Below are positions 1-64,000 of a stretch of DNA of 64,000 nucleotides, piece by piece. Origin of the DNA: Agromyces intestinalis (GTDB lineage Bacteria > Actinomycetota > Actinomycetes > Actinomycetales > Microbacteriaceae); NCBI RefSeq assembly GCF_008365295.1, contig NZ_CP043505.1, forward strand, positions 3,348,001 to 3,412,000, written 5' to 3'. Both the position numbers and the translations under genes were made by a program. The notes under the pieces were generated by a model. That model ran no database searches. It was not told where the DNA came from and saw only the letters and a program-made list of their open reading frames with translations. The stretch's first letter is position 1. Each line of letters starts with the position of its first letter.

Positions 1-1
1 C

Positions 2-388
2 GACGTGCTGCAGGCCGATGGCGGCACCCGCACCGCCGCGATCACGGGCGCCTACGTGGCGCTCGCCGACGCGATCGAGTGGGCCCGCGGCAAGAAGTTC
101 ATCGGGCAGCGCGCGACGCCGCTCATCGACACGGTGTCGGCGGTGTCGGTCGGCATCATCGACGGCACGCCCATGCTCGACCTCGCGTATGTCGAAGACG
201 TGCGCGCCGAGACCGACATGAACGTCGTCGCGACCGGCCGCGGCCTCTTCGTCGAGGTGCAGGGCACCGCCGAGGGCGCGCCGTTCGACCGCCGCGAGCT
301 CGACGCGCTGCTCGACCTCGCGCTCGGCGGCACCGCCGATCTCGCGCGCATCCAGACCGCCGCGCTCGCCGCGGCGCAGGGGGAGTGA
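2..388 (+). CDS. rph: Ribonuclease PH, C-terminal part (5' end outside window)
   Basis: This is the C-terminal half of RNase PH, the phosphate-dependent 3'-5' exoribonuclease that trims tRNA 3' ends. The reading frame is open at the left edge and begins inside the conserved [16 protein letters not shown] block. It continues through the [18 protein letters not shown] and [10 protein letters not shown] motifs that build the phosphate and RNA sites of the hexameric enzyme. It ends with TGA five bases before the rdgB start. The rph-rdgB order is conserved in actinobacteria and the spacing implies one transcript. The identification is secure; only the N-terminus is missing because the window cuts it. 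Confidence 0.95.
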
Positions 389-393
389 GCCGG

Positions 394-1014
394 ATGCCCC
401 TCGAGATCGTGCTCGCCACGCACAATCCCGGCAAGGTGGCCGAGTTCCAGAAGATGGTCGCCGAGCACCTGCCCGACGTCACCGTGCTGGCGTACCACGG
501 GCCCGAGCCCGTCGAGGACGGCACGACCTTCGACGAGAACGCCCTGCTGAAGGCGCGCGCCGCGGCCGCGCACACCGGCCGCATCGCACTGGCGGATGAC
601 TCGGGCCTCTGCGTCGACATCATGAACGGCGCCCCCGGCATCTTCTCGGCGCGCTGGTCGGGGCACCGCGCCGATTCCGACTCGAACATCCGGCTGCTGC
701 TCGAGCAGCTCTCCGACGTGCGACGGCCGCATCGCGACGCGCACTTCCACTGCACGCTCGCGCTGGTCGTGCCGGCGGGCGAACCGACCGTCGAGCCCCG
801 CGAGGTGCTCGCCCATGGCGAATGGCCCGGCCAGATCGCCTACGAGCCGCGCGGATCGTACGGGCACGGCTACGATCCGATCTTCGAGCCCGACGGGCGT
901 GAGATCACGGCGGCCGAACTGCCTCCGGCCGTGAAGAACGCCGAGAGCCACCGTGCCAGGGCATTCGGCGAGCTGCTGCCGAACCTGGCCGAGCTGGCCG
1001 CGCAACGCGGCTGA
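394..1014 (+). CDS. rdgB: Non-canonical purine NTP pyrophosphatase (RdgB/HAM1)
   Basis: A 206-residue member of the HAM1/RdgB family, which hydrolyses dITP, XTP and ITP to the monophosphate and keeps deaminated purines out of DNA and RNA. The N-terminal nucleotide-binding motif LATHNPGKVAEF is followed by TFDENALLKA, ADDSGLCVD and APGIFSARW. The C-terminal GSYGHGYDPIF and KNAESHRARAF blocks complete the substrate pocket. ATG at 394 is preceded by a purine-rich GGGGAG stretch at the end of rph, so the two genes are probably co-translated. Length and motifs match the family throughout. Confidence 0.95.
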   Translation: MPLEIVLATHNPGKVAEFQKMVAEHLPDVTVLAYHGPEPVEDGTTFDENALLKARAAAAHTGRIALADDSGLCVDIMNGAPGIFSARWSGHRADSDSNIRLLLEQLSDVRRPHRDAHFHCTLALVVPAGEPTVEPREVLAHGEWPGQIAYEPRGSYGHGYDPIFEPDGREITAAELPPAVKNAESHRARAFGELLPNLAELAAQRG

Positions 1015-1089
1015 GCGAGACGCCGGCTGCGCGGCTGAGAACGCTACTCATTCCCACTTCCATCTGGGCCTGACCGGGGATTTCCGACC

Positions 1090-1095
1090 TAGGCT
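1090..1095 (+). promoter_or_regulatory. -10 box TAGGCT for the cation efflux gene
   Basis: TAGGCT lies nine bases before ATG 1105, so transcription should begin about two or three bases before that ATG. This places the in-frame GTG at 1099 outside the message and supports ATG 1105. Confidence 0.5.
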
Positions 1096-1104
1096 GGAGT
1101 GGCC

Positions 1105-2034
1105 ATGAGTCACTCGCATTCGCACTCCCACGACGTCGCCGGCGGCAACCGCGCCCGCATCGTGGTCGCCATCGCGATCATCGGCGCGTTTCTCGTGGTG
1201 CAGGTCGTCGGTTCGCTGATCAGCGGGTCGCTGGCCCTGCTCGCCGACGCGGGCCACATGGCGGGCGACCTCGTCGGGCTCCTCGTCGCGCTCGGCGCGG
1301 CGATCATCGCTGCGCGCCCCGCGAACGACCGGCAGACCTACGGATTCCAGCGGTTCGAGGTGTTCGGCGCGCTCGTGAACGGGGTCGTCCTCGTAGTGGT
1401 GGCCGTCGCCGTCACGATCGGTGCCATCGACCGGCTGGTGACGGGCGCGACCGGCGACGCGCACGAGGTGCAGGGCGTGCCCATGCTCGTCGTGGCCGTT
1501 GCAGGCCTCGCCGCGAACATCGCCGCGATGCTCGTGCTGCGCTCGGGCGCGAAGGACTCGATCAACGTGCGCGGCGCCTACCTCGAGGTACTCGGCGACA
1601 CGATCGGCTCGATCCTCGTCATCGCGGCGGCCGGAGTCATCCTGCTGACCGGGTGGCACGCGGCCGACCCGATCGCGTCGCTCGCGATCGCCGCGCTCAT
1701 TCTGCCGCGCGCGGTGCTGCTGCTGCGCGACGTGCTGCGGGTGCTGAGCCAGGCGGCGCCGGCCGACGTGCGCGTCGCCGACATCCGCGAGCACCTGCTG
1801 CGCACGCCCGGGGTGCTCGATGTGCACGACGTGCACGTCTGGGCCATCACGACGGGCGCCCACGTGTTCAGCGCCCATGTCGTCGCCGAACCCGAGGCGC
1901 TTGCCGGCGAACGACAGCAGTGCCTGCTCGACGACCTCGGCGACTGCCTCGCCGGCCACTTCGATGTCGCGCACTCGACGTTCCAGCTCGAGTCGGCCGA
2001 GCACGCGGCGCACGAGCATCCGTCGCACGCGTAG
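1105..2034 (+). CDS. Cation diffusion facilitator (CzcD/ZitB-like zinc efflux)
   Basis: About 309 residues with six predicted membrane spans, followed by a cytoplasmic C-terminal domain. The protein opens with a His-Ser run (HSHSHSHD) typical of Zn/Co/Cd CDF exporters. The second span carries the metal site LADAGHMAGDLVG. The fifth span reads YLEVLGDTIGS, so the usual HxxxD is ExxxD here; this could shift metal preference. The C-terminal DVHDVHVWAITTGAHVFSAHVV is the dimerising CDF tail. It likely exports divalent metal by proton antiport. Metal specificity cannot be read from sequence alone. A GTG two codons upstream is less likely as start given the promoter position. Confidence 0.88.
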   Translation: MSHSHSHSHDVAGGNRARIVVAIAIIGAFLVVQVVGSLISGSLALLADAGHMAGDLVGLLVALGAAIIAARPANDRQTYGFQRFEVFGALVNGVVLVVVAVAVTIGAIDRLVTGATGDAHEVQGVPMLVVAVAGLAANIAAMLVLRSGAKDSINVRGAYLEVLGDTIGSILVIAAAGVILLTGWHAADPIASLAIAALILPRAVLLLRDVLRVLSQAAPADVRVADIREHLLRTPGVLDVHDVHVWAITTGAHVFSAHVVAEPEALAGERQQCLLDDLGDCLAGHFDVAHSTFQLESAEHAAHEHPSHA

Positions 2035-2064
2035 CAGCGCGTCGGGGTCGGGTGGAGGCGGCGG

Positions 2065-2847
2065 CTACCGCTGGTCGTCGTGCTGGTGGTCGTCGGGCTG
2101 CGGCCCGCGGTCGAAGACGTCGGGGTCGAGCACCAACTCTTTCGCCTCGTCGGCGTCGGTGACCACGTCTTCGCCGGCCGCCGCCGCCTTCTTGGCCTTC
2201 GACCGCTCGCGGAAGTAGTGCCAGAGCGTGACGATCGCGGTGCCGCCGACCGCGGCCAGCAGGATGAGGTCGATGTACTCCTCGACGAACCACGCGATCG
2301 GCGGAATGAAGCCGATCAGATAGCCGAACATCGTGAGCCCGAAGCCCCACAGCACCGCACCGATCAGGTTGTAGATCGTGTATTTGCCCTTGTGCATATG
2401 GCCGACGCCGGCCGCGACCGGGGCGAATGTGCGCACGATGGGCACGAACCGGGCGAGGATGATCGTCAGCCCGCCGAAGCGTTCGAAGAACGCGTTGGTG
2501 CGTTCGACGTTCTTCACGCTGAACAGGCCCGATTCCTTGCGCTCGAAGATCGCCGGGCCCCCCTTGTGGCCGATGTAGTACCCGGCTTCACCGCCGAGGA
2601 ACGCCGCCAAGCCGATGAGCAGCGCGACCCACCACACCGAGATGCCGAACACGCCGTGCTCGGAGCCCGGGATCGGGTGCGAGAGCAGGCCCGAGATGAC
2701 CAGCAGCGTGTCGCCGGGCAGCAGGAAGCCGACGAGCAGCCCCGTCTCGGCGAACACGATGAAGCACACGACGAGCAGCGCCCACGGCCCCGCCGCACCG
2801 ATGATCGTCTCGGGGTCGAGCCACGGAATGAGGGCGGTGTGGATCAC
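2065..2847 (-). CDS. DedA/SNARE-associated family membrane protein
   Basis: A 260-residue integral membrane protein of the DedA family, whose members act in membrane homeostasis and, in some cases, lipid scrambling or undecaprenyl-phosphate recycling. It shows the family marks ETGLLVGFLLPGD near residue 30 and RFVPIVRTFAPVAAG in the middle, plus several long hydrophobic spans. The C-terminus is a charged His/Asp-rich tail. GTG at 2847 is chosen because AGGAG sits at the right distance before it; a longer reading from 2889 would add a Thr/Pro/Arg-rich stretch unlike the family. The gene converges with the cation exporter, leaving about 30 bases between stops. Confidence 0.85.
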   Translation of the reverse strand: MIHTALIPWLDPETIIGAAGPWALLVVCFIVFAETGLLVGFLLPGDTLLVISGLLSHPIPGSEHGVFGISVWWVALLIGLAAFLGGEAGYYIGHKGGPAIFERKESGLFSVKNVERTNAFFERFGGLTIILARFVPIVRTFAPVAAGVGHMHKGKYTIYNLIGAVLWGFGLTMFGYLIGFIPPIAWFVEEYIDLILLAAVGGTAIVTLWHYFRERSKAKKAAAAGEDVVTDADEAKELVLDPDVFDRGPQPDDHQHDDQR

Positions 2848-2987
2848 GGAGGCTCCTGTCGTCGTCGGACGCGGCGGACGCCGGGTCACGGGCGGCGGTG
2901 TGCGAGCAGTCTACCGAGACGACGGGTGCTCGCCTGGGTGCGAGCACTGAGAATCAGCCGAACGTATGACGTCGGAATCGGCGAGGA

Positions 2988-3644
2988 TCAGGCCGCGAGC
3001 GCCTCGAAGATCGCGCTGTTGAAGCGGAACGATGCACGCACCTCGTCGACGAGCCGGTCGACCTGCTCGGGGTCGAGCGCGAGCGCGTTCATCGCCTCGC
3101 GATAGCGGCGCTTGTAGCGCACCGGGCCCTCGTCGCCGAGGTCGAAACGGTAGAACGAGAGCTGCTCGGGAGTCGCGTCGTAGTGGCGCCCGACGAGCGC
3201 GGCGATCGCCTGACCGCCCGACAGGTCGCCGAGGTACCGCGTGTAGTGGTGCGCGAGGTAGCGCACGTCGTCGTCGGCGATCGCGCGCAGGTGCGCGGCG
3301 TACTCGGCGGTCGCGGGAAGCGGCGGGTGGCTCGCGCGCCAATCGGATGCCCCGAGCGCCGCCAGGTCGGACTCGATCGCCGCCATGCGCGCGAGCGCGG
3401 GATCGAAGACCGCCGGGTCGCCGTCGCGGGCGCCGCGCGACTCGAGGGCCTCGTAGACCCAGGCGAACTGGGCGAGGTACCGGGTGTAGTCGGCGAGCGA
3501 GAGCTCGCCGCCCATGAGGGCGGTGACGAAACCGCGCGTCTCGGCGGCTCGGTGGTCGTCGGCGGAGGCGGCGCGCACCAGGGCGGCGACATCGAGGGGT
3601 TCGGTGGCGGAGTCCGCGTACGGCGTGGGTGGTGCGATCGTCAT
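2988..3644 (-). CDS. Biliverdin-producing heme oxygenase (HmuO type)
   Basis: A 218-residue all-helical heme oxygenase that opens heme to biliverdin, CO and iron. The proximal heme ligand is His31 within SADDHRAAE. The distal helix carries the flexible glycine motif GDLSGGQ at residues 139-145, diagnostic of the HmuO/HO-1 family. Length matches corynebacterial HmuO (about 215). An iron-box palindrome lies 22 bases upstream of the start, consistent with induction under iron starvation. No heme ABC transporter is adjacent in this window, so heme must come from elsewhere. Start ATG 3644 gives the conserved family N-terminus. Confidence 0.9.
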   Translation of the reverse strand: MTIAPPTPYADSATEPLDVAALVRAASADDHRAAETRGFVTALMGGELSLADYTRYLAQFAWVYEALESRGARDGDPAVFDPALARMAAIESDLAALGASDWRASHPPLPATAEYAAHLRAIADDDVRYLAHHYTRYLGDLSGGQAIAALVGRHYDATPEQLSFYRFDLGDEGPVRYKRRYREAMNALALDPEQVDRLVDEVRASFRFNSAIFEALAA

Positions 3645-3665
3645 CGAGGGCCCTCTCGACTCGGG

Positions 3666-3684
3666 TTTGGTAAGGCTTACCTCA
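3666..3684. promoter_or_regulatory. DtxR/IdeR-type iron box
   Basis: The 19-base dyad TTTGGTAAGGCTTACCTCA agrees with the corynebacterial DtxR consensus (TTAGGTTAGGCTAACCTAA) at 15 of 19 positions and keeps the central symmetry. It sits between the heme oxygenase gene (start 22 bases away) and the divergent oxidoreductase. Iron-bound DtxR/IdeR should repress the heme oxygenase from here. Confidence 0.75.
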
Positions 3685-3726
3685 CATCGGGTGATTCACA
3701 TCGTACGGGATGTCGGACGGTGTGCC

Positions 3727-3732
3727 TACCGT
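3727..3732 (+). promoter_or_regulatory. -10 box TACCGT, leaderless start of the LLM oxidoreductase
   Basis: TACCGT ends six bases before ATG 3739, the exact spacing expected when the transcript begins at the start codon. Confidence 0.5.
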
Positions 3733-3738
3733 CGAGCT

Positions 3739-4605
3739 ATGCGGTATGGATGCATCTTCACGGGCGATGATCCCGAGCTGGCCGTCGAACTCGCCGAACT
3801 CGCCGAGGCGAGCGGGTGGGACGCGTTCTTCGTGTGGGAGGGGGTGTGGGCGACCGATCCGTGGTCGGTGCTCGCCGCAGCAGCGGTGCGCACGCATACC
3901 ATCCGGCTCGGCACCATGCTCACCCCGGTGCCCCGTCGACGCCCGTGGGAGCTCGCAGGCCAGACCATGACGGTCGACCGGTTGAGCGGCGGGCGGGTCA
4001 TCCTCTCGGCCGGGCTCGGGGTTCCGCAGCAGGTCGAGCCGCGGTTCTGGCTGTACGACGACGACCCCGGGCGGCGCACGCGGGCCGAGCAGCTCGACGA
4101 GTCGCTCGAGCTGCTCGAGCGCATGTGGCGCAGTGAGTCGTTCGCCTTCGACGGCCGGCACTACCGGGCGCGGGCCGCCGAGCAGCTGCTGCCGCCCGCG
4201 GCGGTGCAGCAGCCGCGCATCACGACCTGGGTGGTCGGCGTCTGGCCGCGCCCGCAGTCGATGCGGCGGGTGGCGCGGTTCGACGGCTGGATCCCGAACT
4301 ACGCACCGCCCGGCGCCGACGTCGCGCCCGAGGCATCCGGCTACACCCCCGCGGTCGCCGCCGAGGCGATCGCCTGGATCCGCGCCGAACGCGAGCGACT
4401 GGGTCTGGCCGACCGACCCTTCGACGTCACCCACGAGGGCACGACGACCGGAACCGATGCGGCGGCCGACGCCGGGGTCGTGCGCCCCTGGGCCGACGCC
4501 GGCGTCACCTGGTGGCTCGAAGCCGACTGGTCGGTGCCCCCCGAGCGTGTCGAGGCGCACGCGCGAGCCCGTATCGCTGCGGGGCCGCCGCGAATCGAGG
4601 TGTGA
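3739..4605 (+). CDS. LLM-class flavin-dependent oxidoreductase
   Basis: A 288-residue protein of the luciferase-like monooxygenase fold, which uses FMN or F420. It begins MRYGCIFTGDDPELAVELAE and has the family patterns GWDAFFVWEG, IRLGTMLTPVPRRRPWELA, TMTVDRLSGGRVILSAGLG and the C-terminal WADAGVTWWLE. TIM-barrel strands and loop spacing look complete. The substrate is unknown. Its promoter region is shared with the iron-box-controlled heme oxygenase, but the box lies over 50 bases upstream of this start, so iron control of this gene is uncertain. The six-base spacing to TACCGT supports ATG 3739 over longer readings. Confidence 0.82.
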   Translation: MRYGCIFTGDDPELAVELAELAEASGWDAFFVWEGVWATDPWSVLAAAAVRTHTIRLGTMLTPVPRRRPWELAGQTMTVDRLSGGRVILSAGLGVPQQVEPRFWLYDDDPGRRTRAEQLDESLELLERMWRSESFAFDGRHYRARAAEQLLPPAAVQQPRITTWVVGVWPRPQSMRRVARFDGWIPNYAPPGADVAPEASGYTPAVAAEAIAWIRAERERLGLADRPFDVTHEGTTTGTDAAADAGVVRPWADAGVTWWLEADWSVPPERVEAHARARIAAGPPRIEV

Positions 4606-4608
4606 CCG

Positions 4609-4690
4609 TGCGGAAGGAGGGACTCGAACCCTCACGCCCGAAGGCACAGGAACCTAAATCCTGCGTGTCTACCGGTTTCACCACTCCCGC
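4609..4690 (-). tRNA. tRNA-Leu (anticodon UAG)
   Basis: Read on the minus strand, the gene begins GCGGGAG and ends CTTCCGC, which pair as the acceptor stem with one G-U. The loop around TTTAGGT gives anticodon TAG. A long variable arm (TGTGCCTTCGGGCG) marks a class II leucine tRNA, and GGTTCGAGTCC is the T-loop. CCA is not encoded. A TAGACT box (rc of 4702-4707) lies just upstream. It is convergent with the oxidoreductase gene. Confidence 0.95.
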
Positions 4691-4785
4691 GAGTGCCCGA
4701 TCAGTCTAGGTGGGTGCGGGCGGGTCGGCCCGTCGTCACGCGCTCGCGCGGTCCGGTCGATGGCTCGACCGTGTGCCGAACACCG

Positions 4786-4823
4786 GGTTCCGAACCTGTG
4801 AGGCGTACATCTGCGAGGCGTAC
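4786..4823. promoter_or_regulatory. Dyad and paired repeats before the unknown gene at 4833
   Basis: GGTTC-C-GAACC (4786-4796) is a perfect 11-base dyad. It is followed by two copies of GAGGCGTAC (4800-4808 and 4815-4823), 15 bases apart, the second overlapping the -10 box. This looks like an operator region; no regulator is identified. Confidence 0.35.
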
Positions 4824-4826
4824 CGT
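4821..4826 (+). promoter_or_regulatory. -10 box TACCGT, leaderless start at 4833
   Basis: TACCGT ends exactly six bases before ATG 4833. Confidence 0.45.
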
Positions 4827-4832
4827 CCAGTC

Positions 4833-5414
4833 ATGACGACACAGACGAAGACGACCGCCGCGGGCAACGGCTCGCTCGGGCTGGGATCGGTGTTCCTCGG
4901 ATCCCTGCCCACCACGCTCCTCACCGACGAGGCGCCCGACCGGTACACGGTCGAGGCCGTGTTCACCCGTCGCCCCGAGCGCGAGGAGGTCGAGCAGATC
5001 GCCGGCGCCGGAACGCGCTCCGTGCTCAGCCAGGCGGGCTACCCGACCGTCGAGGTGACGGTCTCCGATCGTCGTCTGGCGATCGCGAACACCAACCTCG
5101 AAGAGCTCCGCGACGGCCTCGCCGCGACGATCGCGCGGCGCCTCTCCGACATCAGCGTCGATGTGCGGGCGCGCCGTGAGGTCGCCGATGCGCGGTTCAA
5201 GGATGCCTCGGAGCACGAGCACGTCCGTTCGACCGCCGTCGCCGCTCTCGCAGGTTCGGTGACGTTCGACGCCCGTCCCGACCTGGCCGACCGCGGTCAT
5301 GGAGGCCTACACGCGATCAGGAGCGCCGAACTGATCCAGGTCGCTGATCTGGTGCAGGTCGGCGATGGCGGGCAGGTCGGCGATCGGGAGGACGTCGCCG
5401 GCCCCGGCCGCTGA
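4833..5414 (+). CDS. Protein of unknown function upstream of the Tad operon
   Basis: I do not recognise this 193-residue protein. It begins MTTQTKTTAAGNGSLGLGSV. The middle mixes charged helices and short strands (RYTVEAVFTRRPEREEVEQI, YPTVEVTVSDRRLAIANTN, EELRDGLAATIARRLSDI). The C-terminus has short imperfect repeats around QVADLVQVGDGGQVGDRED. There is no signal peptide or membrane span. It precedes the Tad pilus operon by about 90 bases and could be its regulator or unrelated. The start is supported by a -10 box with leaderless spacing. The opposite strand is also open but reads as an Arg/His/Leu-rich shadow. Confidence 0.6.
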   Translation: MTTQTKTTAAGNGSLGLGSVFLGSLPTTLLTDEAPDRYTVEAVFTRRPEREEVEQIAGAGTRSVLSQAGYPTVEVTVSDRRLAIANTNLEELRDGLAATIARRLSDISVDVRARREVADARFKDASEHEHVRSTAVAALAGSVTFDARPDLADRGHGGLHAIRSAELIQVADLVQVGDGGQVGDREDVAGPGR

Positions 5415-5501
5415 GCCTCGGCACGGGTGTCGTCGGCCGCTGATCCTCGGTGAACCCTCACCCGTGTGGATAACTCCGGGGCGCCCCGGACGCTCCGCCG
5501 C

Positions 5502-6743
5502 ATGATGGAACGCATGACCGACCCCGTGCGCACCATTGCCGATCGGGTGCGCAGTCGGGTGCTCCGCGAGGGCATCGATCTCACGGTCGATGATCGGCTC
5601 GCCGCGCGGTACACGCGCGAAGAGGTGCGCCGATACCACGAGAAGTCGCTCGCCGGAACGCATCGCGAACTCGGCGACGAGGCGGATGCCGAGCGAGAGG
5701 TCATGGCGGCGCTGACCGGGTACGGCCCGCTCCAGCCGTTCTTCGACGACCCGAGCGTCGAGGAGATCTGGATCAACGGGCCGGCCCGGGTCTTCGTCGC
5801 CCGCAACGGGGTGGCCGAGCTCACCACCGTCGTGCTCGGCGACCGCGAGGTGCGCGAACTCGTCGAGCGCATGCTGCAGCACTCGGGCCGCCGCGTCGAC
5901 CTGAGCTCGCCGTTCGTCGACGCGTCGCTGCCCGACGGGTCGCGCTTGCACGTGGTCATTCCCGATGTCACGAGGGCGCACCTCGCGGTGAACATCCGCA
6001 AGTTCCATCGGTCGTTGCGATCACTCGGTCAACTCGTCGAACTCGACGCCCTCACGCGGCAGGCCGCGGAGTTCCTGCGCATGAGCGTGCTCGCCGGTGC
6101 CAACGTGCTGGTGTCGGGCGCGACCCACACCGGCAAGACCACGATGCTGAACGCGATGCTCGCGTCGATCCGGGCGGGCGAACGCGTCGTCACCGTCGAG
6201 GAGACCTTCGAGCTCGACCTCGACGTGCGCGACGTCGTCGCCATGCAGTGCCGTCAGCCGAGCCTCGAGGGCACGGGCGAGATCACGCTGCGGCGGCTCG
6301 TGAAAGAGGCGCTGCGCATGCGCCCCGACCGACTCGTCGTCGGCGAGGTGCGCGAAGCCGAGAGCCTCGACCTGCTCATCGCACTGAACTCGGGCATTCC
6401 GGGCATGTGCACCATCCACGCGAACTCGGCCGTCGACGCGCTCACCAAGCTCTGCACCCTGCCGCTGCTGGCCGGCCGCAACATCGACAGCGCGTTCGTG
6501 CTGCCCACCGTCGCCGGGGCGATCGACCTGGTCGTGCATCTCACGATCGACCGCTACGGGCGACGAGGCGTCGAGCAGATCTCCGCGCCGACCGGCCGCG
6601 TCGTCGACGGTCTCGTCGAGGCGGTGCCCGTGTTCGCGATGCACGACGGGCGGCTCGTCGCGACCGGGGCGCGGCCCGCACGGCTCACGAAGTACGAGCG
6701 CGCCGGGCTCGACCCCGACGTCGTGCTGGGGGAGGCCGCATGA
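5502..6743 (+). CDS. tadA: Tad/Flp pilus assembly ATPase (CpaF/TadA)
   Basis: A 413-residue secretion ATPase of the CpaF/TadA family that powers assembly of Flp-type pili at the inner face of the membrane. The N-terminal domain has GYGPLQPFFDDPSVEEIWING. The nucleotide site has Walker A GATHTGKTTMLNAM, Asp box, Walker B MRPDRLVVGEVRE and the His-box CTIHANSAVDALTKL. The Walker A middle (ATHT) differs from the usual GTGSGKTT but keeps GxxxxGKT. Start 5502 (MMERMTDP) is favoured by a GACGCT box ending seven bases upstream; ATG 5514 is possible. Its stop overlaps the tadB start (ATGA), so the two are coupled. Confidence 0.9.
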   Translation: MMERMTDPVRTIADRVRSRVLREGIDLTVDDRLAARYTREEVRRYHEKSLAGTHRELGDEADAEREVMAALTGYGPLQPFFDDPSVEEIWINGPARVFVARNGVAELTTVVLGDREVRELVERMLQHSGRRVDLSSPFVDASLPDGSRLHVVIPDVTRAHLAVNIRKFHRSLRSLGQLVELDALTRQAAEFLRMSVLAGANVLVSGATHTGKTTMLNAMLASIRAGERVVTVEETFELDLDVRDVVAMQCRQPSLEGTGEITLRRLVKEALRMRPDRLVVGEVREAESLDLLIALNSGIPGMCTIHANSAVDALTKLCTLPLLAGRNIDSAFVLPTVAGAIDLVVHLTIDRYGRRGVEQISAPTGRVVDGLVEAVPVFAMHDGRLVATGARPARLTKYERAGLDPDVVLGEAA

Positions 6744-7603
6744 GCATCGTGCTCGGCGCTTCGCTCGGGCTGGGGCTGCTGCTCATGGTGTCGCCCCTGC
6801 TCTGGCCGGCACGCGGTGCCACGACGCCATCACGCGTGACCGCGGGCGGGCGCATCCGCGACGAGCTCCGACTCGCAGGCCTCGGCGGCGTGCCCTTCGC
6901 CGTGGTCGTGACGATGCTGCTGCTGATCGCCGTGGCGTCGGCTGCGATCGCGCAGGCCGTGTTCTCGCTGCCGATGCTGACGGCGGTCGCCGGGGCGCTC
7001 GGACTGCTGCTCGTTCCGTTGCTCGTGCACCGACGGGCGAGCCGTCGGCGCGCGGCGAACCGGGCGGTCTGGCCCGAGGTCGTCGACCACCTCGTCGCCT
7101 CCGTGCGAGCCGGAGTGTCGTTGCCCGACAGCGTCGCCGCGCTCGCAGATCTCGGCCCTTCGGCCACACGCGCCGACTTCCAGGCGTTCGCAGCCGACTA
7201 CGCCCGCACCGGCAGCTTCTCGGTCGCGCTCGATCGACTGAAGGACGCCCTCGCCGACCCCGTGGCCGACCGCCTCGTCGAGACCCTGCGCATGGCCCGC
7301 GAGGTCGGGGGTGGCGAGCTCACGTCGGTGCTGCGCAACCTCGCCCGGTACCTGCGCGAAGACGCGGCACTGCGTGGCGAACTGCGCGCCCGACAGTCGT
7401 GGATCCGCAACGCGGCGCGGCTCGGCGTGGCCGCGCCGTGGGTGCTCCTCGTCGTGCTCGCGACCAAGCCCGAGACCATCGCCGCATACGACAGCGCTGC
7501 CGGCAGCGTCCTGCTGCTCGTGGGCGTCGCCGTGAGCATCGTCGCGTATCGCGCGATGATCGCGCTCGGCCGACTGCCTGAAGAACGCAGGTGGTTCCGG
7601 TGA
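6740..7603 (+). CDS. tadB: Tad pilus inner-membrane protein TadB (T2SSF domain)
   Basis: A 287-residue protein with an N-terminal span, a second hydrophobic region around residues 52-95, and a C-terminal T2SSF domain ending in two more spans. The motif run DHLVASVRAGVSLPDSVAALA and LRMAREVGGGELTSVLRNLARYLREDAALRGEL is typical of TadB/GspF platform proteins. It would form the membrane platform engaged by the TadA ATPase. ATG at 6740 overlaps the tadA stop by four bases and its own stop overlaps the next start, so tadA-tadB-tadC are translated as one unit. Confidence 0.88.
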   Translation: MSIVLGASLGLGLLLMVSPLLWPARGATTPSRVTAGGRIRDELRLAGLGGVPFAVVVTMLLLIAVASAAIAQAVFSLPMLTAVAGALGLLLVPLLVHRRASRRRAANRAVWPEVVDHLVASVRAGVSLPDSVAALADLGPSATRADFQAFAADYARTGSFSVALDRLKDALADPVADRLVETLRMAREVGGGELTSVLRNLARYLREDAALRGELRARQSWIRNAARLGVAAPWVLLVVLATKPETIAAYDSAAGSVLLLVGVAVSIVAYRAMIALGRLPEERRWFR

Positions 7604-8535
7604 CGACCGCCGCCGTCGCGCTCGCGCTCGGCGCCGCGCTCGGCGTGGGCCTGTGGCTCATGCTCTCGGCGGTGCCGCGGCTCGGCCGACCTCGGCTGAT
7701 GGAACGGGTCGCCCCGTACGTCGCCGACCTGTCGAGCGGTGCCCGAGACCTGCTCGATCGCCGGCCCGCCGATCCCTCGCCAGTGCTCGGGCTCGTCGCG
7801 GTGCCCGTGGTCGACGCACTGCGTTCGGCGGTCACTGCGGTCGGCGGCGGCGACGAGGTCGTCGCGAAGCGGCTGCGTCAAGCCGGCTCGAGCACGACCG
7901 TCGCGGCGTTCCGCGGGCAGCAGCTCGCGACTGCCGTGATCGGGTTCGTCGTCGCCGGGTTGCTCGTGCTGGTCAGCCCCGGGTTCGCGGTCATGCCGAC
8001 GATCGGGCGCATCGTCGTGCCGTTCCTCGTCGCGGCCATCGCCGCGATCGGGCGCGACTGGCTGCTGCAGCACACTGCCACCCGGCGTCTCGCGCGGGTC
8101 TCGGCCGAGCTGCCGACGGTGCTCGAGTTCCTCGCCCTCAGCCTCACCGCCGGCGAGGGCATGCTCGACGCGCTGCGTCGGGTGGCCCGCACCGGTTCCG
8201 GCGAACTGTCCCGCGAGTTCGCGGGGGTCGTGGCCGCGGTCGGCACCGGCGTTCCGCTCGCCGACGCGCTCGCCGAACTGCGCGACGGGCTCGACCACGC
8301 CGCACTCACGCGTGCGCTCGATCAGATCCTCGGCGCGCTCGACCGCGGCGCGCCGCTCGCCGCGGTGCTCACCGCCCAGGCCGGCGATGCCCGCGACGAG
8401 GCGAAGCGGCAGATCATCGAACTCGCTGGCCGCAAAGAGATCGCAATGCTCGTGCCCCTGATCTTCCTCATCCTGCCGATCACCGTCGCCTTCGCGCTCT
8501 TCCCGGGGTACGTCGTGCTCCAGACCGGGTTCTGA
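7600..8535 (+). CDS. tadC: Tad pilus inner-membrane protein TadC (T2SSF domain)
   Basis: A 311-residue second platform protein of the pilus machine. The C-terminal half carries ELPTVLEFLALSLTAGEGMLDALRRVAR and GAPLAAVLTAQAGDARDEAKRQIIELAGRKEIAMLVPLIFLILP, the standard TadC signature, with closing membrane spans. GTG at 7600 forms a GTGA overlap with the tadB stop and is preferred to GTG 7591 for that reason. TadB and TadC normally work as a pair. No prepilin peptidase (TadV/CpaA) or secretin is in the window; the latter is expected to be absent in a monoderm. Confidence 0.87.
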   Translation: MTTAAVALALGAALGVGLWLMLSAVPRLGRPRLMERVAPYVADLSSGARDLLDRRPADPSPVLGLVAVPVVDALRSAVTAVGGGDEVVAKRLRQAGSSTTVAAFRGQQLATAVIGFVVAGLLVLVSPGFAVMPTIGRIVVPFLVAAIAAIGRDWLLQHTATRRLARVSAELPTVLEFLALSLTAGEGMLDALRRVARTGSGELSREFAGVVAAVGTGVPLADALAELRDGLDHAALTRALDQILGALDRGAPLAAVLTAQAGDARDEAKRQIIELAGRKEIAMLVPLIFLILPITVAFALFPGYVVLQTGF

Positions 8536-8595
8536 TGCACGATCGCGGCCTTCCCTTCCATGACTTCCCCCAGCACCTCGATGAAAGGACCCCAG

Positions 8596-8787
8596 ATGCG
8601 ATCACTCGTCGCGCGCATACACGCCCGACTCCTCACCCTCGACGACGAACGAGGGGATGTGCCCGGGTGGGTGCTCATCACGTTGATGACCGCGGGACTC
8701 GTGATCGTGGTCTGGTCGCTCGCAGGACAGGCGCTCGGCGACGTGTTCGACCAGGCGATCAAGCGCGTCACCGGCTTCGGAGGCTGA
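8596..8787 (+). CDS. Small Flp-pilin-like protein of the Tad operon
   Basis: A 63-residue protein with a short basic N-terminus (MRSLVARIHARLLTL), an acidic turn DDERGDVPG, and one hydrophobic helix WVLITLMTAGLVIVVWSLAGQALGDVF. The layout is that of a type IVb prepilin with cleavage near ERG, and its position after tadC fits the major pilin. It lacks the Glu normally found five residues after the cleavage site, so it may be a divergent pilin or a structural partner. ATG 8596 has GAAAGGA upstream at good spacing. I am fairly sure it is a gene and less sure of the role. Confidence 0.7.
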   Translation: MRSLVARIHARLLTLDDERGDVPGWVLITLMTAGLVIVVWSLAGQALGDVFDQAIKRVTGFGG

Positions 8788-9173
8788 CCCGGCTCGTCGA
8801 GGACGAGCGCGGTTCGGCGGTCGCCGAGTTCGTGCTCGTCAGCATCCTGCTCACGACCCTCGCACTCGCTGTCGTGCAGCTCGCGCTCGCGTTGCACGTG
8901 CGCAACACCCTCCTCGACGCGGCAGCCGAAGGAGCCAGGTACGCGGCGATCTCGGGCACCACCGACGTCGAGGGCGCCGAGCGCACGCGCGACCTCATCG
9001 CCACCGCACTCGGCGACGCCTACGGGCAGCACATCAACGTCGATCGGTCCGACCGCGACGGGGTTCCCACCGTGGCGATCACGGTGCGCGCGACCCTGCC
9101 GGTGGTCGGCCTGATCGGCCTCGACCGCGGGTTGGAGGTGACCGGACATGCCGCCGTCGAACTCGTGGAGTGA
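8784..9173 (+). CDS. tadE: TadE-like minor pilin (start codon unusual)
   Basis: The peptide from the CTG at 8784 reads LTRLVEDERGSAVAEFVLVSILLTTL, the textbook TadE N-terminus: short charged leader, Gly-Ser, AEF with the conserved Glu, then the hydrophobic helix. The rest (HVRNTLLDAAAEGARYAAI) also matches. No ATG, GTG or TTG precedes the ERGSAVAEF block within the space free of the previous gene. The only natural candidate is CTG 8784, which overlaps the previous TGA as CTGA and has GGAGG directly before it. Total length would be 129 residues. The product is secure; the start codon is inferred. Confidence 0.75.
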   Translation: MTRLVEDERGSAVAEFVLVSILLTTLALAVVQLALALHVRNTLLDAAAEGARYAAISGTTDVEGAERTRDLIATALGDAYGQHINVDRSDRDGVPTVAITVRATLPVVGLIGLDRGLEVTGHAAVELVE

Positions 9174-9630
9174 GTCGATCGAACGGTTTCGCCGCCGAGC
9201 GGGCCGCCTGCATGCTGACACCGGCTCGGCATCGCTCGAGTTCCTCACCGTCGGCCTGCTCATGCTCGTACCGCTCGTGTACCTCGTGCTCGCGGTGTCG
9301 GCCATCCAAGCCGGCAGCCTCGGCGTCGAAGGCGCCGCACGGCACGCCGCCCGGGTCGCGGTGCTCACCGCCGACGACCCCCGCGCGGCGGTCGAGCGCG
9401 CCGTGCACGTGTCACTCGACGACTACGGCATCACGGCGGGCGAGGCATCCGTCACGCTCGACTGCGATCCCGGATGCCGCGAGCCGGGCGCCCGGGTCCG
9501 GGTCGATGTCGTCGCGCGCGTCGCGTTGCCGCTCGTGCCCGAGCTGCCGGGCCTCGAGCAGGTCGGCAGCGTCACCGTGCAGGGCACCGCGACGCAGACG
9601 GTCTCGCGGTTCGCGGGGGCGGGATCGTGA
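9148..9630 (+). CDS. TadE/TadG-like minor pilin
   Basis: A 160-residue protein with charged N-terminus, TGSASLEFLTVGLLMLVPLVYLVLAVSAIQAG (conserved Glu and hydrophobic helix of TadE-type pseudopilins) and an extracytoplasmic domain. Two Cys flank CDPGC in the middle and could form a disulfide outside the membrane. GAARHAARVAVL after the helix is the usual TadE continuation. ATG 9148 lies 26 bases inside the preceding gene, implying coupling. Expected role: minor pilus component or tip factor. Confidence 0.78.
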   Translation: MPPSNSWSESIERFRRRAGRLHADTGSASLEFLTVGLLMLVPLVYLVLAVSAIQAGSLGVEGAARHAARVAVLTADDPRAAVERAVHVSLDDYGITAGEASVTLDCDPGCREPGARVRVDVVARVALPLVPELPGLEQVGSVTVQGTATQTVSRFAGAGS

Positions 9631-10127
9631 TGGGCGGAGTCGTGCGGCCCGGGATCGTGCGGCGCGGGATCGTGCGGGCGCCGGGTCGCAGGGCAGCGAC
9701 CGCCGCCCGCGACGACCGCGGATCGACGCTGCCCCTCGTGCTCGTCTACGGGCTCGTGGGCCTGGTGCTCGTGCTCGTCGTGGTCGCGGCGACCTCGCTC
9801 TACCTCGATCGCAAGCGGCTGTTCACCCTCGCCGACGGGGCGGCGCTCGCCGCGGCCGAGTCGTGGAGCATCGACTCGGTGCACCTCGACGAGGGCAGGT
9901 TCGCGTTCGAGCTCGATCCCGACTGGGTGCATGAGGCGGCCGCGGACTACATCGCCGTCGCGCCGACCGACCTGCACGACCTCGAACTCGTGCGTGCGAC
10001 GAGCGATGACGGCGTCACCGTGATCGTCACGCTGCGCGCACGCTGGGTCGCCCCGATCAGCGCCGACCTCATTCCGCTCGAGCTGCCGATCGAGGTGACG
10101 ACGACGGCCCGATCGGTGTTCCGCTGA
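9630..10127 (+). CDS. TadG-like pilus-associated protein (secretion/pilus neighbourhood)
   Basis: A 165-residue protein with a basic N-terminus, DDRGSTLPLVLVYGLVGLVLVLVVVAATSLYLDRKRLFTLADGAALAAAES and a small outer domain. The GS-TLPL helix followed by R-K-L-x-x-LADGAALAAA is the TadG-type Flp pilus assembly pattern, although the large C-terminal domain of classic TadG is missing. ATG 9630 overlaps the previous TGA by one base (TGATG), and a GTG one codon earlier is an alternative. It is the last gene of the Tad operon. Confidence 0.75.
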   Translation: MGGVVRPGIVRRGIVRAPGRRAATAARDDRGSTLPLVLVYGLVGLVLVLVVVAATSLYLDRKRLFTLADGAALAAAESWSIDSVHLDEGRFAFELDPDWVHEAAADYIAVAPTDLHDLELVRATSDDGVTVIVTLRARWVAPISADLIPLELPIEVTTTARSVFR

Positions 10128-10174
10128 TCGCCACGAGCACGGCTCGGGTGGGGAGCTCGGGTGGGGTGTGCCCG

Positions 10175-11467
10175 TCAGCCGCGCGCTCGGTGCGGCACGT
10201 ACCGCGGCACCCAGCGCGCGAGCATCGCGGCGCCGACGAGTCCGAGCACGCCGATACCGGCGCTCGCCGCCGCGATCGACACGGCCGAGGTGACCGCGGC
10301 GATCGCGAGCGGCGCGGCGGCCGCACCCGCGTCAGCGATCGTGCGGAACGCGCCCAGGAACGGCGCCGGGTGGCGCTTGGGCGCGAGATCGGCGCCGAGC
10401 GTCATCAGGATGCCGCTGGTCAGGCCGTTCGACACGCCGAGCAGCAGTCCCGCGATCGTGAACCAGGTCGCCGCGCCAGGCGCGTCATGTGTGAGCGCGA
10501 GCATCAGGTGTCCGGCCGCCAGGCCGATGAGCCCGGGGATCGCGCCCCACAGCCGGCCGAAGCGGTCCATCACCTGGCCGCTCGTGTAGAACAGCGCGAA
10601 GTCGATGGTGGCCGACAGGCCGATGACCACCGCAGCCTGCTCGGGCGGCATGCCGATCGACACCGCCCACAACGGAAGGATGACGACCCGGCTCGCCCGC
10701 ACCGCGGCGATGATGCCGGCCCCCGTGCCGATGCGTGCGAGCACGCCGCGGTGCTGCACCATGGTGCGGAACACGCCGGGAGGCGGGGCATCCGTCGTGC
10801 CCGAGGCATCCGTGCCGCCGGCGACCCGCGCGACCGAACCGGTCGCGGTGAGCCCGGATGCCTCGCGCGCGAGCCGCACCGCACCGAAGACCCGCTCGGG
10901 GTCGGGCAGCACGAGCAGGATCACCGCGACGAGCGTGCACGCGCCGACCAGCACCCAGAACACGCCGTTCGCGTGCCCCGTCCACGTGAGCAGCGCGGCC
11001 GCGACGAATGGGCCGACCGCCCACCCGCCGCGGAACACGCCCGCGAGCGTCGACAGCGCACGGGCGCGCACGCGCGACGGCACGTAACTCGTGAGAAAGG
11101 CGTGACGCGCGAGCCCGAACACCGCGCTCGCGAACCCGATCAGGAACACCCCCACGCCGAGCGCCCACACCGTCGGCACGAGCACGGCGAGCAGCGTCGC
11201 CCCGAGCGTGAGCGCGGTGGCCGCGAGCATCGCCGCGCGTTCGCCGACCTTCGCGACGAGCCAGCCCGCCGGCAGGTCGCCGCAGAGCTCGCCGACCATC
11301 ACCATCGCGGCGACGAGGCCCGCGAGCGCGAGCGAGGCGCCGCGGTCGGTGGCGATCACGGGGATGACCGGGATGATCGCGCCCTCGCCGATGGAGTACA
11401 CGAAGGTCGGCAGATAAGCCGGGAGGATGATCGATCGCCAGGTGAATGGGGGAACCGTGGACGACAT
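10175..11467 (-). CDS. MFS transporter
   Basis: A 430-residue major facilitator with twelve predicted spans and a central cytoplasmic loop (EASGLTATGSVARVAGGTDASG). It has the MFS motif A region GLARHAFLTSYVPSRVRARALSTLAG after span 4 and DRFGRLWGAIPGLIG in the second half. Such proteins export drugs or metabolites or import small solutes; the substrate cannot be told. ATG 11467 (MSSTVPPFTW) is supported by TAGCGT on the minus strand just upstream. It is divergent from prfB with 64 bases between the starts, and ends head-on with the Tad operon. Confidence 0.82.
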   Translation of the reverse strand: MSSTVPPFTWRSIILPAYLPTFVYSIGEGAIIPVIPVIATDRGASLALAGLVAAMVMVGELCGDLPAGWLVAKVGERAAMLAATALTLGATLLAVLVPTVWALGVGVFLIGFASAVFGLARHAFLTSYVPSRVRARALSTLAGVFRGGWAVGPFVAAALLTWTGHANGVFWVLVGACTLVAVILLVLPDPERVFGAVRLAREASGLTATGSVARVAGGTDASGTTDAPPPGVFRTMVQHRGVLARIGTGAGIIAAVRASRVVILPLWAVSIGMPPEQAAVVIGLSATIDFALFYTSGQVMDRFGRLWGAIPGLIGLAAGHLMLALTHDAPGAATWFTIAGLLLGVSNGLTSGILMTLGADLAPKRHPAPFLGAFRTIADAGAAAAPLAIAAVTSAVSIAAASAGIGVLGLVGAAMLARWVPRYVPHRARG

Positions 11468-11475
11468 CGCCTTCG

Positions 11476-11481
11476 ACGCTA
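11476..11481 (-). promoter_or_regulatory. -10 box TAGCGT for the MFS gene
   Basis: Minus-strand TAGCGT with eight bases to ATG 11467; a near-leaderless message. Confidence 0.4.
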
Positions 11482-11516
11482 CACCCGCGCGAGACGTCCG
11501 ACCGGCCCTGCTCGCG

Positions 11517-11522
11517 TAGGCT
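11517..11522 (+). promoter_or_regulatory. -10 box TAGGCT for prfB
   Basis: TAGGCT nine bases before ATG 11532; a very short leader is expected. Confidence 0.45.
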
Positions 11523-11531
11523 GGGGACGCC

Positions 11532-12641
<1,110 letters not shown>

Positions 12642-12695
12642 CGCTCGGGTGAGATCGGCTGGGGTGTCGCTGCTGCGAATCCCGTGATGCCTGCC

Positions 12696-12701
12696 TAGGC
12701 T
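12696..12701 (+). promoter_or_regulatory. -10 box TAGGCT for ftsEX
   Basis: TAGGCT eight bases before ATG 12710. Confidence 0.45.
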
Positions 12702-12709
12702 CGAACGCG

Positions 12710-13792
12710 ATGATCCGCTTCGACTCCGTCACCAAGTCCTATCCCGGGCAGTCCAGACCGGCGCTCGACGAGGTCGACCTCGAGATCCTGCGCGGCGAGT
12801 TCGTGTTCCTCGTCGGCGCATCGGGGTCGGGCAAGTCGAGCTTCCTGCGGCTGATCCTCAAAGAGGAGAAGCCGACCAGGGGCACGATCCACGTGCTCGG
12901 CCAAGACCTCGGTTCGATCTCGACGCGCAAGGTGCCGTACTTCCGGCGGAGCCTCGGGGTGGTCTTCCAGGACTTCCGGCTGCTGCCGAACAAGAACGTC
13001 TTCGAGAACGTCGCGTTCACCCTTCGGGTGATCGGCAAGTCGCGCGGGTTCATCCACCAGGCGGTGCCCGAGACCCTGAAGCTGGTCGGCCTCGACGGCA
13101 AGGGCAAGCGGATGCCCCACGAACTGTCAGGCGGTGAGCAGCAGCGCGTCGCGATTGCGCGGGCCATCGTGAACAAGCCGCAGATCCTGCTCGCCGACGA
13201 GCCGACGGGCAACCTCGACCCGGTCACGAGCGCGGGCATCATGACCCTGCTCGAGCGCATCAACGCGGGCGGCACGACGGTCGTCATGGCCACGCACGAG
13301 GCCGGCATCGTCGACCAGATGCAGCGCCGCGTCATCGAGCTGTCGTCGGGCGAGGTGGTGCGCGACGAACGCGCCGCCGGATACGACGGCGAGACGGTGC
13401 GCGAGTTCGAGCCCGCCGACCTCGACACGGTCACCGCGGCGGCGCCGAAGGTGACCCCCGAGGTCATGCGCGACGCCGAGCCCCTCTACGTCGAACCCGA
13501 GGCCACCGATGACGTCACCGACGAGGCGGCCGAGATCACGGCGGCCGCGACGGGCGTCATCGCGGTCGATCGGGCCGCGCTCGCGGGTGAAGGCGGTGAG
13601 GCGGATGCCGCGGGGCACGCCGACGGCGAGGCATCCGGCGATGGCGCGGTATCCGGTTCGGGCGAGGCATCCGATCGCGAGGCCGCCGCCCAAGCTGCCC
13701 CGCCGCGCACCCTTGCCGAGCGACTGGGCCTGCGCGCGCCCGCCGGGCCCAGAGCCGATGACGACGACCAGGAAGTGGGGCCGACCTCATGA
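12710..13792 (+). CDS. ftsE: Cell division ATP-binding protein FtsE, with long C-terminal extension
   Basis: FtsE is the ABC ATPase that works with FtsX at the septum to control peptidoglycan hydrolases. The first 230 residues are canonical: Walker A GASGSGKSS, Q-loop VVFQDFRLLPNKNV, signature LSGGEQQR, Walker B ILLADEPTGNLDP and the H-loop MATHEAG. Beyond that, about 130 extra residues form an Ala/Glu/Asp/Gly-rich tail with almost no predicted fold, ending GPRADDDDQEVGPTS. Total length is 360 against roughly 230 for most FtsE. The stop overlaps the ftsX start by four bases. Confidence 0.95.
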   Translation: MIRFDSVTKSYPGQSRPALDEVDLEILRGEFVFLVGASGSGKSSFLRLILKEEKPTRGTIHVLGQDLGSISTRKVPYFRRSLGVVFQDFRLLPNKNVFENVAFTLRVIGKSRGFIHQAVPETLKLVGLDGKGKRMPHELSGGEQQRVAIARAIVNKPQILLADEPTGNLDPVTSAGIMTLLERINAGGTTVVMATHEAGIVDQMQRRVIELSSGEVVRDERAAGYDGETVREFEPADLDTVTAAAPKVTPEVMRDAEPLYVEPEATDDVTDEAAEITAAATGVIAVDRAALAGEGGEADAAGHADGEASGDGAVSGSGEASDREAAAQAAPPRTLAERLGLRAPAGPRADDDDQEVGPTS

Positions 13793-14700
13793 GGGCCGGG
13801 TTGGTGATCGGCGAGGCGGCGAACGGACTGCGCCGCAACGTCACGATGGTGGTGTCGGTCGTGCTCGTCACGTTCGTGTCGCTCACGTTCGTGGGCACTG
13901 CCGCACTGCTGCAGTTGCAGATCGGGCAGATGAAGAGCTACTGGTACGACCGCGCCCAGGTCGCGGTGTACCTCTGCACCTCGCTCAGCGAAGCGCCCGG
14001 GTGCGTCGACGGCGAGGCGACCGACGAGCAGAAGGGCGCGGTCGAGGCCCAGCTCGAGTCCGACACGCTTGCGCCATATGTCGACGAGTACTACTTCGAG
14101 GATCACGAGCAGGCGTACGAGAACTTCCAGGAGCAGTTCGAGGGCACGCCCGCGGCAGAGTACGTGACGCCCGAGGTGCTGAACGAGACCTACTGGGTGA
14201 ACCTCACCGACCCCGGCGAGGCCGACGTGCTGGTCGAGTCGCTGGCGGGCATGCCCGGCGTCGAGTCGGTGAGCGACCAGCGACGACTGCTCGACCAGAT
14301 CTTCGACGTGCTGAACGCCGCCAGCTACACCGCGATCGCGGTCGCGGCGATCATGCTCGTCGCGTCGGCGCTGCTCATCGCCACGACCATCCGGCTGTCG
14401 GCGTTCTCGCGGCGGCGCGAGCTCGGGATCATGCGCCTCGTCGGCGCGTCGAACCGGTTCATCCAGACGCCGTTCGTGCTCGAGGGCGTGTTCGCCGGGC
14501 TGATCGGGTCGGTGCTCGCCGGCGCCGCGGTGCTGGCGATCGTGCAGTTCTTCGTGCAGGGGTTCCTCGCCGACACGCTCTCGTTCACGTTCGTCGACGT
14601 CGCCGACGCGTGGATCGTGGTGCCGCTGCTCATCGTGGTGGGCGTGCTGCTCGCGGCGATCTCGGCGGGTATCGCGATCCGGCGGTACCTGCGGGTGTAG
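13789..14700 (+). CDS. ftsX: Cell division membrane protein FtsX
   Basis: A 303-residue permease-like partner of FtsE. It has an N-terminal span (MVVSVVLVTFVSLTFVGTAALL), a large extracellular loop with a Cys pair (CTSLSEAPGC), then three C-terminal spans with the FtsX signature FSRRRELGIMRLVGASNRFIQTPFVLEGVFAGLIG. FtsEX transmits the state of the cytoplasmic ring to wall hydrolases outside the membrane. ATG 13789 gives an ATGA overlap with ftsE. Confidence 0.95.
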   Translation: MRAGLVIGEAANGLRRNVTMVVSVVLVTFVSLTFVGTAALLQLQIGQMKSYWYDRAQVAVYLCTSLSEAPGCVDGEATDEQKGAVEAQLESDTLAPYVDEYYFEDHEQAYENFQEQFEGTPAAEYVTPEVLNETYWVNLTDPGEADVLVESLAGMPGVESVSDQRRLLDQIFDVLNAASYTAIAVAAIMLVASALLIATTIRLSAFSRRRELGIMRLVGASNRFIQTPFVLEGVFAGLIGSVLAGAAVLAIVQFFVQGFLADTLSFTFVDVADAWIVVPLLIVVGVLLAAISAGIAIRRYLRV

Positions 14701-14768
14701 CGGCGCGCCGCGTGCGCGACGGACGAAGCCCGCGCTGGGCGTGCGCCGTTCGCCGCCTGGCGGTGGGC

Positions 14769-14774
14769 TAGACT
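14769..14774 (+). promoter_or_regulatory. -10 box TAGACT for smpB
   Basis: TAGACT lies 66 bases before the smpB start; the leader contains the GAAGGAG ribosome binding site at 14828-14834. Confidence 0.4.
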
Positions 14775-14840
14775 GAACGGCTGCCCGGCGCTCGCCGAGG
14801 CATCCGATCGACGCCACCGTCACCACCGAAGGAGCGAGCC

Positions 14841-15317
14841 GTGCCCAAGGAACGCGGTCAGAAGGTCGTCGCGACCAACCGCCGGGCGCGCCACGACTAC
14901 CTCATCGAGGACACCTACGAGGCGGGCCTCGTGCTCACCGGCACCGAGGTGAAGTCGCTGCGCGAGGGCCGCGCGTCGCTCGTCGACGGGTACGCGTTCA
15001 TCGACGGCGGCGAGATGTGGCTCGATGCGGTGCACATCCCCGAGTACACCGAGGGCACCTGGAACAATCACGCGCCGCGGCGCAAGCGCAAGCTGCTGCT
15101 GCACAAGCAGGAGATCATCAAGATCTCGCATCGCACCGCGCAGGGCGGCTACACGCTCATTCCGCTGCAGATCTACTTCAGCGACGGGCGGGCGAAGGTC
15201 GAGCTCGCGGTCGCGAAGGGCAAGCGCGAGTACGACAAGCGCCAGACGTTGCGCGAGAAGCAGGACAAGCGCGAGGCCGACCGTGCCATCGCGACACGCC
15301 AGCGGGTGGGGGAGTAG
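14841..15317 (+). CDS. smpB: SsrA-binding protein SmpB
   Basis: A 158-residue RNA-binding protein that brings tmRNA to stalled ribosomes. It shows [59 protein letters not shown] and the C-terminal [25 protein letters not shown] tail that enters the mRNA channel. A strong GAAGGAG site precedes ATG 14841. Its RNA partner ssrA lies 3.2 kb downstream in this same window. Confidence 0.97.
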
Positions 15318-15347
15318 GGCGGCGCGTGCGCGCGGTTCGCGTCCGAC

Positions 15348-15761
15348 CTACGCAGTGAGATCGAGCTGGCCGGATGTCGCGACGACGCGCCGCGCGGCCT
15401 CGCGATGCGGCTCGTCCACGACGAGGATGAGTCGGCCGTCGTGATCGCTGTACTGCGCGACGAGGTCGATGCCCGCGTCGCCGAGCCGACGCAGCAGCGC
15501 GGCCAACGTGCCCGGCCGGCCCTGGTCGAGGCGCGTCGCCACGACCTCGGTGACGACGGGGTCGTAGCCGGCCGTCCGCAGCGCCTCGGCCGCGCGTTCG
15601 CCGTCGTCGACGAGGAAGTGCGCCACGCCGCCCCAGGCGCCACCGCCCTCGAGGTTCACGTCGGCTGCCGCGATCACCGCGGCGAACTCGGCGAGTGCAC
15701 CCGGTCGCTGTTCGAGTGCGATGGCGAGATCGCGCCCGGGCTCATGCTCGGGCCTGCTCAT
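15348..15761 (-). CDS. Tandem ACT-domain protein
   Basis: A 137-residue protein with two ACT-like modules: LAIALEQRPGALAEFAAVIAAADVNLEGG in the first half and TRLDQGRPGTLAALLRRLGDAGIDLVAQYSD in the second. ACT domains bind amino acids and regulate enzymes or transporters. No catalytic domain is attached, so it is probably a stand-alone sensor. ATG 15761 overlaps the stop of the upstream OsmC gene (ATGA), so the two are made together, which hints at a link with redox or amino-acid stress that I cannot specify. Confidence 0.75.
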   Translation of the reverse strand: MSRPEHEPGRDLAIALEQRPGALAEFAAVIAAADVNLEGGGAWGGVAHFLVDDGERAAEALRTAGYDPVVTEVVATRLDQGRPGTLAALLRRLGDAGIDLVAQYSDHDGRLILVVDEPHREAARRVVATSGQLDLTA

Positions 15762-16210
15762 GCCGGCACTCCGGCCTCGATCACCGGCTCCAGCGACACC
15801 TCGCTCGTGAGCGAGTTCGCGATGAAGCAGTGCTCGTGCGCCTCGCGCAGCAGCGCCTCGACGCGCCCAGGCTCGGCGCCGACCACGCGGATGCGGGGCC
15901 GCAGCACGATCGTGGCGATGCGCCCGCCGCGCAGGTCGCCCTCGGCGCCGTCGGTGTAGCCGATCACGTCGATGCCGGCGCGGGCCGCCTCACCGAGGAA
16001 CGACAGCAGCAGGCACGAGCTCGCCGCCGCGACGAGCAGCTGCTCGGGGTTGAGCAGGGCCGGGTCGCCCAGGAATGCGCGGTCGGCGCTGAGGTGCAGT
16101 GCTGCGGAGGCCGGCGGCGCGCTCACGACGTGGTCACGCGAGTAGGCGGCATAGCCCGCGGCGGTCGAACCGTGCCAGGCCAGTTCGGTGCGGTACTGGT
16201 GTGTGGTCAT
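15758..16210 (-). CDS. OsmC-family peroxiredoxin-like protein
   Basis: A 150-residue OsmC/Ohr fold protein. The two catalytic Cys are visible in LVAAASSCLLLSFLGEA and in REAHEHCFIANSL, as in family members that reduce organic hydroperoxides. The N-terminal half carries HLSADRAFLGDPALLNPEQLL, normal for the YhfA/OsmC branch. A TACGGT box ends five bases upstream of ATG 16210, consistent with a leaderless message. It is divergent from an ArsR-like regulator with 64 bases between them, which may control it. Confidence 0.85.
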   Translation of the reverse strand: MTTHQYRTELAWHGSTAAGYAAYSRDHVVSAPPASAALHLSADRAFLGDPALLNPEQLLVAAASSCLLLSFLGEAARAGIDVIGYTDGAEGDLRGGRIATIVLRPRIRVVGAEPGRVEALLREAHEHCFIANSLTSEVSLEPVIEAGVPA

Positions 16211-16215
16211 GGGGC

Positions 16216-16221
16216 AACCGT
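16216..16221 (-). promoter_or_regulatory. -10 box TACGGT for the OsmC/ACT operon
   Basis: Minus-strand TACGGT ending five bases before ATG 16210. Confidence 0.4.
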
Positions 16222-16262
16222 ACGACCGGAACGTTTCGGTGCCCGCCGAATCGTGCAGCGCC

Positions 16263-16268
16263 TAGTCT
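16263..16268 (+). promoter_or_regulatory. -10 box TAGTCT, leaderless start at 16275
   Basis: TAGTCT ends exactly six bases before ATG 16275. Confidence 0.5.
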
Positions 16269-16274
16269 GCCGGT

Positions 16275-16991
16275 ATGGGAACCGACTTCTCGGTGCTGGG
16301 GCGGGCGCTCGCCGTGCCCGCGCGCAGCGAGATCGTGTCGCTGCTGATGGACGGCTCGCGCCGACCCGCGGGCGAGCTCGCGGCGGCCGCGGGCGTGTCG
16401 GCGTCGACCGCGAGCGAGCACCTCGCGGTGCTCGTCGACGCCGGGCTGCTGGTCGTCGAGTCGCGCGGACGACAGCGGTTCTTCCGCATCGCCCACACCG
16501 GGGTCGCCGCGGCACTCGAGCAGTTGGGCGCACTCGCGAGACCCACCCCGGTGCACGACTACCGCCGGCACCGCGAGGCCCGCGACCTCGCGTCGGGTCG
16601 CTACTGCTACGACCATCTCGCCGGAGCGGTCGGCGTCGCGATCGCGGATGCGTTCGTCGCGCAGGGCGTGCTCGACCGGTTCGACGACGAGTTCGCACTC
16701 GCCGCGGACGCGACCGACCGGCTCGACGATCTCGGCATCGACCTCGACGCCGTGCGTGCGCATCGTCGGGCGACCGTGCTCGCCTGCCTCGACTGGACCG
16801 AGCGACGGTTCCACCTCGCCGGTGCCCTGGGGCAAGCGGTCGCCGCGCGGGCGACCGAGCTCGGCTGGGTGCGCCGCCGCACCGGGTCGCGTCGCGGCGT
16901 CGAGGTCACCGAGGCCGGCCGGCGGGGACTCGCCGGCGAATGGGGTGTCGCGTTGACCGAAGCTGGATCCGGTGTCGGGCGCGAGGGTTAG
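16275..16991 (+). CDS. ArsR-type winged-helix transcriptional regulator
   Basis: A 238-residue regulator. The first 90 residues form an ArsR winged helix: ALAVPARSEIVSLLMDGSRRPAGELAAAAGVSASTASEHLAVLVDAGLLVVESRGRQRFFRI. The rest is a longer helical domain (YCYDHLAGAVGVAIADAFV, a VTEAGRRGL-type tail) seen in the larger ArsR-like proteins and unlike the small metal sensors. No CxC or His-rich metal site is evident. The divergent OsmC/ACT operon is the natural target. The start is fixed by the -10 spacing. Confidence 0.82.
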   Translation: MGTDFSVLGRALAVPARSEIVSLLMDGSRRPAGELAAAAGVSASTASEHLAVLVDAGLLVVESRGRQRFFRIAHTGVAAALEQLGALARPTPVHDYRRHREARDLASGRYCYDHLAGAVGVAIADAFVAQGVLDRFDDEFALAADATDRLDDLGIDLDAVRAHRRATVLACLDWTERRFHLAGALGQAVAARATELGWVRRRTGSRRGVEVTEAGRRGLAGEWGVALTEAGSGVGREG

Positions 16992-16994
16992 GCT
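16989..16994 (+). promoter_or_regulatory. -10 box TAGGCT before the tyrosine phosphatase
   Basis: TAGGCT at the very end of the upstream gene ends seven bases before GTG 17002; a leaderless message is likely. Confidence 0.45.
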
Positions 16995-17001
16995 ACGGCC
17001 C

Positions 17002-17736
17002 GTGCAGATCTCGACGAGGATCCCCGTTCCGGGCACCTACAACTTCCGCGACGTCGGTGGGCTTCCGGCCGCCGATGGCATCGTCCGATCCGGCGTGCTC
17101 TACCGCTCCGACGGCCTGTTCCGGCTCGGCGACGACGGGCGCGACCACCTGCGCGAACTCGGTCTGTCGCGTGTGATCGACCTTCGCGACGAGCGGGAGG
17201 CGCATGCGATGCCCGACGACCTCGACGGGCTCGACCTGCAAGTGCGGCGCCTGCCGGTCTTCGAGGGGTCGGGCGCCTCGCAGGGCGCCGGCGGTGTTTC
17301 GCTCGAGGTGCTGTACGAGCGCATCGTGACGCAGCACTCGCGCGTTGTCGTCGACGCCGTGCGCGACATCTCGACCGCCGACGGCGCCGTGCTCGTGCAC
17401 TGCACCGCCGGCAAGGACCGCACCGGTGTCGTGGTCGCGATGACCCTGCTCGCGGTCGGGGTCGACCGCGATGCGGTCATCGCCGACTACGAGCGCACCG
17501 AGCAGAACCTCGCCGGCGAGTGGCTGGAGGGCATGATCGAGATGATCGGCCGGTACGGCGTGCCCGACAGCCCCGAGCTGCGCGTGCTCATGGGCGGCAG
17601 CCCGCCCGAGGCGATCGAGTCGGCCATCGAGCGCGTGGAACGCGAGCACGGGTCGGCGCGCGACTATCTGCTCGCGTCGGGGCTCGCGCTGAGCGAGCTG
17701 GCCGGCCTCGAAGCGCGGCTCCTCGAGCGGGGCTGA
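17002..17736 (+). CDS. Protein tyrosine/serine phosphatase (PtpB-like)
   Basis: A 244-residue dual-specificity-type phosphatase. The catalytic P-loop is HCTAGKDRTG (Cys and Arg of CX5R). Near the N-terminus are the family blocks TYNFRDVGGLP and VLYRSDGLFRLGDDG, and IDLRDEREA supplies the upstream Asp. This architecture matches the mycobacterial PtpB/triple-specificity family that also acts on phosphoinositides. GTG 17002 is chosen from promoter spacing; an earlier GTG at 16972 would overlap the regulator gene. Substrate unknown. Confidence 0.85.
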   Translation: MQISTRIPVPGTYNFRDVGGLPAADGIVRSGVLYRSDGLFRLGDDGRDHLRELGLSRVIDLRDEREAHAMPDDLDGLDLQVRRLPVFEGSGASQGAGGVSLEVLYERIVTQHSRVVVDAVRDISTADGAVLVHCTAGKDRTGVVVAMTLLAVGVDRDAVIADYERTEQNLAGEWLEGMIEMIGRYGVPDSPELRVLMGGSPPEAIESAIERVEREHGSARDYLLASGLALSELAGLEARLLERG

Positions 17737-17761
17737 GCTGCCGAGCGGGGCTGAGCGGCGC

Positions 17762-18421
17762 TCAGGCGGGTTCGGCGCTGAAACGTGCGTCGACGGATGC
17801 CTCGATCACGAGATCGCCCGGTGCGAGCTCGGGGGCCGGCGAGCCGGCATCCATCGCGACCGCGCGGGCGAACAGCGGGGCGGGTCGCGGTACGTCGCGC
17901 GGGGCGAGCAGCCCCGAGTCGGCGAGTTCGACGGGCACCGGAGTGCCGAGCCCGAGCGACTCGGCGTAGACGCGCGCCTTCGCGACCGCGTCGGCCACGG
18001 CACGACGCTGCGCCTGTTCGCGCACGCGGCGGCCCGTGGCATCGGTCAACCGCCAGTCGATGCCCTCGATCCGAACGAGATCGTCGGCGCCGAGGCCGCC
18101 CGCCCATGCGGCGAGCACCGCCAGATCGCGGAACACGACCTCGACGCGCGTGCGCGCGTCGAACACGGGCGGCAGCTGCCGCCCGTCGGCGTTCCACGGC
18201 CGGTGCGACCAGGTCTGCACCTGCCCTGCCGACCAGCGTTCGAGCGAGCCCGCAGCCTCGAGTTCGCGGATGCCGCCGAGGAGCCGTGTGTGCGCGTCGG
18301 CGACGTCGCGCAGCGAACGCTCGGCATCGGGCCCCGATACGGCGACGGTGACCGCGACGGCCGCGAGCTCGGGGGCGACGCGCTCGTCGGCGCGGCCCGT
18401 GACGGCGATGATGGTGGTCAT
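17762..18421 (-). CDS. SIMPL (DUF541) domain protein
   Basis: A 219-residue protein of the SIMPL family. The N-terminus TTIIAVTGRADERVAPELAAVAVTVAVSG and the repeated helix RREQAQRRAVADAVAKARVYAESLG-like segment are characteristic, as is LVIEASVDARF at the end. Most SIMPL proteins are exported, but no signal peptide is visible here, so this one is probably cytoplasmic. Function of the family is poorly known (envelope stress, kinase signalling). GAGGAGG precedes ATG 18421 at a good distance. Confidence 0.75.
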   Translation of the reverse strand: MTTIIAVTGRADERVAPELAAVAVTVAVSGPDAERSLRDVADAHTRLLGGIRELEAAGSLERWSAGQVQTWSHRPWNADGRQLPPVFDARTRVEVVFRDLAVLAAWAGGLGADDLVRIEGIDWRLTDATGRRVREQAQRRAVADAVAKARVYAESLGLGTPVPVELADSGLLAPRDVPRPAPLFARAVAMDAGSPAPELAPGDLVIEASVDARFSAEPA

Positions 18422-18564
18422 GCGGCCTCCTCAAGATCCGGGGCATCCGGAATGGTGCGCGAACCGGATCTGTTCTAGACTGTAGGGCCGCGCTCGCCCA
18501 GGTGAACCGCGGACTTGGCAATTCCACAGTGTGCGACGACGACCCGCCAGCAACTGGCGCGCAT

Positions 18565-18929
18565 GGGGATGATCGGTTTCGACATCGCCTGTGTGCCCAC
18601 GAGAAGCGGGCCGAGGATGCAGGGTTATCTCGTGAACGCTCCCTGCGAATCAATAACTGCCAATAACAAGCAGTCCGACTTCGCTCTCGCTGCGTAAGCA
18701 GAGCCGATAGTCCGTCAGTCCGGGTTCGTTCCCGCCCCGGTCACTGGCGTCATCTAGGGAACTTGCTGCGCACCGGCGCCTGAACGGTGTGCGGGACTCT
18801 TTCAGGCTGGGCCCGTCGACTCAGGTGCCTGTCACAAGAGTCGGGGCCGATGAGAACGCTCGACAGGATGCGCCCGGAGAATGCGTGGAATCTCAGCGAT
18901 GGACGGGGGTTCGATTCCCCCCATCTCCA
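18565..18929 (+). ncRNA. ssrA: Transfer-messenger RNA (tmRNA)
   Basis: The 5' end GGGGATGATCGGTTTCGAC is the conserved tmRNA start, and GGGGATG pairs with CATCTCC near 18922-18928 as the tRNA-like acceptor stem. GGGGGTTCGATTCCCCCC is the T-arm. The tag reading frame runs from GCC 18659 to TAA 18697 and encodes ANNKQSDFALAA, the ALAA ending being the actinobacterial degradation signal. Length of about 365 bases is normal. CCA is not encoded. It rescues stalled ribosomes together with SmpB, encoded at 14841. Two apparent small reading frames inside it are not genes. Confidence 0.95.
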
Positions 18930-18972
18930 CCCTTCGGTCGTCGTCGCACACTGCGGAACCGCTGTTCGTGCG

Positions 18973-19884
18973 TCACGCGAGTGCCGCAGCTCGCACGAGT
19001 TCGGCCATGCGCATCGCCGCAGGGTGGCTGCGCATCGCGCGCTTCACCCGCAGCATCACGCGCCGCCGCACGTCGGCGTCGGCGACGGGCACCGCGACGA
19101 CGTCGCCCGGCAGGCGGAACGCCCCGAGCCTGGGCACGACCGTGATGCCGACGCCCTCGGCGACATAGTCGAACGCGCTCGCGTAGTCGGGGGCGGCGAC
19201 CCGGAACCGCGGCACGAAGCCCCGCTCGGCGCATGCCGTGATCACGATCTCGCGGCATGGCCCGCGCGCGTGGTCGTTGTCGATCCACGCCTCCGCGGCG
19301 AGTTCGGCGAGCCCGACCGAGGCGCGCCCCGCGAGCGGGTGCGCGGCGGGAACGACCGCGAGGTAGCCCTCGGCGCGCAGCTCTTCGAGGTCGTACCCGT
19401 CGGCCTCGCCGTCGGCCACCGTCGGATCGCGGTCGCCGCGGACCGATTCGGCGATGTAGATCTCGAGGTCGGGATCGGCCGACCGCCGGCCCCGGAGCTC
19501 GAGCAGGTCGATCTCGACCACGAGCTCGGGGAATTCGTCGGCGAGCGTGCCGACGATCACCGGCATCCACGCGCGGTTCGCCGACATGAAGCATCCGACC
19601 CGCAGGGTGCCGCGACGGCCGGCCCGGAGGTCGTCGGCGAGGCTCTCGAACTCGGCGAGCTGGTCGAGCACGCGCGTCGCGCGTTCGGCGACGACGAGAC
19701 CAGCCGCGGTGGGCCGGATGCCCCGCCCCACGCGTTCGACGAGCACCAGGCCGGTCTCGCGCTGCAGGGCGCTCACGTGCTGGCTGACGGCCGACGGCGT
19801 GTAGCCCAGGCGATCGGCGGCCCGGTTGATGGAGCCCGTGTGCACGACCGCTCGGAACACGCGAAGCCGGTGAGGATCGACCAT
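18973..19884 (-). CDS. LysR-family transcriptional regulator
   Basis: A 303-residue LysR regulator. The winged helix is in [59 protein letters not shown], followed by a periplasmic-binding-like effector domain (LRVGCFMSANRAWMPVIVGTL). It is divergent from an EamA-type exporter, 48 bases apart; this arrangement suggests it controls that exporter in response to the exported metabolite, often an amino acid. ATG 19884 sits six bases after the minus-strand TACGGT box. Confidence 0.87.
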   Translation of the reverse strand: MVDPHRLRVFRAVVHTGSINRAADRLGYTPSAVSQHVSALQRETGLVLVERVGRGIRPTAAGLVVAERATRVLDQLAEFESLADDLRAGRRGTLRVGCFMSANRAWMPVIVGTLADEFPELVVEIDLLELRGRRSADPDLEIYIAESVRGDRDPTVADGEADGYDLEELRAEGYLAVVPAAHPLAGRASVGLAELAAEAWIDNDHARGPCREIVITACAERGFVPRFRVAAPDYASAFDYVAEGVGITVVPRLGAFRLPGDVVAVPVADADVRRRVMLRVKRAMRSHPAAMRMAELVRAAALA

Positions 19885-19890
19885 GCCTGA

Positions 19891-19896
19891 ACCGTA
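19891..19896 (-). promoter_or_regulatory. -10 box TACGGT, leaderless start of LysR
   Basis: Minus-strand TACGGT ends exactly six bases before ATG 19884. Confidence 0.5.
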
Positions 19897-19920
19897 CAGC
19901 ATCACTGAATCGACCGAAAG

Positions 19921-19926
19921 TATCGT
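19921..19926 (+). promoter_or_regulatory. -10 box TATCGT, leaderless start of the EamA exporter
   Basis: TATCGT ends exactly six bases before GTG 19933. CGAA and TTCG flank it symmetrically (19915-19929), a possible LysR half-site pair. Confidence 0.45.
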
Positions 19927-19932
19927 TCGCTT

Positions 19933-20931
19933 GTGCTGAATCGAGCCGCGGTCGAGCATGGGAGCATGCTCGAGATATCCCACCCCGCCGTCACGCGTGG
20001 AGCGACCACCGATCGTCGATCGATCGACTGGCGCGTGCCGGTCGCGACCGGCATCGTGCTCGTGCTGTGGGCCTCGGCGTTCATCGCGATCCGATGGATC
20101 GGCGACGCGTACTCGCCGGGCGCCCTCGCGCTCGGCCGGCAGGCGGTCGGCACGGTGGCGCTCGTCGCGGTCGCGATCTGGCGTCGCCCGCCTCTGCCGC
20201 GCGGTCGGGGGCTCGCCCTCGTGGCCGCATACGGCGTGCTGTGGTTCGCGGGGTACACGCTCGCGCTCAACGTCGCCGAGCGGCACCTCGACGCAGGCAC
20301 GACCGCGATGCTCGTGAACATCGCGCCGCTGCTCGTCGCGGTCGTCGCCGGAGTCGCACTGCACGAGGGATTCCCGCGCACCCTCATGGTCGGCATCGGC
20401 GTCGCATTCGTCGGCGTCGTCGTGATCGCGGTCGGCGGATCGGGCGTGCACGGCGACGCGCTCGGCATCGTGCTCGGGCTCGTCGCGGCGGCGCTCTATG
20501 CGAGCGGGGTGCTGGTGCAGAAGGTCGCGCTGCGCACCGTCGACGCGCTGTCGGCGACCTGGGTCGGGTGTGCCGTCGGAGCCGCGGCGCTGCTCGCGTT
20601 CCTGCCGCAGCTCGCAGGCGAGGTCGTCGTCGCCCCGGTTCCCGCGACGCTCGGGGTCGTCTACCTGGGGGTGTTCCCGTCGGCGGTCGCGTTCCTGCTG
20701 TGGGCGTTCGTGCTGCAGCGCAGCACCGCCGGGGCGACCGCGTCGGCGACCCTCGCGGTGCCGGCGATCGTCGTGCTCATGTCGTGGCTGCTGCTCGGCG
20801 AGCTGCCGACGGTGTGGGGACTCGTCGGCGGTGCGCTCTGCCTCGCCGGCGTCGCATGGAGCCGGCGACCGTCGCGCGCGGGGCGCAGCCACGAGCCGTC
20901 GGGGTCTCGGGGCCCCGCTTCGGGGCGCTGA
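19933..20931 (+). CDS. EamA/DMT-family exporter
   Basis: A 332-residue drug/metabolite transporter with ten predicted spans in two EamA repeats (PVATGIVLVLWASAFIAIRWIG in the first, LGIVLGLVAAALYASGVLVQK in the second). Relatives export amino acids or purine-like metabolites. GTG 19933 is chosen because TATCGT lies six bases upstream; ATG 19966 would remove 11 residues of the cytoplasmic tail and is the alternative. A perfect hairpin spans that ATG (see 19952-19973). It is probably controlled by the divergent LysR protein. Confidence 0.83.
   Translation: MLNRAAVEHGSMLEISHPAVTRGATTDRRSIDWRVPVATGIVLVLWASAFIAIRWIGDAYSPGALALGRQAVGTVALVAVAIWRRPPLPRGRGLALVAAYGVLWFAGYTLALNVAERHLDAGTTAMLVNIAPLLVAVVAGVALHEGFPRTLMVGIGVAFVGVVVIAVGGSGVHGDALGIVLGLVAAALYASGVLVQKVALRTVDALSATWVGCAVGAAALLAFLPQLAGEVVVAPVPATLGVVYLGVFPSAVAFLLWAFVLQRSTAGATASATLAVPAIVVLMSWLLLGELPTVWGLVGGALCLAGVAWSRRPSRAGRSHEPSGSRGPASGR
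19952..19973 (+). repeat. Perfect 9-bp hairpin at the 5' end of the EamA gene
   Basis: TCGAGCATG and CATGCTCGA are exact inverse copies separated by GGAG. If translation began at ATG 19966, the hairpin would expose a GGAG in its loop and bury the start; if it begins at GTG 19933 the structure lies within codons 7-14. Confidence 0.55.
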
Positions 20932-21058
20932 CGGCCCGCACCCCCAATTCGGGGCCTTCGAAGCGCAGAGGGCGCCGCAGCGGCGATCGATGCGTGATGA
21001 TGGGTTCGCGGCAGCCCGAGCCGCCATGTCCCCGAGTCCTCCGCGTCCGACGGAGGAG

Positions 21059-21067
21059 CCCCCCCCC
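21059..21067 (+). repeat. C9 homopolymer before the lipoprotein ribosome binding site
   Basis: Nine consecutive C bases lie directly upstream of GAGAGGA, the binding site for the gene at 21084. TCCTCCG/CGGAGGA (about 21037-21057) just before it forms a short hairpin that may end EamA transcription. Confidence 0.5.
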
Positions 21068-21083
21068 GAGAGGATCCCATTCC

Positions 21084-21542
21084 GTGACTGCGCCTGTGCG
21101 TGCCCCCCGAGTCACCCTCACCGTCGCATTCGCGGCACTCGCGCTCTCCCTGACGGGATGCGCGTCGTTCGCCGCAGGCGGCCCGGCTTCCTCAGCCCCG
21201 GCGGTCGAGTCGGAGCCGGTCGCCGAGGTCGATTCGGCTCCCGCGGCTGAGCCGAGCGAGGCGGCAGAACCGGCCGGGGCGGCCGATACCGACGCCGCGG
21301 TGCGCGTCGTCGCCGACGCGTTCGTGAGCTGGGGATACCCGGTGAGCCCCGAGGTCGACTCGATGGCGCAAATGACCGTCTCGGCGCTGCAACCGGGCTG
21401 CCCGAGCCCCGCGGCGTTCCTCGACGGGTTCGTGCCGTCGTTCGTCAACTCGTTCAACGGATCGAACGGCGAGGCGCCCGACGTGAACGAGACGGACTTG
21501 CGCCCCGTGCTCGACCAGGCGATCGACCTGGCCTGCGCCTGA
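21084..21542 (+). CDS. Small secreted lipoprotein of unknown function
   Basis: A 152-residue protein with a lipoprotein signal peptide (hydrophobic core TVAFAALALSL, lipobox LTGC). After the lipidated Cys comes a flexible Ala/Glu/Pro linker of about 45 residues, then a small compact domain: VVADAFVSWGYPVSPEVDSM, MTVSALQPGCPSPAAFLDGF and PVLDQAIDLACA. Two Cys in this domain could pair. I do not recognise the family. GTG 21084 has a good GAGAGGA site. It is probably anchored on the outer face of the membrane. Confidence 0.72.
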   Translation: MTAPVRAPRVTLTVAFAALALSLTGCASFAAGGPASSAPAVESEPVAEVDSAPAAEPSEAAEPAGAADTDAAVRVVADAFVSWGYPVSPEVDSMAQMTVSALQPGCPSPAAFLDGFVPSFVNSFNGSNGEAPDVNETDLRPVLDQAIDLACA

Positions 21543-21567
21543 CCCCAGTGGGCCGGGCCGGGGTCGG

Positions 21568-21645
21568 TCAGTCGGTGAACGCCGCCAGGCAGTAGTCGCA
21601 CTCGGGCTCGTCGCAGAACCAGCCGTCGCTCTCGAACTCGTGCAT
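21568..21645 (-). CDS. 25-residue Cys-rich small protein
   Basis: A very short but convincing gene. From ATG 21645 the peptide reads MHEFESDGWFCDEPECDYCLAAFTD, then TGA. GAGGAGA lies seven bases before the ATG, which is a near-ideal binding site. Three Cys (CxxxxCxxC) with flanking acidic residues resemble a metal-binding knuckle or half a zinc ribbon. It is acidic and has no membrane span. I know no function. It stands alone between a lipoprotein gene and an aldo/keto reductase, both on the other strand. Confidence 0.6.
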   Translation of the reverse strand: MHEFESDGWFCDEPECDYCLAAFTD

Positions 21646-21822
21646 CGGGGTCTCCTCAACTGCGTCCGAGCCAGCGTGCCCGCGAGGTGGGTGCTGCCAT
21701 CAGTGCGATGATCGATAACAGGTCGCCCGATTCGATGTACGGTCGCCACAGTGGTCGAGGGGACGCGACGGATGCCTCGACTCCGCGTCCGCGGCGCACC
21801 TCGAGCGCGGCATGCGGCTCGA

Positions 21823-21828
21823 TAGCAT
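21823..21828 (+). promoter_or_regulatory. -10 box TAGCAT, leaderless start of the aldo/keto reductase
   Basis: TAGCAT ends exactly six bases before GTG 21835. Confidence 0.5.
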
Positions 21829-21834
21829 CGGCGA

Positions 21835-22887
21835 GTGGGTTACCTCGCTGCATCCGACCGCTACGACCGCATGACCTATCGCCGCTCGGGACGATCCGGG
21901 CTGAAACTGCCGTTGCTCTCGCTCGGCCTCTGGCAGAACTTCGGCGACGACCGCCCGCTCGACGCGCAGCGCGCCATCGTGCGCCGCGCATTCGACCGCG
22001 GCGTGACGCACTTCGACCTCGCGAACAACTACGGGCCTCCCTACGGGGCATCCGAATCGAACTTCGGCCGCATCCTCGCGACCGACCTCGCGCCGTACCG
22101 CGACGAGCTGATCGTCTCGACCAAGGCCGGCTGGGACATGTGGCCCGGCCCGTACGGCGTCGGCGGCAGCCGCAAGTACCTCGTGGCCTCGCTCGACGCG
22201 TCGCTCGCGCGACTCGGGCTCGAGTACGTCGACCTGTTCTACTCGCACCGGCCCGACCCCGAGACACCGCTGGAGGAGACCGCCGCCGCGCTCGACCACA
22301 TCGTGCGCAGTGGCAAGGCGCTCTACGTCGGCATCTCGTCGTACGGCGCCGACGACGCCCGCGAGATCGCGCGCCTGCTCGGCGAGCTCGGCACCCCGCT
22401 CACCATCCACCAGCCGTCGTACTCGATGCTCAACCGTTGGATCGAGACCGAGGGGCTGCTCGACGCCGCCGGCGAGCTCGGCTTCGGCGTGATCGGCTTC
22501 ACGGCGCTCGCGCAGGGCATGCTCACGAACAAGTACCTCGACGGCATCCCCGAGGGATCGCGAGCGGCGAGCGGCGGTTCGTTCGACACGGACCGGCTGA
22601 CGGATGCCACGCGCGCGCACCTGCGCGCCCTCGATGCCGTGGCGCGCTCGCGCGGCCAGTCGCTCGCACAGCTCGCGCTCGCGTGGGCGCTGCGCGACGA
22701 CCGCGTGACGAGCCTGGTCATCGGCGCGAGCCGGGTCGAACAGCTCGACGAGAACCTCGATGCACTCGACCGGCTCGAGTTCACGGCCGACGAGCTCGCC
22801 GAGATCGACCGGCACGCCGTCGACAGCGGCGTCGACCTCTGGGGCGACGCCCGACGCGGGGGAGCACTGCCCGAGCTGAAGCCCTGA
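21835..22887 (+). CDS. Aldo/keto reductase (YghZ-like)
   Basis: A 350-residue NADPH-dependent TIM-barrel reductase. The catalytic tetrad region appears as FDLANNYGPPYGASE (Asp, Tyr), VSTKAGWDMWPG (Lys) and FYSHRPDPETPLEETAAALD (His). The long loop after the Lys motif and GLTALAQGMLTNKYL-type segment match the YghZ/L-glyceraldehyde-3-phosphate reductase group. LVIGASRVEQLDENLDAL is the cofactor-binding end. GTG 21835 is favoured by promoter spacing; ATG 21871 is the alternative. Substrate is probably a reactive aldehyde. Confidence 0.87.
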   Translation: MGYLAASDRYDRMTYRRSGRSGLKLPLLSLGLWQNFGDDRPLDAQRAIVRRAFDRGVTHFDLANNYGPPYGASESNFGRILATDLAPYRDELIVSTKAGWDMWPGPYGVGGSRKYLVASLDASLARLGLEYVDLFYSHRPDPETPLEETAAALDHIVRSGKALYVGISSYGADDAREIARLLGELGTPLTIHQPSYSMLNRWIETEGLLDAAGELGFGVIGFTALAQGMLTNKYLDGIPEGSRAASGGSFDTDRLTDATRAHLRALDAVARSRGQSLAQLALAWALRDDRVTSLVIGASRVEQLDENLDALDRLEFTADELAEIDRHAVDSGVDLWGDARRGGALPELKP

Positions 22888-22919
22888 GCCGGTAGCCCTG
22901 AGCCGCCGCCGGGCGACGC

Positions 22920-23219
22920 TCAGGCCGGGATCGCGACCAGGTCCAGCTCCTGGAACTCCGCCACCTCGGGCACCCAGCGATCGGCGACGAACGCGCCGTG
23001 CGCCGGGTGGGCGTCGTAGGCGCGATACGCCTCGGCGTCGGCGAACACCATCGAGAACTGGTGCGTGTGCGTGCTCTTCGGGCTGATCTGACGCGACACG
23101 GTGAACTCCTGCACGCCGGGGATCGCGCTCAGCGTCGCTCGGGCGGTGTCGAGGAAGTCGGCTTCTTCGGCGCTTCCGGGCGCGCTGACGAGGCGGAACG
23201 AGACCGTGTGCTGGATCAT
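22920..23219 (-). CDS. Dabb-family stress-responsive A/B-barrel protein
   Basis: A 99-residue single-domain protein. It starts MIQHTVSFRLVSAPGSAEEADFL and continues IPGVQEFTVSRQISPKSTHTHQFSMVFADAEAYRAYDAHPAHGAFV, which is the Dabb dimeric alpha/beta-barrel pattern. The family includes stress proteins and a few enzymes; no catalytic assignment is possible. Minus-strand TAGGGT lies six bases before ATG 23219. Confidence 0.85.
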   Translation of the reverse strand: MIQHTVSFRLVSAPGSAEEADFLDTARATLSAIPGVQEFTVSRQISPKSTHTHQFSMVFADAEAYRAYDAHPAHGAFVADRWVPEVAEFQELDLVAIPA

Positions 23220-23225
23220 CCGCCC

Positions 23226-23231
23226 ACCCTA
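23226..23231 (-). promoter_or_regulatory. -10 box TAGGGT, leaderless start of the Dabb gene
   Basis: Minus-strand TAGGGT ends exactly six bases before ATG 23219. Confidence 0.45.
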
Positions 23232-23261
23232 GCGGGCGTGGCGGGCAGGGGCCCGGCGGCG

Positions 23262-24122
23262 TCACTCGGACTCGGCGAGTGCTTCGAGCACCGTGTCGTG
23301 CAGCGGGCCGTTCGTCGCGAGCGAGCTGCCGTGCCACGGGCCGGCTTCGCCGGTGATCGAGGTGAACCGGCCACCGGCCTCCTCGACGACCGGCACGAGC
23401 GCGGCGAGGTCGTAGACCTTCACGTCGAACTCGCCGACGATCTCGAGCAGACCCTCGGCGAGCAGCATGTACGACCACGCGTCGCCGTAGGCGCGGTCGC
23501 GCCAGACGCGCTGCGACAGGGCGAGCAGGCGATCCAGGTAGCCGGCATCGCGCCACTGCGCGATGCTCTGGAAGCTCAGGGATGCATCGGCGAGACTCGC
23601 CACGCCCGACACCGCGATGCGTCGCGGCTCGGGCCGCGAGGCATCCGCAGAACTCATCGACGGTGCCGTGGTGCCCGGGGCATCCACCGTCCACGCGCCG
23701 CCGCCCGCCGCAGCCCACCAGCGCCGCCCGAGCGCGGGCATCGCGACCACCCCGACGACCGGGCGCCCGTCGATGGCGAGCGCGATGAGCGTCGCCCAGA
23801 CCGGCACACCCCGCAGGAAGTTCGCGGTGCCGTCGATGGGGTCGATGATCCACTGCCGGGCGGTCGAACCCTCGGTGCCGAACTCCTCGCCGAGCACGCC
23901 GTCGTCGGGGCGCACCTCGGCGAGCCGATCGCGGATCGCTCGCTCGACGGCCAGGTCGGCCTCGGTGACCGGCGTGCGGTCGGGCTTCGTGCGCACCTCG
24001 AGGTCGATCGCGCGGAACCGCGCGAGGGAGACCGAGTCGGCGAGGTCGGCGAGCTCGAGGGCGAGCCTGAGATCGTCGGCGTACGGGGAAGCGTCGGAGG
24101 GCAGGGCGGCTTCAGTGGTCAC
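23262..24122 (-). CDS. Inositol monophosphatase-family phosphatase (HisN-like)
   Basis: A 286-residue Mg-dependent phosphatase. Metal and catalytic motifs are GVLGEEFG, WIIDPIDGTANFLRG and the C-terminal YGDAWSYMLLAEGLLEI with VKVYDLAALVPVVEEAGG. In actinobacteria this subgroup includes histidinol-phosphate phosphatase HisN, which fits the sequence best, but inositol-1-phosphatase activity cannot be excluded. GTG 24122 follows a TAGCCT box by six bases. About 40 residues around VDAPGTTAPSMSSADASRPEPR form an inserted low-complexity loop. Confidence 0.83.
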   Translation of the reverse strand: MTTEAALPSDASPYADDLRLALELADLADSVSLARFRAIDLEVRTKPDRTPVTEADLAVERAIRDRLAEVRPDDGVLGEEFGTEGSTARQWIIDPIDGTANFLRGVPVWATLIALAIDGRPVVGVVAMPALGRRWWAAAGGGAWTVDAPGTTAPSMSSADASRPEPRRIAVSGVASLADASLSFQSIAQWRDAGYLDRLLALSQRVWRDRAYGDAWSYMLLAEGLLEIVGEFDVKVYDLAALVPVVEEAGGRFTSITGEAGPWHGSSLATNGPLHDTVLEALAESE

Positions 24123-24128
24123 CCGCTC

Positions 24129-24134
24129 AGGCTA
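24129..24134 (-). promoter_or_regulatory. -10 box TAGCCT, leaderless start of the HisN-like gene
   Basis: Minus-strand TAGCCT ends exactly six bases before GTG 24122. Confidence 0.5.
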
Positions 24135-24174
24135 ACGGGGGCGGATGTCCCGCACCCCGCGTTTCGCCCCTCGA

Positions 24175-24205
24175 TTGGCGCCGACCCGCATCGACCTGCT
24201 AACGT
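24175..24205 (+). promoter_or_regulatory. Promoter of tRNA-Lys
   Basis: TTGGCG (24175-24180) and TAACGT (24200-24205) separated by 19 bases, 41 bases before the tRNA. Confidence 0.45.
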
Positions 24206-24246
24206 AGTCGCTCGGCCCGGGTTCGAAGGAACGGGGCCGAAACCAC

Positions 24247-24322
24247 GCACCTCTAGCTCAATCGGCAGAGCAACTGACTCTTAATCAGTGGGTTCAGGGT
24301 TCAAGTCCCTGGGGGTGCACCA
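24247..24322 (+). tRNA. tRNA-Lys (anticodon CUU)
   Basis: GCACCTC pairs with GGGGTGC as the acceptor stem (one U-G). CTGACTCTTAATCAG forms the anticodon arm with CTT, and GGTTCAAGTCC is the T-loop. CCA is encoded at 24320-24322. A strong terminator follows directly. Confidence 0.96.
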
Positions 24323-24327
24323 CCACG

Positions 24328-24362
24328 AAGCGGCCCGGTCTGAATCCCAGACCGGGCCGCTT
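24328..24362. terminator. Bidirectional terminator after tRNA-Lys
   Basis: A perfect 15-bp stem (AAGCGGCCCGGTCTG with its exact inverse) and a 5-base loop, followed by TTCGCTTT. It lies between tRNA-Lys and the convergent carboxypeptidase gene and can serve both. Confidence 0.85.
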
Positions 24363-24371
24363 CGCTTTCGG

Positions 24372-27300
24372 CTAGTTCAGCGTGAACGTCAGCGTCTTCG
24401 CGTTGCCGGCAACGTCGAACACGACGAGGGTGTTCTCACCCGCGACCGCGCCGAAGATGCCAGGGCGCACGAAGTTGAGATCGCTCCACGCGTTGTCGGT
24501 CAGGTCCTTCTCGACCCCGTTCAGCGTCAGCTTGTCGATCTTGCCCGCGTCCGAGAGCTTGAAGCTCACGAGCGAGTAGACGCCATCGCTGCCGACGGTC
24601 TCGTTCGGGCCGCCCTTCACCGTCACGGTCGGAACCGTGGCGTCGATGGTGAACGCGAAGGTGCTCGTCTGCGAGATGAGCCCCTTCAGGTCCTGGGCGT
24701 TGTACTTGACCGTGTAGTCGCCGTCGGGCAGCGTCACGGTCGCGGAGTGCGTTCCGCTCTTCGCGCCGCCCACGGCGGACTGGGTGCTCTTCACGAGCAC
24801 GCCGTCCTGGTAGATGTTCGCCACGATCCGCTGCAGCCCGTGGTTGTCGGTCGCGTCGACCTGCACCTGGAGCTTCTGGAACGGCCCCGCCGTCGTCGGC
24901 GACACGAGCGTCACCTTCGGCTTGGTGAGGTCGGTGACGGTGAACGCGAACTGCTTGGTCTGCGACAGGTTGCCGGCCAGGTCGCGCGCGTTGTACCTCA
25001 GCGTGTAGTCGCCGAGCGGCAGCCCGCCCGATACCACGGTCGACAGGTCGATCGTGTGGGTGGCCTGCCCCGCGCCATCCGCCTTCAACTGCGTGCTCTT
25101 GTACAACGCGCCGTCCTTGTAGAGGTTGCCGACGACCACGTCGAGGCCGGTCTCGGCGTCGCGGGCCTCGAGCACCAGCGAGTGCTCGTTGCCGTCGAGC
25201 GTGGCCGACGGGTCGCCCGTGAGCTCGATCACGGGCTTCGCCGTGTCTTCGCCCTTGCTGCGGTCCAGCGCGATGCGCATCAGCTCGAGCATGCCGTTGG
25301 CGAACTCCTGCGACTCGGCGTGCGCCGAGGCGCCCGTCGGGTTCGACGACTCGAACGGCGGCTGGAACTGCGTGCCGACCTCGAAGTCCCAGGCGTAGAT
25401 GCCGTACTTGTACCAGAGCATGTCGCCCGAGTTGCCGGCCGCCGAGTACAGCACGTCGGCCACGGGGCCGGTGCGCGCCGGGGTCACCGACATGCCGCGG
25501 AAGCGCTTGATCTCGGTGAGGATGCGCTCGGCGGCCTCCCAGAAGTACGCCTCGTCCTCGGCGCTCGGGCGAGGAGCGGTTTCACGACCGGGCACCTTGT
25601 ACGCGCCGGGCGCCCACATGAAGTAGTTGCCCGAGCTGTGCAGGTTCATCGCGAACGTGATCTTGGGGTTGTTCGCGGCGATCCAGTCGATGTTGCGGCT
25701 CTCGGGCTCGCTCAGCTCCGACGGGCCGGCGTAAGTGTCGCCGGTGCACGAGGCGGATGCCCCGCTGTACCCGTCGAACAAGCTGTACTCGTCGTAGTTG
25801 CGGTTGACGTCGACGCCCCAGGTGTTGCGGGCGAGCGCGTCGGCGTTCCCGGTGATCGGGCAGTGGTTCGTCATGTTCCGTCGCTGCGAGGCGAAGTCGT
25901 AGAACGAGTAGTGCCCGCCATCCGGGTTCGTCGACGGGATGATCCAGATGTCGAGGTTGTTGACGATCTCGCGCACCTTCGCGTTCGTGGCGTAGTTGCG
26001 CAGCAGTCGCTCGGCGGTCTCGATCGTGACCAGTGGCGGCACCCACTCGCGCGCGTGCTCCTGCGCGTAGGCGAGCACGCCCGGCTTGGAGCCGTCGCGC
26101 ACCGCGCCGATGCGGATCGCGTATACGGGGTGCGGGTCGCGCGAGACCGTGTCGGGCGCCAGCAGGCCGTCGGTCAGCGCGACCGAGCCCGGTGCCACCA
26201 CGCCGGTTCCGGCGTTGCCGCGGTAGGTGTACGCGGTGACCAGCTCGGCCGCGGCGGGCGACGCGTTGAGCGCGGCGACGACCTGGGCGGCGGTCGACGT
26301 CACGGCCCCGCTCGCGTCGGTCGCGAGCGACACGGTCACCGTGGATCCCGCGACCGAGACCGACAGCGGCGCGTTCGCCGCGCCCGGGTCGACCGCGGTC
26401 ACGACGAGGTCGTTGCCGCCCTCGTGGCCCCACGCCGTCGAGTCGAGGCCGACGCGGCTCGCGTTGGCGGTGCCGAGCAGGCCCTGGGCGAGCCGGCGGT
26501 AGCCGTTCGTCTTGTAGGGCAGCTCGACGATCTCGGAGATCTGCGGGAACTCGGCCTGCAGCGACTCGATGCGGTCGTAGAGCTCGGTCGGCGTGAGGTA
26601 CGACGAGATGAAGTCGGTCTGGAATCCCGCGCCGAACACCGGGTCGCTCGAGATCGGCAGCCAGTCGCGCACGGTCGCGACGGCGACGTCGCCGGTGGGG
26701 CTGACGATGCGCACCTGGTCGGGACGCGTCTCGACCGCCGTGGCTCCGCGGTGCTTGATGTAGACGCTCGCGTCGACGAAACGGGTGATGTTCTGCGTGC
26801 CGCCGCTGCCGATCTCGGTGCCGGGCCCGTTGTCGCGCTCGACGACGAGCGGTGCCGTGTTGGCCTGGCCGTCGGCGTAGCGGGCCTCGACCGACAGGTA
26901 GCCGACCCCGAACGACGTGTAGTAGTCGGCGCGCAGGATCTCGACATCGGAGACGCCGTCGTCGGCGACCTCGGCCTGGAAGGTCTGCAGCTGCTCGATG
27001 GCTTCGCTGCGCACCGCCTCGCGCTCGGCGATCCGGGCCTCGGTGTCCTGTTCGGTGTAGAGCACGCCGCCGATGCTGAAGCCGCGAGCCTCGAGCGCCT
27101 CGACCTCGCTCGGGGTCACGATCGCGTCGACCGTGAAGGTGCCGTCCTCGTTGACGTCGACCCCGTGGTCGAGGTCGACGCCGGTCGCGACGAGGCGGTC
27201 GAGTTCGGTGCGGTCGGCGACCGTCACCTCCACGACGCTGACGTCCTCGTCGGCATTGCGCATGAGTTCGGGCAGCTCCTCCGAACCGGCCGCCGGGCCG

Positions 27301-27389
27301 ATCGGAGAGAGTGTGGTGAGCAGCAGCCCGGCGACGGCGGCGCTGACCGCCGCCCCTCCGAGCACTCTGCGTCGTCTGAACGCTGACAT
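24372..27389 (-). CDS. Secreted M14 zinc carboxypeptidase with insertion and C-terminal Ig-like domains
   Basis: A 1005-residue exported metallopeptidase. Residues 1-35 form a signal peptide with a twin-arginine-like start (FRRRRVLGG). The M14 catalytic domain has zinc ligands His445 and Glu448 (QEHAREW), His584 (MNLHSSGN) and catalytic Glu670 (WDFEVG), plus the substrate Arg/Asn region GVDVNRNY. About 105 residues (roughly 306-412) are inserted before the zinc site and look like a beta-rich module (AWGHEGGNDL, SVAGSTVTVSLATDASGAV). From 715 on, two Ig-like repeats (NLYKDGALYKSTQ, NIYQDGVLVKSTQ) and a third beta domain follow. AGGAGAGG precedes ATG 27389. It likely digests extracellular peptides. 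Confidence 0.88.
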   Translation of the reverse strand: MSAFRRRRVLGGAAVSAAVAGLLLTTLSPIGPAAGSEELPELMRNADEDVSVVEVTVADRTELDRLVATGVDLDHGVDVNEDGTFTVDAIVTPSEVEALEARGFSIGGVLYTEQDTEARIAEREAVRSEAIEQLQTFQAEVADDGVSDVEILRADYYTSFGVGYLSVEARYADGQANTAPLVVERDNGPGTEIGSGGTQNITRFVDASVYIKHRGATAVETRPDQVRIVSPTGDVAVATVRDWLPISSDPVFGAGFQTDFISSYLTPTELYDRIESLQAEFPQISEIVELPYKTNGYRRLAQGLLGTANASRVGLDSTAWGHEGGNDLVVTAVDPGAANAPLSVSVAGSTVTVSLATDASGAVTSTAAQVVAALNASPAAAELVTAYTYRGNAGTGVVAPGSVALTDGLLAPDTVSRDPHPVYAIRIGAVRDGSKPGVLAYAQEHAREWVPPLVTIETAERLLRNYATNAKVREIVNNLDIWIIPSTNPDGGHYSFYDFASQRRNMTNHCPITGNADALARNTWGVDVNRNYDEYSLFDGYSGASASCTGDTYAGPSELSEPESRNIDWIAANNPKITFAMNLHSSGNYFMWAPGAYKVPGRETAPRPSAEDEAYFWEAAERILTEIKRFRGMSVTPARTGPVADVLYSAAGNSGDMLWYKYGIYAWDFEVGTQFQPPFESSNPTGASAHAESQEFANGMLELMRIALDRSKGEDTAKPVIELTGDPSATLDGNEHSLVLEARDAETGLDVVVGNLYKDGALYKSTQLKADGAGQATHTIDLSTVVSGGLPLGDYTLRYNARDLAGNLSQTKQFAFTVTDLTKPKVTLVSPTTAGPFQKLQVQVDATDNHGLQRIVANIYQDGVLVKSTQSAVGGAKSGTHSATVTLPDGDYTVKYNAQDLKGLISQTSTFAFTIDATVPTVTVKGGPNETVGSDGVYSLVSFKLSDAGKIDKLTLNGVEKDLTDNAWSDLNFVRPGIFGAVAGENTLVVFDVAGNAKTLTFTLN

Positions 27390-27408
27390 CCGGATTCCTC
27401 TCCTGATC

Positions 27409-27428
27409 GCTCGCACGGGCGTGCGAGC
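27409..27428. repeat. 8-bp perfect hairpin in the carboxypeptidase leader
   Basis: GCTCGCAC / GTGCGAGC with a 4-base loop, just upstream of the ribosome binding site of the minus-strand carboxypeptidase gene. A second dyad with 9-bp arms (GACGACCCG / CGGGTCGTC) lies at 27477-27511. Both would be in the 5' leader of that mRNA. Confidence 0.5.
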
Positions 27429-27523
27429 GGACTCGGAGTGGTGCGGGGTGACTCCTCGTTGCATCACTCCGACGGTGACGACCCGGGCCCGGCGGTGCCG
27501 GACGGGTCGTCGCTTGTGGAATG

Positions 27524-27551
27524 TCTATAGGTGCGAGGCGAGGCGGGTCAA
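27524..27551 (-). promoter_or_regulatory. Sigma-A promoter of the M14 carboxypeptidase
   Basis: On the minus strand TTGACC (27551-27546), 16-base spacer and TATAGA (27529-27524), with an A-rich stretch upstream (AAAACATAGAAAACTA) like an UP element. The start point would be near 27517, giving a leader of about 125 bases. Confidence 0.65.
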
Positions 27552-27559
27552 TAGTTTTC

Positions 27560-27780
27560 TATGTTTTCGCTGAGAACCGGTGGGCGAAGTGCGAGGTGAG
27601 GATGCCTCGAATAGCGTCATTCTGCCCGCAACTCTCCGATCAGTGCGACATTCTGCTCGGTACTATGGCACTTCCCCGGTGAACTGATGCCAGATCGCGC
27701 GAGCGTGGACCTCTGACGGACTCCCTCCGTCGCATTCGCCATCGGGGTCGGGGAGGCGGCCTGGCGCGCGTGCCCGCGCC
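27560..27780. other. Non-coding centre of the divergent hydrolase region
   Basis: No convincing gene is seen. It contains two near-identical 15-mers, GCGTCATTCTGCCCG (27614-27628) and GCGACATTCTGCTCG (27645-27659), 31 bases apart, about three helical turns. They could be activator sites for either secreted hydrolase. Confidence 0.3.
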
Positions 27781-27810
27781 TTGACAATCCGTCGCGCAAC
27801 CGGGCAATAT
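27781..27810 (+). promoter_or_regulatory. Promoter of the GH43 gene
   Basis: TTGACA (27781-27786), 18-base spacer and CAATAT (27805-27810). Start point expected near 27817. Confidence 0.6.
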
Positions 27811-27820
27811 CCAACTGAAT

Positions 27821-27834
27821 TGTTACCGGTAACA
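27821..27834. promoter_or_regulatory. LacI-family operator
   Basis: TGTTACCGGTAACA is a perfect 14-base palindrome with the central CG step typical of LacI-family sites. It lies just downstream of the expected start point of the GH43 mRNA, an ideal roadblock position. The regulator is not encoded in the window. Confidence 0.75.
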
Positions 27835-27855
27835 CTCTCAATGAGGAGAACTCGA

Positions 27856-29259
27856 ATGCTGCACGCCGTATCCCGGTCCAGGAAGCTGCTCCTGGCGTTG
27901 CTCTCGCTGCTCACGGTCGGCCTGGTCATGCCGCTCATCGGCGCGGCGCCCGCCGTGGCAGCGCCGCCGTACTCGGGCTACGTCATGGGGTACTTCACCG
28001 AGTCGCCGAACCAGTCGGGCGACAGCTACGCGCTGCACCTCGCCGTCAGCCAGGACGGCCTGAACTGGACCCCGCTCAACCAGAACAACGCCGTCGTCAC
28101 GCCCACCGCCGGCACCCAGGGCCTGCGCGACCCGTACATCCTGCGCAAGCAGGACGACCGGTTCGTGGTGCTCGCCACCGACCTCAAGGGGCGGGTGTTC
28201 ACCGAGAACAATCAGTACATCCACGTCTGGGACTCCACCGACCTCACCGCGTTCAGCAACTACCGCCGTGTACGCCTGCACACGATGAACACCCACTCGT
28301 GGGCGCCGCAGGCGTTCTGGGTGCCCTCGCGCAACCAGTACGCGGTCATCTACTCGGCCAACAACGGCACGCGTGACGTCGTCATGGTCAACTACACGAC
28401 CGACTTCGTGAACATGGGATCGGCACAGGTCTTCTTCGACCCCGGCTTCAACGTGCTCGACGCCGACGTGCTCGTCGACGGCGGCAACTTCTACCTCAGC
28501 TACAAGAACATGGACAACGGCAACCTCTACGTCGCACGCTCGACCACGGGGGCGCCGAACAGCTTCACGACCCTGACGTCGGGCCTCAAGCAGGGCGGCG
28601 CCATCGAGGCTCCGATCCTGGTGAAGTCGAACACCACCAACACGTTCTGGCTGTGGGGCGACTCGTTCGCACCGTCGAACCCCGTCTTCTACGCCTGGCA
28701 GACGACCAACCCGGGCGGCAACTCGTGGTCGACGCTCAACCAGCGCAGCTTCACGGCGCCCATCAACGCCAAGCACGCCACCATCTCGCCGATCACGTCG
28801 GCCGAGTACACGAGGCTGCTCGATCGGTGGGGGGCACCGCAGTGGAACCGGCTCAAGTCGTACAACTTCCCCGACCGCTACGTGCGGCACGCCAGCAACG
28901 TGGCGCGCATCGACCCGTTCCCGATGGACCCGACGGCCGACCAGCAGTGGCGCATCGTTCCGGGGCTGGCCGATTCGGCCGGGGTGTCGTTCGAATCGGT
29001 CAACTTCCCGGGCCGGTACCTGCGTCACTCCAACTACGAGCTGCGTCTCGCGCAGAACGACAACACCTCGACCTTCCGGGCCGACGCGACGTTCTACCGC
29101 ACGGCCGGTCTCGCCGACAGCGCCTGGGCCTCATTCCGCTCGTACAACTTCCCCGACCGCTACATCCGGCACTCGGGGTACGTGCTGCGGATCGACGTGC
29201 TCTCGAGCAGCTCCGCGCAGACCGCACGCCAGGACGCGACCTTCCAGGTCACGCGCTGA
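27856..29259 (+). CDS. Secreted GH43-type arabinosidase with AbfB (CBM42) domain
   Basis: A 467-residue exported glycosidase. Residues 1-35 are a signal peptide ending AAPAVAAPPYSG. The first 310 residues form a five-bladed propeller of the GH43/clan F kind: MGYFTESPNQSGDSYALHLAVSQDGLNWTPL, GLRDPYILRKQDDRFVVLATD, HSWAPQAFWV and IEAPILVKSN, with Asp and Glu candidates in each. The last 140 residues form an AbfB domain with three repeats of the type SYNFPDRYVRHASN, which binds arabinose side chains. It probably releases arabinose from arabinan or arabinoxylan. ATG 27856 has GAGGAGA upstream. The LacI operator implies sugar induction. Confidence 0.88.
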   Translation: MLHAVSRSRKLLLALLSLLTVGLVMPLIGAAPAVAAPPYSGYVMGYFTESPNQSGDSYALHLAVSQDGLNWTPLNQNNAVVTPTAGTQGLRDPYILRKQDDRFVVLATDLKGRVFTENNQYIHVWDSTDLTAFSNYRRVRLHTMNTHSWAPQAFWVPSRNQYAVIYSANNGTRDVVMVNYTTDFVNMGSAQVFFDPGFNVLDADVLVDGGNFYLSYKNMDNGNLYVARSTTGAPNSFTTLTSGLKQGGAIEAPILVKSNTTNTFWLWGDSFAPSNPVFYAWQTTNPGGNSWSTLNQRSFTAPINAKHATISPITSAEYTRLLDRWGAPQWNRLKSYNFPDRYVRHASNVARIDPFPMDPTADQQWRIVPGLADSAGVSFESVNFPGRYLRHSNYELRLAQNDNTSTFRADATFYRTAGLADSAWASFRSYNFPDRYIRHSGYVLRIDVLSSSSAQTARQDATFQVTR

Positions 29260-29265
29260 CATCGG

Positions 29266-29293
29266 CCCGACCCGGCCCACGGGCCGGGTCGGG
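29266..29293. terminator. GC-rich hairpin after the GH43 gene
   Basis: CCCGACCCGGCCC and its exact inverse, 13 bp with a 2-base centre, seven bases after the stop. No T-run follows, as is usual in this GC range. It can also stop the convergent gene at 29332. Confidence 0.65.
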
Positions 29294-29331
29294 TCGGGCC
29301 CGCGCGTCGGCCGACCGGGCGACGCGAGTGC

Positions 29332-30147
29332 TCACAGGGCGATGTCGACTCCGAACAGTCGCATCGTCTCATAGCCGAAGCCGGCGAAGCTGTAGAGCGC
29401 GAGCACCGCGCCCAGCCCGGCTTCGCGCATCGATCCAGTGCGACCGAGAAGGGGCAGCGCGACGTACCCGTTCGGCAGCCACAGTTGCCTCAGCACCGGC
29501 ACGGGTCGGATGCTCCGGGGCGGCCGCGGCACCCACGGCCACAGCAGACCGGGAAGCCCGCCGACGGTGAGGAGGTCGCCGGCGAGGTGGACGGTGAAGC
29601 CGACCGTGACCGCGAGCGGGAACCACGCCGCCTGCTCGGGTGCGGCGATCGCGATGAACGCGCCGAGCGCAGCGCCCACGAACCACGCGAGCGGCCACGA
29701 GACGACGAACCGGCGTGCTCGAAGTCCGAACGCGGTGAGCGCGGCGGTGCCGATGCCGGCGCCCGCGGCGAGGGTGCCGGTGCCGACCGCCTCTGCCGAG
29801 ACCGTGTGCGGTGCGAGTACGTCGGCCGGCAGCGTGACGAGCGAGAGGGCCCACGCGGCCGCGGCGACCACGGCCACCGCGAGAGCGGAGTGCGCGCCGT
29901 GGCGGTGCCCGCCGGTGAGCTCGCCGATGGCATCGGTCGCGAGCCGTCCGAGGATCGGCACCGCTCGGGCGATCGTGGCGCTGCGGTGATCGGCATCGGG
30001 CAGCAGAGCGGCACCGGCGCAGACCGCGGCGCCCGCCAGCACGCCGGTCGGGTCGAGCGGGTAGATGCCGAGCGTCGCGACCGGCATGGCGCTCGTGACG
30101 GCCACCCAGGCGGCGGCACCGCTCGTCGCGTGCGTGATGCCCATCAT
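29332..30147 (-). CDS. YdjM-like (DUF457) membrane-bound metal-dependent hydrolase
   Basis: A 271-residue protein with about six spans. It begins MMGITHATSGAAAW, the standard start of YdjM/LexA-binding membrane hydrolases, and continues GAALLPDADHRSATIAR and GGHRHGAHSAL, which supply Asp and His metal ligands. A third His/Asp site is in VGFTVHLAGDLLTVGGLPGLLWPW. ATG 30147 has AGGAG eight bases upstream. The frame stays open upstream through a heptamer repeat, so a longer product is formally possible, but the family starts at MMGITH. Confidence 0.8.
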   Translation of the reverse strand: MMGITHATSGAAAWVAVTSAMPVATLGIYPLDPTGVLAGAAVCAGAALLPDADHRSATIARAVPILGRLATDAIGELTGGHRHGAHSALAVAVVAAAAWALSLVTLPADVLAPHTVSAEAVGTGTLAAGAGIGTAALTAFGLRARRFVVSWPLAWFVGAALGAFIAIAAPEQAAWFPLAVTVGFTVHLAGDLLTVGGLPGLLWPWVPRPPRSIRPVPVLRQLWLPNGYVALPLLGRTGSMREAGLGAVLALYSFAGFGYETMRLFGVDIAL

Positions 30148-30171
30148 GTCGGGTGGTCTCCTGCCTGCCGA

Positions 30172-30227
30172 GTGCCGGGTGCCGGGTGCCGGGTGCCGGG
30201 TGCCGGGTGCCGGGTGCCGGGTGCCGG
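30172..30227. repeat. Heptamer tandem repeat (GTGCCGG)8
   Basis: Eight exact head-to-tail copies of GTGCCGG. It lies 25-80 bases upstream of the membrane hydrolase start on the minus strand, between its likely promoter and ribosome site. Because seven is not a multiple of three, slippage would change both spacing and any upstream reading frame. Confidence 0.9.
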
Positions 30228-30373
30228 GCCGCCCGTGGTCGGGCCGCCGACCAGTCTGCCCGTGCCGACCGACATCGGGGCGCGGCCGTCCACATCCCGC
30301 GGTGGGTCGTCGGGCGCCGGACCGCAACGAGTGTCCGCCCGTCCGGGCGCGACGAGCACGCCGCCCGAGCGCT

Positions 30374-30967
30374 TCAGTCGTCGAAGCCGCGCGCGATGAG
30401 CGCGTCGCCGAGTTCGTCGGCGGACTGCAGCGCCCGCACGACGACGGGCACGGCGAGGGCGAGCGGCGAGCCTTCTGCGCCGCGTGCCCGGCGTGCCTCG
30501 ATCACCGCACGCACGATCTCGGCGAGCAGGGGAAGGCAGCGGATGGCGAGTGCGAGTGCGAGTCCGACGCGGTCGGGGTCGATGAACCGCCGCAACGGAC
30601 GGAGCATCCGCTGCATCGCATCGAGCGTGGCGGGCACCGGGGTTGTGAGCGTGTAGAGCGCGGCGAGCGCCACGGCCACCGTGAGCCGCGTGCTCATCGT
30701 CGCTGCGGCCTCCCAGCCGCCGAAGAAGAACTGCACCGGCACGGCGATCGCGAGGATCCAGGCGAGAGGCACCAGTTGCGCGAGTGCGACCCGCACGGGG
30801 ATGCGAGCGAGCACGAAGCAGACGGCGGTGACGCCGAGCAGCAGGAGCTGCACCCAGAGTGCGCTGAAGGCGGCCGAGACGCCGACGATGAGCGCGAGCG
30901 CGCCGAGCTTCGCGAGCGCCGGCATTCGGTGCACGAGCGACCTGCCCGGATGGTAGAGCCCGATCAT
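30374..30967 (-). CDS. bioN: Energy-coupling factor transporter transmembrane protein (BioN/EcfT)
   Basis: A 197-residue T component of an ECF transporter. It has five or so spans and the coupling helix with the A-R-x motif AVIEARRARGAEGSPLALAVPVVVRALQSADELGDALIARGFDD, which transmits ATP hydrolysis to the substrate-binding subunit. It starts MIGLYHPGRSLVHRMPALAKLG, typical for BioN. The start overlaps the upstream ATPase stop (GTGA/ATGA type coupling), placing it as the last gene of the biotin operon. Confidence 0.9.
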   Translation of the reverse strand: MIGLYHPGRSLVHRMPALAKLGALALIVGVSAAFSALWVQLLLLGVTAVCFVLARIPVRVALAQLVPLAWILAIAVPVQFFFGGWEAAATMSTRLTVAVALAALYTLTTPVPATLDAMQRMLRPLRRFIDPDRVGLALALAIRCLPLLAEIVRAVIEARRARGAEGSPLALAVPVVVRALQSADELGDALIARGFDD

Positions 30968-31644
30968 CCGATCGCCGCCCGGTACGCGTCGATCGCCGCC
31001 GCGGGCTCGCCGTCCGCGGCGATCCGGCCGTCGTCGATGACGATGACGCGGTCGTACCGCTCGAAGAGGTCGAGCTGGTGGCTCACGACGACGATCTGCT
31101 GGTCGAGCCGCTCGAGATGCTCCGAGACCAGGCGCGCGTTCCGCGCGTCGAGGAGCGTCGTCGGCTCGTCGGCGACGAGGATCGCAGGGCGTGCGACGAG
31201 CACCGCGGCGAGCGCGAGCAGCTGCTTCTGGCCGCCCGAGAGCCGGTGCGCGGGCCGGTCGGCGAGGTCGGTGAGACCGAACCGCTCGAGCGTCTCATCG
31301 ACTCGGGCTGCGGCCTCGGCCGCGGGGAGCCGGTGCCGGCGAAGGGTGAAGGCGACGTCTTCGCGTACGGTCGGCATGACGATCTGGGTGTCGGGGTTCG
31401 TGAAGACGAACCCGACGAGCCTGCGAACCTCGCGGGCCTTGCGCGCGACGTCGATCCCGTCGACCGTGACGGTTCCGGTGGTCGGGGCGACGAGCCCGTT
31501 GATCATGCGCACGAGGGTCGACTTGCCCGAGCCGTTGGCGCCGATGATGCCGATCCGGCGTTCGGTGAGAGTGAGGGTGATGTCGCGCAGCACGGGGGTG
31601 CCGCCGATCTCGCAGCCGGCACGGTCGAACTCGATGATGCTCAT
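30964..31644 (-). CDS. bioM: Energy-coupling factor ATPase (BioM/EcfA)
   Basis: A 226-residue ABC ATPase of the ECF type. Walker A is GANGSGKST, the Q-loop region FVFTNPDTQIVMPTVREDVAF is typical of EcfA, the signature is LSGGQKQ, Walker B ILVADEPTTLLD and the H-loop VVSHQLD. Together with BioN and BioY it would form a biotin importer. ATG 31644 overlaps the stop of the thiolase gene by four bases. Confidence 0.92.
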   Translation of the reverse strand: MSIIEFDRAGCEIGGTPVLRDITLTLTERRIGIIGANGSGKSTLVRMINGLVAPTTGTVTVDGIDVARKAREVRRLVGFVFTNPDTQIVMPTVREDVAFTLRRHRLPAAEAAARVDETLERFGLTDLADRPAHRLSGGQKQLLALAAVLVARPAILVADEPTTLLDARNARLVSEHLERLDQQIVVVSHQLDLFERYDRVIVIDDGRIAADGEPAAAIDAYRAAIG

Positions 31645-32765
31645 GCGATCCGTTCCACGATCATCGCGATGCCCTGCCCGCCGCCGATGGAGCAGGCGGC
31701 GAGCCCCAGCCGTGCGTCGTCGGAGGCGGCGATGCGTGCGGCGAGTCGCACGAGCAGCACCGCGCCCGAGGCGCCCCAGGGGTGGCCGAGTGCGAGCGCG
31801 CCGCCGTCGGCGTTGACCATCCGCTCGTCGAGCTCGAGTGCGTCGGTCACGGCGAGCAGTTGCGCGGCGAACGCCTCGGTGATCTCGACGAATCCGAGGT
31901 CGGCCACGGAAGCGCCGGCGCGGGCGAGTGCGGAACGGATCGCCGGTGCCGCCCCCAAGCCGGGCAGGGCGGGATCGCCCGCCGCGACGGCGGCGGCGCG
32001 GACCCGCAGGGCGGGCACTCCGAGCGAGCGGGCCGCGGCCTCGTCGATCACCGCCATCGCGGCGGCGCCGTCGGCATTGCCGCACGAGTTTCCGGCCGTG
32101 ACGGTTCCCTGCGCTTCGAAGGCCGCCGGGAACCGGGCGAGCGTCGCCCCATCGAGCCCTCGGCGGGGTCGCTCGTCTCGGTCCACACCCGCGACTTCGA
32201 CGATCTCTCGGTCGAATCGGCCCGCGTCGCGAGCGGCGACGGCTCGAGCGTGCGAACTGGCGGCCCAGGCATCCTGCCGCTCTCGACGCACGCCGGCCGT
32301 ACGCGCGACGGCCTCGGCGGCGGGCCCCATATCGGGGTCGGGGAAGCCGGCCGGAGCGAACGGCGCGCGTGTGTAGCGCTCACCCGAGTCGGGCCAGAAC
32401 CGGTGCGGCGCGGTCGACGCCGACTCGGCTCCGCCGGCCAGGACGAGTCGCGCATCGCCCGCTCGCACCCTGGCCGAAGCCTGCAGTACTGCGTCGAGCC
32501 CGGATCCGCACTGGCGGTCGACGGTCACTCCCGGTACGTGAGCTCCGAGGCCCGCTCGGAGCGCGGCCACCCGGGCGAGGTCACCGCCCGGGCCGAGGCA
32601 GTTGCCGAGCACGACGTCCTCGACGGCGAGGCCCGCGGGTGCGACCGCGTCGGCGACGGCGGCGAGCACGGGTGCGGCGAGTGCGTCGACGGTGAGGTCG
32701 CGCAACGCGCGGCGCTCCTGGCCGATCGGCGTGCGACGGGCGGCGACGATCGCGGCCCCGGTCAT
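31641..32765 (-). CDS. Thiolase-family acyltransferase inside the biotin operon
   Basis: A 374-residue thiolase with the acylated Cys in DRQCGSGLDAVLQA, the His motif NADGGALALGHPWGASGA and the C-terminal Cys in ACSIGGGQGIAMIVE. All catalytic residues are present, so it should condense or cleave acyl-CoA. It lies between an acyl-CoA ligase and bioMN with four-base overlaps on both sides. The same pair (YhfS-YhfT) accompanies a bioY gene in Bacillus subtilis, where the operon is BirA-controlled; a role in making or recycling a pimeloyl precursor has been suggested there. Here that is inference. Confidence 0.88.
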   Translation of the reverse strand: MTGAAIVAARRTPIGQERRALRDLTVDALAAPVLAAVADAVAPAGLAVEDVVLGNCLGPGGDLARVAALRAGLGAHVPGVTVDRQCGSGLDAVLQASARVRAGDARLVLAGGAESASTAPHRFWPDSGERYTRAPFAPAGFPDPDMGPAAEAVARTAGVRRERQDAWAASSHARAVAARDAGRFDREIVEVAGVDRDERPRRGLDGATLARFPAAFEAQGTVTAGNSCGNADGAAAMAVIDEAAARSLGVPALRVRAAAVAAGDPALPGLGAAPAIRSALARAGASVADLGFVEITEAFAAQLLAVTDALELDERMVNADGGALALGHPWGASGAVLLVRLAARIAASDDARLGLAACSIGGGQGIAMIVERIA

Positions 32766-34018
32766 CGCACTGCCCTCGATGTCGCCGCCGCAGGCGGCTC
32801 GGAGCGCGGCTCATCGGCCGATCCGAGCCGGGTGAACCCGTCTGCGGCGAGCAGGCGGTGCACCTCGCCGCGGGCGATCTTGCCGCCGTCGGTGCGGGGG
32901 AGCCGGTCGGCACGGTACCAGCGTCGTGGGTGCTCCTCGGGGGCGAGGCGTGCGCGAACGGCCTGCTCGAGCACGTCAGCGGCGACGGCGGTCGGGTCGC
33001 CGCGGTCGGCGAGCTCGACGACCGCGACGACGCGTTCGCCGAGCACCGCGTCGGGCACACCGACGACGACGGCCTCCAGCACGCCCGGAAGGTCGCGGAC
33101 GACGGCTTCGATGGGCTCGGCGAGCACGGTCGCGCCGGCCGTCGTGATCGCCGCGTCGCCGCGCCCGACGACCCGGAACCGGCCCGGTGCGACCGGTTCG
33201 GCGAGGTCGCCGACGCTCGCGAAGCCACGATCGTCGCGCCGGAGCGCTCCGGGCGTTCCGAGGTAGCCGTCGGCGAGGTACGGCGACCGGGCCCACACGG
33301 TGCGACTGCGCCCGTCGCCGCGGAGTTCGACCTCGACGCCGGGGAACGGCGAGAGCGTGCCGTCGCCCGCACCGGCGGCGACGAACGAGAGCTCGGCAGC
33401 CCCGTAGTACTCGACCACCCGGATGCCTCGGGACGCGGCTCGCGACGCGGCGTGCTCGCCGAGCGGAGCGCCGGCGACCACGATCGTGTCCGGCACGTCG
33501 TGCTCGCCGAGCAGTCGTTGGAGCCTGGTGGGCGTCGCGTGCACGACGCTCGCGTCGGCGACATCGTCGGTCGCGCATGCGCCCGACCAGAGGGCGTGCA
33601 GGGTGGCGTAGAGGTGCATCGACACGTGCAGCGGCCCGGTCACGGCGACGCGATCGGCAGGGCCGGTGCCGGTGAGCTCGGCGAGGGGTGCGGCCGACGC
33701 GAGCCAGGAGGCGCTCGTGCGGGTGATCGTTCGTGCGGTCCCGGAGGAGCCCGAGGTGCGCACGAGGATGCCCGCCTGAGCGTCGCCGAGCGCGGCGACG
33801 TCAGCGCGGCCGCCACCGATGAGCACTGCGCGGCCCCGGTCGAGGGCGGCGAGCACGGTCACGGCGGTCTCGACGGGGTCGGCGCCGGCGGCGCATCCGA
33901 TCGCACCGTCGGGGAGCCTGGCCTCGTCGACCGCGCGGCCGAGCTCGCGGTACGACACGGTGCGCCCGCCGAACCGGAGCGCGGGGCTCGCGCCGCGTCC
34001 GCCGAGCCAGTCGCTCAC
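32762..34018 (-). CDS. AMP-forming acyl-CoA ligase inside the biotin operon
   Basis: A 418-residue ANL-family ligase. The P-loop is ILVRTSGSSGTARTITRTSAS, the adenine/acyl site includes VEYYGAAELSFVAAGAG, and the hinge and C-terminal Lys motif are seen in VVGRGDAAITTAGATV and LPRTDGGKIARGEVHRLL. It is short for the family (about 500), the N-terminal domain being compact, but keeps all signature motifs. It is YhfT-like by context and size. GTG 34018 overlaps the bioY stop as GTGA, and its own stop overlaps the thiolase start. It may activate a dicarboxylic or fatty acid for biotin precursor synthesis. Confidence 0.83.
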   Translation of the reverse strand: MSDWLGGRGASPALRFGGRTVSYRELGRAVDEARLPDGAIGCAAGADPVETAVTVLAALDRGRAVLIGGGRADVAALGDAQAGILVRTSGSSGTARTITRTSASWLASAAPLAELTGTGPADRVAVTGPLHVSMHLYATLHALWSGACATDDVADASVVHATPTRLQRLLGEHDVPDTIVVAGAPLGEHAASRAASRGIRVVEYYGAAELSFVAAGAGDGTLSPFPGVEVELRGDGRSRTVWARSPYLADGYLGTPGALRRDDRGFASVGDLAEPVAPGRFRVVGRGDAAITTAGATVLAEPIEAVVRDLPGVLEAVVVGVPDAVLGERVVAVVELADRGDPTAVAADVLEQAVRARLAPEEHPRRWYRADRLPRTDGGKIARGEVHRLLAADGFTRLGSADEPRSEPPAAATSRAVR

Positions 34019-34635
34019 GCGGCAGTGGCGGTCGGTCGCCGCCACGGCCACGGCCGGGGCTCGATGAGACCGGGCCGGGCCCGGTGCACGCCCTTCGCGA
34101 TCAGCACCGTCACGACCACCTTCAGGATGTCGCCGGGCAGGAACACGGCAGCCGAAACGAGCGCCGCGCCGAGCGGCAGGTCGAGGGCGACCGCCGTCCA
34201 GGGCACCCCGATGAGGTAGACCGCGACGATGCCGCCGAACGCGGTCGCGACGAGCGCGGTCCAGACCCGGTAGCGGGGGAGCAGGCGGGCGGTGAGCCAT
34301 CCGATCACGAGCACGCCGAGCAGCCAGCCGAACAGGTAGCCGGCCGACGGGCCCGCGAACACGGCGATACCGCCGCGGCCGCCCGAGAGGAGCGGCAGGC
34401 CCGCGAGGACGAGCACCTCGAGCAGGAGCACCGAGAGGAACCCCTTGCGGGCGCCGAGCACGGCTCCGGCGAGCATGACGCCGAGGGTCTGGAACGTGAT
34501 CGGCACGGCACCGCCCCCGAGGTAGAGCGCGCCGGGGACCCCGAGCGCGGCGATGAGCGCCGCGAACACGGCGATCTGCGCAAGGTCTCGTGCGGTGGAA
34601 CGGGTTCTGGCCGGGGTGGCCGTGGCAGCGGTCAT
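34015..34635 (-). CDS. bioY: Biotin transporter substrate-binding protein BioY
   Basis: A 206-residue S component with six spans. It has the BioY marks VPGALYLGGGAVPITFQTLGVMLAGAVLGARKG, LPLLSGGRGGIAVFAGPSAGYLFGW and AVALDLPLGAALVSAAVFLPGDILK. BioY binds biotin with very high affinity and couples to BioMN. It is the first gene of a five-gene operon. ATG 34635 has AAGGGA upstream. A minus-strand TAGCGT box at 34682-34687 gives a leader of about 40 bases; no clear BirA or BioQ operator is recognisable. Confidence 0.93.
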   Translation of the reverse strand: MTAATATPARTRSTARDLAQIAVFAALIAALGVPGALYLGGGAVPITFQTLGVMLAGAVLGARKGFLSVLLLEVLVLAGLPLLSGGRGGIAVFAGPSAGYLFGWLLGVLVIGWLTARLLPRYRVWTALVATAFGGIVAVYLIGVPWTAVALDLPLGAALVSAAVFLPGDILKVVVTVLIAKGVHRARPGLIEPRPWPWRRPTATAA

Positions 34636-34681
34636 GGTCGGTTCCCTTGCGGTCGGCGGAGCGGGCGGGTGCCCTGCGATC

Positions 34682-34687
34682 ACGCTA
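34682..34687 (-). promoter_or_regulatory. -10 box TAGCGT of the biotin operon
   Basis: Minus-strand TAGCGT, 46 bases before bioY ATG 34635; no good -35 is visible. Confidence 0.4.
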
Positions 34688-34734
34688 GGAAACACGAATG
34701 CCTCGGCGAGGCCGTGGCCGTACAAGAATCGGGG

Positions 34735-34751
34735 CCGGTTTTTGGAACCGG
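34735..34751. terminator. Short hairpin after the gene at 34760
   Basis: CCGGTT / AACCGG with loop TTTGG, nine bases past the stop of the minus-strand gene ending at 34760, followed on that strand by a weak GC tail. Confidence 0.45.
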
Positions 34752-34759
34752 ACGGTCGA

Positions 34760-35227
34760 TCAGGCCGCGTGCGCCACGGCGGGCTCGGCGTCGGCCACGG
34801 AAGGCTCGGATGCGACGGGCTCGGCGTCGGCTGCCGGCTCGGCGTCGGCCGCCTCGACCGGCTGCGCCTGCCCGACCGGCTCGGCCCAGACCACGAGCGG
34901 CGTCGGCTCCCAGCCGAGCACCATGGACATCTCGTCGGAGTCGACCACGACCGCGACCTGCTCGCGCTCTTCCAGGATCGCGCGGGTGAGTTCGGCGGCG
35001 ATCTGGTGCGTGAGCACTGCGTGGAAGATGCGATCGGTGTCGCCGTCGGCGCGGCGCACGACGGACCAGCCGCCGCCCGGCCCGAGGAATTCCCCGAGCT
35101 TGGCGTTCAGCAGTTCGAAGATGTGCTCGCCGCGAAGGTCGGCCGCGGTGGTAGGGCGTGCGGCTGCGGGGGCGACGTGGTGGGCGGCTTGCGCGGCCTG
35201 TCGCGCGCGGCGCCAGCGGCGGAACAT
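34760..35227 (-). CDS. Protein of unknown function with acidic Ala-rich tail
   Basis: A 155-residue protein I do not recognise. The N-terminus is basic (MFRRWRRARQAAQAAHH). A compact core follows: DLRGEHIFELLNAKLGEFLGPGGGWSVVRRADGDTDRIFHAVLTHQIAAELTRAILE and EREQVAVVVDSDEMSMVLGWEP. The last 40 residues repeat the pattern ADAEP/VAxAEP and are probably disordered. No signal peptide or membrane span. GAGAGGA precedes ATG 35227 at normal spacing. It is transcribed alone. Confidence 0.65.
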   Translation of the reverse strand: MFRRWRRARQAAQAAHHVAPAAARPTTAADLRGEHIFELLNAKLGEFLGPGGGWSVVRRADGDTDRIFHAVLTHQIAAELTRAILEEREQVAVVVDSDEMSMVLGWEPTPLVVWAEPVGQAQPVEAADAEPAADAEPVASEPSVADAEPAVAHAA

Positions 35228-35325
35228 CGTCGGTCCTCTCGTCGCGGATTTCGGGGTGCTGTCAGTCTGGCCCGTGCGCGCGGCCGTCCGCCAACTGACA
35301 CGCCGTCAGCGTCGAGACGGCCCCG

Positions 35326-35514
35326 TCACTCCTCGAGTTCGCCGAGTTTCGCGTCTTCGGCGACGGTGCCGATCGCGATCGCGAGGCTCGCCGCCCACGA
35401 GATCCACATCAGCAGGAGCCGCCAGTCGCGCGGACCGGAGATGGTGGCGCGCACGACGCCGATTCCGCTGAAGATCGCCGCGAGTACGGCCCCGCTGAAC
35501 AGGTACTTGCGCAT
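35326..35514 (-). CDS. Small two-span membrane protein
   Basis: A 62-residue protein with two hydrophobic helices, YLFSGAVLAAIFSGIGVV and LLLMWISWAASLAIAIGTV, and an acidic end (EDAKLGELEE). The family is unknown to me. The start is fixed by minus-strand TAGCGT six bases upstream, a leaderless arrangement. It might be a small regulator of a membrane complex, but nothing in the context proves it. Confidence 0.68.
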   Translation of the reverse strand: MRKYLFSGAVLAAIFSGIGVVRATISGPRDWRLLLMWISWAASLAIAIGTVAEDAKLGELEE

Positions 35515-35520
35515 GTGGAC

Positions 35521-35526
35521 ACGCTA
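35521..35526 (-). promoter_or_regulatory. -10 box TAGCGT, leaderless start at 35514
   Basis: Minus-strand TAGCGT ends exactly six bases before ATG 35514. Confidence 0.5.
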
Positions 35527-35568
35527 CCCGCGCGGCACGGCGTGCTGGGAGTCATCCGTGAATCTGCC

Positions 35569-35597
35569 CGATCGGTCAGGATCTGACCGATCGGTCA
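35569..35597. promoter_or_regulatory. TetR operator before the MMPL/YhgE operon
   Basis: CGATCGGTCAG-GAT-CTGACCGATCG is a perfect 11-bp dyad (35569-35593). The overlapping TGACCGATCGGTCA (35584-35597) is a second perfect palindrome. Three half-sites GATCGGTCA fill the -35 and spacer region before TAGCGT, so bound TetR protein would block RNA polymerase. Confidence 0.8.
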
Positions 35598-35599
35598 AT

Positions 35600-35605
35600 T
35601 AGCGT
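35600..35605 (+). promoter_or_regulatory. -10 box TAGCGT, leaderless start of tetR
   Basis: TAGCGT ends exactly six bases before ATG 35612. Confidence 0.55.
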
Positions 35606-35611
35606 CGAAGC

Positions 35612-36208
35612 ATGCCGATCGACACCCAGGCGCACGCTCGCGTCCGTGCAAGCGACGAACTGCGCCAGGCCGCGCTCGAGCAGTTCGCCTCGGCGGGCTT
35701 CGCGGGCACCTCGCTGCAGCAGATCGCCGCGCACGCCGGCTACTCGAAGTCGAGCGTGCTCTACCACTACGCGTCGAAGGAGGCGCTGCTCGAAGCCGCG
35801 GTCGCCCCCGCCGTCGACGCGCTGGAGGAACTCGTCGCCGAGTTCGTGCGCGAAGGTCGCTCCGGTGCCGTGCGCGGCGAGTTCGTCGAACGCTTCGTCG
35901 ACTTCCTGCTCGGCCACCGGCTCGCGGTCCACATCGTCGTGAACCAGGCGCAGTCGCTGCACGGACTGCCCGTGATCGACCGCGCGAACGCGGTCATCCG
36001 CACGCTCGCCGAAGCGATCTGCGCCGATGACGCGCCGCTCATCGAGCAGCTGCGCTTCGGCGTCGCGCTCGCCGGAGCCGTGTACACGCTCGTCGCCGGG
36101 GCGACCTTCCTCGACGACGACCCGAGCTTCGAACTCGACCCCGCCGAGATGCGGGAGGCGCTCGTGGCCGTCCTCTCCGAACTGCTGCTTCCGGCCGCCG
36201 GCCGCTGA
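35612..36208 (+). CDS. TetR-family transcriptional regulator
   Basis: A 198-residue regulator with the TetR helix-turn-helix in LRQAALEQFASAGFAGTSLQQIAAHAGYSKSSVLYHYASKEALLEA and an all-helical ligand domain. It begins a three-gene operon with an MMPL transporter and a YhgE-type protein. The palindromic operator directly in front implies autoregulation of the whole operon, with release by a transported lipid or toxic compound. Confidence 0.92.
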   Translation: MPIDTQAHARVRASDELRQAALEQFASAGFAGTSLQQIAAHAGYSKSSVLYHYASKEALLEAAVAPAVDALEELVAEFVREGRSGAVRGEFVERFVDFLLGHRLAVHIVVNQAQSLHGLPVIDRANAVIRTLAEAICADDAPLIEQLRFGVALAGAVYTLVAGATFLDDDPSFELDPAEMREALVAVLSELLLPAAGR

Positions 36209-36226
36209 CCCGAAGGACCTCCTCCG

Positions 36227-39133
36227 ATGGCACTGCTCCTCCACCGCATCGGGCGGTTCGCATTCCGCCGCGCCTGGCTCGTGATCGGCGCGTGGGCACT
36301 CGCGCTCGCCGCGTTCCTCGGCGCCGGCATCGGGCTCGGCGGCCAGCTCCAGGAATCGTTCGCGATCCCGGGCACCGAGTCGCAGGAGGCGATCGACCAC
36401 CTCGCCGCGGTGTTCCCGCAGACCGCGGGCGCGCAGGCGAAGGCCGTCGTCGAGGCGCCCGACGGGGCATCCGTCGAGGAGGCTCCCTACCGCGACGCGA
36501 TCACCGCGATGGAGACCGAGCTCGAGGCGGTCGACGGCGTCGCGAGCGTGCTCGGTCCGTTCGACGAGTACGCGGGCGACCAGGTCTCCGACGACGGTCG
36601 CACCGCCTACATCCAGGTCCAGTTCGACGGTTCGGTCGCCGAGGTGACGGATGCCTCGATCGAGGCGGTGACCGACACGGGCGCGATCGCCGACGACGCG
36701 GGTCTGGTGGTGGCGTTCGGCGGCGAGGTGTTCCAGGAGACCAGCTTCGGCCTCACGATCACGGAGGTCCTCGGCGTCGTGTTCGCGGGCGTCGTGCTCG
36801 TCATCACCTTCGGGTCGTTGCTGGCGGCGGGCATGCCCCTGCTCACGGCGATCGTCGGCGTCGGGCTCGCATTCGGCGGCATCTCGCTGGTCGCCGCGTT
36901 CGCCCCGGTGTCGAGCACCGCCCCGATGCTCGCCGTGATGATCGGGCTCGCGGTCGGGATCGACTACGCGCTGTTCATCCTGTCGAGGCATCGCACGCAG
37001 CTCGCTCGCGGACAGGACCCGGAGGACAGCGCCGCCGAGGCGGTCGCGACGGCGGGAGGCGCCGTCGTGTTCGCGGGCCTCACCGTCATCATCGCGCTGC
37101 TCGGCCTGCTCGTCGTCGGCATCCCCTTCCTGAGCGTCATGGGCATCGGTGCCGCGTTCGCGGTGCTGGTCGCCGTCGCCGCGGCGGTCACACTGCTGCC
37201 CGCCCTGCTCGGCATCGCCGGTCGACGTCTCGTGCCCAAGCCGGGCGGTCGTGCGCATCGGCGGGCGGTCGCGCACGACGAGGGCGGAACGCGCACCATG
37301 GGGCGGCGTTGGGTCGACCTGGTGCTGAAGGCGCCCGCGGTGTTCCTCGTGCTCGTCGTCGGCGTGCTCGGCACCGCGGCCATTCCTGCCGCGAGCCTCG
37401 ACCTCAACCTGCCGAGCGACGCGACCGCAGAGCCGGGCAGCGCCCAGCGCGAGGCGTACGACCTGATCGCCGACGGCTTCGGTCCCGGCTCCAACGGGCC
37501 GCTCATCGTGACGGTCGACATCACCCAGACCACCGACATCTTCGGCGACCTCGACGCGATCGGCGACCGGATCGCCGCGCTCGACGGCGTCGCGTACGTG
37601 GGGCAGGGGCTGCCGAACGAGACCGTCGACACCGCGATCATCCAGGTCATCCCCGAGAGCGCGCCGAACGACCCCGAGACCAAGCGCGTCGTCGAGGAGA
37701 TCCGCGAGCTCGAGCCGTCCATCCAGGCCGACCTCGGCACCCCGATCGCGGTCACCGGGTACACGGCGGTATCGATCGACATCTCGAACCGCCTGAACGA
37801 CGCGCTCATCCCGTTCGCGCTCATCGTCGTGGGCCTGTCGATCGTGCTGCTGCTCATCGTGTTCCGCTCGGTGTTCGTGCCGCTGAAGGCCGCGCTCGGG
37901 TTCCTGCTCTCGGCATTCGGCGCGATCGGCGTCACGGTCGCGGTGTTCCAGTGGGGCTGGTTCGCCGACCTCCTGCACATCGAGGCCGGTCCGATCCTCA
38001 GCTTCCTGCCGATCCTGCTCATGGCGGTGCTGTTCGGCCTCGCGATGGACTACGAGGTGTTCCTCGTCTCGGGCATGCGCGAGGAGTACGTGAAGACGCG
38101 CGAGCCCCGCACCGCGATCGTGCACGGGTTCCAGCACGCCGCGCGCGTGGTCACGGCCGCGGCGCTCATCATGTTCTTCGTCTTCTTCGCGTTCGTGCCC
38201 GAGGGGTCGGGCGTCATCAAGGGCATCGCCTTCGCGCTCGCGATCGGCGTCGCGTTCGATGCGTTCCTCGTGCGGATGACGCTCGTGCCGGCCGCGATGG
38301 CGCTCGCCGGGCGCGGTGCGTGGTGGCTGCCGAGGTGGCTCGACCGCGCGCTCCCGTCGGTCGACATCGAGGGGGAGGGGCTGCGCGACCACCTCGCACA
38401 GGCCGAGTGGGCGGCCGGGTCCGCCGCCGCGATCCGCGCCGAGCGGGCGGTCTTCGGCCTGGCCGACCGCCCGGTCGGGCCGGTCGACGTCGAGGCGCCC
38501 GAGGGTGCGCTGCTGCTCGTCGAGGGCGAGCCGGTCGACCGTCGCATCGTCGCCGCGACGCTCGCGGGCCGGCTCGAGCCCGTGTCGGGCCGGGTCGCCG
38601 TGTTCGGCCGACCGCTGCCGTCGGACGCGGGGGCGGTCGCACGCCGGGTCGCCATCGCCGAGGTCGTGGCCGGAGATGCCAGTTCGCGCACGGTCGGCGA
38701 ACAGGTCGGGGCGCGCCTCGATGCGACGCGGGCGTGGTACCGGCTCTGGCCGTCGCGCCGTGCCCGACGGGTGTGGGTCGAGCGCGCAGCGCAGGCGTCC
38801 GGTGCGGCCGCGGCGGGTACCTCACCCGACGCCGCTACGAGTTCGCCGCCGCCGTTCGCCGCGGACACCCCCGTGTCCGCGCTCGGCGCGGTCGACCGCA
38901 CGCTCGTCGCGCTCGCCGCAGCGCTCGCCGAGAAACCGGCCGCCGTCGTGATCGACCTCGACGATGAGACCGGTGCCGACGACGCCCGACTGTGGGCGGC
39001 CGCCGCCCGGCTCGTGCCCCGTCAGGTCACCGTCATCGCCGGGGTCGCTCCCGGCCGCCCCGCTGCGGCGTTCGCGGCACGGGGCATCCGAACCGTCCGT
39101 CCCAGCCCCGCTGCCCAGGAGGCCACCCGATGA
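36227..39133 (+). CDS. MMPL/RND-type transporter fused to a degenerate ABC-ATPase domain
   Basis: A 968-residue protein. Residues 1-710 form a complete MMPL transporter: two six-span halves with large loops, and the RND motifs GLAVGIDYALFILSRHRTQLARG and LFGLAMDYEVFLVSGMREEYVKTR. From about 740 to the end is a soluble domain built like an ABC ATPase (GALLLVEGEPVDRRIVAATLAGRLEPVSGRVAVFGRPLP, then TPVSALGAVDRTLVALAAALAEKPAAVVIDLDDE). Walker A and the LSGGQ signature are lost, so it should not hydrolyse ATP. AAGGA precedes ATG 36227. It overlaps the YhgE gene by four bases and probably exports lipids or drugs. Confidence 0.85.
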   Translation: MALLLHRIGRFAFRRAWLVIGAWALALAAFLGAGIGLGGQLQESFAIPGTESQEAIDHLAAVFPQTAGAQAKAVVEAPDGASVEEAPYRDAITAMETELEAVDGVASVLGPFDEYAGDQVSDDGRTAYIQVQFDGSVAEVTDASIEAVTDTGAIADDAGLVVAFGGEVFQETSFGLTITEVLGVVFAGVVLVITFGSLLAAGMPLLTAIVGVGLAFGGISLVAAFAPVSSTAPMLAVMIGLAVGIDYALFILSRHRTQLARGQDPEDSAAEAVATAGGAVVFAGLTVIIALLGLLVVGIPFLSVMGIGAAFAVLVAVAAAVTLLPALLGIAGRRLVPKPGGRAHRRAVAHDEGGTRTMGRRWVDLVLKAPAVFLVLVVGVLGTAAIPAASLDLNLPSDATAEPGSAQREAYDLIADGFGPGSNGPLIVTVDITQTTDIFGDLDAIGDRIAALDGVAYVGQGLPNETVDTAIIQVIPESAPNDPETKRVVEEIRELEPSIQADLGTPIAVTGYTAVSIDISNRLNDALIPFALIVVGLSIVLLLIVFRSVFVPLKAALGFLLSAFGAIGVTVAVFQWGWFADLLHIEAGPILSFLPILLMAVLFGLAMDYEVFLVSGMREEYVKTREPRTAIVHGFQHAARVVTAAALIMFFVFFAFVPEGSGVIKGIAFALAIGVAFDAFLVRMTLVPAAMALAGRGAWWLPRWLDRALPSVDIEGEGLRDHLAQAEWAAGSAAAIRAERAVFGLADRPVGPVDVEAPEGALLLVEGEPVDRRIVAATLAGRLEPVSGRVAVFGRPLPSDAGAVARRVAIAEVVAGDASSRTVGEQVGARLDATRAWYRLWPSRRARRVWVERAAQASGAAAAGTSPDAATSSPPPFAADTPVSALGAVDRTLVALAAALAEKPAAVVIDLDDETGADDARLWAAAARLVPRQVTVIAGVAPGRPAAAFAARGIRTVRPSPAAQEATR

Positions 39134-41085
39134 GCACCAGACTCCAGGCCCTGCTCGGTACCGGTGTGCGGCGGCGCCGCACCCGCGCCGCCGCCCTGCT
39201 CGCCACCGTGCTCGTCGTGCCGCTGGCCGTCGCCGGCATCATCGCCGGCGCGCTCGGCGGCGCCGACGACCGGCTCGACGCGATCCCGGCGATCGTCGTG
39301 AACGACGACGAGATGGTCAGCATGACGCTGCCCGACGGCACCGAGCAGCCCGTGCTCGCGGGCCGCCAACTCGTCACCGAGCTCACCGGGCCCGACTCCG
39401 CCGGCTTCACCTGGACGATCTCGAACGGCGACGAGGCCGCCGACCGGCTCGCCTCCGGCGAGGCGTACGCGGTGCTCACCATCCCGGCCGACTTCTCGGC
39501 CTCGGTCACCTCGCTCGGCGGCGCCGACCCCACCCAGGCGCAGCTGCAGATCCGCACCGACGACGCCCACGGGTACCTCGCGGGTTCGGTCGCGCAGTCG
39601 GTCGGCACCGCGATGACCGCCGCGTTCGGGCAGCAGCTCACCGCGCAGTACCTCGAGGGGTTCTACTCGCAACTGGCCGGGTTCGGCGGATCGCTCGGCG
39701 AGGCCGCCGACGGCGCCGGGCAGCTCGCGACCGGAGCGTCCGGCCTGGCCGAGGGCGTCGGGCAGCTGTCCGGCGGCGTCGCGCAGGCGGCTTCGGGGGC
39801 GACGGATGCCGCGGCGGGCGCCGCGGCATACGCCGACGGTGTGCGCCAGTACACCCAGGGCGTCGACGGCATCGCGTCGGGGCTCGGCGAACTGAGTGCG
39901 GGTGCGGCCGGGCTCGACGAGATCTCGAACCAGTGGGACGCGTACACGGGCGGCATCGCCCAGGGCGTCGACCAGGTCGAGCAGCAGGTCGGCCCCGTCG
40001 CCGACCGGTTCGCGGCGCTGCTCGCCGAGCACCCCGAGCTGCTCGAGCAGTACCCGCAGCTCGCCGAGGCGGCCGGCGCCATCGACGGGGTCCGCACCCA
40101 GCTCGGCCAACTCGCCACCGGCGGGCAGCAGCTCGCCGCAGCATCCCGGGGCGCGATCGACGGCGTGCAGGGCGGTATCGACGGACTCGCCGGCGGCGCC
40201 GCGCAGCTCGCGACCGGCTCGGCCGGCCTGCGCGACGGCGCGACCGGACTCGCGTCGGGCGTCGGTGAGCTCGCGAACGGCCTCGGGCAGCTCTCCACGG
40301 GTGGGCGCGAGGCGGCCGCGGGCGCAGGGCAGCTCGCCGACGGCACCCGCACCTTCGCGGACGGGCTCGCCTCGGGTGCCGAGCAGGCGAAGGCGCTCAC
40401 CGACCTCGACGCCGAGCGCACCGCGAAGGTCGTCTCGGAGCCCGTCGTCGTCGACGCCGCGCGCGACCACGAGATCGACGGCACGGGTGGCATCATCGCC
40501 ATGATGTTCGCGCCGATCGGGCTGTGGATCGGGGCGCTCGCGATGTTCCTCGTGTTCCGTCCGTTCGGGCGCGAGGCGTTGCGCAGCACCGCGTCGACCG
40601 GCGGCCTCGTGTGGCGCACGCTCGCGCGCGCCGGGCTGGTGGCGCTCGTGCAGGCGGCCGCCGTGGTGGCGCTCGTGCACACCACGCTCGGCGTGACGTG
40701 GAGCGTGCTGCCGCAGACGCTCGCCTTCTCGGCGCTGCTCGCGCTCGCGTTCACCGCGATCCACGCGTTCCTCACGGTCGCGCTCGGCCGGGGCGGGGCG
40801 ATCGTCTCGCTCGTGCTGCTCGCACTGCAGCTCGCCGCGACCGGGGGACTGCTGCCGGTGGAGGTGCTGAGCGGGCCGTTCCAGGCGATCAGCCCGCTGC
40901 TGCCGCTGACCTGGGCGGTCGACGGCATGCAGGGGATCGTCGCCGGTGCGGGCGGGGCCGGCGTGGCCGGCGCGGCGGGGGTGCTCGCTGCGATGGCGGC
41001 CGTCGCGATCGCCGGCACCGCGCTCGTGGTCGGCAGGAGGCGAGGCATCCGATCGATCGGGTTCGCGGCGACCGCGCTCGGCTGA
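39130..41085 (+). CDS. YhgE/Pip-type ABC-2 membrane protein
   Basis: A 651-residue membrane protein. One N-terminal span (LLATVLVVPLAVAGIIAGAL) leads to a long extracellular domain with over twenty short repeats of the form GxxQLAxGAxGLxxG, typical of YhgE/Pip proteins, then five C-terminal spans with an ABC-2 permease fold (PIGLWIGALAMFLVFRPFGREAL). Relatives include phage infection protein and ESX-associated membrane proteins. The extracellular coil probably spans part of the cell wall. ATGA overlap with the MMPL gene. The MMPL-linked pseudo-ABC domain may be its former ATPase partner. Confidence 0.87.
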   Translation: MSTRLQALLGTGVRRRRTRAAALLATVLVVPLAVAGIIAGALGGADDRLDAIPAIVVNDDEMVSMTLPDGTEQPVLAGRQLVTELTGPDSAGFTWTISNGDEAADRLASGEAYAVLTIPADFSASVTSLGGADPTQAQLQIRTDDAHGYLAGSVAQSVGTAMTAAFGQQLTAQYLEGFYSQLAGFGGSLGEAADGAGQLATGASGLAEGVGQLSGGVAQAASGATDAAAGAAAYADGVRQYTQGVDGIASGLGELSAGAAGLDEISNQWDAYTGGIAQGVDQVEQQVGPVADRFAALLAEHPELLEQYPQLAEAAGAIDGVRTQLGQLATGGQQLAAASRGAIDGVQGGIDGLAGGAAQLATGSAGLRDGATGLASGVGELANGLGQLSTGGREAAAGAGQLADGTRTFADGLASGAEQAKALTDLDAERTAKVVSEPVVVDAARDHEIDGTGGIIAMMFAPIGLWIGALAMFLVFRPFGREALRSTASTGGLVWRTLARAGLVALVQAAAVVALVHTTLGVTWSVLPQTLAFSALLALAFTAIHAFLTVALGRGGAIVSLVLLALQLAATGGLLPVEVLSGPFQAISPLLPLTWAVDGMQGIVAGAGGAGVAGAAGVLAAMAAVAIAGTALVVGRRRGIRSIGFAATALG

Positions 41086-41124
41086 GCGCGTTCGCAACCC
41101 CCTGCCCGGCGGGGGCCCGGCTGT

Positions 41125-41130
41125 TAGCCT
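41125..41130 (+). promoter_or_regulatory. -10 box TAGCCT of the trehalose gene
   Basis: TAGCCT ends seven bases before ATG 41138, which opens a seven-codon frame ending on the otsAB start. Confidence 0.45.
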
Positions 41131-41137
41131 GAGTTCG

Positions 41138-41161
41138 ATGCCTGGGAGGACCGCCGAATGA
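41138..41161 (+). CDS. Possible leaderless leader peptide before otsAB
   Basis: ATG 41138 lies where the mRNA should start and encodes MPGRTAE, then TGA at 41159-41161. That TGA overlaps ATG 41158 of otsAB as ATGA. GGGAGGA, the otsAB ribosome site, lies inside this frame. A ribosome finishing the peptide would sit right on the next start. It is a short frame and may be fortuitous. Confidence 0.4.
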   Translation: MPGRTAE

Positions 41162-43419
41162 CGAACGCCCCCGAAGCCGACCACGCGACCGAACGCGACG
41201 ACGCACCGCCGTCGGCCGTGTACGACATGGTCGTCGTGTCGAACCGGCTGCCCGTCGACTACGTCGGCGGCGACGGTCCCGACACCGAGTGGAAGACCTC
41301 TCCCGGTGGGCTGGTGACCGCGCTCGAACCCGTGATGCGGGCCGCCGACGGCGCGTGGATCGGGTGGGCCGGCGTCGCCGACCGCGAGTTCGACGCGTTC
41401 GAGCACGACGGGATCGAGCTCATCCCGGTGTCGCTCACCGCCGACGAGGTCGCCGACTACTACGAGGGGTTCTCGAACGACACCCTCTGGCCGCTCTACC
41501 ACGACGTGATCGCGCCGCCGTCGTTCCACCGCGAGTGGTGGGACGCGTACGTGCGGGTCAACCGGCGGTTCGCCGACGCCGCTGCCCTCGCCGCCGCCGA
41601 GGACGCGGTCGTCTGGGTGCAGGACTACCAGCTGCAGCTCGTGCCCCGGATGCTCCGCGAGCAGCGCCCCGACCTCGTGATCGGGTTCTTCAACCACATC
41701 CCGTTCCCCGCCTACGGCATCTACTCGCAGCTGCCGTGGCGGCGTCAGGTCGTCGACGGCCTGCTCGGCGCCGACGTGATCGGATTCCAGCGCGCCGCCG
41801 ACGCCGGCAACTTCTCACGCGCCGTACGCCGCCTGTTCGGCTACACCACGCGGGGTTCGGTGATCGAGGTGCCCGACGGTGGCACGGGCACGCGCCGGGT
41901 GGTCGCACGCCACTTCCCGATCTCGATCGACGCGGCCGGCTTCGAAGAGATCGCCCGCCGACCCGAAGTGCAGGCGCGGGCCGCAGAGATCCGCGAGAGC
42001 CTCGGGTCGCCGCGTACGGTCATGCTCGGCGTCGACCGGCTCGACTACACCAAGGGCATCCGCCACCGGCTGAAGGCCTTCGGCGAGCTGCTGCGCGACG
42101 ACCGGCTGTCGGTCGAGGACGTGACGCTCGTGCAGGTCGCCAGCCCGTCGCGCGAGCGCGTCGAGACGTACCGGCAGCTGCGCGACGAGATCGAGCTCAC
42201 GGTGGGTCGACTGAACGGCGACTACTCGACGCTCGGTCACCAGGCGATCGCCTACCTCCACCACGGCTATCCCCGTGAAGAGATGGTGGCGCTCTACCTC
42301 GCGGCCGACGTCATGCTCGTGACAGCGCTGCGCGACGGCATGAACCTGGTCGCGAAGGAGTACGTCGCCTGCCGGTTCGACAACGACGGCACCCTGGTGC
42401 TCAGCGAGTTCACGGGCGCGTCGGACGAGCTGCGCCAGGCGATCCTCGTCAACCCGCACGACATCGAGGGCCTGAAGGACGCCATGATCGGCGCCGTCGA
42501 GATGCCACAGAAGGAGCGCGCCCGACGGATGCGCTCGCTGCGCAAACGCGTGCGCGACAACGACGTGGCGAAGTGGTCGGCGAGCTTCCTCGAAGCGCTC
42601 ACGGGGTCGGGCCGGCTCACGGCCGGGCTCTCCGACCAGCTCATGGCCGACCTCGATCGGCTCGCGCGCACCGACCGCATGCTCGTCGCGCTCGACTTCG
42701 ACGGCACGCTCGCCCCGATCGTCGATCGGCCCGAGGACGCCAGGGCCACCGACGGCGCCCGACGCGCGATCGAGCAGCTCCTCGGGCTTCCCGACACTCG
42801 GGTCGCGATCGTGTCGGGCCGTGCGCTCGGCAGCCTCACCGAGGTCGCGGCCCCGCCCGAGGGCGTGCTGCTGTCGGGTTCGCACGGTGTCGAGCTGCAG
42901 CTCGACGGGGGCGATGTCACCATCGACTTGCGCGACGCCGAACGCGCCGACCTCGACCGGCTCACCGACCTCGTCGAACGGGTCGCATCGACGGGCGAGG
43001 GCGCCTGGGTCGAGCACAAGCCCGCGGGCATCGCCCTGCACACGCGCCGGATGTCTCCGACCGCCGGTGCGGCGCTGCAGCAGGCCGCGCGTGGGCGCGT
43101 CGCCGAGGAGCTGCCCGGCATCACGACGCGGTCGGGCAAGAGCGTGCTCGAGTTCTCGGTGCGATCCAGCGACAAGGGCGAATCGCTCAACCGGCTGCGC
43201 CAGCACGTCGGGGCGAGCGGCGTGCTGTACCTGGGCGACGACGTCACTGACGAAGACGCGTTCGCGGTGCTCGAGGCCGACGACCTCGGGGTCAAGGTGG
43301 GGTCCGGCAAATCGATCGCGTCGCACCGGGTGCGCAGCACGGCCGACGTCGTCGGGCTGCTCGAGCACCTCGTCGAGGCGCGGGCGGCGGCGGCCGGGGC
43401 ATCCCCGCGCTGGCCATAG
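41158..43419 (+). CDS. otsAB: Fused trehalose-6-phosphate synthase and phosphatase
   Basis: A 753-residue bifunctional enzyme. Residues 22-485 are the GT20 synthase (OtsA): VVVSNRLPV, SPGGLVTALEP, VWVQDYQLQLVPRMLRE, FNHIPFPAYGIYSQLPWR, GVDRLDYTKGIRHRLKAF and the DGMNLVAKEYVA donor site. Residues 500-745 are the HAD-type phosphatase (OtsB): LDFDGTLAPI, IVSGRALGSL and GDDVTDEDAF with all Asp. It makes trehalose from UDP-glucose and glucose-6-phosphate in one polypeptide. Many bacteria keep the two as separate genes. GGGAGGA precedes ATG 41158. Confidence 0.95.
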   Translation: MTNAPEADHATERDDAPPSAVYDMVVVSNRLPVDYVGGDGPDTEWKTSPGGLVTALEPVMRAADGAWIGWAGVADREFDAFEHDGIELIPVSLTADEVADYYEGFSNDTLWPLYHDVIAPPSFHREWWDAYVRVNRRFADAAALAAAEDAVVWVQDYQLQLVPRMLREQRPDLVIGFFNHIPFPAYGIYSQLPWRRQVVDGLLGADVIGFQRAADAGNFSRAVRRLFGYTTRGSVIEVPDGGTGTRRVVARHFPISIDAAGFEEIARRPEVQARAAEIRESLGSPRTVMLGVDRLDYTKGIRHRLKAFGELLRDDRLSVEDVTLVQVASPSRERVETYRQLRDEIELTVGRLNGDYSTLGHQAIAYLHHGYPREEMVALYLAADVMLVTALRDGMNLVAKEYVACRFDNDGTLVLSEFTGASDELRQAILVNPHDIEGLKDAMIGAVEMPQKERARRMRSLRKRVRDNDVAKWSASFLEALTGSGRLTAGLSDQLMADLDRLARTDRMLVALDFDGTLAPIVDRPEDARATDGARRAIEQLLGLPDTRVAIVSGRALGSLTEVAAPPEGVLLSGSHGVELQLDGGDVTIDLRDAERADLDRLTDLVERVASTGEGAWVEHKPAGIALHTRRMSPTAGAALQQAARGRVAEELPGITTRSGKSVLEFSVRSSDKGESLNRLRQHVGASGVLYLGDDVTDEDAFAVLEADDLGVKVGSGKSIASHRVRSTADVVGLLEHLVEARAAAAGASPRWP

Positions 43420-43422
43420 ACT
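43417..43422 (+). promoter_or_regulatory. -10 box TAGACT, leaderless start of ilvD
   Basis: TAGACT covers the otsAB stop codon and ends exactly six bases before ATG 43429. Confidence 0.5.
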
Positions 43423-43428
43423 CGTCGC

Positions 43429-45123
43429 ATGTCCCAGATCGACCCCAAACCCCGTAGTCGCGTCGTCACCGACGGCATCGAAGCCACCACCAGCCGAGGC
43501 ATGCTGCGCGCCGTCGGCATGGGCGACGCCGACTGGGACAAGCCGCAGATCGGCATCGCGAGCTCGTGGAACGAGATCACCCCCTGCAACCTCTCGCTCG
43601 ACCGCCTCGCGCGCGCCGCGAAAGAGGGCGTGCACGCCGGCGGCGGGTACCCGCTGCAGTTCGGCACCGTGTCGGTGTCCGACGGCATCTCGATGGGTCA
43701 CGAGGGCATGCACTTCTCGCTCGTCTCACGCGAGGTCATCGCCGACTCGGTCGAGGTCGTCATGCAGGCCGAGCGCCTCGACGGTTCGGTGCTGCTCGCC
43801 GGCTGCGACAAGTCGATCCCCGGCATGCTGATGGCCGCGGCCCGTCTCGACCTCTCCTCGGTCTTCCTCTACGCCGGCTCGATCGCGCCCGGCTGGGTGC
43901 GCCTGTCCGACGGCACCGAGAAGGACATCACGATCATCGACTCGTTCGAGGCGGTCGGCGCGGTCAAGGCCGGCAAGATGAGCGAGGCCGACGCGAAGCG
44001 CATCGAGTGCGCGTTCGCGCCCGGCGAGGGTGCGTGCGGCGGCATGTACACCGCGAACACGATGGCGTCGGTCGCCGAGGCGCTCGGGCTCTCGCTGCCC
44101 GGTTCCGCGTCGCCCGCGTCGGCCGACCGCCGCCGCGACTACTACGCGCACCGCTCGGGCGAGGCCGTGGTCAACCTGCTGAACCGGGGCATCACCGCCC
44201 GCCAGATCCTCACCAAGGAGGCGTTCGAGAACGCGATCGCGGTCGGCATGGCGCTCGGCGGTTCGACGAACATCGTGCTGCACCTGCTCGCCATCGCCCG
44301 CGAGGCCGAGGTCGAGCTCACCCTCGACGACTTCAACCGCATCGGCTCGAAGGTGCCGCACATCGGCGACCTGAAGCCGTTCGGCAAGTACGTCATGAAC
44401 GACGTCGATCGCCGCGGCGGGGTTCCGGTGCTCATGAAGGCGCTGCTCGACGCGGGGCTGCTGCACGGCGACGTGCTCACCGTCACCGGCAAGACGATGC
44501 GCGAGAACCTGGAAGAGCTCGACCTGCCGCCGCTCGACGGCGAGGTGCTGCACACCCTCGACGACCCGATCCACGAGACCGGCGGCCTCACCATCCTGAA
44601 GGGCACGCTCGCGCCCGAGGGCGCGGTCGTCAAGACCGCCGGCTTCGACGCGACCGTGTTCGAGGGGCCCGCGCGCGTCTTCGAGCGTGAGCGCGGCGCG
44701 ATGGACGCGCTCACGAACGGCGAGATCTCGCACGGCGACGTCGTGGTGATCCGCTACGAGGGGCCGAAGGGCGGCCCCGGCATGCGCGAGATGCTCGCCA
44801 TCACGGCGGCGATCAAGGGCGCTGGCCTCGGAAAAGATGTACTACTCTTGACGGACGGTCGATTTTCAGGCGGCACAACCGGTCTGTGCGTCGGCCATCT
44901 GGCACCCGAGGCGGTGGACGCAGGTCCGATCGCCTTCGTGCGCGATGGTGATCTGATTCGGGTCGATATCGCGGCTCGTTCCATCGACCTACTGGTCGAC
45001 GAGTCCGAGCTGGCCGCCCGCCGTGAAGGCTGGGCGCCGCTTCCTCCGCGCTATACCCGAGGCGTCCTCGCGAAGTACTCCAAGCTCGTGCGCTCCGCTG
45101 CCGAAGGCGCGACCACGGGCTGA
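43429..45123 (+). CDS. ilvD: Dihydroxy-acid dehydratase
   Basis: A 564-residue iron-sulfur dehydratase, the third step of valine and isoleucine synthesis. The cluster Cys are in [26 protein letters not shown] and [36 protein letters not shown] is the substrate end. Codon use changes sharply near 44820: the last 100 codons use GTA, CTA, TTG, TTT, TCA, ACA, ATT, TAT and TCC, which the rest avoids, though the frame and protein stay intact. Start ATG 43429 fits a leaderless message. It heads the ilvDBNC run. Confidence 0.95.
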
Positions 45124-45164
45124 GTGCTGCGCATTTCCGCTCACCGTCCACTAGAAGGAATCGC

Positions 45165-46967
45165 ATGACCACGGAAGCTTCACCCGTGCCGTCCGCCTCG
45201 CCCCTGCCTCCGGGGGTGCCGATCCAGATCACCGGCGCCGAGGCGGTCGTCCGCTCGCTCGAACTGCTCGGAATCACCGACGTCTTCGGACTCCCGGGCG
45301 GGGCGATCCTGCCGGTCTACGACCCGCTCATGGCGGCGTCGACCCTGCGGCACATCCTCGTTCGCCACGAGCAGGGCGCCGGCCACGCCGCCGAGGGCTA
45401 CGCCTCGGCATCCGGAAAGCTCGGCGTCGCGATCGCAACGAGCGGGCCCGGCGCGACCAACCTCGTCACCGCCATCGCCGACGCCCACATGGACTCGGTG
45501 CCGTTGCTCGCGATCACGGGGCAGGTGTTCTCAAACCTGATGGGCACCGACGCGTTCCAAGAGGCAGACATCGTCGGCATCACGATGCCGGTCACGAAGC
45601 ACTCGTTCCTCGTGAAGCGCGCTGAAGAGATCCCCGCGACGATCGCGGCCGCGGTGCACATCGCGACGACGGGCCGGCCCGGGCCGGTGCTCGTCGACAT
45701 CACGAAGGACGCCCAGCAGGCGACGTTCGGGTTCAGCTGGCCGCCGAAGGTCGACCTGCCCGGATACCGGCCGATCACGAAGGCGCACGGCAAGCAGGTC
45801 GCGGCCGCCGCCCAGCTCATCGCCGAGGCGAAGCGACCGGTGCTCTACGTCGGTGGCGGCGTCATCCGCGCACGCGCCTCGGAAGAGCTGCTGGCGCTCG
45901 CCGAGGCGACCGGCGCGCCGGTCGTCACCACCCTCATGGCGCGCGGCGCGTTCCCCGACTCGCACCCGCAGCACCTGGGCATGCCGGGCATGCACGGCAC
46001 CGTGCCCGCGGTGCTCGCCCTGCAGGAGGCCGACCTGCTCGTCGCGCTCGGCGCGCGCTTCGACGACCGGGTGACCGGCAAGGCTGCGCTCTTCGCCCCT
46101 GAGGCGAAGGTCGTGCACGTCGACATCGACCCGGCCGAGATCTCGAAGATCCGCGTCGCCGACGTGCCGATCGTGGGCGACCTGAAAGACGTGCTCGTCG
46201 ACCTCCGGGCCGCCTACGCGCAGGTCGCGGCCGAGGTGAAGCCCGACCTGTCCGAGTGGTGGGCGACCCTCGACGGCCTGCGCACCGAGTACCCGCTCGG
46301 GTTCGCGCCGACCAGCGACGGGCTGCTCGCACCGCAGTACGTGATCCAGCGCATCGGCGAGCTCACCGGGCCCGAGGCGGTCTACGCCGCGGGCGTGGGG
46401 CAGCACCAGATGTGGGCGGCGCAGTTCATCAAGTACGAGCGGCCCAACGCCTGGCTCAACTCGGGCGGCGCGGGCACGATGGGCTACGCGGTGCCGGCCG
46501 CCATGGGCGCGAAGGTCGCAGAGCCCCACCGCACCGTGTGGGCGATCGACGGCGACGGCTGCTTCCAGATGACGAACCAAGAGCTCGCGACGTGCATGTT
46601 GAACGACATCCCGATCAAGGTCGCGATCATCAACAACTCGTCCCTCGGCATGGTGCGCCAATGGCAGACCCTGTTCTACGACGGCCGCTACTCGAACACC
46701 GACCTGTCGACCGGGCACGGCACGGCGCGCATCCCCGACTTCGTGAAGCTCGCAGAGGCGTACGGCGCCCTCGGCATCCGCGTCACGACGCAGGACGAGG
46801 TCGACGCGGCCATCACGCTCGCCCTCGAGACCAACGACCGCCCCGTCGTGATCGACTTCGTCGTCTCGGCCGACGCCATGGTCTGGCCCATGGTGCCGCA
46901 GGGCGTGTCGAACAGCTACGTGCAGTACGCGCGCGATCACGCGCCGGCGTTCAGCGAGGAGGACTGA
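45165..46967 (+). CDS. ilvB: Acetolactate synthase large subunit
   Basis: A 600-residue thiamine-diphosphate enzyme condensing two pyruvates or pyruvate with 2-oxobutyrate. The TPP-activating Glu is in [16 protein letters not shown], the TPP/Mg motif is [29 protein letters not shown], and FAD-domain motifs [27 protein letters not shown] are clear. AGAAGGA precedes ATG 45165. No leader-peptide attenuator is seen in the 41 bases after ilvD. It forms a complex with IlvN, encoded directly downstream. Confidence 0.96.
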
Positions 46968-46969
46968 CC

Positions 46970-48575
<1,606 letters not shown>

Positions 48576-48600
48576 TGCGCTGATGCGTTGAACGCACGCT

Positions 48601-48637
48601 GAGGGGCGGGATCGGCTTCGGTCGGTCCCGCCCTCTC
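48601..48637. terminator. Terminator after ilvC
   Basis: GAGGGGCGGGA and TCCCGCCCTCTC form a long GC stem with a 14-base loop, 26 bases after the ilvC stop, followed by GTCTGCG. Confidence 0.7.
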
Positions 48638-48682
48638 GTCTGCGCGCTTCAGGGCTGACCCTGTTGCCGGTCGTTCGCAGCG

Positions 48683-48694
48683 CGGTGTACACCG
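48683..48694. promoter_or_regulatory. 12-base palindrome before the tyrosinase operon
   Basis: CGGTGTACACCG is a perfect palindrome 33 bases upstream of the tyrosinase start. Its TGTACA core recalls copper-repressor sites but does not match a known consensus exactly. Confidence 0.45.
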
Positions 48695-48727
48695 GAGGCA
48701 CGGTGGTGCGCACACACGCGGGGGGCG

Positions 48728-50140
48728 ATGATGCGAGTACGCAGGGACGTGGCGAGTCTGACGCTCGGCGACCGGGATGCCGCAGAGACCGAGCCGTGGC
48801 ATCCGGTGCTCGATGCGTACGCCCGCGGTGTGCGGGCCATGCAGGACCTCGACGACCCCGACGACCCCGTGCCTGCCTCGTGGATGTGGGCGGCGAACAC
48901 CCACGGCATCGACCAGTTCACGCGGCGACGGCCGGCATGGGCGCAGTGCGCGCACGGGTCGCTGTTCTTCCTGCCGTGGCACCGCGCGTACCTCGCCTGG
49001 TTCGAGCGCACCGTTCGCGACCTGAGCGACGACGACGACTGGGCGCTGCCGTACTGGGACTATTCGCACCCCGACTCCGATCGCACGCTGCCGGTCGAGT
49101 TCGCGGTCGAGCAGCGCACGGTCGATGGGGCGCTCGTCGACAACCCGCTGTTCTCGCCAGGACGCTCGACACGGCCGATCCCCGCCGGCGACGCCGACAT
49201 CGTCGAGGCGCTCGCCCAGCCGAGGTACGTGCGCGAGGGCGAGCCCGGGTTCGGCGGCGCGCTGCCCGACCGGTTCTTCGGCACCGTCGAGGACCGCCCG
49301 CACAACTATGTGCACATGGCGATCAGCGGGCTGATGCGGTCGCCGGCGACCGCGGGTCGCGACCCGATCTTCTGGCTGCACCATGCGAACATCGACCGGC
49401 TTTGGGAGGTGTGGCGCTTGCTCGACGGGTCGGTGCCGCTCACCGACCCGGGCGTCGTGCCAGGCCAGGTGCGGTCGGCGTGGGAGTCGGCGACGTTCTG
49501 GTTCGGCGACGAGCAGCGCCCCGAGACGTACGCGATGGACGCGGTCGAGGATCTCGAGCACGAGCAGATGGGCTACCTGTACGAGTCGGTCGAACTCGTC
49601 GAGCCGCTCGCCGCGGAGGTCGCAGAGCGACGCGCGGCGATCCTCGCCGCCGAGGACGGGGGGATCGGCTTGGACGAGGCGGCAAGATGGACGCCCGTGG
49701 CCGCGACGTTCGACCTACCGTCGGGCGAGGCCAGGGAGATCCCCTTCGAGGGGGGCCCGCGTGGGCTCGACGCGGCACCGCCCACGCGGCTCATGCTCGA
49801 GCTCGCCGGTGCGACGGCGCGCGCCCCGCACGACGCCTACGACGTCGAGGTGCGCTCGGGGCCGGATGCCGCCCCTCACGTCGTGCGCGGGTTCTCGACC
49901 TTCGGACTCGAGGGCACCCCCGACGACGAGGTGCGCAACTACCTCGTCGATGCGTCGGCGGTGCTGTCCGACCTGCTCGACGAGGGGTGGGACGGCGGTG
50001 CGCTCACCGTGCGGCTGCTGCCCGCAGGCGAGGCCGAGGAGCGCCCGCCCGGTGAGCGCGGCCCGGGCGAGGATGAGCCGGGCCACGACGACCGCGCGAT
50101 CAACGTCGCGCAGGTGACGGTGTACGTGCAGGCGCCATGA
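48728..50140 (+). CDS. Tyrosinase / polyphenol oxidase (type-3 copper)
   Basis: A 470-residue di-copper oxidase. CuA ligands are His59 (NTHG), His76 and His85 (CAHGSLFFLPWHRAYLAWFE); CuB ligands are His192, His196 (PHNYVHMAISG) and a His in the pair 218-219 (RDPIFWLHHANIDRLW). Cys74 in CAH sits two residues before His76, the CxH thioether arrangement of fungal-type enzymes that Streptomyces tyrosinases lack. A C-terminal beta domain (about 335-470) resembles the shielding domain of polyphenol oxidase zymogens. No signal peptide. Its stop overlaps the PpoB2-like start by four bases. It oxidises phenols to quinones, perhaps for melanin. Confidence 0.9.
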   Translation: MMRVRRDVASLTLGDRDAAETEPWHPVLDAYARGVRAMQDLDDPDDPVPASWMWAANTHGIDQFTRRRPAWAQCAHGSLFFLPWHRAYLAWFERTVRDLSDDDDWALPYWDYSHPDSDRTLPVEFAVEQRTVDGALVDNPLFSPGRSTRPIPAGDADIVEALAQPRYVREGEPGFGGALPDRFFGTVEDRPHNYVHMAISGLMRSPATAGRDPIFWLHHANIDRLWEVWRLLDGSVPLTDPGVVPGQVRSAWESATFWFGDEQRPETYAMDAVEDLEHEQMGYLYESVELVEPLAAEVAERRAAILAAEDGGIGLDEAARWTPVAATFDLPSGEAREIPFEGGPRGLDAAPPTRLMLELAGATARAPHDAYDVEVRSGPDAAPHVVRGFSTFGLEGTPDDEVRNYLVDASAVLSDLLDEGWDGGALTVRLLPAGEAEERPPGERGPGEDEPGHDDRAINVAQVTVYVQAP

Positions 50141-50970
50141 GCGTCGAGGTCGGTCGGCTCGGGTACCGGCGCGGTGGGCCGCCGGGGCCGCTCGCCCGGG
50201 CACGGTCGACGCGGCGGCGGCGGCCGGCCCGTGCCGGCGACCTCGTGCTGGTCGGGTCGGGCGCGGCGTGGGTGGTGCTGGCCGCCGCGTCCCCGCTCGC
50301 TGGTCAGGGCTGGCCGGGTGCGCACCGACACGTCGCAACGGCATCGGATGCCTCGCCGGCTGCGGCCCCGGCAGCCCCCGTCGAGGTGTGGACGTGGGCC
50401 TGGCTCGCCGGCTGGCTGCTGATGGTCGCCGCGATGATGTGGCCGTTGCTCGCCGCCAGTGCGGACCGGATCGCCGCCGGGTCGTTCCGGCGCTGGCGGT
50501 TCGCGCTGCCCGCCGTCGCCGTCGGCACGGCCACCGCGCTGTGGCTCGGGTTCGGCCTCGCCGCGGGCACGGTCGCCCAGCTGGCGGCGGTGCCCGAGGG
50601 CAGTCTCCGGTGGCAGCTCGCCGCGCTCGCCGTGGCCGCGCTCGCCCGGCGGTCGGCATGGCGGGCACGGCTGCTCAGCCGGTGCGCGGTCGCACCCCCG
50701 GTCGCACCCGCTGGGAGGCGCGGCATCCTGACCGCGGCCCGAGCCGGTGCGACCGAATGGCGACGCTGTGCACTGCTCTGCGGGCCGCTGATGGTTGCGA
50801 TGGTGGTCGGGCACAGCCCGATCGTGCTCGCGGCGGCGAGTCTCGCGGTGTGGTGGGAGGCGAGACATCCGCGCGCGTGGCGCGACCCGGTGCCGCTCGC
50901 GCTCATCATCGTCGCCGGGATCGGCGCGGTCGGCGAGGTCGTGATCGGTGGGGGTGCGGTCGGCGCATGA
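50137..50970 (+). CDS. DUF2182/PpoB2-like metal-binding membrane protein
   Basis: A 277-residue membrane protein with about seven spans. It shows the DUF2182 marks LLMVAAMMWPLLAASADRIAAG near residue 95 and GATEWRRCALLCGPLMVAMVVGHSPIVLAAASL near the end (paired Cys, Met-rich helix). An HRH sits at residues 63-65. In Marinomonas mediterranea, PpoB2 of this family is a copper chaperone needed for its neighbouring tyrosinase PpoB1. The same pairing here, by an ATGA overlap, supports copper delivery to the enzyme encoded just upstream. Confidence 0.8.
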   Translation: MSVEVGRLGYRRGGPPGPLARARSTRRRRPARAGDLVLVGSGAAWVVLAAASPLAGQGWPGAHRHVATASDASPAAAPAAPVEVWTWAWLAGWLLMVAAMMWPLLAASADRIAAGSFRRWRFALPAVAVGTATALWLGFGLAAGTVAQLAAVPEGSLRWQLAALAVAALARRSAWRARLLSRCAVAPPVAPAGRRGILTAARAGATEWRRCALLCGPLMVAMVVGHSPIVLAAASLAVWWEARHPRAWRDPVPLALIIVAGIGAVGEVVIGGGAVGA

Positions 50971-52748
50971 CCGGATCTGCGTCGATGACGGCCGCGCCGA
51001 CCGCGACGGTGCCGCTGCTCATCCAGGACGGCACCGTCGACCTGGGCGAGCGGGCGGGTACGCCGGTGCCGGGGAGCGAGTCGCGCCGGCTCACGCTGCC
51101 CGTGGGCGCGAACGACCGGTTCCTCGACGGGCCGGCGTGCCGCCGGCTCGCGGTCGTCGACTTCGACCCCGAGACCGGCGCCCCACAGCCGCCGCCGGCG
51201 ACCTTCGAAGCGGCGCGCACGGGTGGCGGGCTGCGTGGCACGTACCCCGGCGATGGCGAGGCCGACTCCGCGACGGCGCTCGCGGTGAACGCGTTCGGCA
51301 TCGCGCTGCAGACCATCCGCATGTTCGAGGGCGCCGACGCGCTCGGCCGCGAGGTGCGCTGGGCGTTCGGCGGCGAGCAACTGCTCATCGTGCCGCGTGC
51401 CGGGGAGCGTGCGAACGCCTACTACGACCGCGCGACCCGCAGTCTGCAGTTCTTCTCGTTCACGGGCACGTCCGGTGCCCGTGTGCACACGGCGCTCAGC
51501 CGCGACATCGTGGCCCACGAGTGCGGTCACGCGCTGCTCGACGCCGTGCAGCCGTCGCTCTACGACCGCAAGACGCGCGAGTCCCAGGCGATCCACGAGG
51601 CCGTCGCCGACGTGATCGCCGTGCTCATGGCGCTCGACAGCGACCGACTGCGCACGAGCGTGCTGGCCCGCTCGGGCAACCGCCTCGCCGGCGCGAACGC
51701 GTTCAGCGCGATCGCCGAGCAGTTCGGCATGGCCAAGCCGAGCGCCGACGGCATCGCCCGCCGCGCACTGCGCGACCTCGACAGCCGTCGCACGCTCGCC
51801 GACCTCGCTGACGCGTCGCCGCACGAGCTCAGCACCGTGCTGTCGTCGATCTTCTACGACACGCTCTGCGCGGTGTTCGAGACGCGCTTCGCGCGCGAGC
51901 GCGACCCGCGACGCGCCGACGGGAGGCCGCCCTTGCGACCGGCGGCGGCGGCGAACAAGGCGCTCGGAACGGCACACGTGATCTTCCGCCGGTTCGTGCT
52001 GCGCGGCATCGACTACCTGCCGCCCGGCGCGCTCGCGTTCGCCGACGTGGGTCGGGCCACGCTCGCGGCCGACCGCGCGATCGGGGCGGACCGGCCGGTG
52101 CCGGACGAGGTGGTCGAGCGTCGCGAGCGGTTCGCGCAGCGGTTCGTCGACCGGGGGATCGCGCCGTCGACCGACGTGCTCGACGCGCCGCGCCCCGCGG
52201 CGCTCGATGTGCCGCCCGAAGGGCTCGCCGGTCTGCGCGACAGCGACTACCTCGCGTACGAGTACGTGGGGCGCCATCGGGCCGAGATCGGCATCCCCGA
52301 CGGTGTGCCGTTCACGGTGCTGCCGCGCATCGACGCGACGAAGCGGGTCGGCCCGGTCGGGCTGCCGCCGCAACGGGAGCTGCTGCTGAAGGTGGGATGG
52401 GAAGCGGCGGCGGATGCCTCGGGCGCGGGCCGTGCGGCCCGGCCGGTGCCGACCGGGGTGACGCTGAGCCTGCGCTGGGACGACGGCCGATGCCTCGCGC
52501 TCGTGCGCGGCGAGCGGGCGCGGATCGCCGCGAGTGACGAACCGGGCGGCGCCGACGAACCGGGCGGCATCGATGAACTGGACGACGCGCCGCTGCCGGC
52601 CTCCGACAGCCCCGGATCCCGCGCGTCCGACGACCTCGGGCGCTTCCCGCCGGTGCCGGGCCGAGCGCTCGCGCCCCCGCCGCCCGGCGTCGACCCCGGC
52701 GCGTTCTTCGACCTCGTCAAGGCCCGCAGCGGACTCCGTCGCAGCTGA
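50967..52748 (+). CDS. Gluzincin metallopeptidase of unknown subfamily
   Basis: A 593-residue protein with HECGH at residues 184-188 and a third zinc ligand Glu211 in AIHEAVADVIAVLMAL, the gluzincin (thermolysin-like) layout. The context HECGHALLDAVQPSLYDRKTRESQAIHEAVAD is close to the M4 arrangement in which the protein is opened by a beta hairpin (GERANAYYDRATRSLQFF). No signal peptide or membrane span. The C-terminal 170 residues are unlike known peptidases and end in an acidic, Pro-rich tail. ATG 50967 overlaps the PpoB2-like stop. A role in maturing the tyrosinase by cutting its C-terminal domain is plausible but unproven. Confidence 0.72.
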   Translation: MTGSASMTAAPTATVPLLIQDGTVDLGERAGTPVPGSESRRLTLPVGANDRFLDGPACRRLAVVDFDPETGAPQPPPATFEAARTGGGLRGTYPGDGEADSATALAVNAFGIALQTIRMFEGADALGREVRWAFGGEQLLIVPRAGERANAYYDRATRSLQFFSFTGTSGARVHTALSRDIVAHECGHALLDAVQPSLYDRKTRESQAIHEAVADVIAVLMALDSDRLRTSVLARSGNRLAGANAFSAIAEQFGMAKPSADGIARRALRDLDSRRTLADLADASPHELSTVLSSIFYDTLCAVFETRFARERDPRRADGRPPLRPAAAANKALGTAHVIFRRFVLRGIDYLPPGALAFADVGRATLAADRAIGADRPVPDEVVERRERFAQRFVDRGIAPSTDVLDAPRPAALDVPPEGLAGLRDSDYLAYEYVGRHRAEIGIPDGVPFTVLPRIDATKRVGPVGLPPQRELLLKVGWEAAADASGAGRAARPVPTGVTLSLRWDDGRCLALVRGERARIAASDEPGGADEPGGIDELDDAPLPASDSPGSRASDDLGRFPPVPGRALAPPPPGVDPGAFFDLVKARSGLRRS

Positions 52749-52761
52749 GCCCGCCTCCGGG

Positions 52762-52767
52762 TACCGT
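52762..52767 (+). promoter_or_regulatory. -10 box TACCGT, leaderless start of cutC
   Basis: TACCGT ends exactly six bases before ATG 52774. Confidence 0.5.
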
Positions 52768-52773
52768 GTCAGG

Positions 52774-53574
52774 ATGCCCACTCCGTTGCAGGTCGAGATC
52801 GCCGTCCAAGACGCCGCCGGTGCACGCATCGCGCTCGCCGCGGGCGCCGCGCGTGTCGAGCTCTGCCAGGCGCTCGGGCTCGGCGGCCTCACCCCGTCGG
52901 CGGGGCTCGTGGCCGCGGCGGTCGAGGCCGCCGCGGCGGTGCGGGTCGCTGGTTTCGTGCACGTGCTCGTGCGCCCGCGCGGCGGCGGATTCGTGTACGA
53001 CGCCGACGAAGCCGATCTGATCGAGCGCGACATCCGCGAGTGCGTCCGGCTCGGCGCCGACGGCGTCGTGATCGGTGCACTCGAGGCATCCGGTGGCGTC
53101 GATCTCGACCTCATCGCGCGCTTCGTGGACGCGGCGGGCGACCTGGAGGTCACGGTGCACCGCGCGGTGGATGCCGCGACCGACCCGGTCGCAGCGGTCG
53201 CGTCGCTCGCCGGCACGGGTGTTCGCCGCGTGCTCACCTCGGGCGGCGCCGCCGACTGCCGGTCGGGGCTCGACGGGCTCGCGGCGATGCGCGCGGCGGT
53301 AGGCGACGGGCTCGAGGTGATGGCCGGCGGCGGCCTGCGCATCGACGACGTCGCCGTGCTCGCCCGACTCGGCCTGGATGCCGTGCACCTCTCAGCGCGC
53401 CGGCAGGTCGTCGCGGGCGCGAGCGGACCCGGTGGCGGCGTCGACGGCTACGACGCGACCGACGCCGGACTCGTCGCGGCCGCGGTCGCGGCGGCCCGTG
53501 CGGCGCGTGCTTCGTCTGCGGCCGTGGTCGCGATCGGCGAGGAGCACGCGACCCCGGCGTCGACCGCTCGCTAG
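52774..53574 (+). CDS. cutC: CutC-family (copper homeostasis) protein
   Basis: A 266-residue TIM-barrel protein. It begins MPTPLQVEIAVQDAAGARIALAAGAARVELCQALGLGGLTPSAGL, the family signature with the conserved Cys, and continues VHVLVRPRGGGFVYDADE, VTVHRAVDAATDP, RVLTSGGAADCRSGLDGL and LEVMAGGGLR. CutC is linked to copper tolerance, though its direct enzymatic role is debated. It follows the tyrosinase operon at 25 bases with its own leaderless promoter, adding a second copper gene to this block. Confidence 0.9.
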   Translation: MPTPLQVEIAVQDAAGARIALAAGAARVELCQALGLGGLTPSAGLVAAAVEAAAAVRVAGFVHVLVRPRGGGFVYDADEADLIERDIRECVRLGADGVVIGALEASGGVDLDLIARFVDAAGDLEVTVHRAVDAATDPVAAVASLAGTGVRRVLTSGGAADCRSGLDGLAAMRAAVGDGLEVMAGGGLRIDDVAVLARLGLDAVHLSARRQVVAGASGPGGGVDGYDATDAGLVAAAVAAARAARASSAAVVAIGEEHATPASTAR

Positions 53575-53577
53575 ATT
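53572..53577 (+). promoter_or_regulatory. -10 box TAGATT, leaderless start at 53584
   Basis: TAGATT overlaps the cutC stop and ends exactly six bases before ATG 53584. Confidence 0.5.
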
Positions 53578-53583
53578 GGGGGC

Positions 53584-54057
53584 ATGAGCCGCGAATCCGA
53601 CGATGACGCGCTGAGCTGGGCGGGCGACGACGACCCCACGCTCGCTCCCGGCTGGAAGGTGGTCGGCGGGCCAGGCGGAGCCGAGACCGCTGCGGCCGAA
53701 GCATCCGCGAACACCCGGGCATCCGCGACCGGCGACGGCACGACGGCCGAGCCGGCCACCGCGGCGGCGCGCTCGACCGGGTCGGTCGAACTCGTCGTGC
53801 TCGGGGTGCTCGGCGGCGTGTACCTGCTCTACACCGTGGGCTGGCTCGTCACTGCGGTGCGCACGCCGGTGCAGGGCATGGGCGTGCTCGGGGACGTGAT
53901 GTACGGGCTCGGGCTGTGGCTCGCCGTGCTCGCCCCGGCGCTCTGGTTCGGCCTCGGGTACGCGGTCGTGCGTCGCTCGCACCTGCGGCTGATCTGGATC
54001 GCGGTGGGCGCCGTCGTGCTCGTGCCCCTGCCCTTCACGATGGGGATGACCGCATGA
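53584..54057 (+). CDS. Membrane protein of unknown function
   Basis: A 157-residue protein. The first 65 residues are acidic and Ala/Thr-rich (SRESDDDALSWAGDDDPTLAPGWKVVGG), followed by three hydrophobic spans (LVVLGVLGGVYLLYTVGWLVTAV, VMYGLGLWLAVLAPALWFGLGYAV, LIWIAVGAVVLVPLPFTMG). I recall similar proteins as common but uncharacterised in Microbacteriaceae. It overlaps the next gene by four bases; both are probably partners in the membrane. The start is fixed by promoter spacing. Confidence 0.72.
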   Translation: MSRESDDDALSWAGDDDPTLAPGWKVVGGPGGAETAAAEASANTRASATGDGTTAEPATAAARSTGSVELVVLGVLGGVYLLYTVGWLVTAVRTPVQGMGVLGDVMYGLGLWLAVLAPALWFGLGYAVVRRSHLRLIWIAVGAVVLVPLPFTMGMTA

Positions 54058-54404
54058 GCACCGCCGCCGAGACGACCGCTCCGGCTCGCGAGCCGATGCC
54101 GTTGTGGCTGCAGGTCGCGCTCGCCATCGTGTTCGGGCTGTTCTACGCCTACGACGTGTGGGAGGTGGTGCAGTCGACGCTCGTGCTCACGGTCGGGCTC
54201 GGCATCTCGCTCACCGCGCTCGGGTGGACCATCCTCGCCGTGGCCGCGGTAGCGCCGATCGCGCTGTTCGTCGGCGCCTTCGTCATCTCGCGCCGACGCG
54301 GCATCCTCATCGCCGTCCTCGCCTACGCGGCGGGCCTTTCCGCATCCGCGGCCGTGTTCCTCTCGCTCACGGCGCTGCTGCAGGCCACGCCCTCGCTGGC
54401 CTGA
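54054..54404 (+). CDS. Small four-span membrane protein
   Basis: A 116-residue protein with about four spans (PLWLQVALAIVFGLFYAYDVWEVV, TVGLGISLTALGWTILAVAAVAPIALFVGAFVI, LIAVLAYAAGLSASAAVFLSLTALL) and a short loop SRRRG. No recognised domain. ATGA overlap with the preceding membrane protein gene suggests a two-subunit unit. Ends 127 bases before serA. Confidence 0.7.
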   Translation: MSTAAETTAPAREPMPLWLQVALAIVFGLFYAYDVWEVVQSTLVLTVGLGISLTALGWTILAVAAVAPIALFVGAFVISRRRGILIAVLAYAAGLSASAAVFLSLTALLQATPSLA

Positions 54405-54438
54405 CGTCACACGGACGCTGCGGGGGCGAGCACTCAAG

Positions 54439-54444
54439 TAGAGT
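54439..54444 (+). promoter_or_regulatory. -10 box TAGAGT of serA
   Basis: TAGAGT inside the dyad GCACTC-AAGTA-GAGTG, giving a leader of about 80 bases before GTG 54531. Confidence 0.35.
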
Positions 54445-54530
54445 GTGCGGGTAAGCGCCCCGACGGCGTGTGGCGCACTCCACCGCGGGCGCGCCGTGCT
54501 GCGCGCCATTCGTCCCCGAAGGATCCGTCT

Positions 54531-56120
54531 GTGTCCAAGCCGGTCGTGCTGATCGCCGAAGAACTCTCGCCCGCCACCGTCGACGCCCTCGGGCCCGACT
54601 TCGACATCCGGTCGGTCGACGGCACCGACCGCGCCGCGCTGCTGTCGGCCATCGCCGACGCCAACGCGATCCTCGTGCGCTCGGCGACGAAGGTCGACGC
54701 CGAGGCGATCGCCGCGGCCCCCAAGCTGCAGGTCATCGCGCGCGCCGGCGTCGGCCTCGACAACGTCGACATCAAGGCGGCCACCACCGCCGGCGTCATG
54801 GTCGTGAACGCGCCGACGTCGAACATCATCTCGGCCGCCGAGCTCACCGTCGGGCACATCCTGAGCCTGGCCCGCCACATCCCCGCGGCCCACGCGGCGC
54901 TCGCGCAGGGGGAGTGGAAGCGCTCGGCCTACACCGGCACCGAGCTGTACGAGAAGACCGTCGGCATCATCGGCCTCGGTCGCATCGGCGCGCTCATCAC
55001 GGCCCGCCTGCAGGCCTTCGGCGTCGAGGTCATCGCGTACGACCCGTACATCACCTCGGCCCGGGCGCAGCAACTCGGCGTGCAGACCGTGAGCCTCGAC
55101 GAGCTGCTCGAGCGCAGCGACTTCATCACCATCCACATGCCGAGGACCCCTGAGACGCTCGGCATGATCGGCGCCGAGCAGTTCGCGAAGATGAAGCCGT
55201 CGGCATACATCGTGAACGTCGCGCGCGGCGGCCTCATCGACGAGCAAGCTCTGCACGACGCGCTCGTGGCGGGCACCATCGCCGGCGCCGGGCTCGACGT
55301 GTTCGTCTCCGAGCCGCCGCGCGAGTCGCCGCTGCTCGGGCTGCCGAACGTCATCGTCACACCGCACCTCGGCGCGTCGACCGACGAGGCGCAGGAGAAG
55401 GCGGGCATCTCGGTCGCCAAGTCGGTGCGGCTCGCGCTGTCGGGCGAGCTCGTGCCCGACGCCGTCAACGTCGCGGGCGGCGTCATCGACCCGTACGTGC
55501 GCCCCGGCATCCCGCTTGTCGAGAAGCTCGGCCAGCTCTTCAGCGGCCTCGCGACCGGGGCGCTCACCAGCCTCGACGTGGAGGTGCGAGGCGAGCTCGT
55601 CGACTACGACGTGAGCGTGCTGAAGCTCGCTGCGCTGAAGGGCGTGTTCACCAACGTCGTCTCCGAGTCGGTGTCGTACGTCAACGCGCCGTTGCTCGCC
55701 GAGCAGCGCGGCATCGCCGTGCGTCTCATCACCGAGGCCGACAGCCCCGAGTACCGCAACGTCATCACGCTGCGCGGCGCACTCGCCGACGGCCGGCAGC
55801 TGTCGGTGTCGGGCACCCTCACCGGCCCGAAGCAGATCGAGAAGCTCGTCGGCATCAACGGCTACGAGATCGAGGTGCCGATCGCCGAGCACCACATCGT
55901 CATGCTCTACACCGACCGGCCCGGCATCGTCGCGGTCTACGGCAGCCGGTTCGGCGAGGCCGGCATCAACATCGCCGGCATGGCCATCGCGCGCCGCGAG
56001 GCGGGCGGGCAGGCGCTCAGCATCCTCACCGTCGACTCGCCGGTGCCCACCGAGGTGCTCGACGCGGTGCGCGACGAGATCGCCGCCGACGTCATGGTCG
56101 AGGTCGACATCACCGAGTAG
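54531..56120 (+). CDS. serA: D-3-phosphoglycerate dehydrogenase
   Basis: A 529-residue enzyme, first step of serine synthesis. The NAD fold has GIIGLGRIGALITARLQAFG, active-site residues appear in VNVARGGLIDEQAL and TPHLGASTDEAQEKAG, and the protein continues with the intervening (ASB) domain and a C-terminal ACT domain (TDRPGIVAVYGSRFGEAGINIAGM) that senses serine. This is the long type found in mycobacteria. GTG 54531 is preceded by GAAGGA. It is the first gene after the copper block. Confidence 0.95.
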   Translation: MSKPVVLIAEELSPATVDALGPDFDIRSVDGTDRAALLSAIADANAILVRSATKVDAEAIAAAPKLQVIARAGVGLDNVDIKAATTAGVMVVNAPTSNIISAAELTVGHILSLARHIPAAHAALAQGEWKRSAYTGTELYEKTVGIIGLGRIGALITARLQAFGVEVIAYDPYITSARAQQLGVQTVSLDELLERSDFITIHMPRTPETLGMIGAEQFAKMKPSAYIVNVARGGLIDEQALHDALVAGTIAGAGLDVFVSEPPRESPLLGLPNVIVTPHLGASTDEAQEKAGISVAKSVRLALSGELVPDAVNVAGGVIDPYVRPGIPLVEKLGQLFSGLATGALTSLDVEVRGELVDYDVSVLKLAALKGVFTNVVSESVSYVNAPLLAEQRGIAVRLITEADSPEYRNVITLRGALADGRQLSVSGTLTGPKQIEKLVGINGYEIEVPIAEHHIVMLYTDRPGIVAVYGSRFGEAGINIAGMAIARREAGGQALSILTVDSPVPTEVLDAVRDEIAADVMVEVDITE

Positions 56121-56151
56121 CCGCACACGCAGCCGCACGCCGGAACGACAG

Positions 56152-56194
56152 GACGAGAGGCGCGGTCCCACCCCCGGGTGCCGTGCCTCTCGTC
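56152..56194. terminator. Bidirectional terminator after serA
   Basis: GACGAGAGGC and GCCTCTCGTC, 10 bp with a structured GC loop, followed by GTCTTCGTG. It lies between serA and the convergent gene at 56258. Confidence 0.7.
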
Positions 56195-56257
56195 GTCTTC
56201 GTGCGATGGATGCCTCGCGCCGGCTCTCTGCCGAGGGGCATCCGATCGCGGGTCCGG

Positions 56258-56515
56258 TCAGATCTCGTCGGGCGTGGTCGACTGTTCGTTGCGCGTGACG
56301 CGCTCGCCGGTCGCGGGGTCGACGGCCGTCTGCGTGGTCGAGACCGAGCGGCGCCGGCGCACCAGGAAGACGATGCTCACGAGGGCGACGACGACGCCCG
56401 CGCCCATCAGGATGTAGCCGACGAGCTGCAGGTCGATCCAGTCGACCGAGATGTTCAGCGCGAACGCGAGGATCGCACCGATCACGAAGAGCACGATGCC
56501 GAGTCCGAGGCTCAT
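56258..56515 (-). CDS. DUF6458-like two-span membrane protein
   Basis: An 85-residue membrane protein: [56 protein letters not shown], then a polar tail with [19 protein letters not shown]. The pattern of two helices joined by [10 protein letters not shown] is the common actinobacterial DUF6458 protein. Function unknown. GAAGGGAG precedes ATG 56515, and a minus-strand TAGCGT at 56586-56591 is its likely -10. Divergent from leuB. Confidence 0.8.
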
Positions 56516-56605
56516 GGCAGGCTCCCTTCTCCGGCGGGTCGGGGTGCCGCACCGGTTCGCGGCGGGCGGGTGCCCACCGCGGCTCACGCTAGCCAAGCCA
56601 GCGGA

Positions 56606-56611
56606 TACGCT
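56606..56611 (+). promoter_or_regulatory. -10 box TACGCT of leuB
   Basis: TACGCT 29 bases before ATG 56640; the leader carries GAAGGGA. Confidence 0.35.
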
Positions 56612-56639
56612 GGGAGGGCTGGCGCGCGAAGGGAGCTCC

Positions 56640-57695
56640 ATGGTACGGACGGTCAGGCTCGCAGTCATTCCCGGTGATGGGATCGGCCCCGAGGTCGTCG
56701 CCGAGGCGACGAAGGTGCTCGAGGCGGTCACCACCGGGTCGGATGTCTCGTTCGAGCAGACGCCGTTCTCGCTCGGCGCGGCGCGCTACCTCGAGACCGG
56801 GGACGTGCTCACCGACGCCGATCTCGACGCGATCAAGGCGCACGACGCGATCCTGCTGGGTGCGGTCGGCGGTGTGCCGGGCGACCCGCGCCTGGCCGGC
56901 GCCAACATCGAGCGCGGCCTGCTGCTGAAGCTGCGGTTCGAGCTCGACCACTACGTGAATCTGCGGCCGACCGTGCTGCACCCGAACGTGGTGAGCCCGC
57001 TCGCGAACCCCGGCGAGGTCGACTTCGTGGTGGTGCGCGAGGGCACCGAAGGCCCGTACGTCGGCAATGGCGGCGCGATCCGCCAAGGCACGCCGCACGA
57101 GGTCGCCAACGAGGTGTCCGTGAACACCGCGTACGGCGTCGAGCGGGTCGTGCGGTTCGCGTTCGTGCAAGCCGCCGCGCGCCGCAACAAGCTGACGCTC
57201 GTGCACAAGACGAACGTGCTCGTGTTCGCCGGCTCGCTCTGGAAGCGCACCGTCGACGCCGTGGCATCCGAGTTCCCCGACGTCGCCGTCGACTACCTGC
57301 ACGTCGACGCCGCGACCATCTTCCTCGTGACGGATCCTGCTAGATTCGACGTCATCGTCACGGACAACCTCTTCGGCGACATCCTGACCGATCTGGCCGG
57401 CGCGATCAGCGGCGGCATCGGCCTGGCGGCCTCGGGCAACATCAACCCCGACGGCCGATACCCGAGCATGTTCGAGCCGGTGCACGGTTCGGCTCCCGAC
57501 ATCGCCGGGAAGGGCCTGGCTGACCCCACCGCCGCGATCCTGTCGGTCGCGCTCCTGCTGCGCCACCTCGGCGAGGCGGATGCCGCGACCCGCGTCGAAC
57601 GCGCGGTCGCCGCCGACCTCGCGGCCCGCGGCGCCGAACGGCGCTCGACCGCCGAGATCGGCGACGCCGTCGTCGCCCGGCTCACCGAAGACTGA
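56640..57695 (+). CDS. leuB: 3-isopropylmalate dehydrogenase
   Basis: A 351-residue NAD-dependent decarboxylating dehydrogenase of leucine synthesis. Motifs: [71 protein letters not shown] and [25 protein letters not shown] with the metal-binding Asp. GAAGGGA precedes ATG 56640. One unusual spot, TGCTAGATTCG near 57340, uses an AGA Arg codon and resembles a -10 box; it may be chance. ilvE follows after 24 bases. Confidence 0.95.
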
Positions 57696-57719
57696 CCACC
57701 TCCGACGAAAGAAGCCGTC

Positions 57720-58835
57720 ATGACCATCGACCTTCCGCTCCAGGCTCCCAGCGCCGCAGGCCTCGCCTGGAACGTCACGCCCAACGCCGAGGCCCGCAGC
57801 GAGGCCGAGCGCGAGGCGATTCTCGCCGACCCCGGGTTCGGCAACCACTTCACCGACCACATGGTCGACCTCTGCTGGAGCGAGAAGGGCGGCTGGCACC
57901 GCCCGCGTGTCTCGCCGTACGGTCCGATCGAACTCGACCCGGCCGCTGCGGTGCTGCACTATGCGCAAGAGGTGTTCGAGGGCCTGAAGGCGTACCGTCA
58001 CGCCGACGGGTCGATCCACACGTTCCGCCCGTACGAGAACGCGGCGCGCCTGCAGCGCTCGGCGCACCGCTTGGCCCTGCCCGAGCTGCCGGTCGAGTAC
58101 TTCATCGACTCGCTGCGCCAGCTCGTCGCGGTCGACGGCGCGTGGGTGCCGACCGCCGACGAGACCAGCCTGTACCTGCGGCCGTTCATGTTCGCGAAGG
58201 AGGCGTTCCTCGGGGTGCGGCCCGCGAAGAAGGTGGCCTACTACCTGATCGCGAGCCCGGCCGGGGCGTACTTCCCGGGCGGCGTCGAGCCCGTGAACAT
58301 CTGGCTGTCGACGCAGTACGCGCGCGCCGGCCGGGGTGGCACGGGCGCCGCGAAGACCGGAGGCAACTACGCGTCGAGCCTGCTGCCGCAGGCCGAGGCG
58401 TACGAGAAGGGCTGCCAGCAGGTGCTCTTCCTGAACGAGGGCGACCGGCTCGAAGAGCTCGGCGGCATGAACGTCGTGCTCGTGCGCAAGGACGGCACGC
58501 TCGTCACGCCCGAGTCCGACTCGATCCTCGAGGGCATCACGCTCGCGTCGATCCTGCGCCTCGCCGCCGACCGCGGCCACCAGGTCGAGCAGCGGCCGGT
58601 GACGCTCACCGAGTGGCGCGAGGGCGCCGCGTCGGGCGACATCGTCGGCGCGTTCGCGTGCGGCACCGCCGCGGTCGTCGTGCCGATCGGGCGCCTGCTC
58701 GCCGAGGACTTCGAGATCGTGCACTCGGGCCCGGCCGCGCAGGAGCTCGCGCTGAGCCTGCGCGCCGAGCTGACCGGTATCCAGTACGGGCGCGTCGAAG
58801 ACCGCCACGGCTGGATGCTGCGTCTCGACGCGTGA
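57720..58835 (+). CDS. ilvE: Branched-chain amino acid aminotransferase
   Basis: A 371-residue class IV PLP aminotransferase for the last step of valine, leucine and isoleucine synthesis. It has HYAQEVFEGLKAYRHADGSIHTFRPYENAARLQRSA, the PLP Lys region AAKTGGNYASSLLPQAEAYEKG and LEELGGMNVVLVRKDGTLVTPESDSILEGITL. Length and motifs match the actinobacterial type. It completes a set of serA-leuB-ilvE with ilvDBNC nearby. The acetyltransferase start overlaps its stop (GTGA). Confidence 0.96.
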   Translation: MTIDLPLQAPSAAGLAWNVTPNAEARSEAEREAILADPGFGNHFTDHMVDLCWSEKGGWHRPRVSPYGPIELDPAAAVLHYAQEVFEGLKAYRHADGSIHTFRPYENAARLQRSAHRLALPELPVEYFIDSLRQLVAVDGAWVPTADETSLYLRPFMFAKEAFLGVRPAKKVAYYLIASPAGAYFPGGVEPVNIWLSTQYARAGRGGTGAAKTGGNYASSLLPQAEAYEKGCQQVLFLNEGDRLEELGGMNVVLVRKDGTLVTPESDSILEGITLASILRLAADRGHQVEQRPVTLTEWREGAASGDIVGAFACGTAAVVVPIGRLLAEDFEIVHSGPAAQELALSLRAELTGIQYGRVEDRHGWMLRLDA

Positions 58836-59275
58836 GCGACGACATCCTGATCCGCTCGTTCGCCGAGGGCGACGCCGAACCGGTCGTCGCCCTCTGGCGC
58901 GAGGCGGGGCTCGTGGTGCCGTGGAACGACCCGTACCGCGACATCCGCCGCAAGCTCGACGTGCAGCCCGACCTGTTCCTGGTCGCCGTGCGGCCGGGTG
59001 AGGGCGCAGGCGAGGTCGTGGGCACCGCGATGGTCGGCTACGACGGGCACCGCGGCTGGGTGAACTACCTCGCGGTCTCGGCATCGCTGCGCGGCGGGGG
59101 GCTCGGGCGGCGGCTGATGGCCGAGGCCGAGCGCCTGCTGCTCGAACGCGGCTGCCCGAAGCTCAACGTGCAGGTGCGCTCGACGAACGCCGAGGTGCTC
59201 GAGTTCTATCGGCGGCTCGGCTATGCCGAAGACCACGCGGTGGGCCTCGGCAAACGGCTCATCCCCGACGCCTGA
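58832..59275 (+). CDS. GNAT-family acetyltransferase (YpeA-like)
   Basis: A 147-residue N-acetyltransferase. The CoA-binding motif A is [28 protein letters not shown], followed by [33 protein letters not shown], which matches the YpeA subgroup. [14 protein letters not shown] is strand 4. The substrate is unknown. GTG 58832 forms a GTGA overlap with ilvE, so it is co-expressed with amino acid synthesis genes. Confidence 0.87.
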
Positions 59276-59314
59276 CGCTCGATTCCGCGCCCGATCGGGC
59301 CGCCCGCCCGCCGA

Positions 59315-59320
59315 TAGGCT
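59315..59320 (+). promoter_or_regulatory. -10 box TAGGCT before the FAH-family gene
   Basis: TAGGCT ends seven bases before ATG 59328; leaderless or one-base leader. Confidence 0.45.
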
Positions 59321-59327
59321 GGAGTGC

Positions 59328-60101
59328 ATGAAGGTCGCACGGTTCAGCCACGGTGAGTCCATCTCGTTCGGCATCGTCGATGAAGAAGAGCACGACCTCG
59401 TCGTGCTGAAGGGCGACCCGATGTTCGCCGGGTACGACCCGACCGGCGAGCGAGTGCCGCTCGGCGAGGCGAAGCTGCTCGCACCCGTCATCCCGCGGTC
59501 GAAGATCGTCGCGGTCGGGCGCAACTACCGCGCCCACGCGGCAGAGTTCGGCAACGAGGTGCCCGACGCGCCGCTGCTGTTCTTCAAGCCGAATACCTCG
59601 GTCATCGGCCCCGGCGAGGCGATCGTGCTGCCGCCGCAGAGCGAGCGGGTCGAGTTCGAGGGCGAGCTCGCCGTCGTGATCGGTCGCATCACGCGCAATG
59701 TCTCCGAGGCGGCCGCGCTCGACGCCGTGTTCGGGTACACGATCGCCAACGACGTGACCGCCCGCGACCTGCAGCGTGCCGACGGGCAGTGGGCGCGGGC
59801 GAAGGGGTTCGACACCTTCTGCCCGCTCGGCCCCGTCATCGAGACCGAGTTCGACCCCGCGGCATCCTCGATCTCGACGAGCGTGAACGGAGAGCGTGCG
59901 CAGCAGGCGCCGTTCACCGACCTCGTGCACTCGATCCCGGCGATCATCGCCTACGCGGCGGCGGCGTTCACGCTGTTGCCCGGCGACGTGATCCTCACCG
60001 GCACGCCGGCGGGCGTCGGCCCGATCGTCGACGGTGACACCGTCGAGGTCACCGTGCAGGGCCTCGGCACCCTCTCGAACCCGGTGCGGGCGGCGGGCTG
60101 A
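59328..60101 (+). CDS. Fumarylacetoacetate hydrolase-family protein
   Basis: A 257-residue FAH-fold enzyme. It shows [49 protein letters not shown] (metal-binding Glu), [24 protein letters not shown] and [18 protein letters not shown]. Members cleave C-C bonds or decarboxylate oxo-acids (acylpyruvase, oxaloacetate decarboxylase). Which reaction applies is not clear. gltX and the aminotransferase gene nearby do not settle it. Confidence 0.9.
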
Positions 60102-60104
60102 GCG

Positions 60105-61154
60105 CTACCGGACTCGCGACGCCGCTCGCAGGAGCGCGCGCAGCGCCGACGTGACGTCCTCCTCGTCGTTCCACAGGTGGAACGCGACCCGGGCGCGCCC
60201 GGCGCGACCCGACGCCGTGATGCCGTTCGCCGTGAGCGCGCGCAGGTCGTCACCGTCGGCGTCGGGCCAGGTCACGATGGCGCTGACGGATGCCTCGAGC
60301 CCGATGCCGGCCCGGAACGCGTTCGCGAGCCCCACGTCGTGCCGACGCACCGACTCGAGGTCGAGCGCGGCGGCGAAGCCGAGTGCCACCTCCGCGCCGA
60401 CCCAGGCGTGCCACGCGGGGGAGACGTCGAAGCGGTGCGCGTCGTCGGCCAGATGCAGGTCGGGGCCGTAGCAGCTCGCCCACGGGTCGGCGCCCGAGTA
60501 CCAGCCCGCGGCCTGCGGCGTGAACTCGGCGAGTGCGCGATCGCCGAACGAGGCGAACGCGGCACCGCGGGGGGCGCCGAGCCATTTGTAGGCGTGGCAG
60601 ACGACGAGGTCGGCATCGATCCGGGTGGTCGGCAGCCAGCCCGTCGCCTGCGTGGTGTCGACGACGAGCAGCGCTCCGGCCGTACGGGCAGCGCGCGAGA
60701 TCGCGTCGAGGTCGGCGACGTCGCCGGTGGCCGACTGCACCAGCGACACGGCGACGAGCGCGGTGCGCGACCCGATCGCGTCGGCGAGGGCGGCCAGCGG
60801 CACGTGCCGCACCTGCAGATCGTCGCGTGCGAGGAACGGCGCGACGACCGAGCTGAAGTCGCCGTCGACGCACAACACCTCGGCCCCCGTCGGCAGCGAC
60901 GCCGCGGCGAACCCGACGAACACCGACACCTGCGAGCCGATCGCGATACGCGACGGCTCCGTGCCGAGCAGGCGCGCGGCGTGCCCGCGGCCGCGTTCGA
61001 CGGCGCCCGAGTAGTCGCCGGCTGCGGCGTCGCCGCGGCTCCAACGGTCGAGGTCGCGCGCGACGGCGTCGCGGGTCGCGAACGTCGGCAGGCCCATCGT
61101 GCAGGCGGCGAGGTATCCGCGGCCGTCGGGGTAGGCGGAGCTGGCGGGATCCAT
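60105..61154 (-). CDS. Class V PLP aminotransferase (cysteine desulfurase-like)
   Basis: A 349-residue class V aminotransferase. The PLP Lys is in VVCHAYKWLGAPRGAAF, the cofactor Asp in ALLVVDTTQATGWLP, and GSQVSVFVGFAAASLP forms the phosphate site. No active-site Cys loop typical of NifS/IscS is seen, so it is more likely an aminotransferase, isopenicillin-N epimerase-like enzyme or kynureninase relative than a desulfurase. It is divergent from a LysR regulator that probably controls it through the dyad at 61183-61203. Confidence 0.8.
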   Translation of the reverse strand: MDPASSAYPDGRGYLAACTMGLPTFATRDAVARDLDRWSRGDAAAGDYSGAVERGRGHAARLLGTEPSRIAIGSQVSVFVGFAAASLPTGAEVLCVDGDFSSVVAPFLARDDLQVRHVPLAALADAIGSRTALVAVSLVQSATGDVADLDAISRAARTAGALLVVDTTQATGWLPTTRIDADLVVCHAYKWLGAPRGAAFASFGDRALAEFTPQAAGWYSGADPWASCYGPDLHLADDAHRFDVSPAWHAWVGAEVALGFAAALDLESVRRHDVGLANAFRAGIGLEASVSAIVTWPDADGDDLRALTANGITASGRAGRARVAFHLWNDEEDVTSALRALLRAASRVR

Positions 61155-61182
61155 GCGACCAGTCTCGGCGGGCCGTTTTCAT

Positions 61183-61203
61183 TCGACAACCGCAGGTGTT
61201 CGA
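61183..61203. promoter_or_regulatory. LysR-type dyad between aminotransferase and regulator
   Basis: TCGACAACC-GCA-GGTGTTCGA, imperfect dyad (7 of 9 pairs), centred between the two divergent starts. Confidence 0.5.
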
Positions 61204-61223
61204 TGAATGAAATAACCAGTCGT

Positions 61224-61229
61224 TATGAT
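61224..61229 (+). promoter_or_regulatory. -10 box TATGAT, leaderless start of the LysR regulator
   Basis: TATGAT, a near-perfect -10, ends exactly six bases before ATG 61236, ruling out the earlier in-frame ATG at 61203. Confidence 0.6.
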
Positions 61230-61235
61230 TTCAGG

Positions 61236-62222
61236 ATGACGGATGCTGCGACCGACGAACTCGTCGCCGACCTGGTCGCCGCGATCGACGTGCAGACCGT
61301 GCGCGTCGTGCGCGCGGTCGCCGAGCACTGCTCGCTCACCGCAGCCGCGGTCGCGCTGGGCTACAGCCAGCCCGCGGTCAGTCAGCAGCTGCGGCGTTTC
61401 GAGGATCGCACCGGCGTCGCACTCGTCGAGCGCGTGGGTCGGGGCATCCGCCTGACCGAGGCCGGTCGCGTGCTCGCCCGACACGCGCACGCGGTCGCGA
61501 CCGCCCTCGAAGCCGCCGCGGGGGAGCTGGCCGCGCTGCGCGGCCTGCGGGCCGGGCGGGTGCGGCTCGTCGCGTTCCCGTCGGCGTCGGCGACGCTCGT
61601 GCCGAGGCTCATCGCCGAGCTCGGGCGCACGCACCCGGGCCTGACCGTCACGTACGTCGAGGCCGAGCCGCCCGAGGCGGTCGCCGCCGTGCGCGCCGAC
61701 CGCGCCGACCTCGCGGTGACGTTCAGCTACCCCGGCGACCGCGACGACCCCCACCGCGAGAGCGCGCGCGGCCTCGACGTGCACGACTTCGGGCGCGAAC
61801 CGGTGCGCCTCGTGCTGCCGGCGCAGCATCCGGCCGCGTCCGACGAGGTCGTCGACCTCGCGACCCTTGCGCACGAGCCGTGGATCGCCGGATGCCCCCG
61901 CTGTCGCGGGCACCTGCTCGACTTGGCCGACGACGCCGGATTCCTGCCGCGCATCGTCGTCGAGACCGACAATTTCGTCGCCGTCGAGGGCATGGTCGCC
62001 CAGGGCCTCGGGGTGGCGCTGCTGCCCGGGTTGGCGCTCGCGGCCTCACCGAGGCATCCGGGCGTCGTGACCCGGCCCACCGCCCGAAGCGACGAGCGAT
62101 CACTGCACCTGGTGACCGCCCGGGGTGGGGCGCGCGTGCCCGCCGTCGCCGCGGCGATGCGCGCGCTGGAAACCGCCCGCTCGACTCTCGGCGCGGTCGA
62201 TACCATGGACAGCGATGTCTGA
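61236..62222 (+). CDS. LysR-family transcriptional regulator
   Basis: A 328-residue LysR protein. The helix-turn-helix is [49 protein letters not shown]; the effector domain begins [26 protein letters not shown]. It has a CPRC pair at about residue 220 that could sense redox or metal, unusual for the family. It probably controls the divergent aminotransferase. The end overlaps the gltX start by eight bases. Confidence 0.9.
62201..62206 (+). promoter_or_regulatory. -10 box TACCAT for gltX
   Basis: TACCAT inside the end of the LysR gene, eight bases before ATG 62215. Confidence 0.4.
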
Positions 62223-63729
62223 CACCGCGCACCCCACCACCACCGCCACCGGCAGCGACGTTCGCGTTCGCTTCTGCCCGTCGCCCACCGGCACCCCGCA
62301 CGTGGGGCTCGTCCGCACCGCCCTGTTCAACTGGGCGTACGCGCGCCACACCGGCGGTACCTTCGTGTTCCGCATCGAAGACACCGACGCCGCGCGCGAC
62401 AGCGAAGAGAGCTACGAGCAGATCCTCGATGCGCTCACCTGGCTCGGCCTCGACTGGGACGAGGGCGTCGGCGTCGGCGGCCCCCACGGGCCGTACCGCC
62501 AGTCGCAGCGCGCCGAGATCTACGCCGACGTCATCGAGCGGCTGAAGGCCGCCGGTCACCTGTACGAGAGCTATTCGACGGCCGAGGAGATCGACGCCCG
62601 GAATGCGGCCGCCGGCCGACCGAAGCAGCTGGGCTACGACAACCACGACCGTTCGCTGACCGAGGAGCAGCGTGCCGCGTTCCGCGCCGAGGGCCGGCAG
62701 CCTGCGTTGCGGCTGCGGGTGCCCGAGGTCGACCTCGGGTTCGACGACCTGGTGCGCGGGCGCATCGACTTCCCGGTCGGCTCGACCATCGACTTCGTCG
62801 TCGTGCGCCCGAACGGTGCGCCGCTCTACACCTTCGTGAACCCCGTCGACGACGCGCTGATGGGCATCACGCACGTGCTGCGCGGCGAAGACCTGCTCTC
62901 GTCGACGCCGCGCCAGATCGCGCTCTACCGCGCGCTCATCGACATCGGCGTGACCGAGTTCGTGCCGCGCTTCGGCCACCTGCCGTACGTGATGGGCGAG
63001 GGCAACAAGAAACTCTCGAAGCGCGACCCCGAGTCGAATCTCTTCCACCACCGAGAGCGGGGGTTCATCCCCGAGGGACTGCTGAACTACCTCGCGCTGC
63101 TCGGCTGGGGATTCGCGGCCGACCGCGACGTGTTCAGCCGCGACGAGCTCGTCGCCGCCTTCGACGTGGTGAACGTCAACCCGAACCCCGCCCGCTTCGA
63201 CCAGAAGAAGGCCGAGTCGATCAACGGCGACCACATCCGCCTGCTCGAGCCCGCCGACTTCGCCGCGCGCGTGGTGCCGTACCTCGCTGCTGCCGGCGTG
63301 GTCTCGGAGCCGCTTTCGGCGGCTGACGAGGCGATCCTCGCGTCGGCTGCGCCCTTGGTGCAGGAGCGCATCGGACTGCTCGGTGAGGCGCCCGGCATGC
63401 TGGGCTTCCTGTTCACGGATGCCTCGGGGCTGACGTACGACGACGACGCCGTGGCATCCCTGCCCGGCGACGCGCCGGCAGTGCTCGCCGCCGCGGCTGA
63501 CGCGCTCGAGCGCGTGCCGGCCTCGTCGTGGGCGACGGCCGAGATCGAGGAGGCGCTGCGCGCCGCGCTCATCGACGGACTCGGGCTGAAGCCGCGCGTG
63601 GCCTTCACGCCCGTGCGGGTCGCCGTGTCGGGCCGACGCGTGTCGCCGCCGCTGTTCGAGTCGATGCAGATCCTCGGCAAGATCGACTCGCTCGAGCGGA
63701 TCGCGGGGCTGCAGGCGCGGCTGGGCTGA
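62215..63729 (+). CDS. gltX: Glutamyl-tRNA synthetase
   Basis: A 504-residue class I synthetase. The HIGH-type motif is [27 protein letters not shown] and the KMSKS-type motif is [12 protein letters not shown]. It includes [33 protein letters not shown] and the C-terminal anticodon domain. ATG 62215 overlaps the regulator stop. Most actinobacteria use this enzyme also to charge tRNA-Gln for the amidotransferase route; tRNA-Gln lies just downstream here. Confidence 0.96.
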
Positions 63730-63756
63730 CGCGGGCGGCCGCGGTGGTGGCTGGCT

Positions 63757-63797
63757 GGTCGAGGAGTGCCCGGCGGGGTCGGACGCGTCTCGAGACC
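63757..63797. repeat. REP-like imperfect palindrome after gltX
   Basis: The sequence begins GGTCGAGGAG and ends CGTCTCGAGACC with a GC-rich centre. It matches a type of interspersed repeat I recall in intergenic regions of Microbacteriaceae. Only one copy occurs in this window. Confidence 0.4.
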
Positions 63798-63853
63798 TGG
63801 TGACCCGCCTTCGAAGCCGCCCTCGCCGCCCCTCGAATCGTGCCGCGCTCGAT

Positions 63854-63882
63854 TTGGCCGGTGCCACGCCGTGGGCTAGAGT
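63854..63882 (+). promoter_or_regulatory. Promoter of tRNA-Gln
   Basis: TTGGCC (63854-63859), 17-base spacer and TAGAGT (63877-63882), 33 bases before the tRNA. Confidence 0.6.
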
Positions 63883-63915
63883 TACTTGTCGGCCCGGGAC
63901 GCGGTTCAGGGCCAT

Positions 63916-63987
63916 TGGGGTATGGTGTAATTGGCAACACGGCTGATTCTGGTTCAGTTGTTCTTGGTTCGAGTCCAGGTACCCCAG
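63916..63987 (+). tRNA. tRNA-Gln (anticodon CUG)
   Basis: TGGGGTA pairs with TACCCCA as the acceptor stem, CTGATTCTGGTTCAG forms the anticodon arm with CTG, and GGTTCGAGTCC is the T-loop. The U1-A72 end pair is a normal glutamine tRNA feature. CCA is not encoded. Confidence 0.95.
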
Positions 63988-64000
63988 CAGTGATGAAGGC

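Follow-up and report, generated by a model that had tools for sequence, protein, structure and literature searches.

The 64,000-nucleotide stretch of Agromyces intestinalis contig NZ_CP043505.1 analysed here (the window, to whose positions all coordinates refer) contains a PpoB2-tyrosinase operon that appears to have taken over the protease of a protease-MBL module, a new arrangement in which the acquired enzyme possibly serves to activate a phenol oxidase. Three genes, all on the forward strand (48728-50140, 50137-50970 and 50967-52748), encode a tyrosinase, a PpoB2-type protein and a metallopeptidase, and both junctions are ATGA overlaps, one at either end of the PpoB2 gene, as the original prediction had described. 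The features considered are:

47547..48575, forward strand: ilvC, upstream border of the insertion, outside the unit
48728..50140, forward strand: tyrosinase (type-3 copper), 470 aa, PF00264 with E=8e-34
49688..50137, forward strand: predicted C-terminal lid domain of the tyrosinase, with the putative placeholder F392 at 49901-49903
50137..50970, forward strand: PpoB2-type (COG5486) membrane copper chaperone, 277 aa, PF09948
50967..52748, forward strand: M4-like gluzincin metallopeptidase, 593 aa, recognised by HECGH, E211 and its fold
51516-51530, forward strand: HECGH (H184-H188), the HExxH motif of the peptidase
51597-51599, forward strand: E211, the downstream Glu of the peptidase, in HEAVAD
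52593..52745, forward strand: C-terminal tail of the peptidase, homologous to an MBL insertion by alignment to the MBL protein of a Microbacterium MAG (L042)
52677-52727, forward strand: tail motif PPPGVDPGAFFDLVKAR, homologous to the insertion motif of the MBL partner
52774..53574, forward strand: cutC, downstream border of the insertion, outside the unit

The six copper-binding histidines of the tyrosinase (H59, H76, H85, H192, H196 and H219) and C74 of its CxH motif were found to be invariant among 36 relatives, and the expected C-terminal beta domain was recovered in an AlphaFold2 model with a mean pLDDT of 91. Its best fold matches were HcTyr1 (8b74), the Ralstonia TYR (7xio) and latent plant PPOs. 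No signal peptide was apparent on inspection of the N-termini of the tyrosinase and the peptidase. The second gene matches PF09948 with 31.7 bits, passing the curated cut-off of 28.7 by 3 bits, which upholds the PpoB2-like identity proposed for it, though not strongly, and gives the tyrosinase-then-PF09948 order of a PpoB2-tyrosinase operon; conserved Met, Cys and His columns correspond to C183, C211, H226, M96, M100, M101, M219 and M222. Such pairing is widespread, with PpoB2 adjoining the tyrosinase in 55 of 69 tyrosinase loci on the genome contigs surveyed, and dependence of tyrosinase copper loading on PpoB2 is known only from Marinomonas (PMC2855505).

The tyrosinase of the window is probably of the latent, lidded type. 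The profile of its C-domain matches a single solved protein, HcTyr1 (8b74, E 4e-16), and in this alignment F392, part of an invariant FG pair, falls on Phe397, the placeholder residue over the HcTyr1 active site (PMC11609597), so that both a C-terminal lid and a placeholder residue can be predicted for the window protein. HcTyr1 processes itself slowly without a protease, gaining about ten-fold in activity (PMC11609597). The lid is present throughout this tyrosinase family, hence most lid-bearing tyrosinases must do without the peptidase described here. Sequence comparison with relatives revealed no cleavage site specific to peptidase-bearing tyrosinases, whose linker was not clearly distinct from that of two tyrosinases without the trio peptidase (L043 and L044).

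The product of the third gene carries HExxH residues and an E211 that are invariant among 12 relatives, and below E=0.001 Foldseek returned only M4 and M36 proteases, which bears out its original description as a gluzincin; motif, downstream Glu and fold together place it with the thermolysin-like gluzincins of clan MA(E). It remained below the cut-off of every Pfam family (13.0 bits against 22.4 for M4, PF01447), and its assignment as an ordinary Pfam M4 member was rejected in favour of M4-like by fold. Its AlphaFold2 model is moderate (pLDDT 69), and no PADLOC model was found for either the peptidase or the tyrosinase.

The gene order of the trio is conserved in 5 of 60 genomes of the soil bacteria Agromyces, in Nocardioides and in one Microbacterium MAG, and the arrangement is therefore not due to chance. 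The same five Agromyces genomes hold both a close peptidase orthologue and a tyrosinase of the trio type; eight further peptidase relatives with about 32% identity occur in seven other genomes of the genus lacking the trio. In L137, L138, L142 and L144, which lack the trio, ilvC directly adjoins cutC, and cutC is found in 43 of the 60 genomes, mostly without the trio, so that, on genomic comparison, the trio is an accessory insertion between these two genes. The copper-related cutC, 26 bp downstream, was considered as a fourth member and ruled out as a conserved chromosomal gene. The ilvC-cutC gap is also an insertion hotspot for other cargo in Agromyces, where other genomes encode either a large, apparently secreted protein or one of about 630 aa with a Tat-like signal (L028 10822-14277, L029 1868-5362 and L139 3-3275; also L140, L141 and L143).

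Survey of its relatives indicates that the peptidase is not tyrosinase-specific by origin. Full-length family members with readable context adjoin an MBL-fold gene, Agromyces trios excepted, in loci from other Microbacteriaceae, Nocardioides, Microbacterium, an Acidimicrobiales MAG, Rhizobium plasmids and 15 Rhizobiaceae loci, most of them without any tyrosinase; shorter and more distant relatives (L044, L132-L135) have no adjacent MBL gene. An MBL gene is present beside the 31 relatives analysed and absent beside the peptidase in the window and the other Agromyces trios. The family is evidently co-inherited with its MBL-fold partner (31 pairs; Mantel r=0.914 between the distance matrices, 0 of 5000 permutations as high). 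A phylum-wide search found the peptidase in 3 of 397 genomes, and the family survey thus draws mostly on the genus, the Rhizobiaceae and plasmids. The idea of a self-contained unit with a dedicated protease does not survive at the family level, where the peptidase is widespread without a tyrosinase and paired with MBL proteins; exclusivity does hold for a subclade of eight (support 100/100), all of whose members have tyrosinase and PpoB2. This subclade is nested in a 12-row clade (100/99) whose remaining members have an MBL gene and no tyrosinase.

The MBL partners match the PADLOC models LmuA, RTasMBL and Avs1a, and have a long insertion, with a conserved motif, ahead of their NN[TS]S motif. 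According to Tuck et al. (PMC12799240), insertions keep MBL nucleases of this type in a pro-enzyme state, and in Hachiman, AVAST and Canu these insertions are cleaved by a partner protease, either trypsin-like or a caspase. Further protease families are mentioned in the text consulted, where neither 'metalloprotease' nor 'metallopeptidase' appears. Since the partners are of this pro-nuclease kind and a gluzincin lies beside them, the gluzincin-MBL pair would represent a further protease class in the same scheme.

In Agromyces the peptidase is missing the final stretch of the C-terminus seen in its Nocardioides and Microbacterium relatives and has an MBL-insertion-like segment there instead, a homology to a different protein that the original prediction had overlooked. 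Peptidase residues 543-593 align with residues 217-267 of the L042 MBL protein with a score of 114, whereas none of 300 shuffled versions scored above 54 (z=15). All Agromyces copies share the motif PPPGVDPGAFFDLV[KR]AR, and the tail is identical or near-identical across orthologues. Within the loci examined for it, the motif occurred in no proteins other than the peptidases of Agromyces and the MBL partners. In some other clades the MBL proteins have a related element, P.[GN][VI]....F..L...R, at the corresponding position. Purifying selection acts on the tail (pN/pS 0.27), while the linker preceding it evolves nearly freely (0.83). Nocardioides (L041, L045) and the Microbacterium MAG (L042) have the order tyrosinase-PpoB2-peptidase-MBL, which by these comparisons is ancestral, with the MBL gene lost in Agromyces, in agreement with the position of the eight-row subclade among MBL bearers. 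Homology and purifying selection together argue that the conserved insertion motif was retained as the peptidase's own C-terminus and kept in use in cis. The tail is disordered in the AlphaFold2 model (pLDDT about 25-45), which thus gives no support for cis docking.

Proteases recur beside tyrosinase-PpoB2 pairs, which, together with the lid and the wide occurrence of the pair, lends the original interpretation partial support. Gluzincins of the window type or their kin lie beside or near such pairs in six loci (L040, L041, L042, L044, L045 and L046) and, in convergent orientation, in the Rhizobiaceae genome L134; the window-type subclade accompanies them in three genera. An M4-like gluzincin was nevertheless found within a few genes at only about 7 of 55 tyrosinase-PpoB2 loci, and the association of HExxH...E proteins with the pair is accordingly not general, most pairs lacking such a peptidase. 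Protease-MBL pairs have a tyrosinase gene as neighbour in about four separate lineages. In Rhizobium gallicum (L112) the peptidase-MBL pair adjoins a divergent tyrosinase of another type and an SCO-type protein, and in Knoellia (L055) the order is subtilase, MBL (LmuA model, E=2e-38), tyrosinase, PpoB2 and, 28 bp further downstream, a protealysin-type M4 fused to emfourin. Ten S8 subtilase ORFs were located up to about 7 kb from tyrosinases, and seven of them lie no more than 500 bp from the tyrosinase-PpoB2 unit (from the tyrosinase alone in L104), in seven of the nine tyrosinase loci having an S8 match; by a rough binomial estimate this has a probability of about 1e-6 if an even spread over the flanks is assumed. 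Directly adjoining genes, too, belonged to S8 more often than to any other Pfam family (6 of 95), a count that is not blind because several gene calls were hand-corrected towards S8, the 500-bp distance being the fairer test.

Further proteases were observed near these genes. Mycobacterium sp. OAS707 has tyrosinase-PpoB2 followed by a PLD-family protein (PF13091) and an S8 subtilase (L047 9238-12058). An M43 pappalysin-like metalloprotease divergently adjoins the tyrosinase in Nocardioides (L041 2770-3735) and Geodermatophilus (L043 5828-6844), and L120 contains a related protein. On a Rhizobium phaseoli plasmid (L109 10087-13270) an S8-MBL pair related to that of Knoellia L055 forms a second protease-MBL pair near lipase-peptidase-MBL genes.

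Our tentative reading is that the trio forms an accessory cassette serving a cytosolic tyrosinase that is latent. PpoB2 would deliver copper to the tyrosinase, the role known for its Marinomonas counterpart, and the C-terminal lid with F392, by homology to HcTyr1, would hold the enzyme inactive. Activation would follow from cleavage of the lid or of its linker by the gluzincin, presumably acquired from a protease-MBL pro-nuclease module. The MBL-derived tail would probably act in cis, binding the peptidase as a regulator or pseudo-substrate. Activation of the tyrosinase by proteolysis is plausible, and we rate it slightly above the islet alternative considered next, because the subclade keeps tyrosinase and PpoB2 after loss of the nuclease and because other protease classes occupy the same place elsewhere. 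Several observations argue against it, namely the low number of loci with a gluzincin despite the family-wide lid, the slow self-activation of HcTyr1 (PMC11609597) and the similarity of the linker in relatives without the trio peptidase; co-location could, moreover, stem from a shared effector islet and not from an enzyme-substrate relation.

Along this last line, peptidase and tyrosinase could be two distinct cargoes on a mobile conflict or effector islet, in which the substrate of the peptidase was the lost MBL nuclease and is now perhaps another protein, tyrosinase-PpoB2 being exchangeable. We regard this as somewhat doubtful, yet a serious competitor. Exchangeable enzymes are indeed found next to the 34 peptidase-MBL loci (DUF2235-like in 8, patatin-like in 6, tyrosinase in 5, S1/P1-like in 4 and LCAT-lipase-like in 3), the trio is sporadic with an empty ilvC-cutC site in other genomes, and EACC1 and caspase genes occur in L045. 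Retention of tyrosinase and PpoB2 in all eight subclade members speaks against exchangeability, as does the purifying selection that still acts on the peptidase after MBL loss.

The surroundings of these loci contain other genes of note. Homologues of the L055 2088-3266 protein, which we recognised by eye and take to be a DUF2235-type hydrolase, without Pfam confirmation, lie convergently beside peptidase-MBL in 8 of 10 Microbacteriaceae loci (L007, L008, L009, L030, L031, L034, L035 and L036), and the L055 protein itself is near the Knoellia tyrosinase. In Nocardioides gansuensis (L045 3951-6549) an EACC1 protein (PF19953) and a caspase-domain protein (PF00656) are encoded just upstream of the tyrosinase. 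Microbacterium MAG WOFB02 (L042 3-6818) has a TcdB/SpvB/RHS-type protein (Pfam TcdB_toxin_midN, SpvB, RHS) and a partial upstream ORF directly upstream of tyrosinase-PpoB2-peptidase-MBL.

It is improbable that the trio is an ordinary melanin or phenol-oxidation operon in which the peptidase serves quality control or turnover of the tyrosinase or PpoB2. Marinomonas PpoB1-PpoB2 does make melanin (PMC2855505) and the gene overlaps suggest balanced expression, but the MBL-derived tail, the peptidase-MBL family and the other protease classes at the same place would be left unexplained. Loss of the MBL gene and replacement of part of the peptidase C-terminus might suggest that a protease-MBL defence module has left the peptidase behind as a decaying relic that no longer has a role; this is hardly credible given catalytic residues intact in all five Agromyces trio genomes and pN/pS values of 0.33 for the core and, as above, a still lower one for the tail.

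Returning to activation of the tyrosinase by the captured peptidase, a bolder and rather unlikely extension is a prophenoloxidase-like defence, in which a triggered cytosolic protease would free two co-encoded zymogens, an MBL nuclease from its gate and a tyrosinase from its lid, the quinones made by the latter being toxic within the cell. The Agromyces form would then be reduced, with the tyrosinase as sole effector and the gate peptide of the nuclease turned into the regulatory tail of the protease. Our literature search for links of tyrosinase with protease-MBL modules or phage defence found none, apart from Marinomonas PpoS, which co-regulates tyrosinase and CRISPR-Cas (PMC8523701).

If these readings are correct, M4-like gluzincins would be the third protease class of protease-gated MBL nuclease systems, tyrosinases would be linked for the first time in the searchable literature to protease-MBL modules, and bacterial latent tyrosinases would gain a candidate physiological activator. 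The MBL-derived tail, conserved after loss of its parent gene, offers a ready probe of substrate recognition by these proteases.

Among known systems, the Agromyces trio shares with Marinomonas mediterranea PpoB1-PpoB2 (COG5486, PF09948) the succession of a tyrosinase and a membrane copper chaperone of the PpoB2 family, whereas the Marinomonas operon as described has no protease (PMC2855505). With Hachiman HamM, AVAST Avs1a, Lamassu and Canu the likeness lies in the relatives of the peptidase, which adjoin same-family MBL proteins whose NN[TS]S is preceded by a long insertion; here, however, the protease is a standalone M4-like gluzincin and not a trypsin or caspase, and Agromyces has no MBL gene, only the insertion motif being left. 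A lid with a placeholder Phe over the type-3 copper site, predicted for the window tyrosinase, is shared with HcTyr1 (8b74) and latent plant PPOs, but HcTyr1 processes itself slowly, whereas the window tyrosinase has an adjoining peptidase gene; we know of no partner protease for HcTyr1. Protealysin-emfourin, an intracellular M4 with its inhibitor, appears in fused form downstream of PpoB2 in Knoellia, and the window peptidase differs from protealysin in belonging to another M4-like family and in having an MBL-derived tail in place of emfourin. The insect prophenoloxidase cascade is comparable by analogy only, in that a latent phenol oxidase is possibly activated by proteolysis; the proteases are not homologous, and an immune role for the bacterial trio is conjectural.
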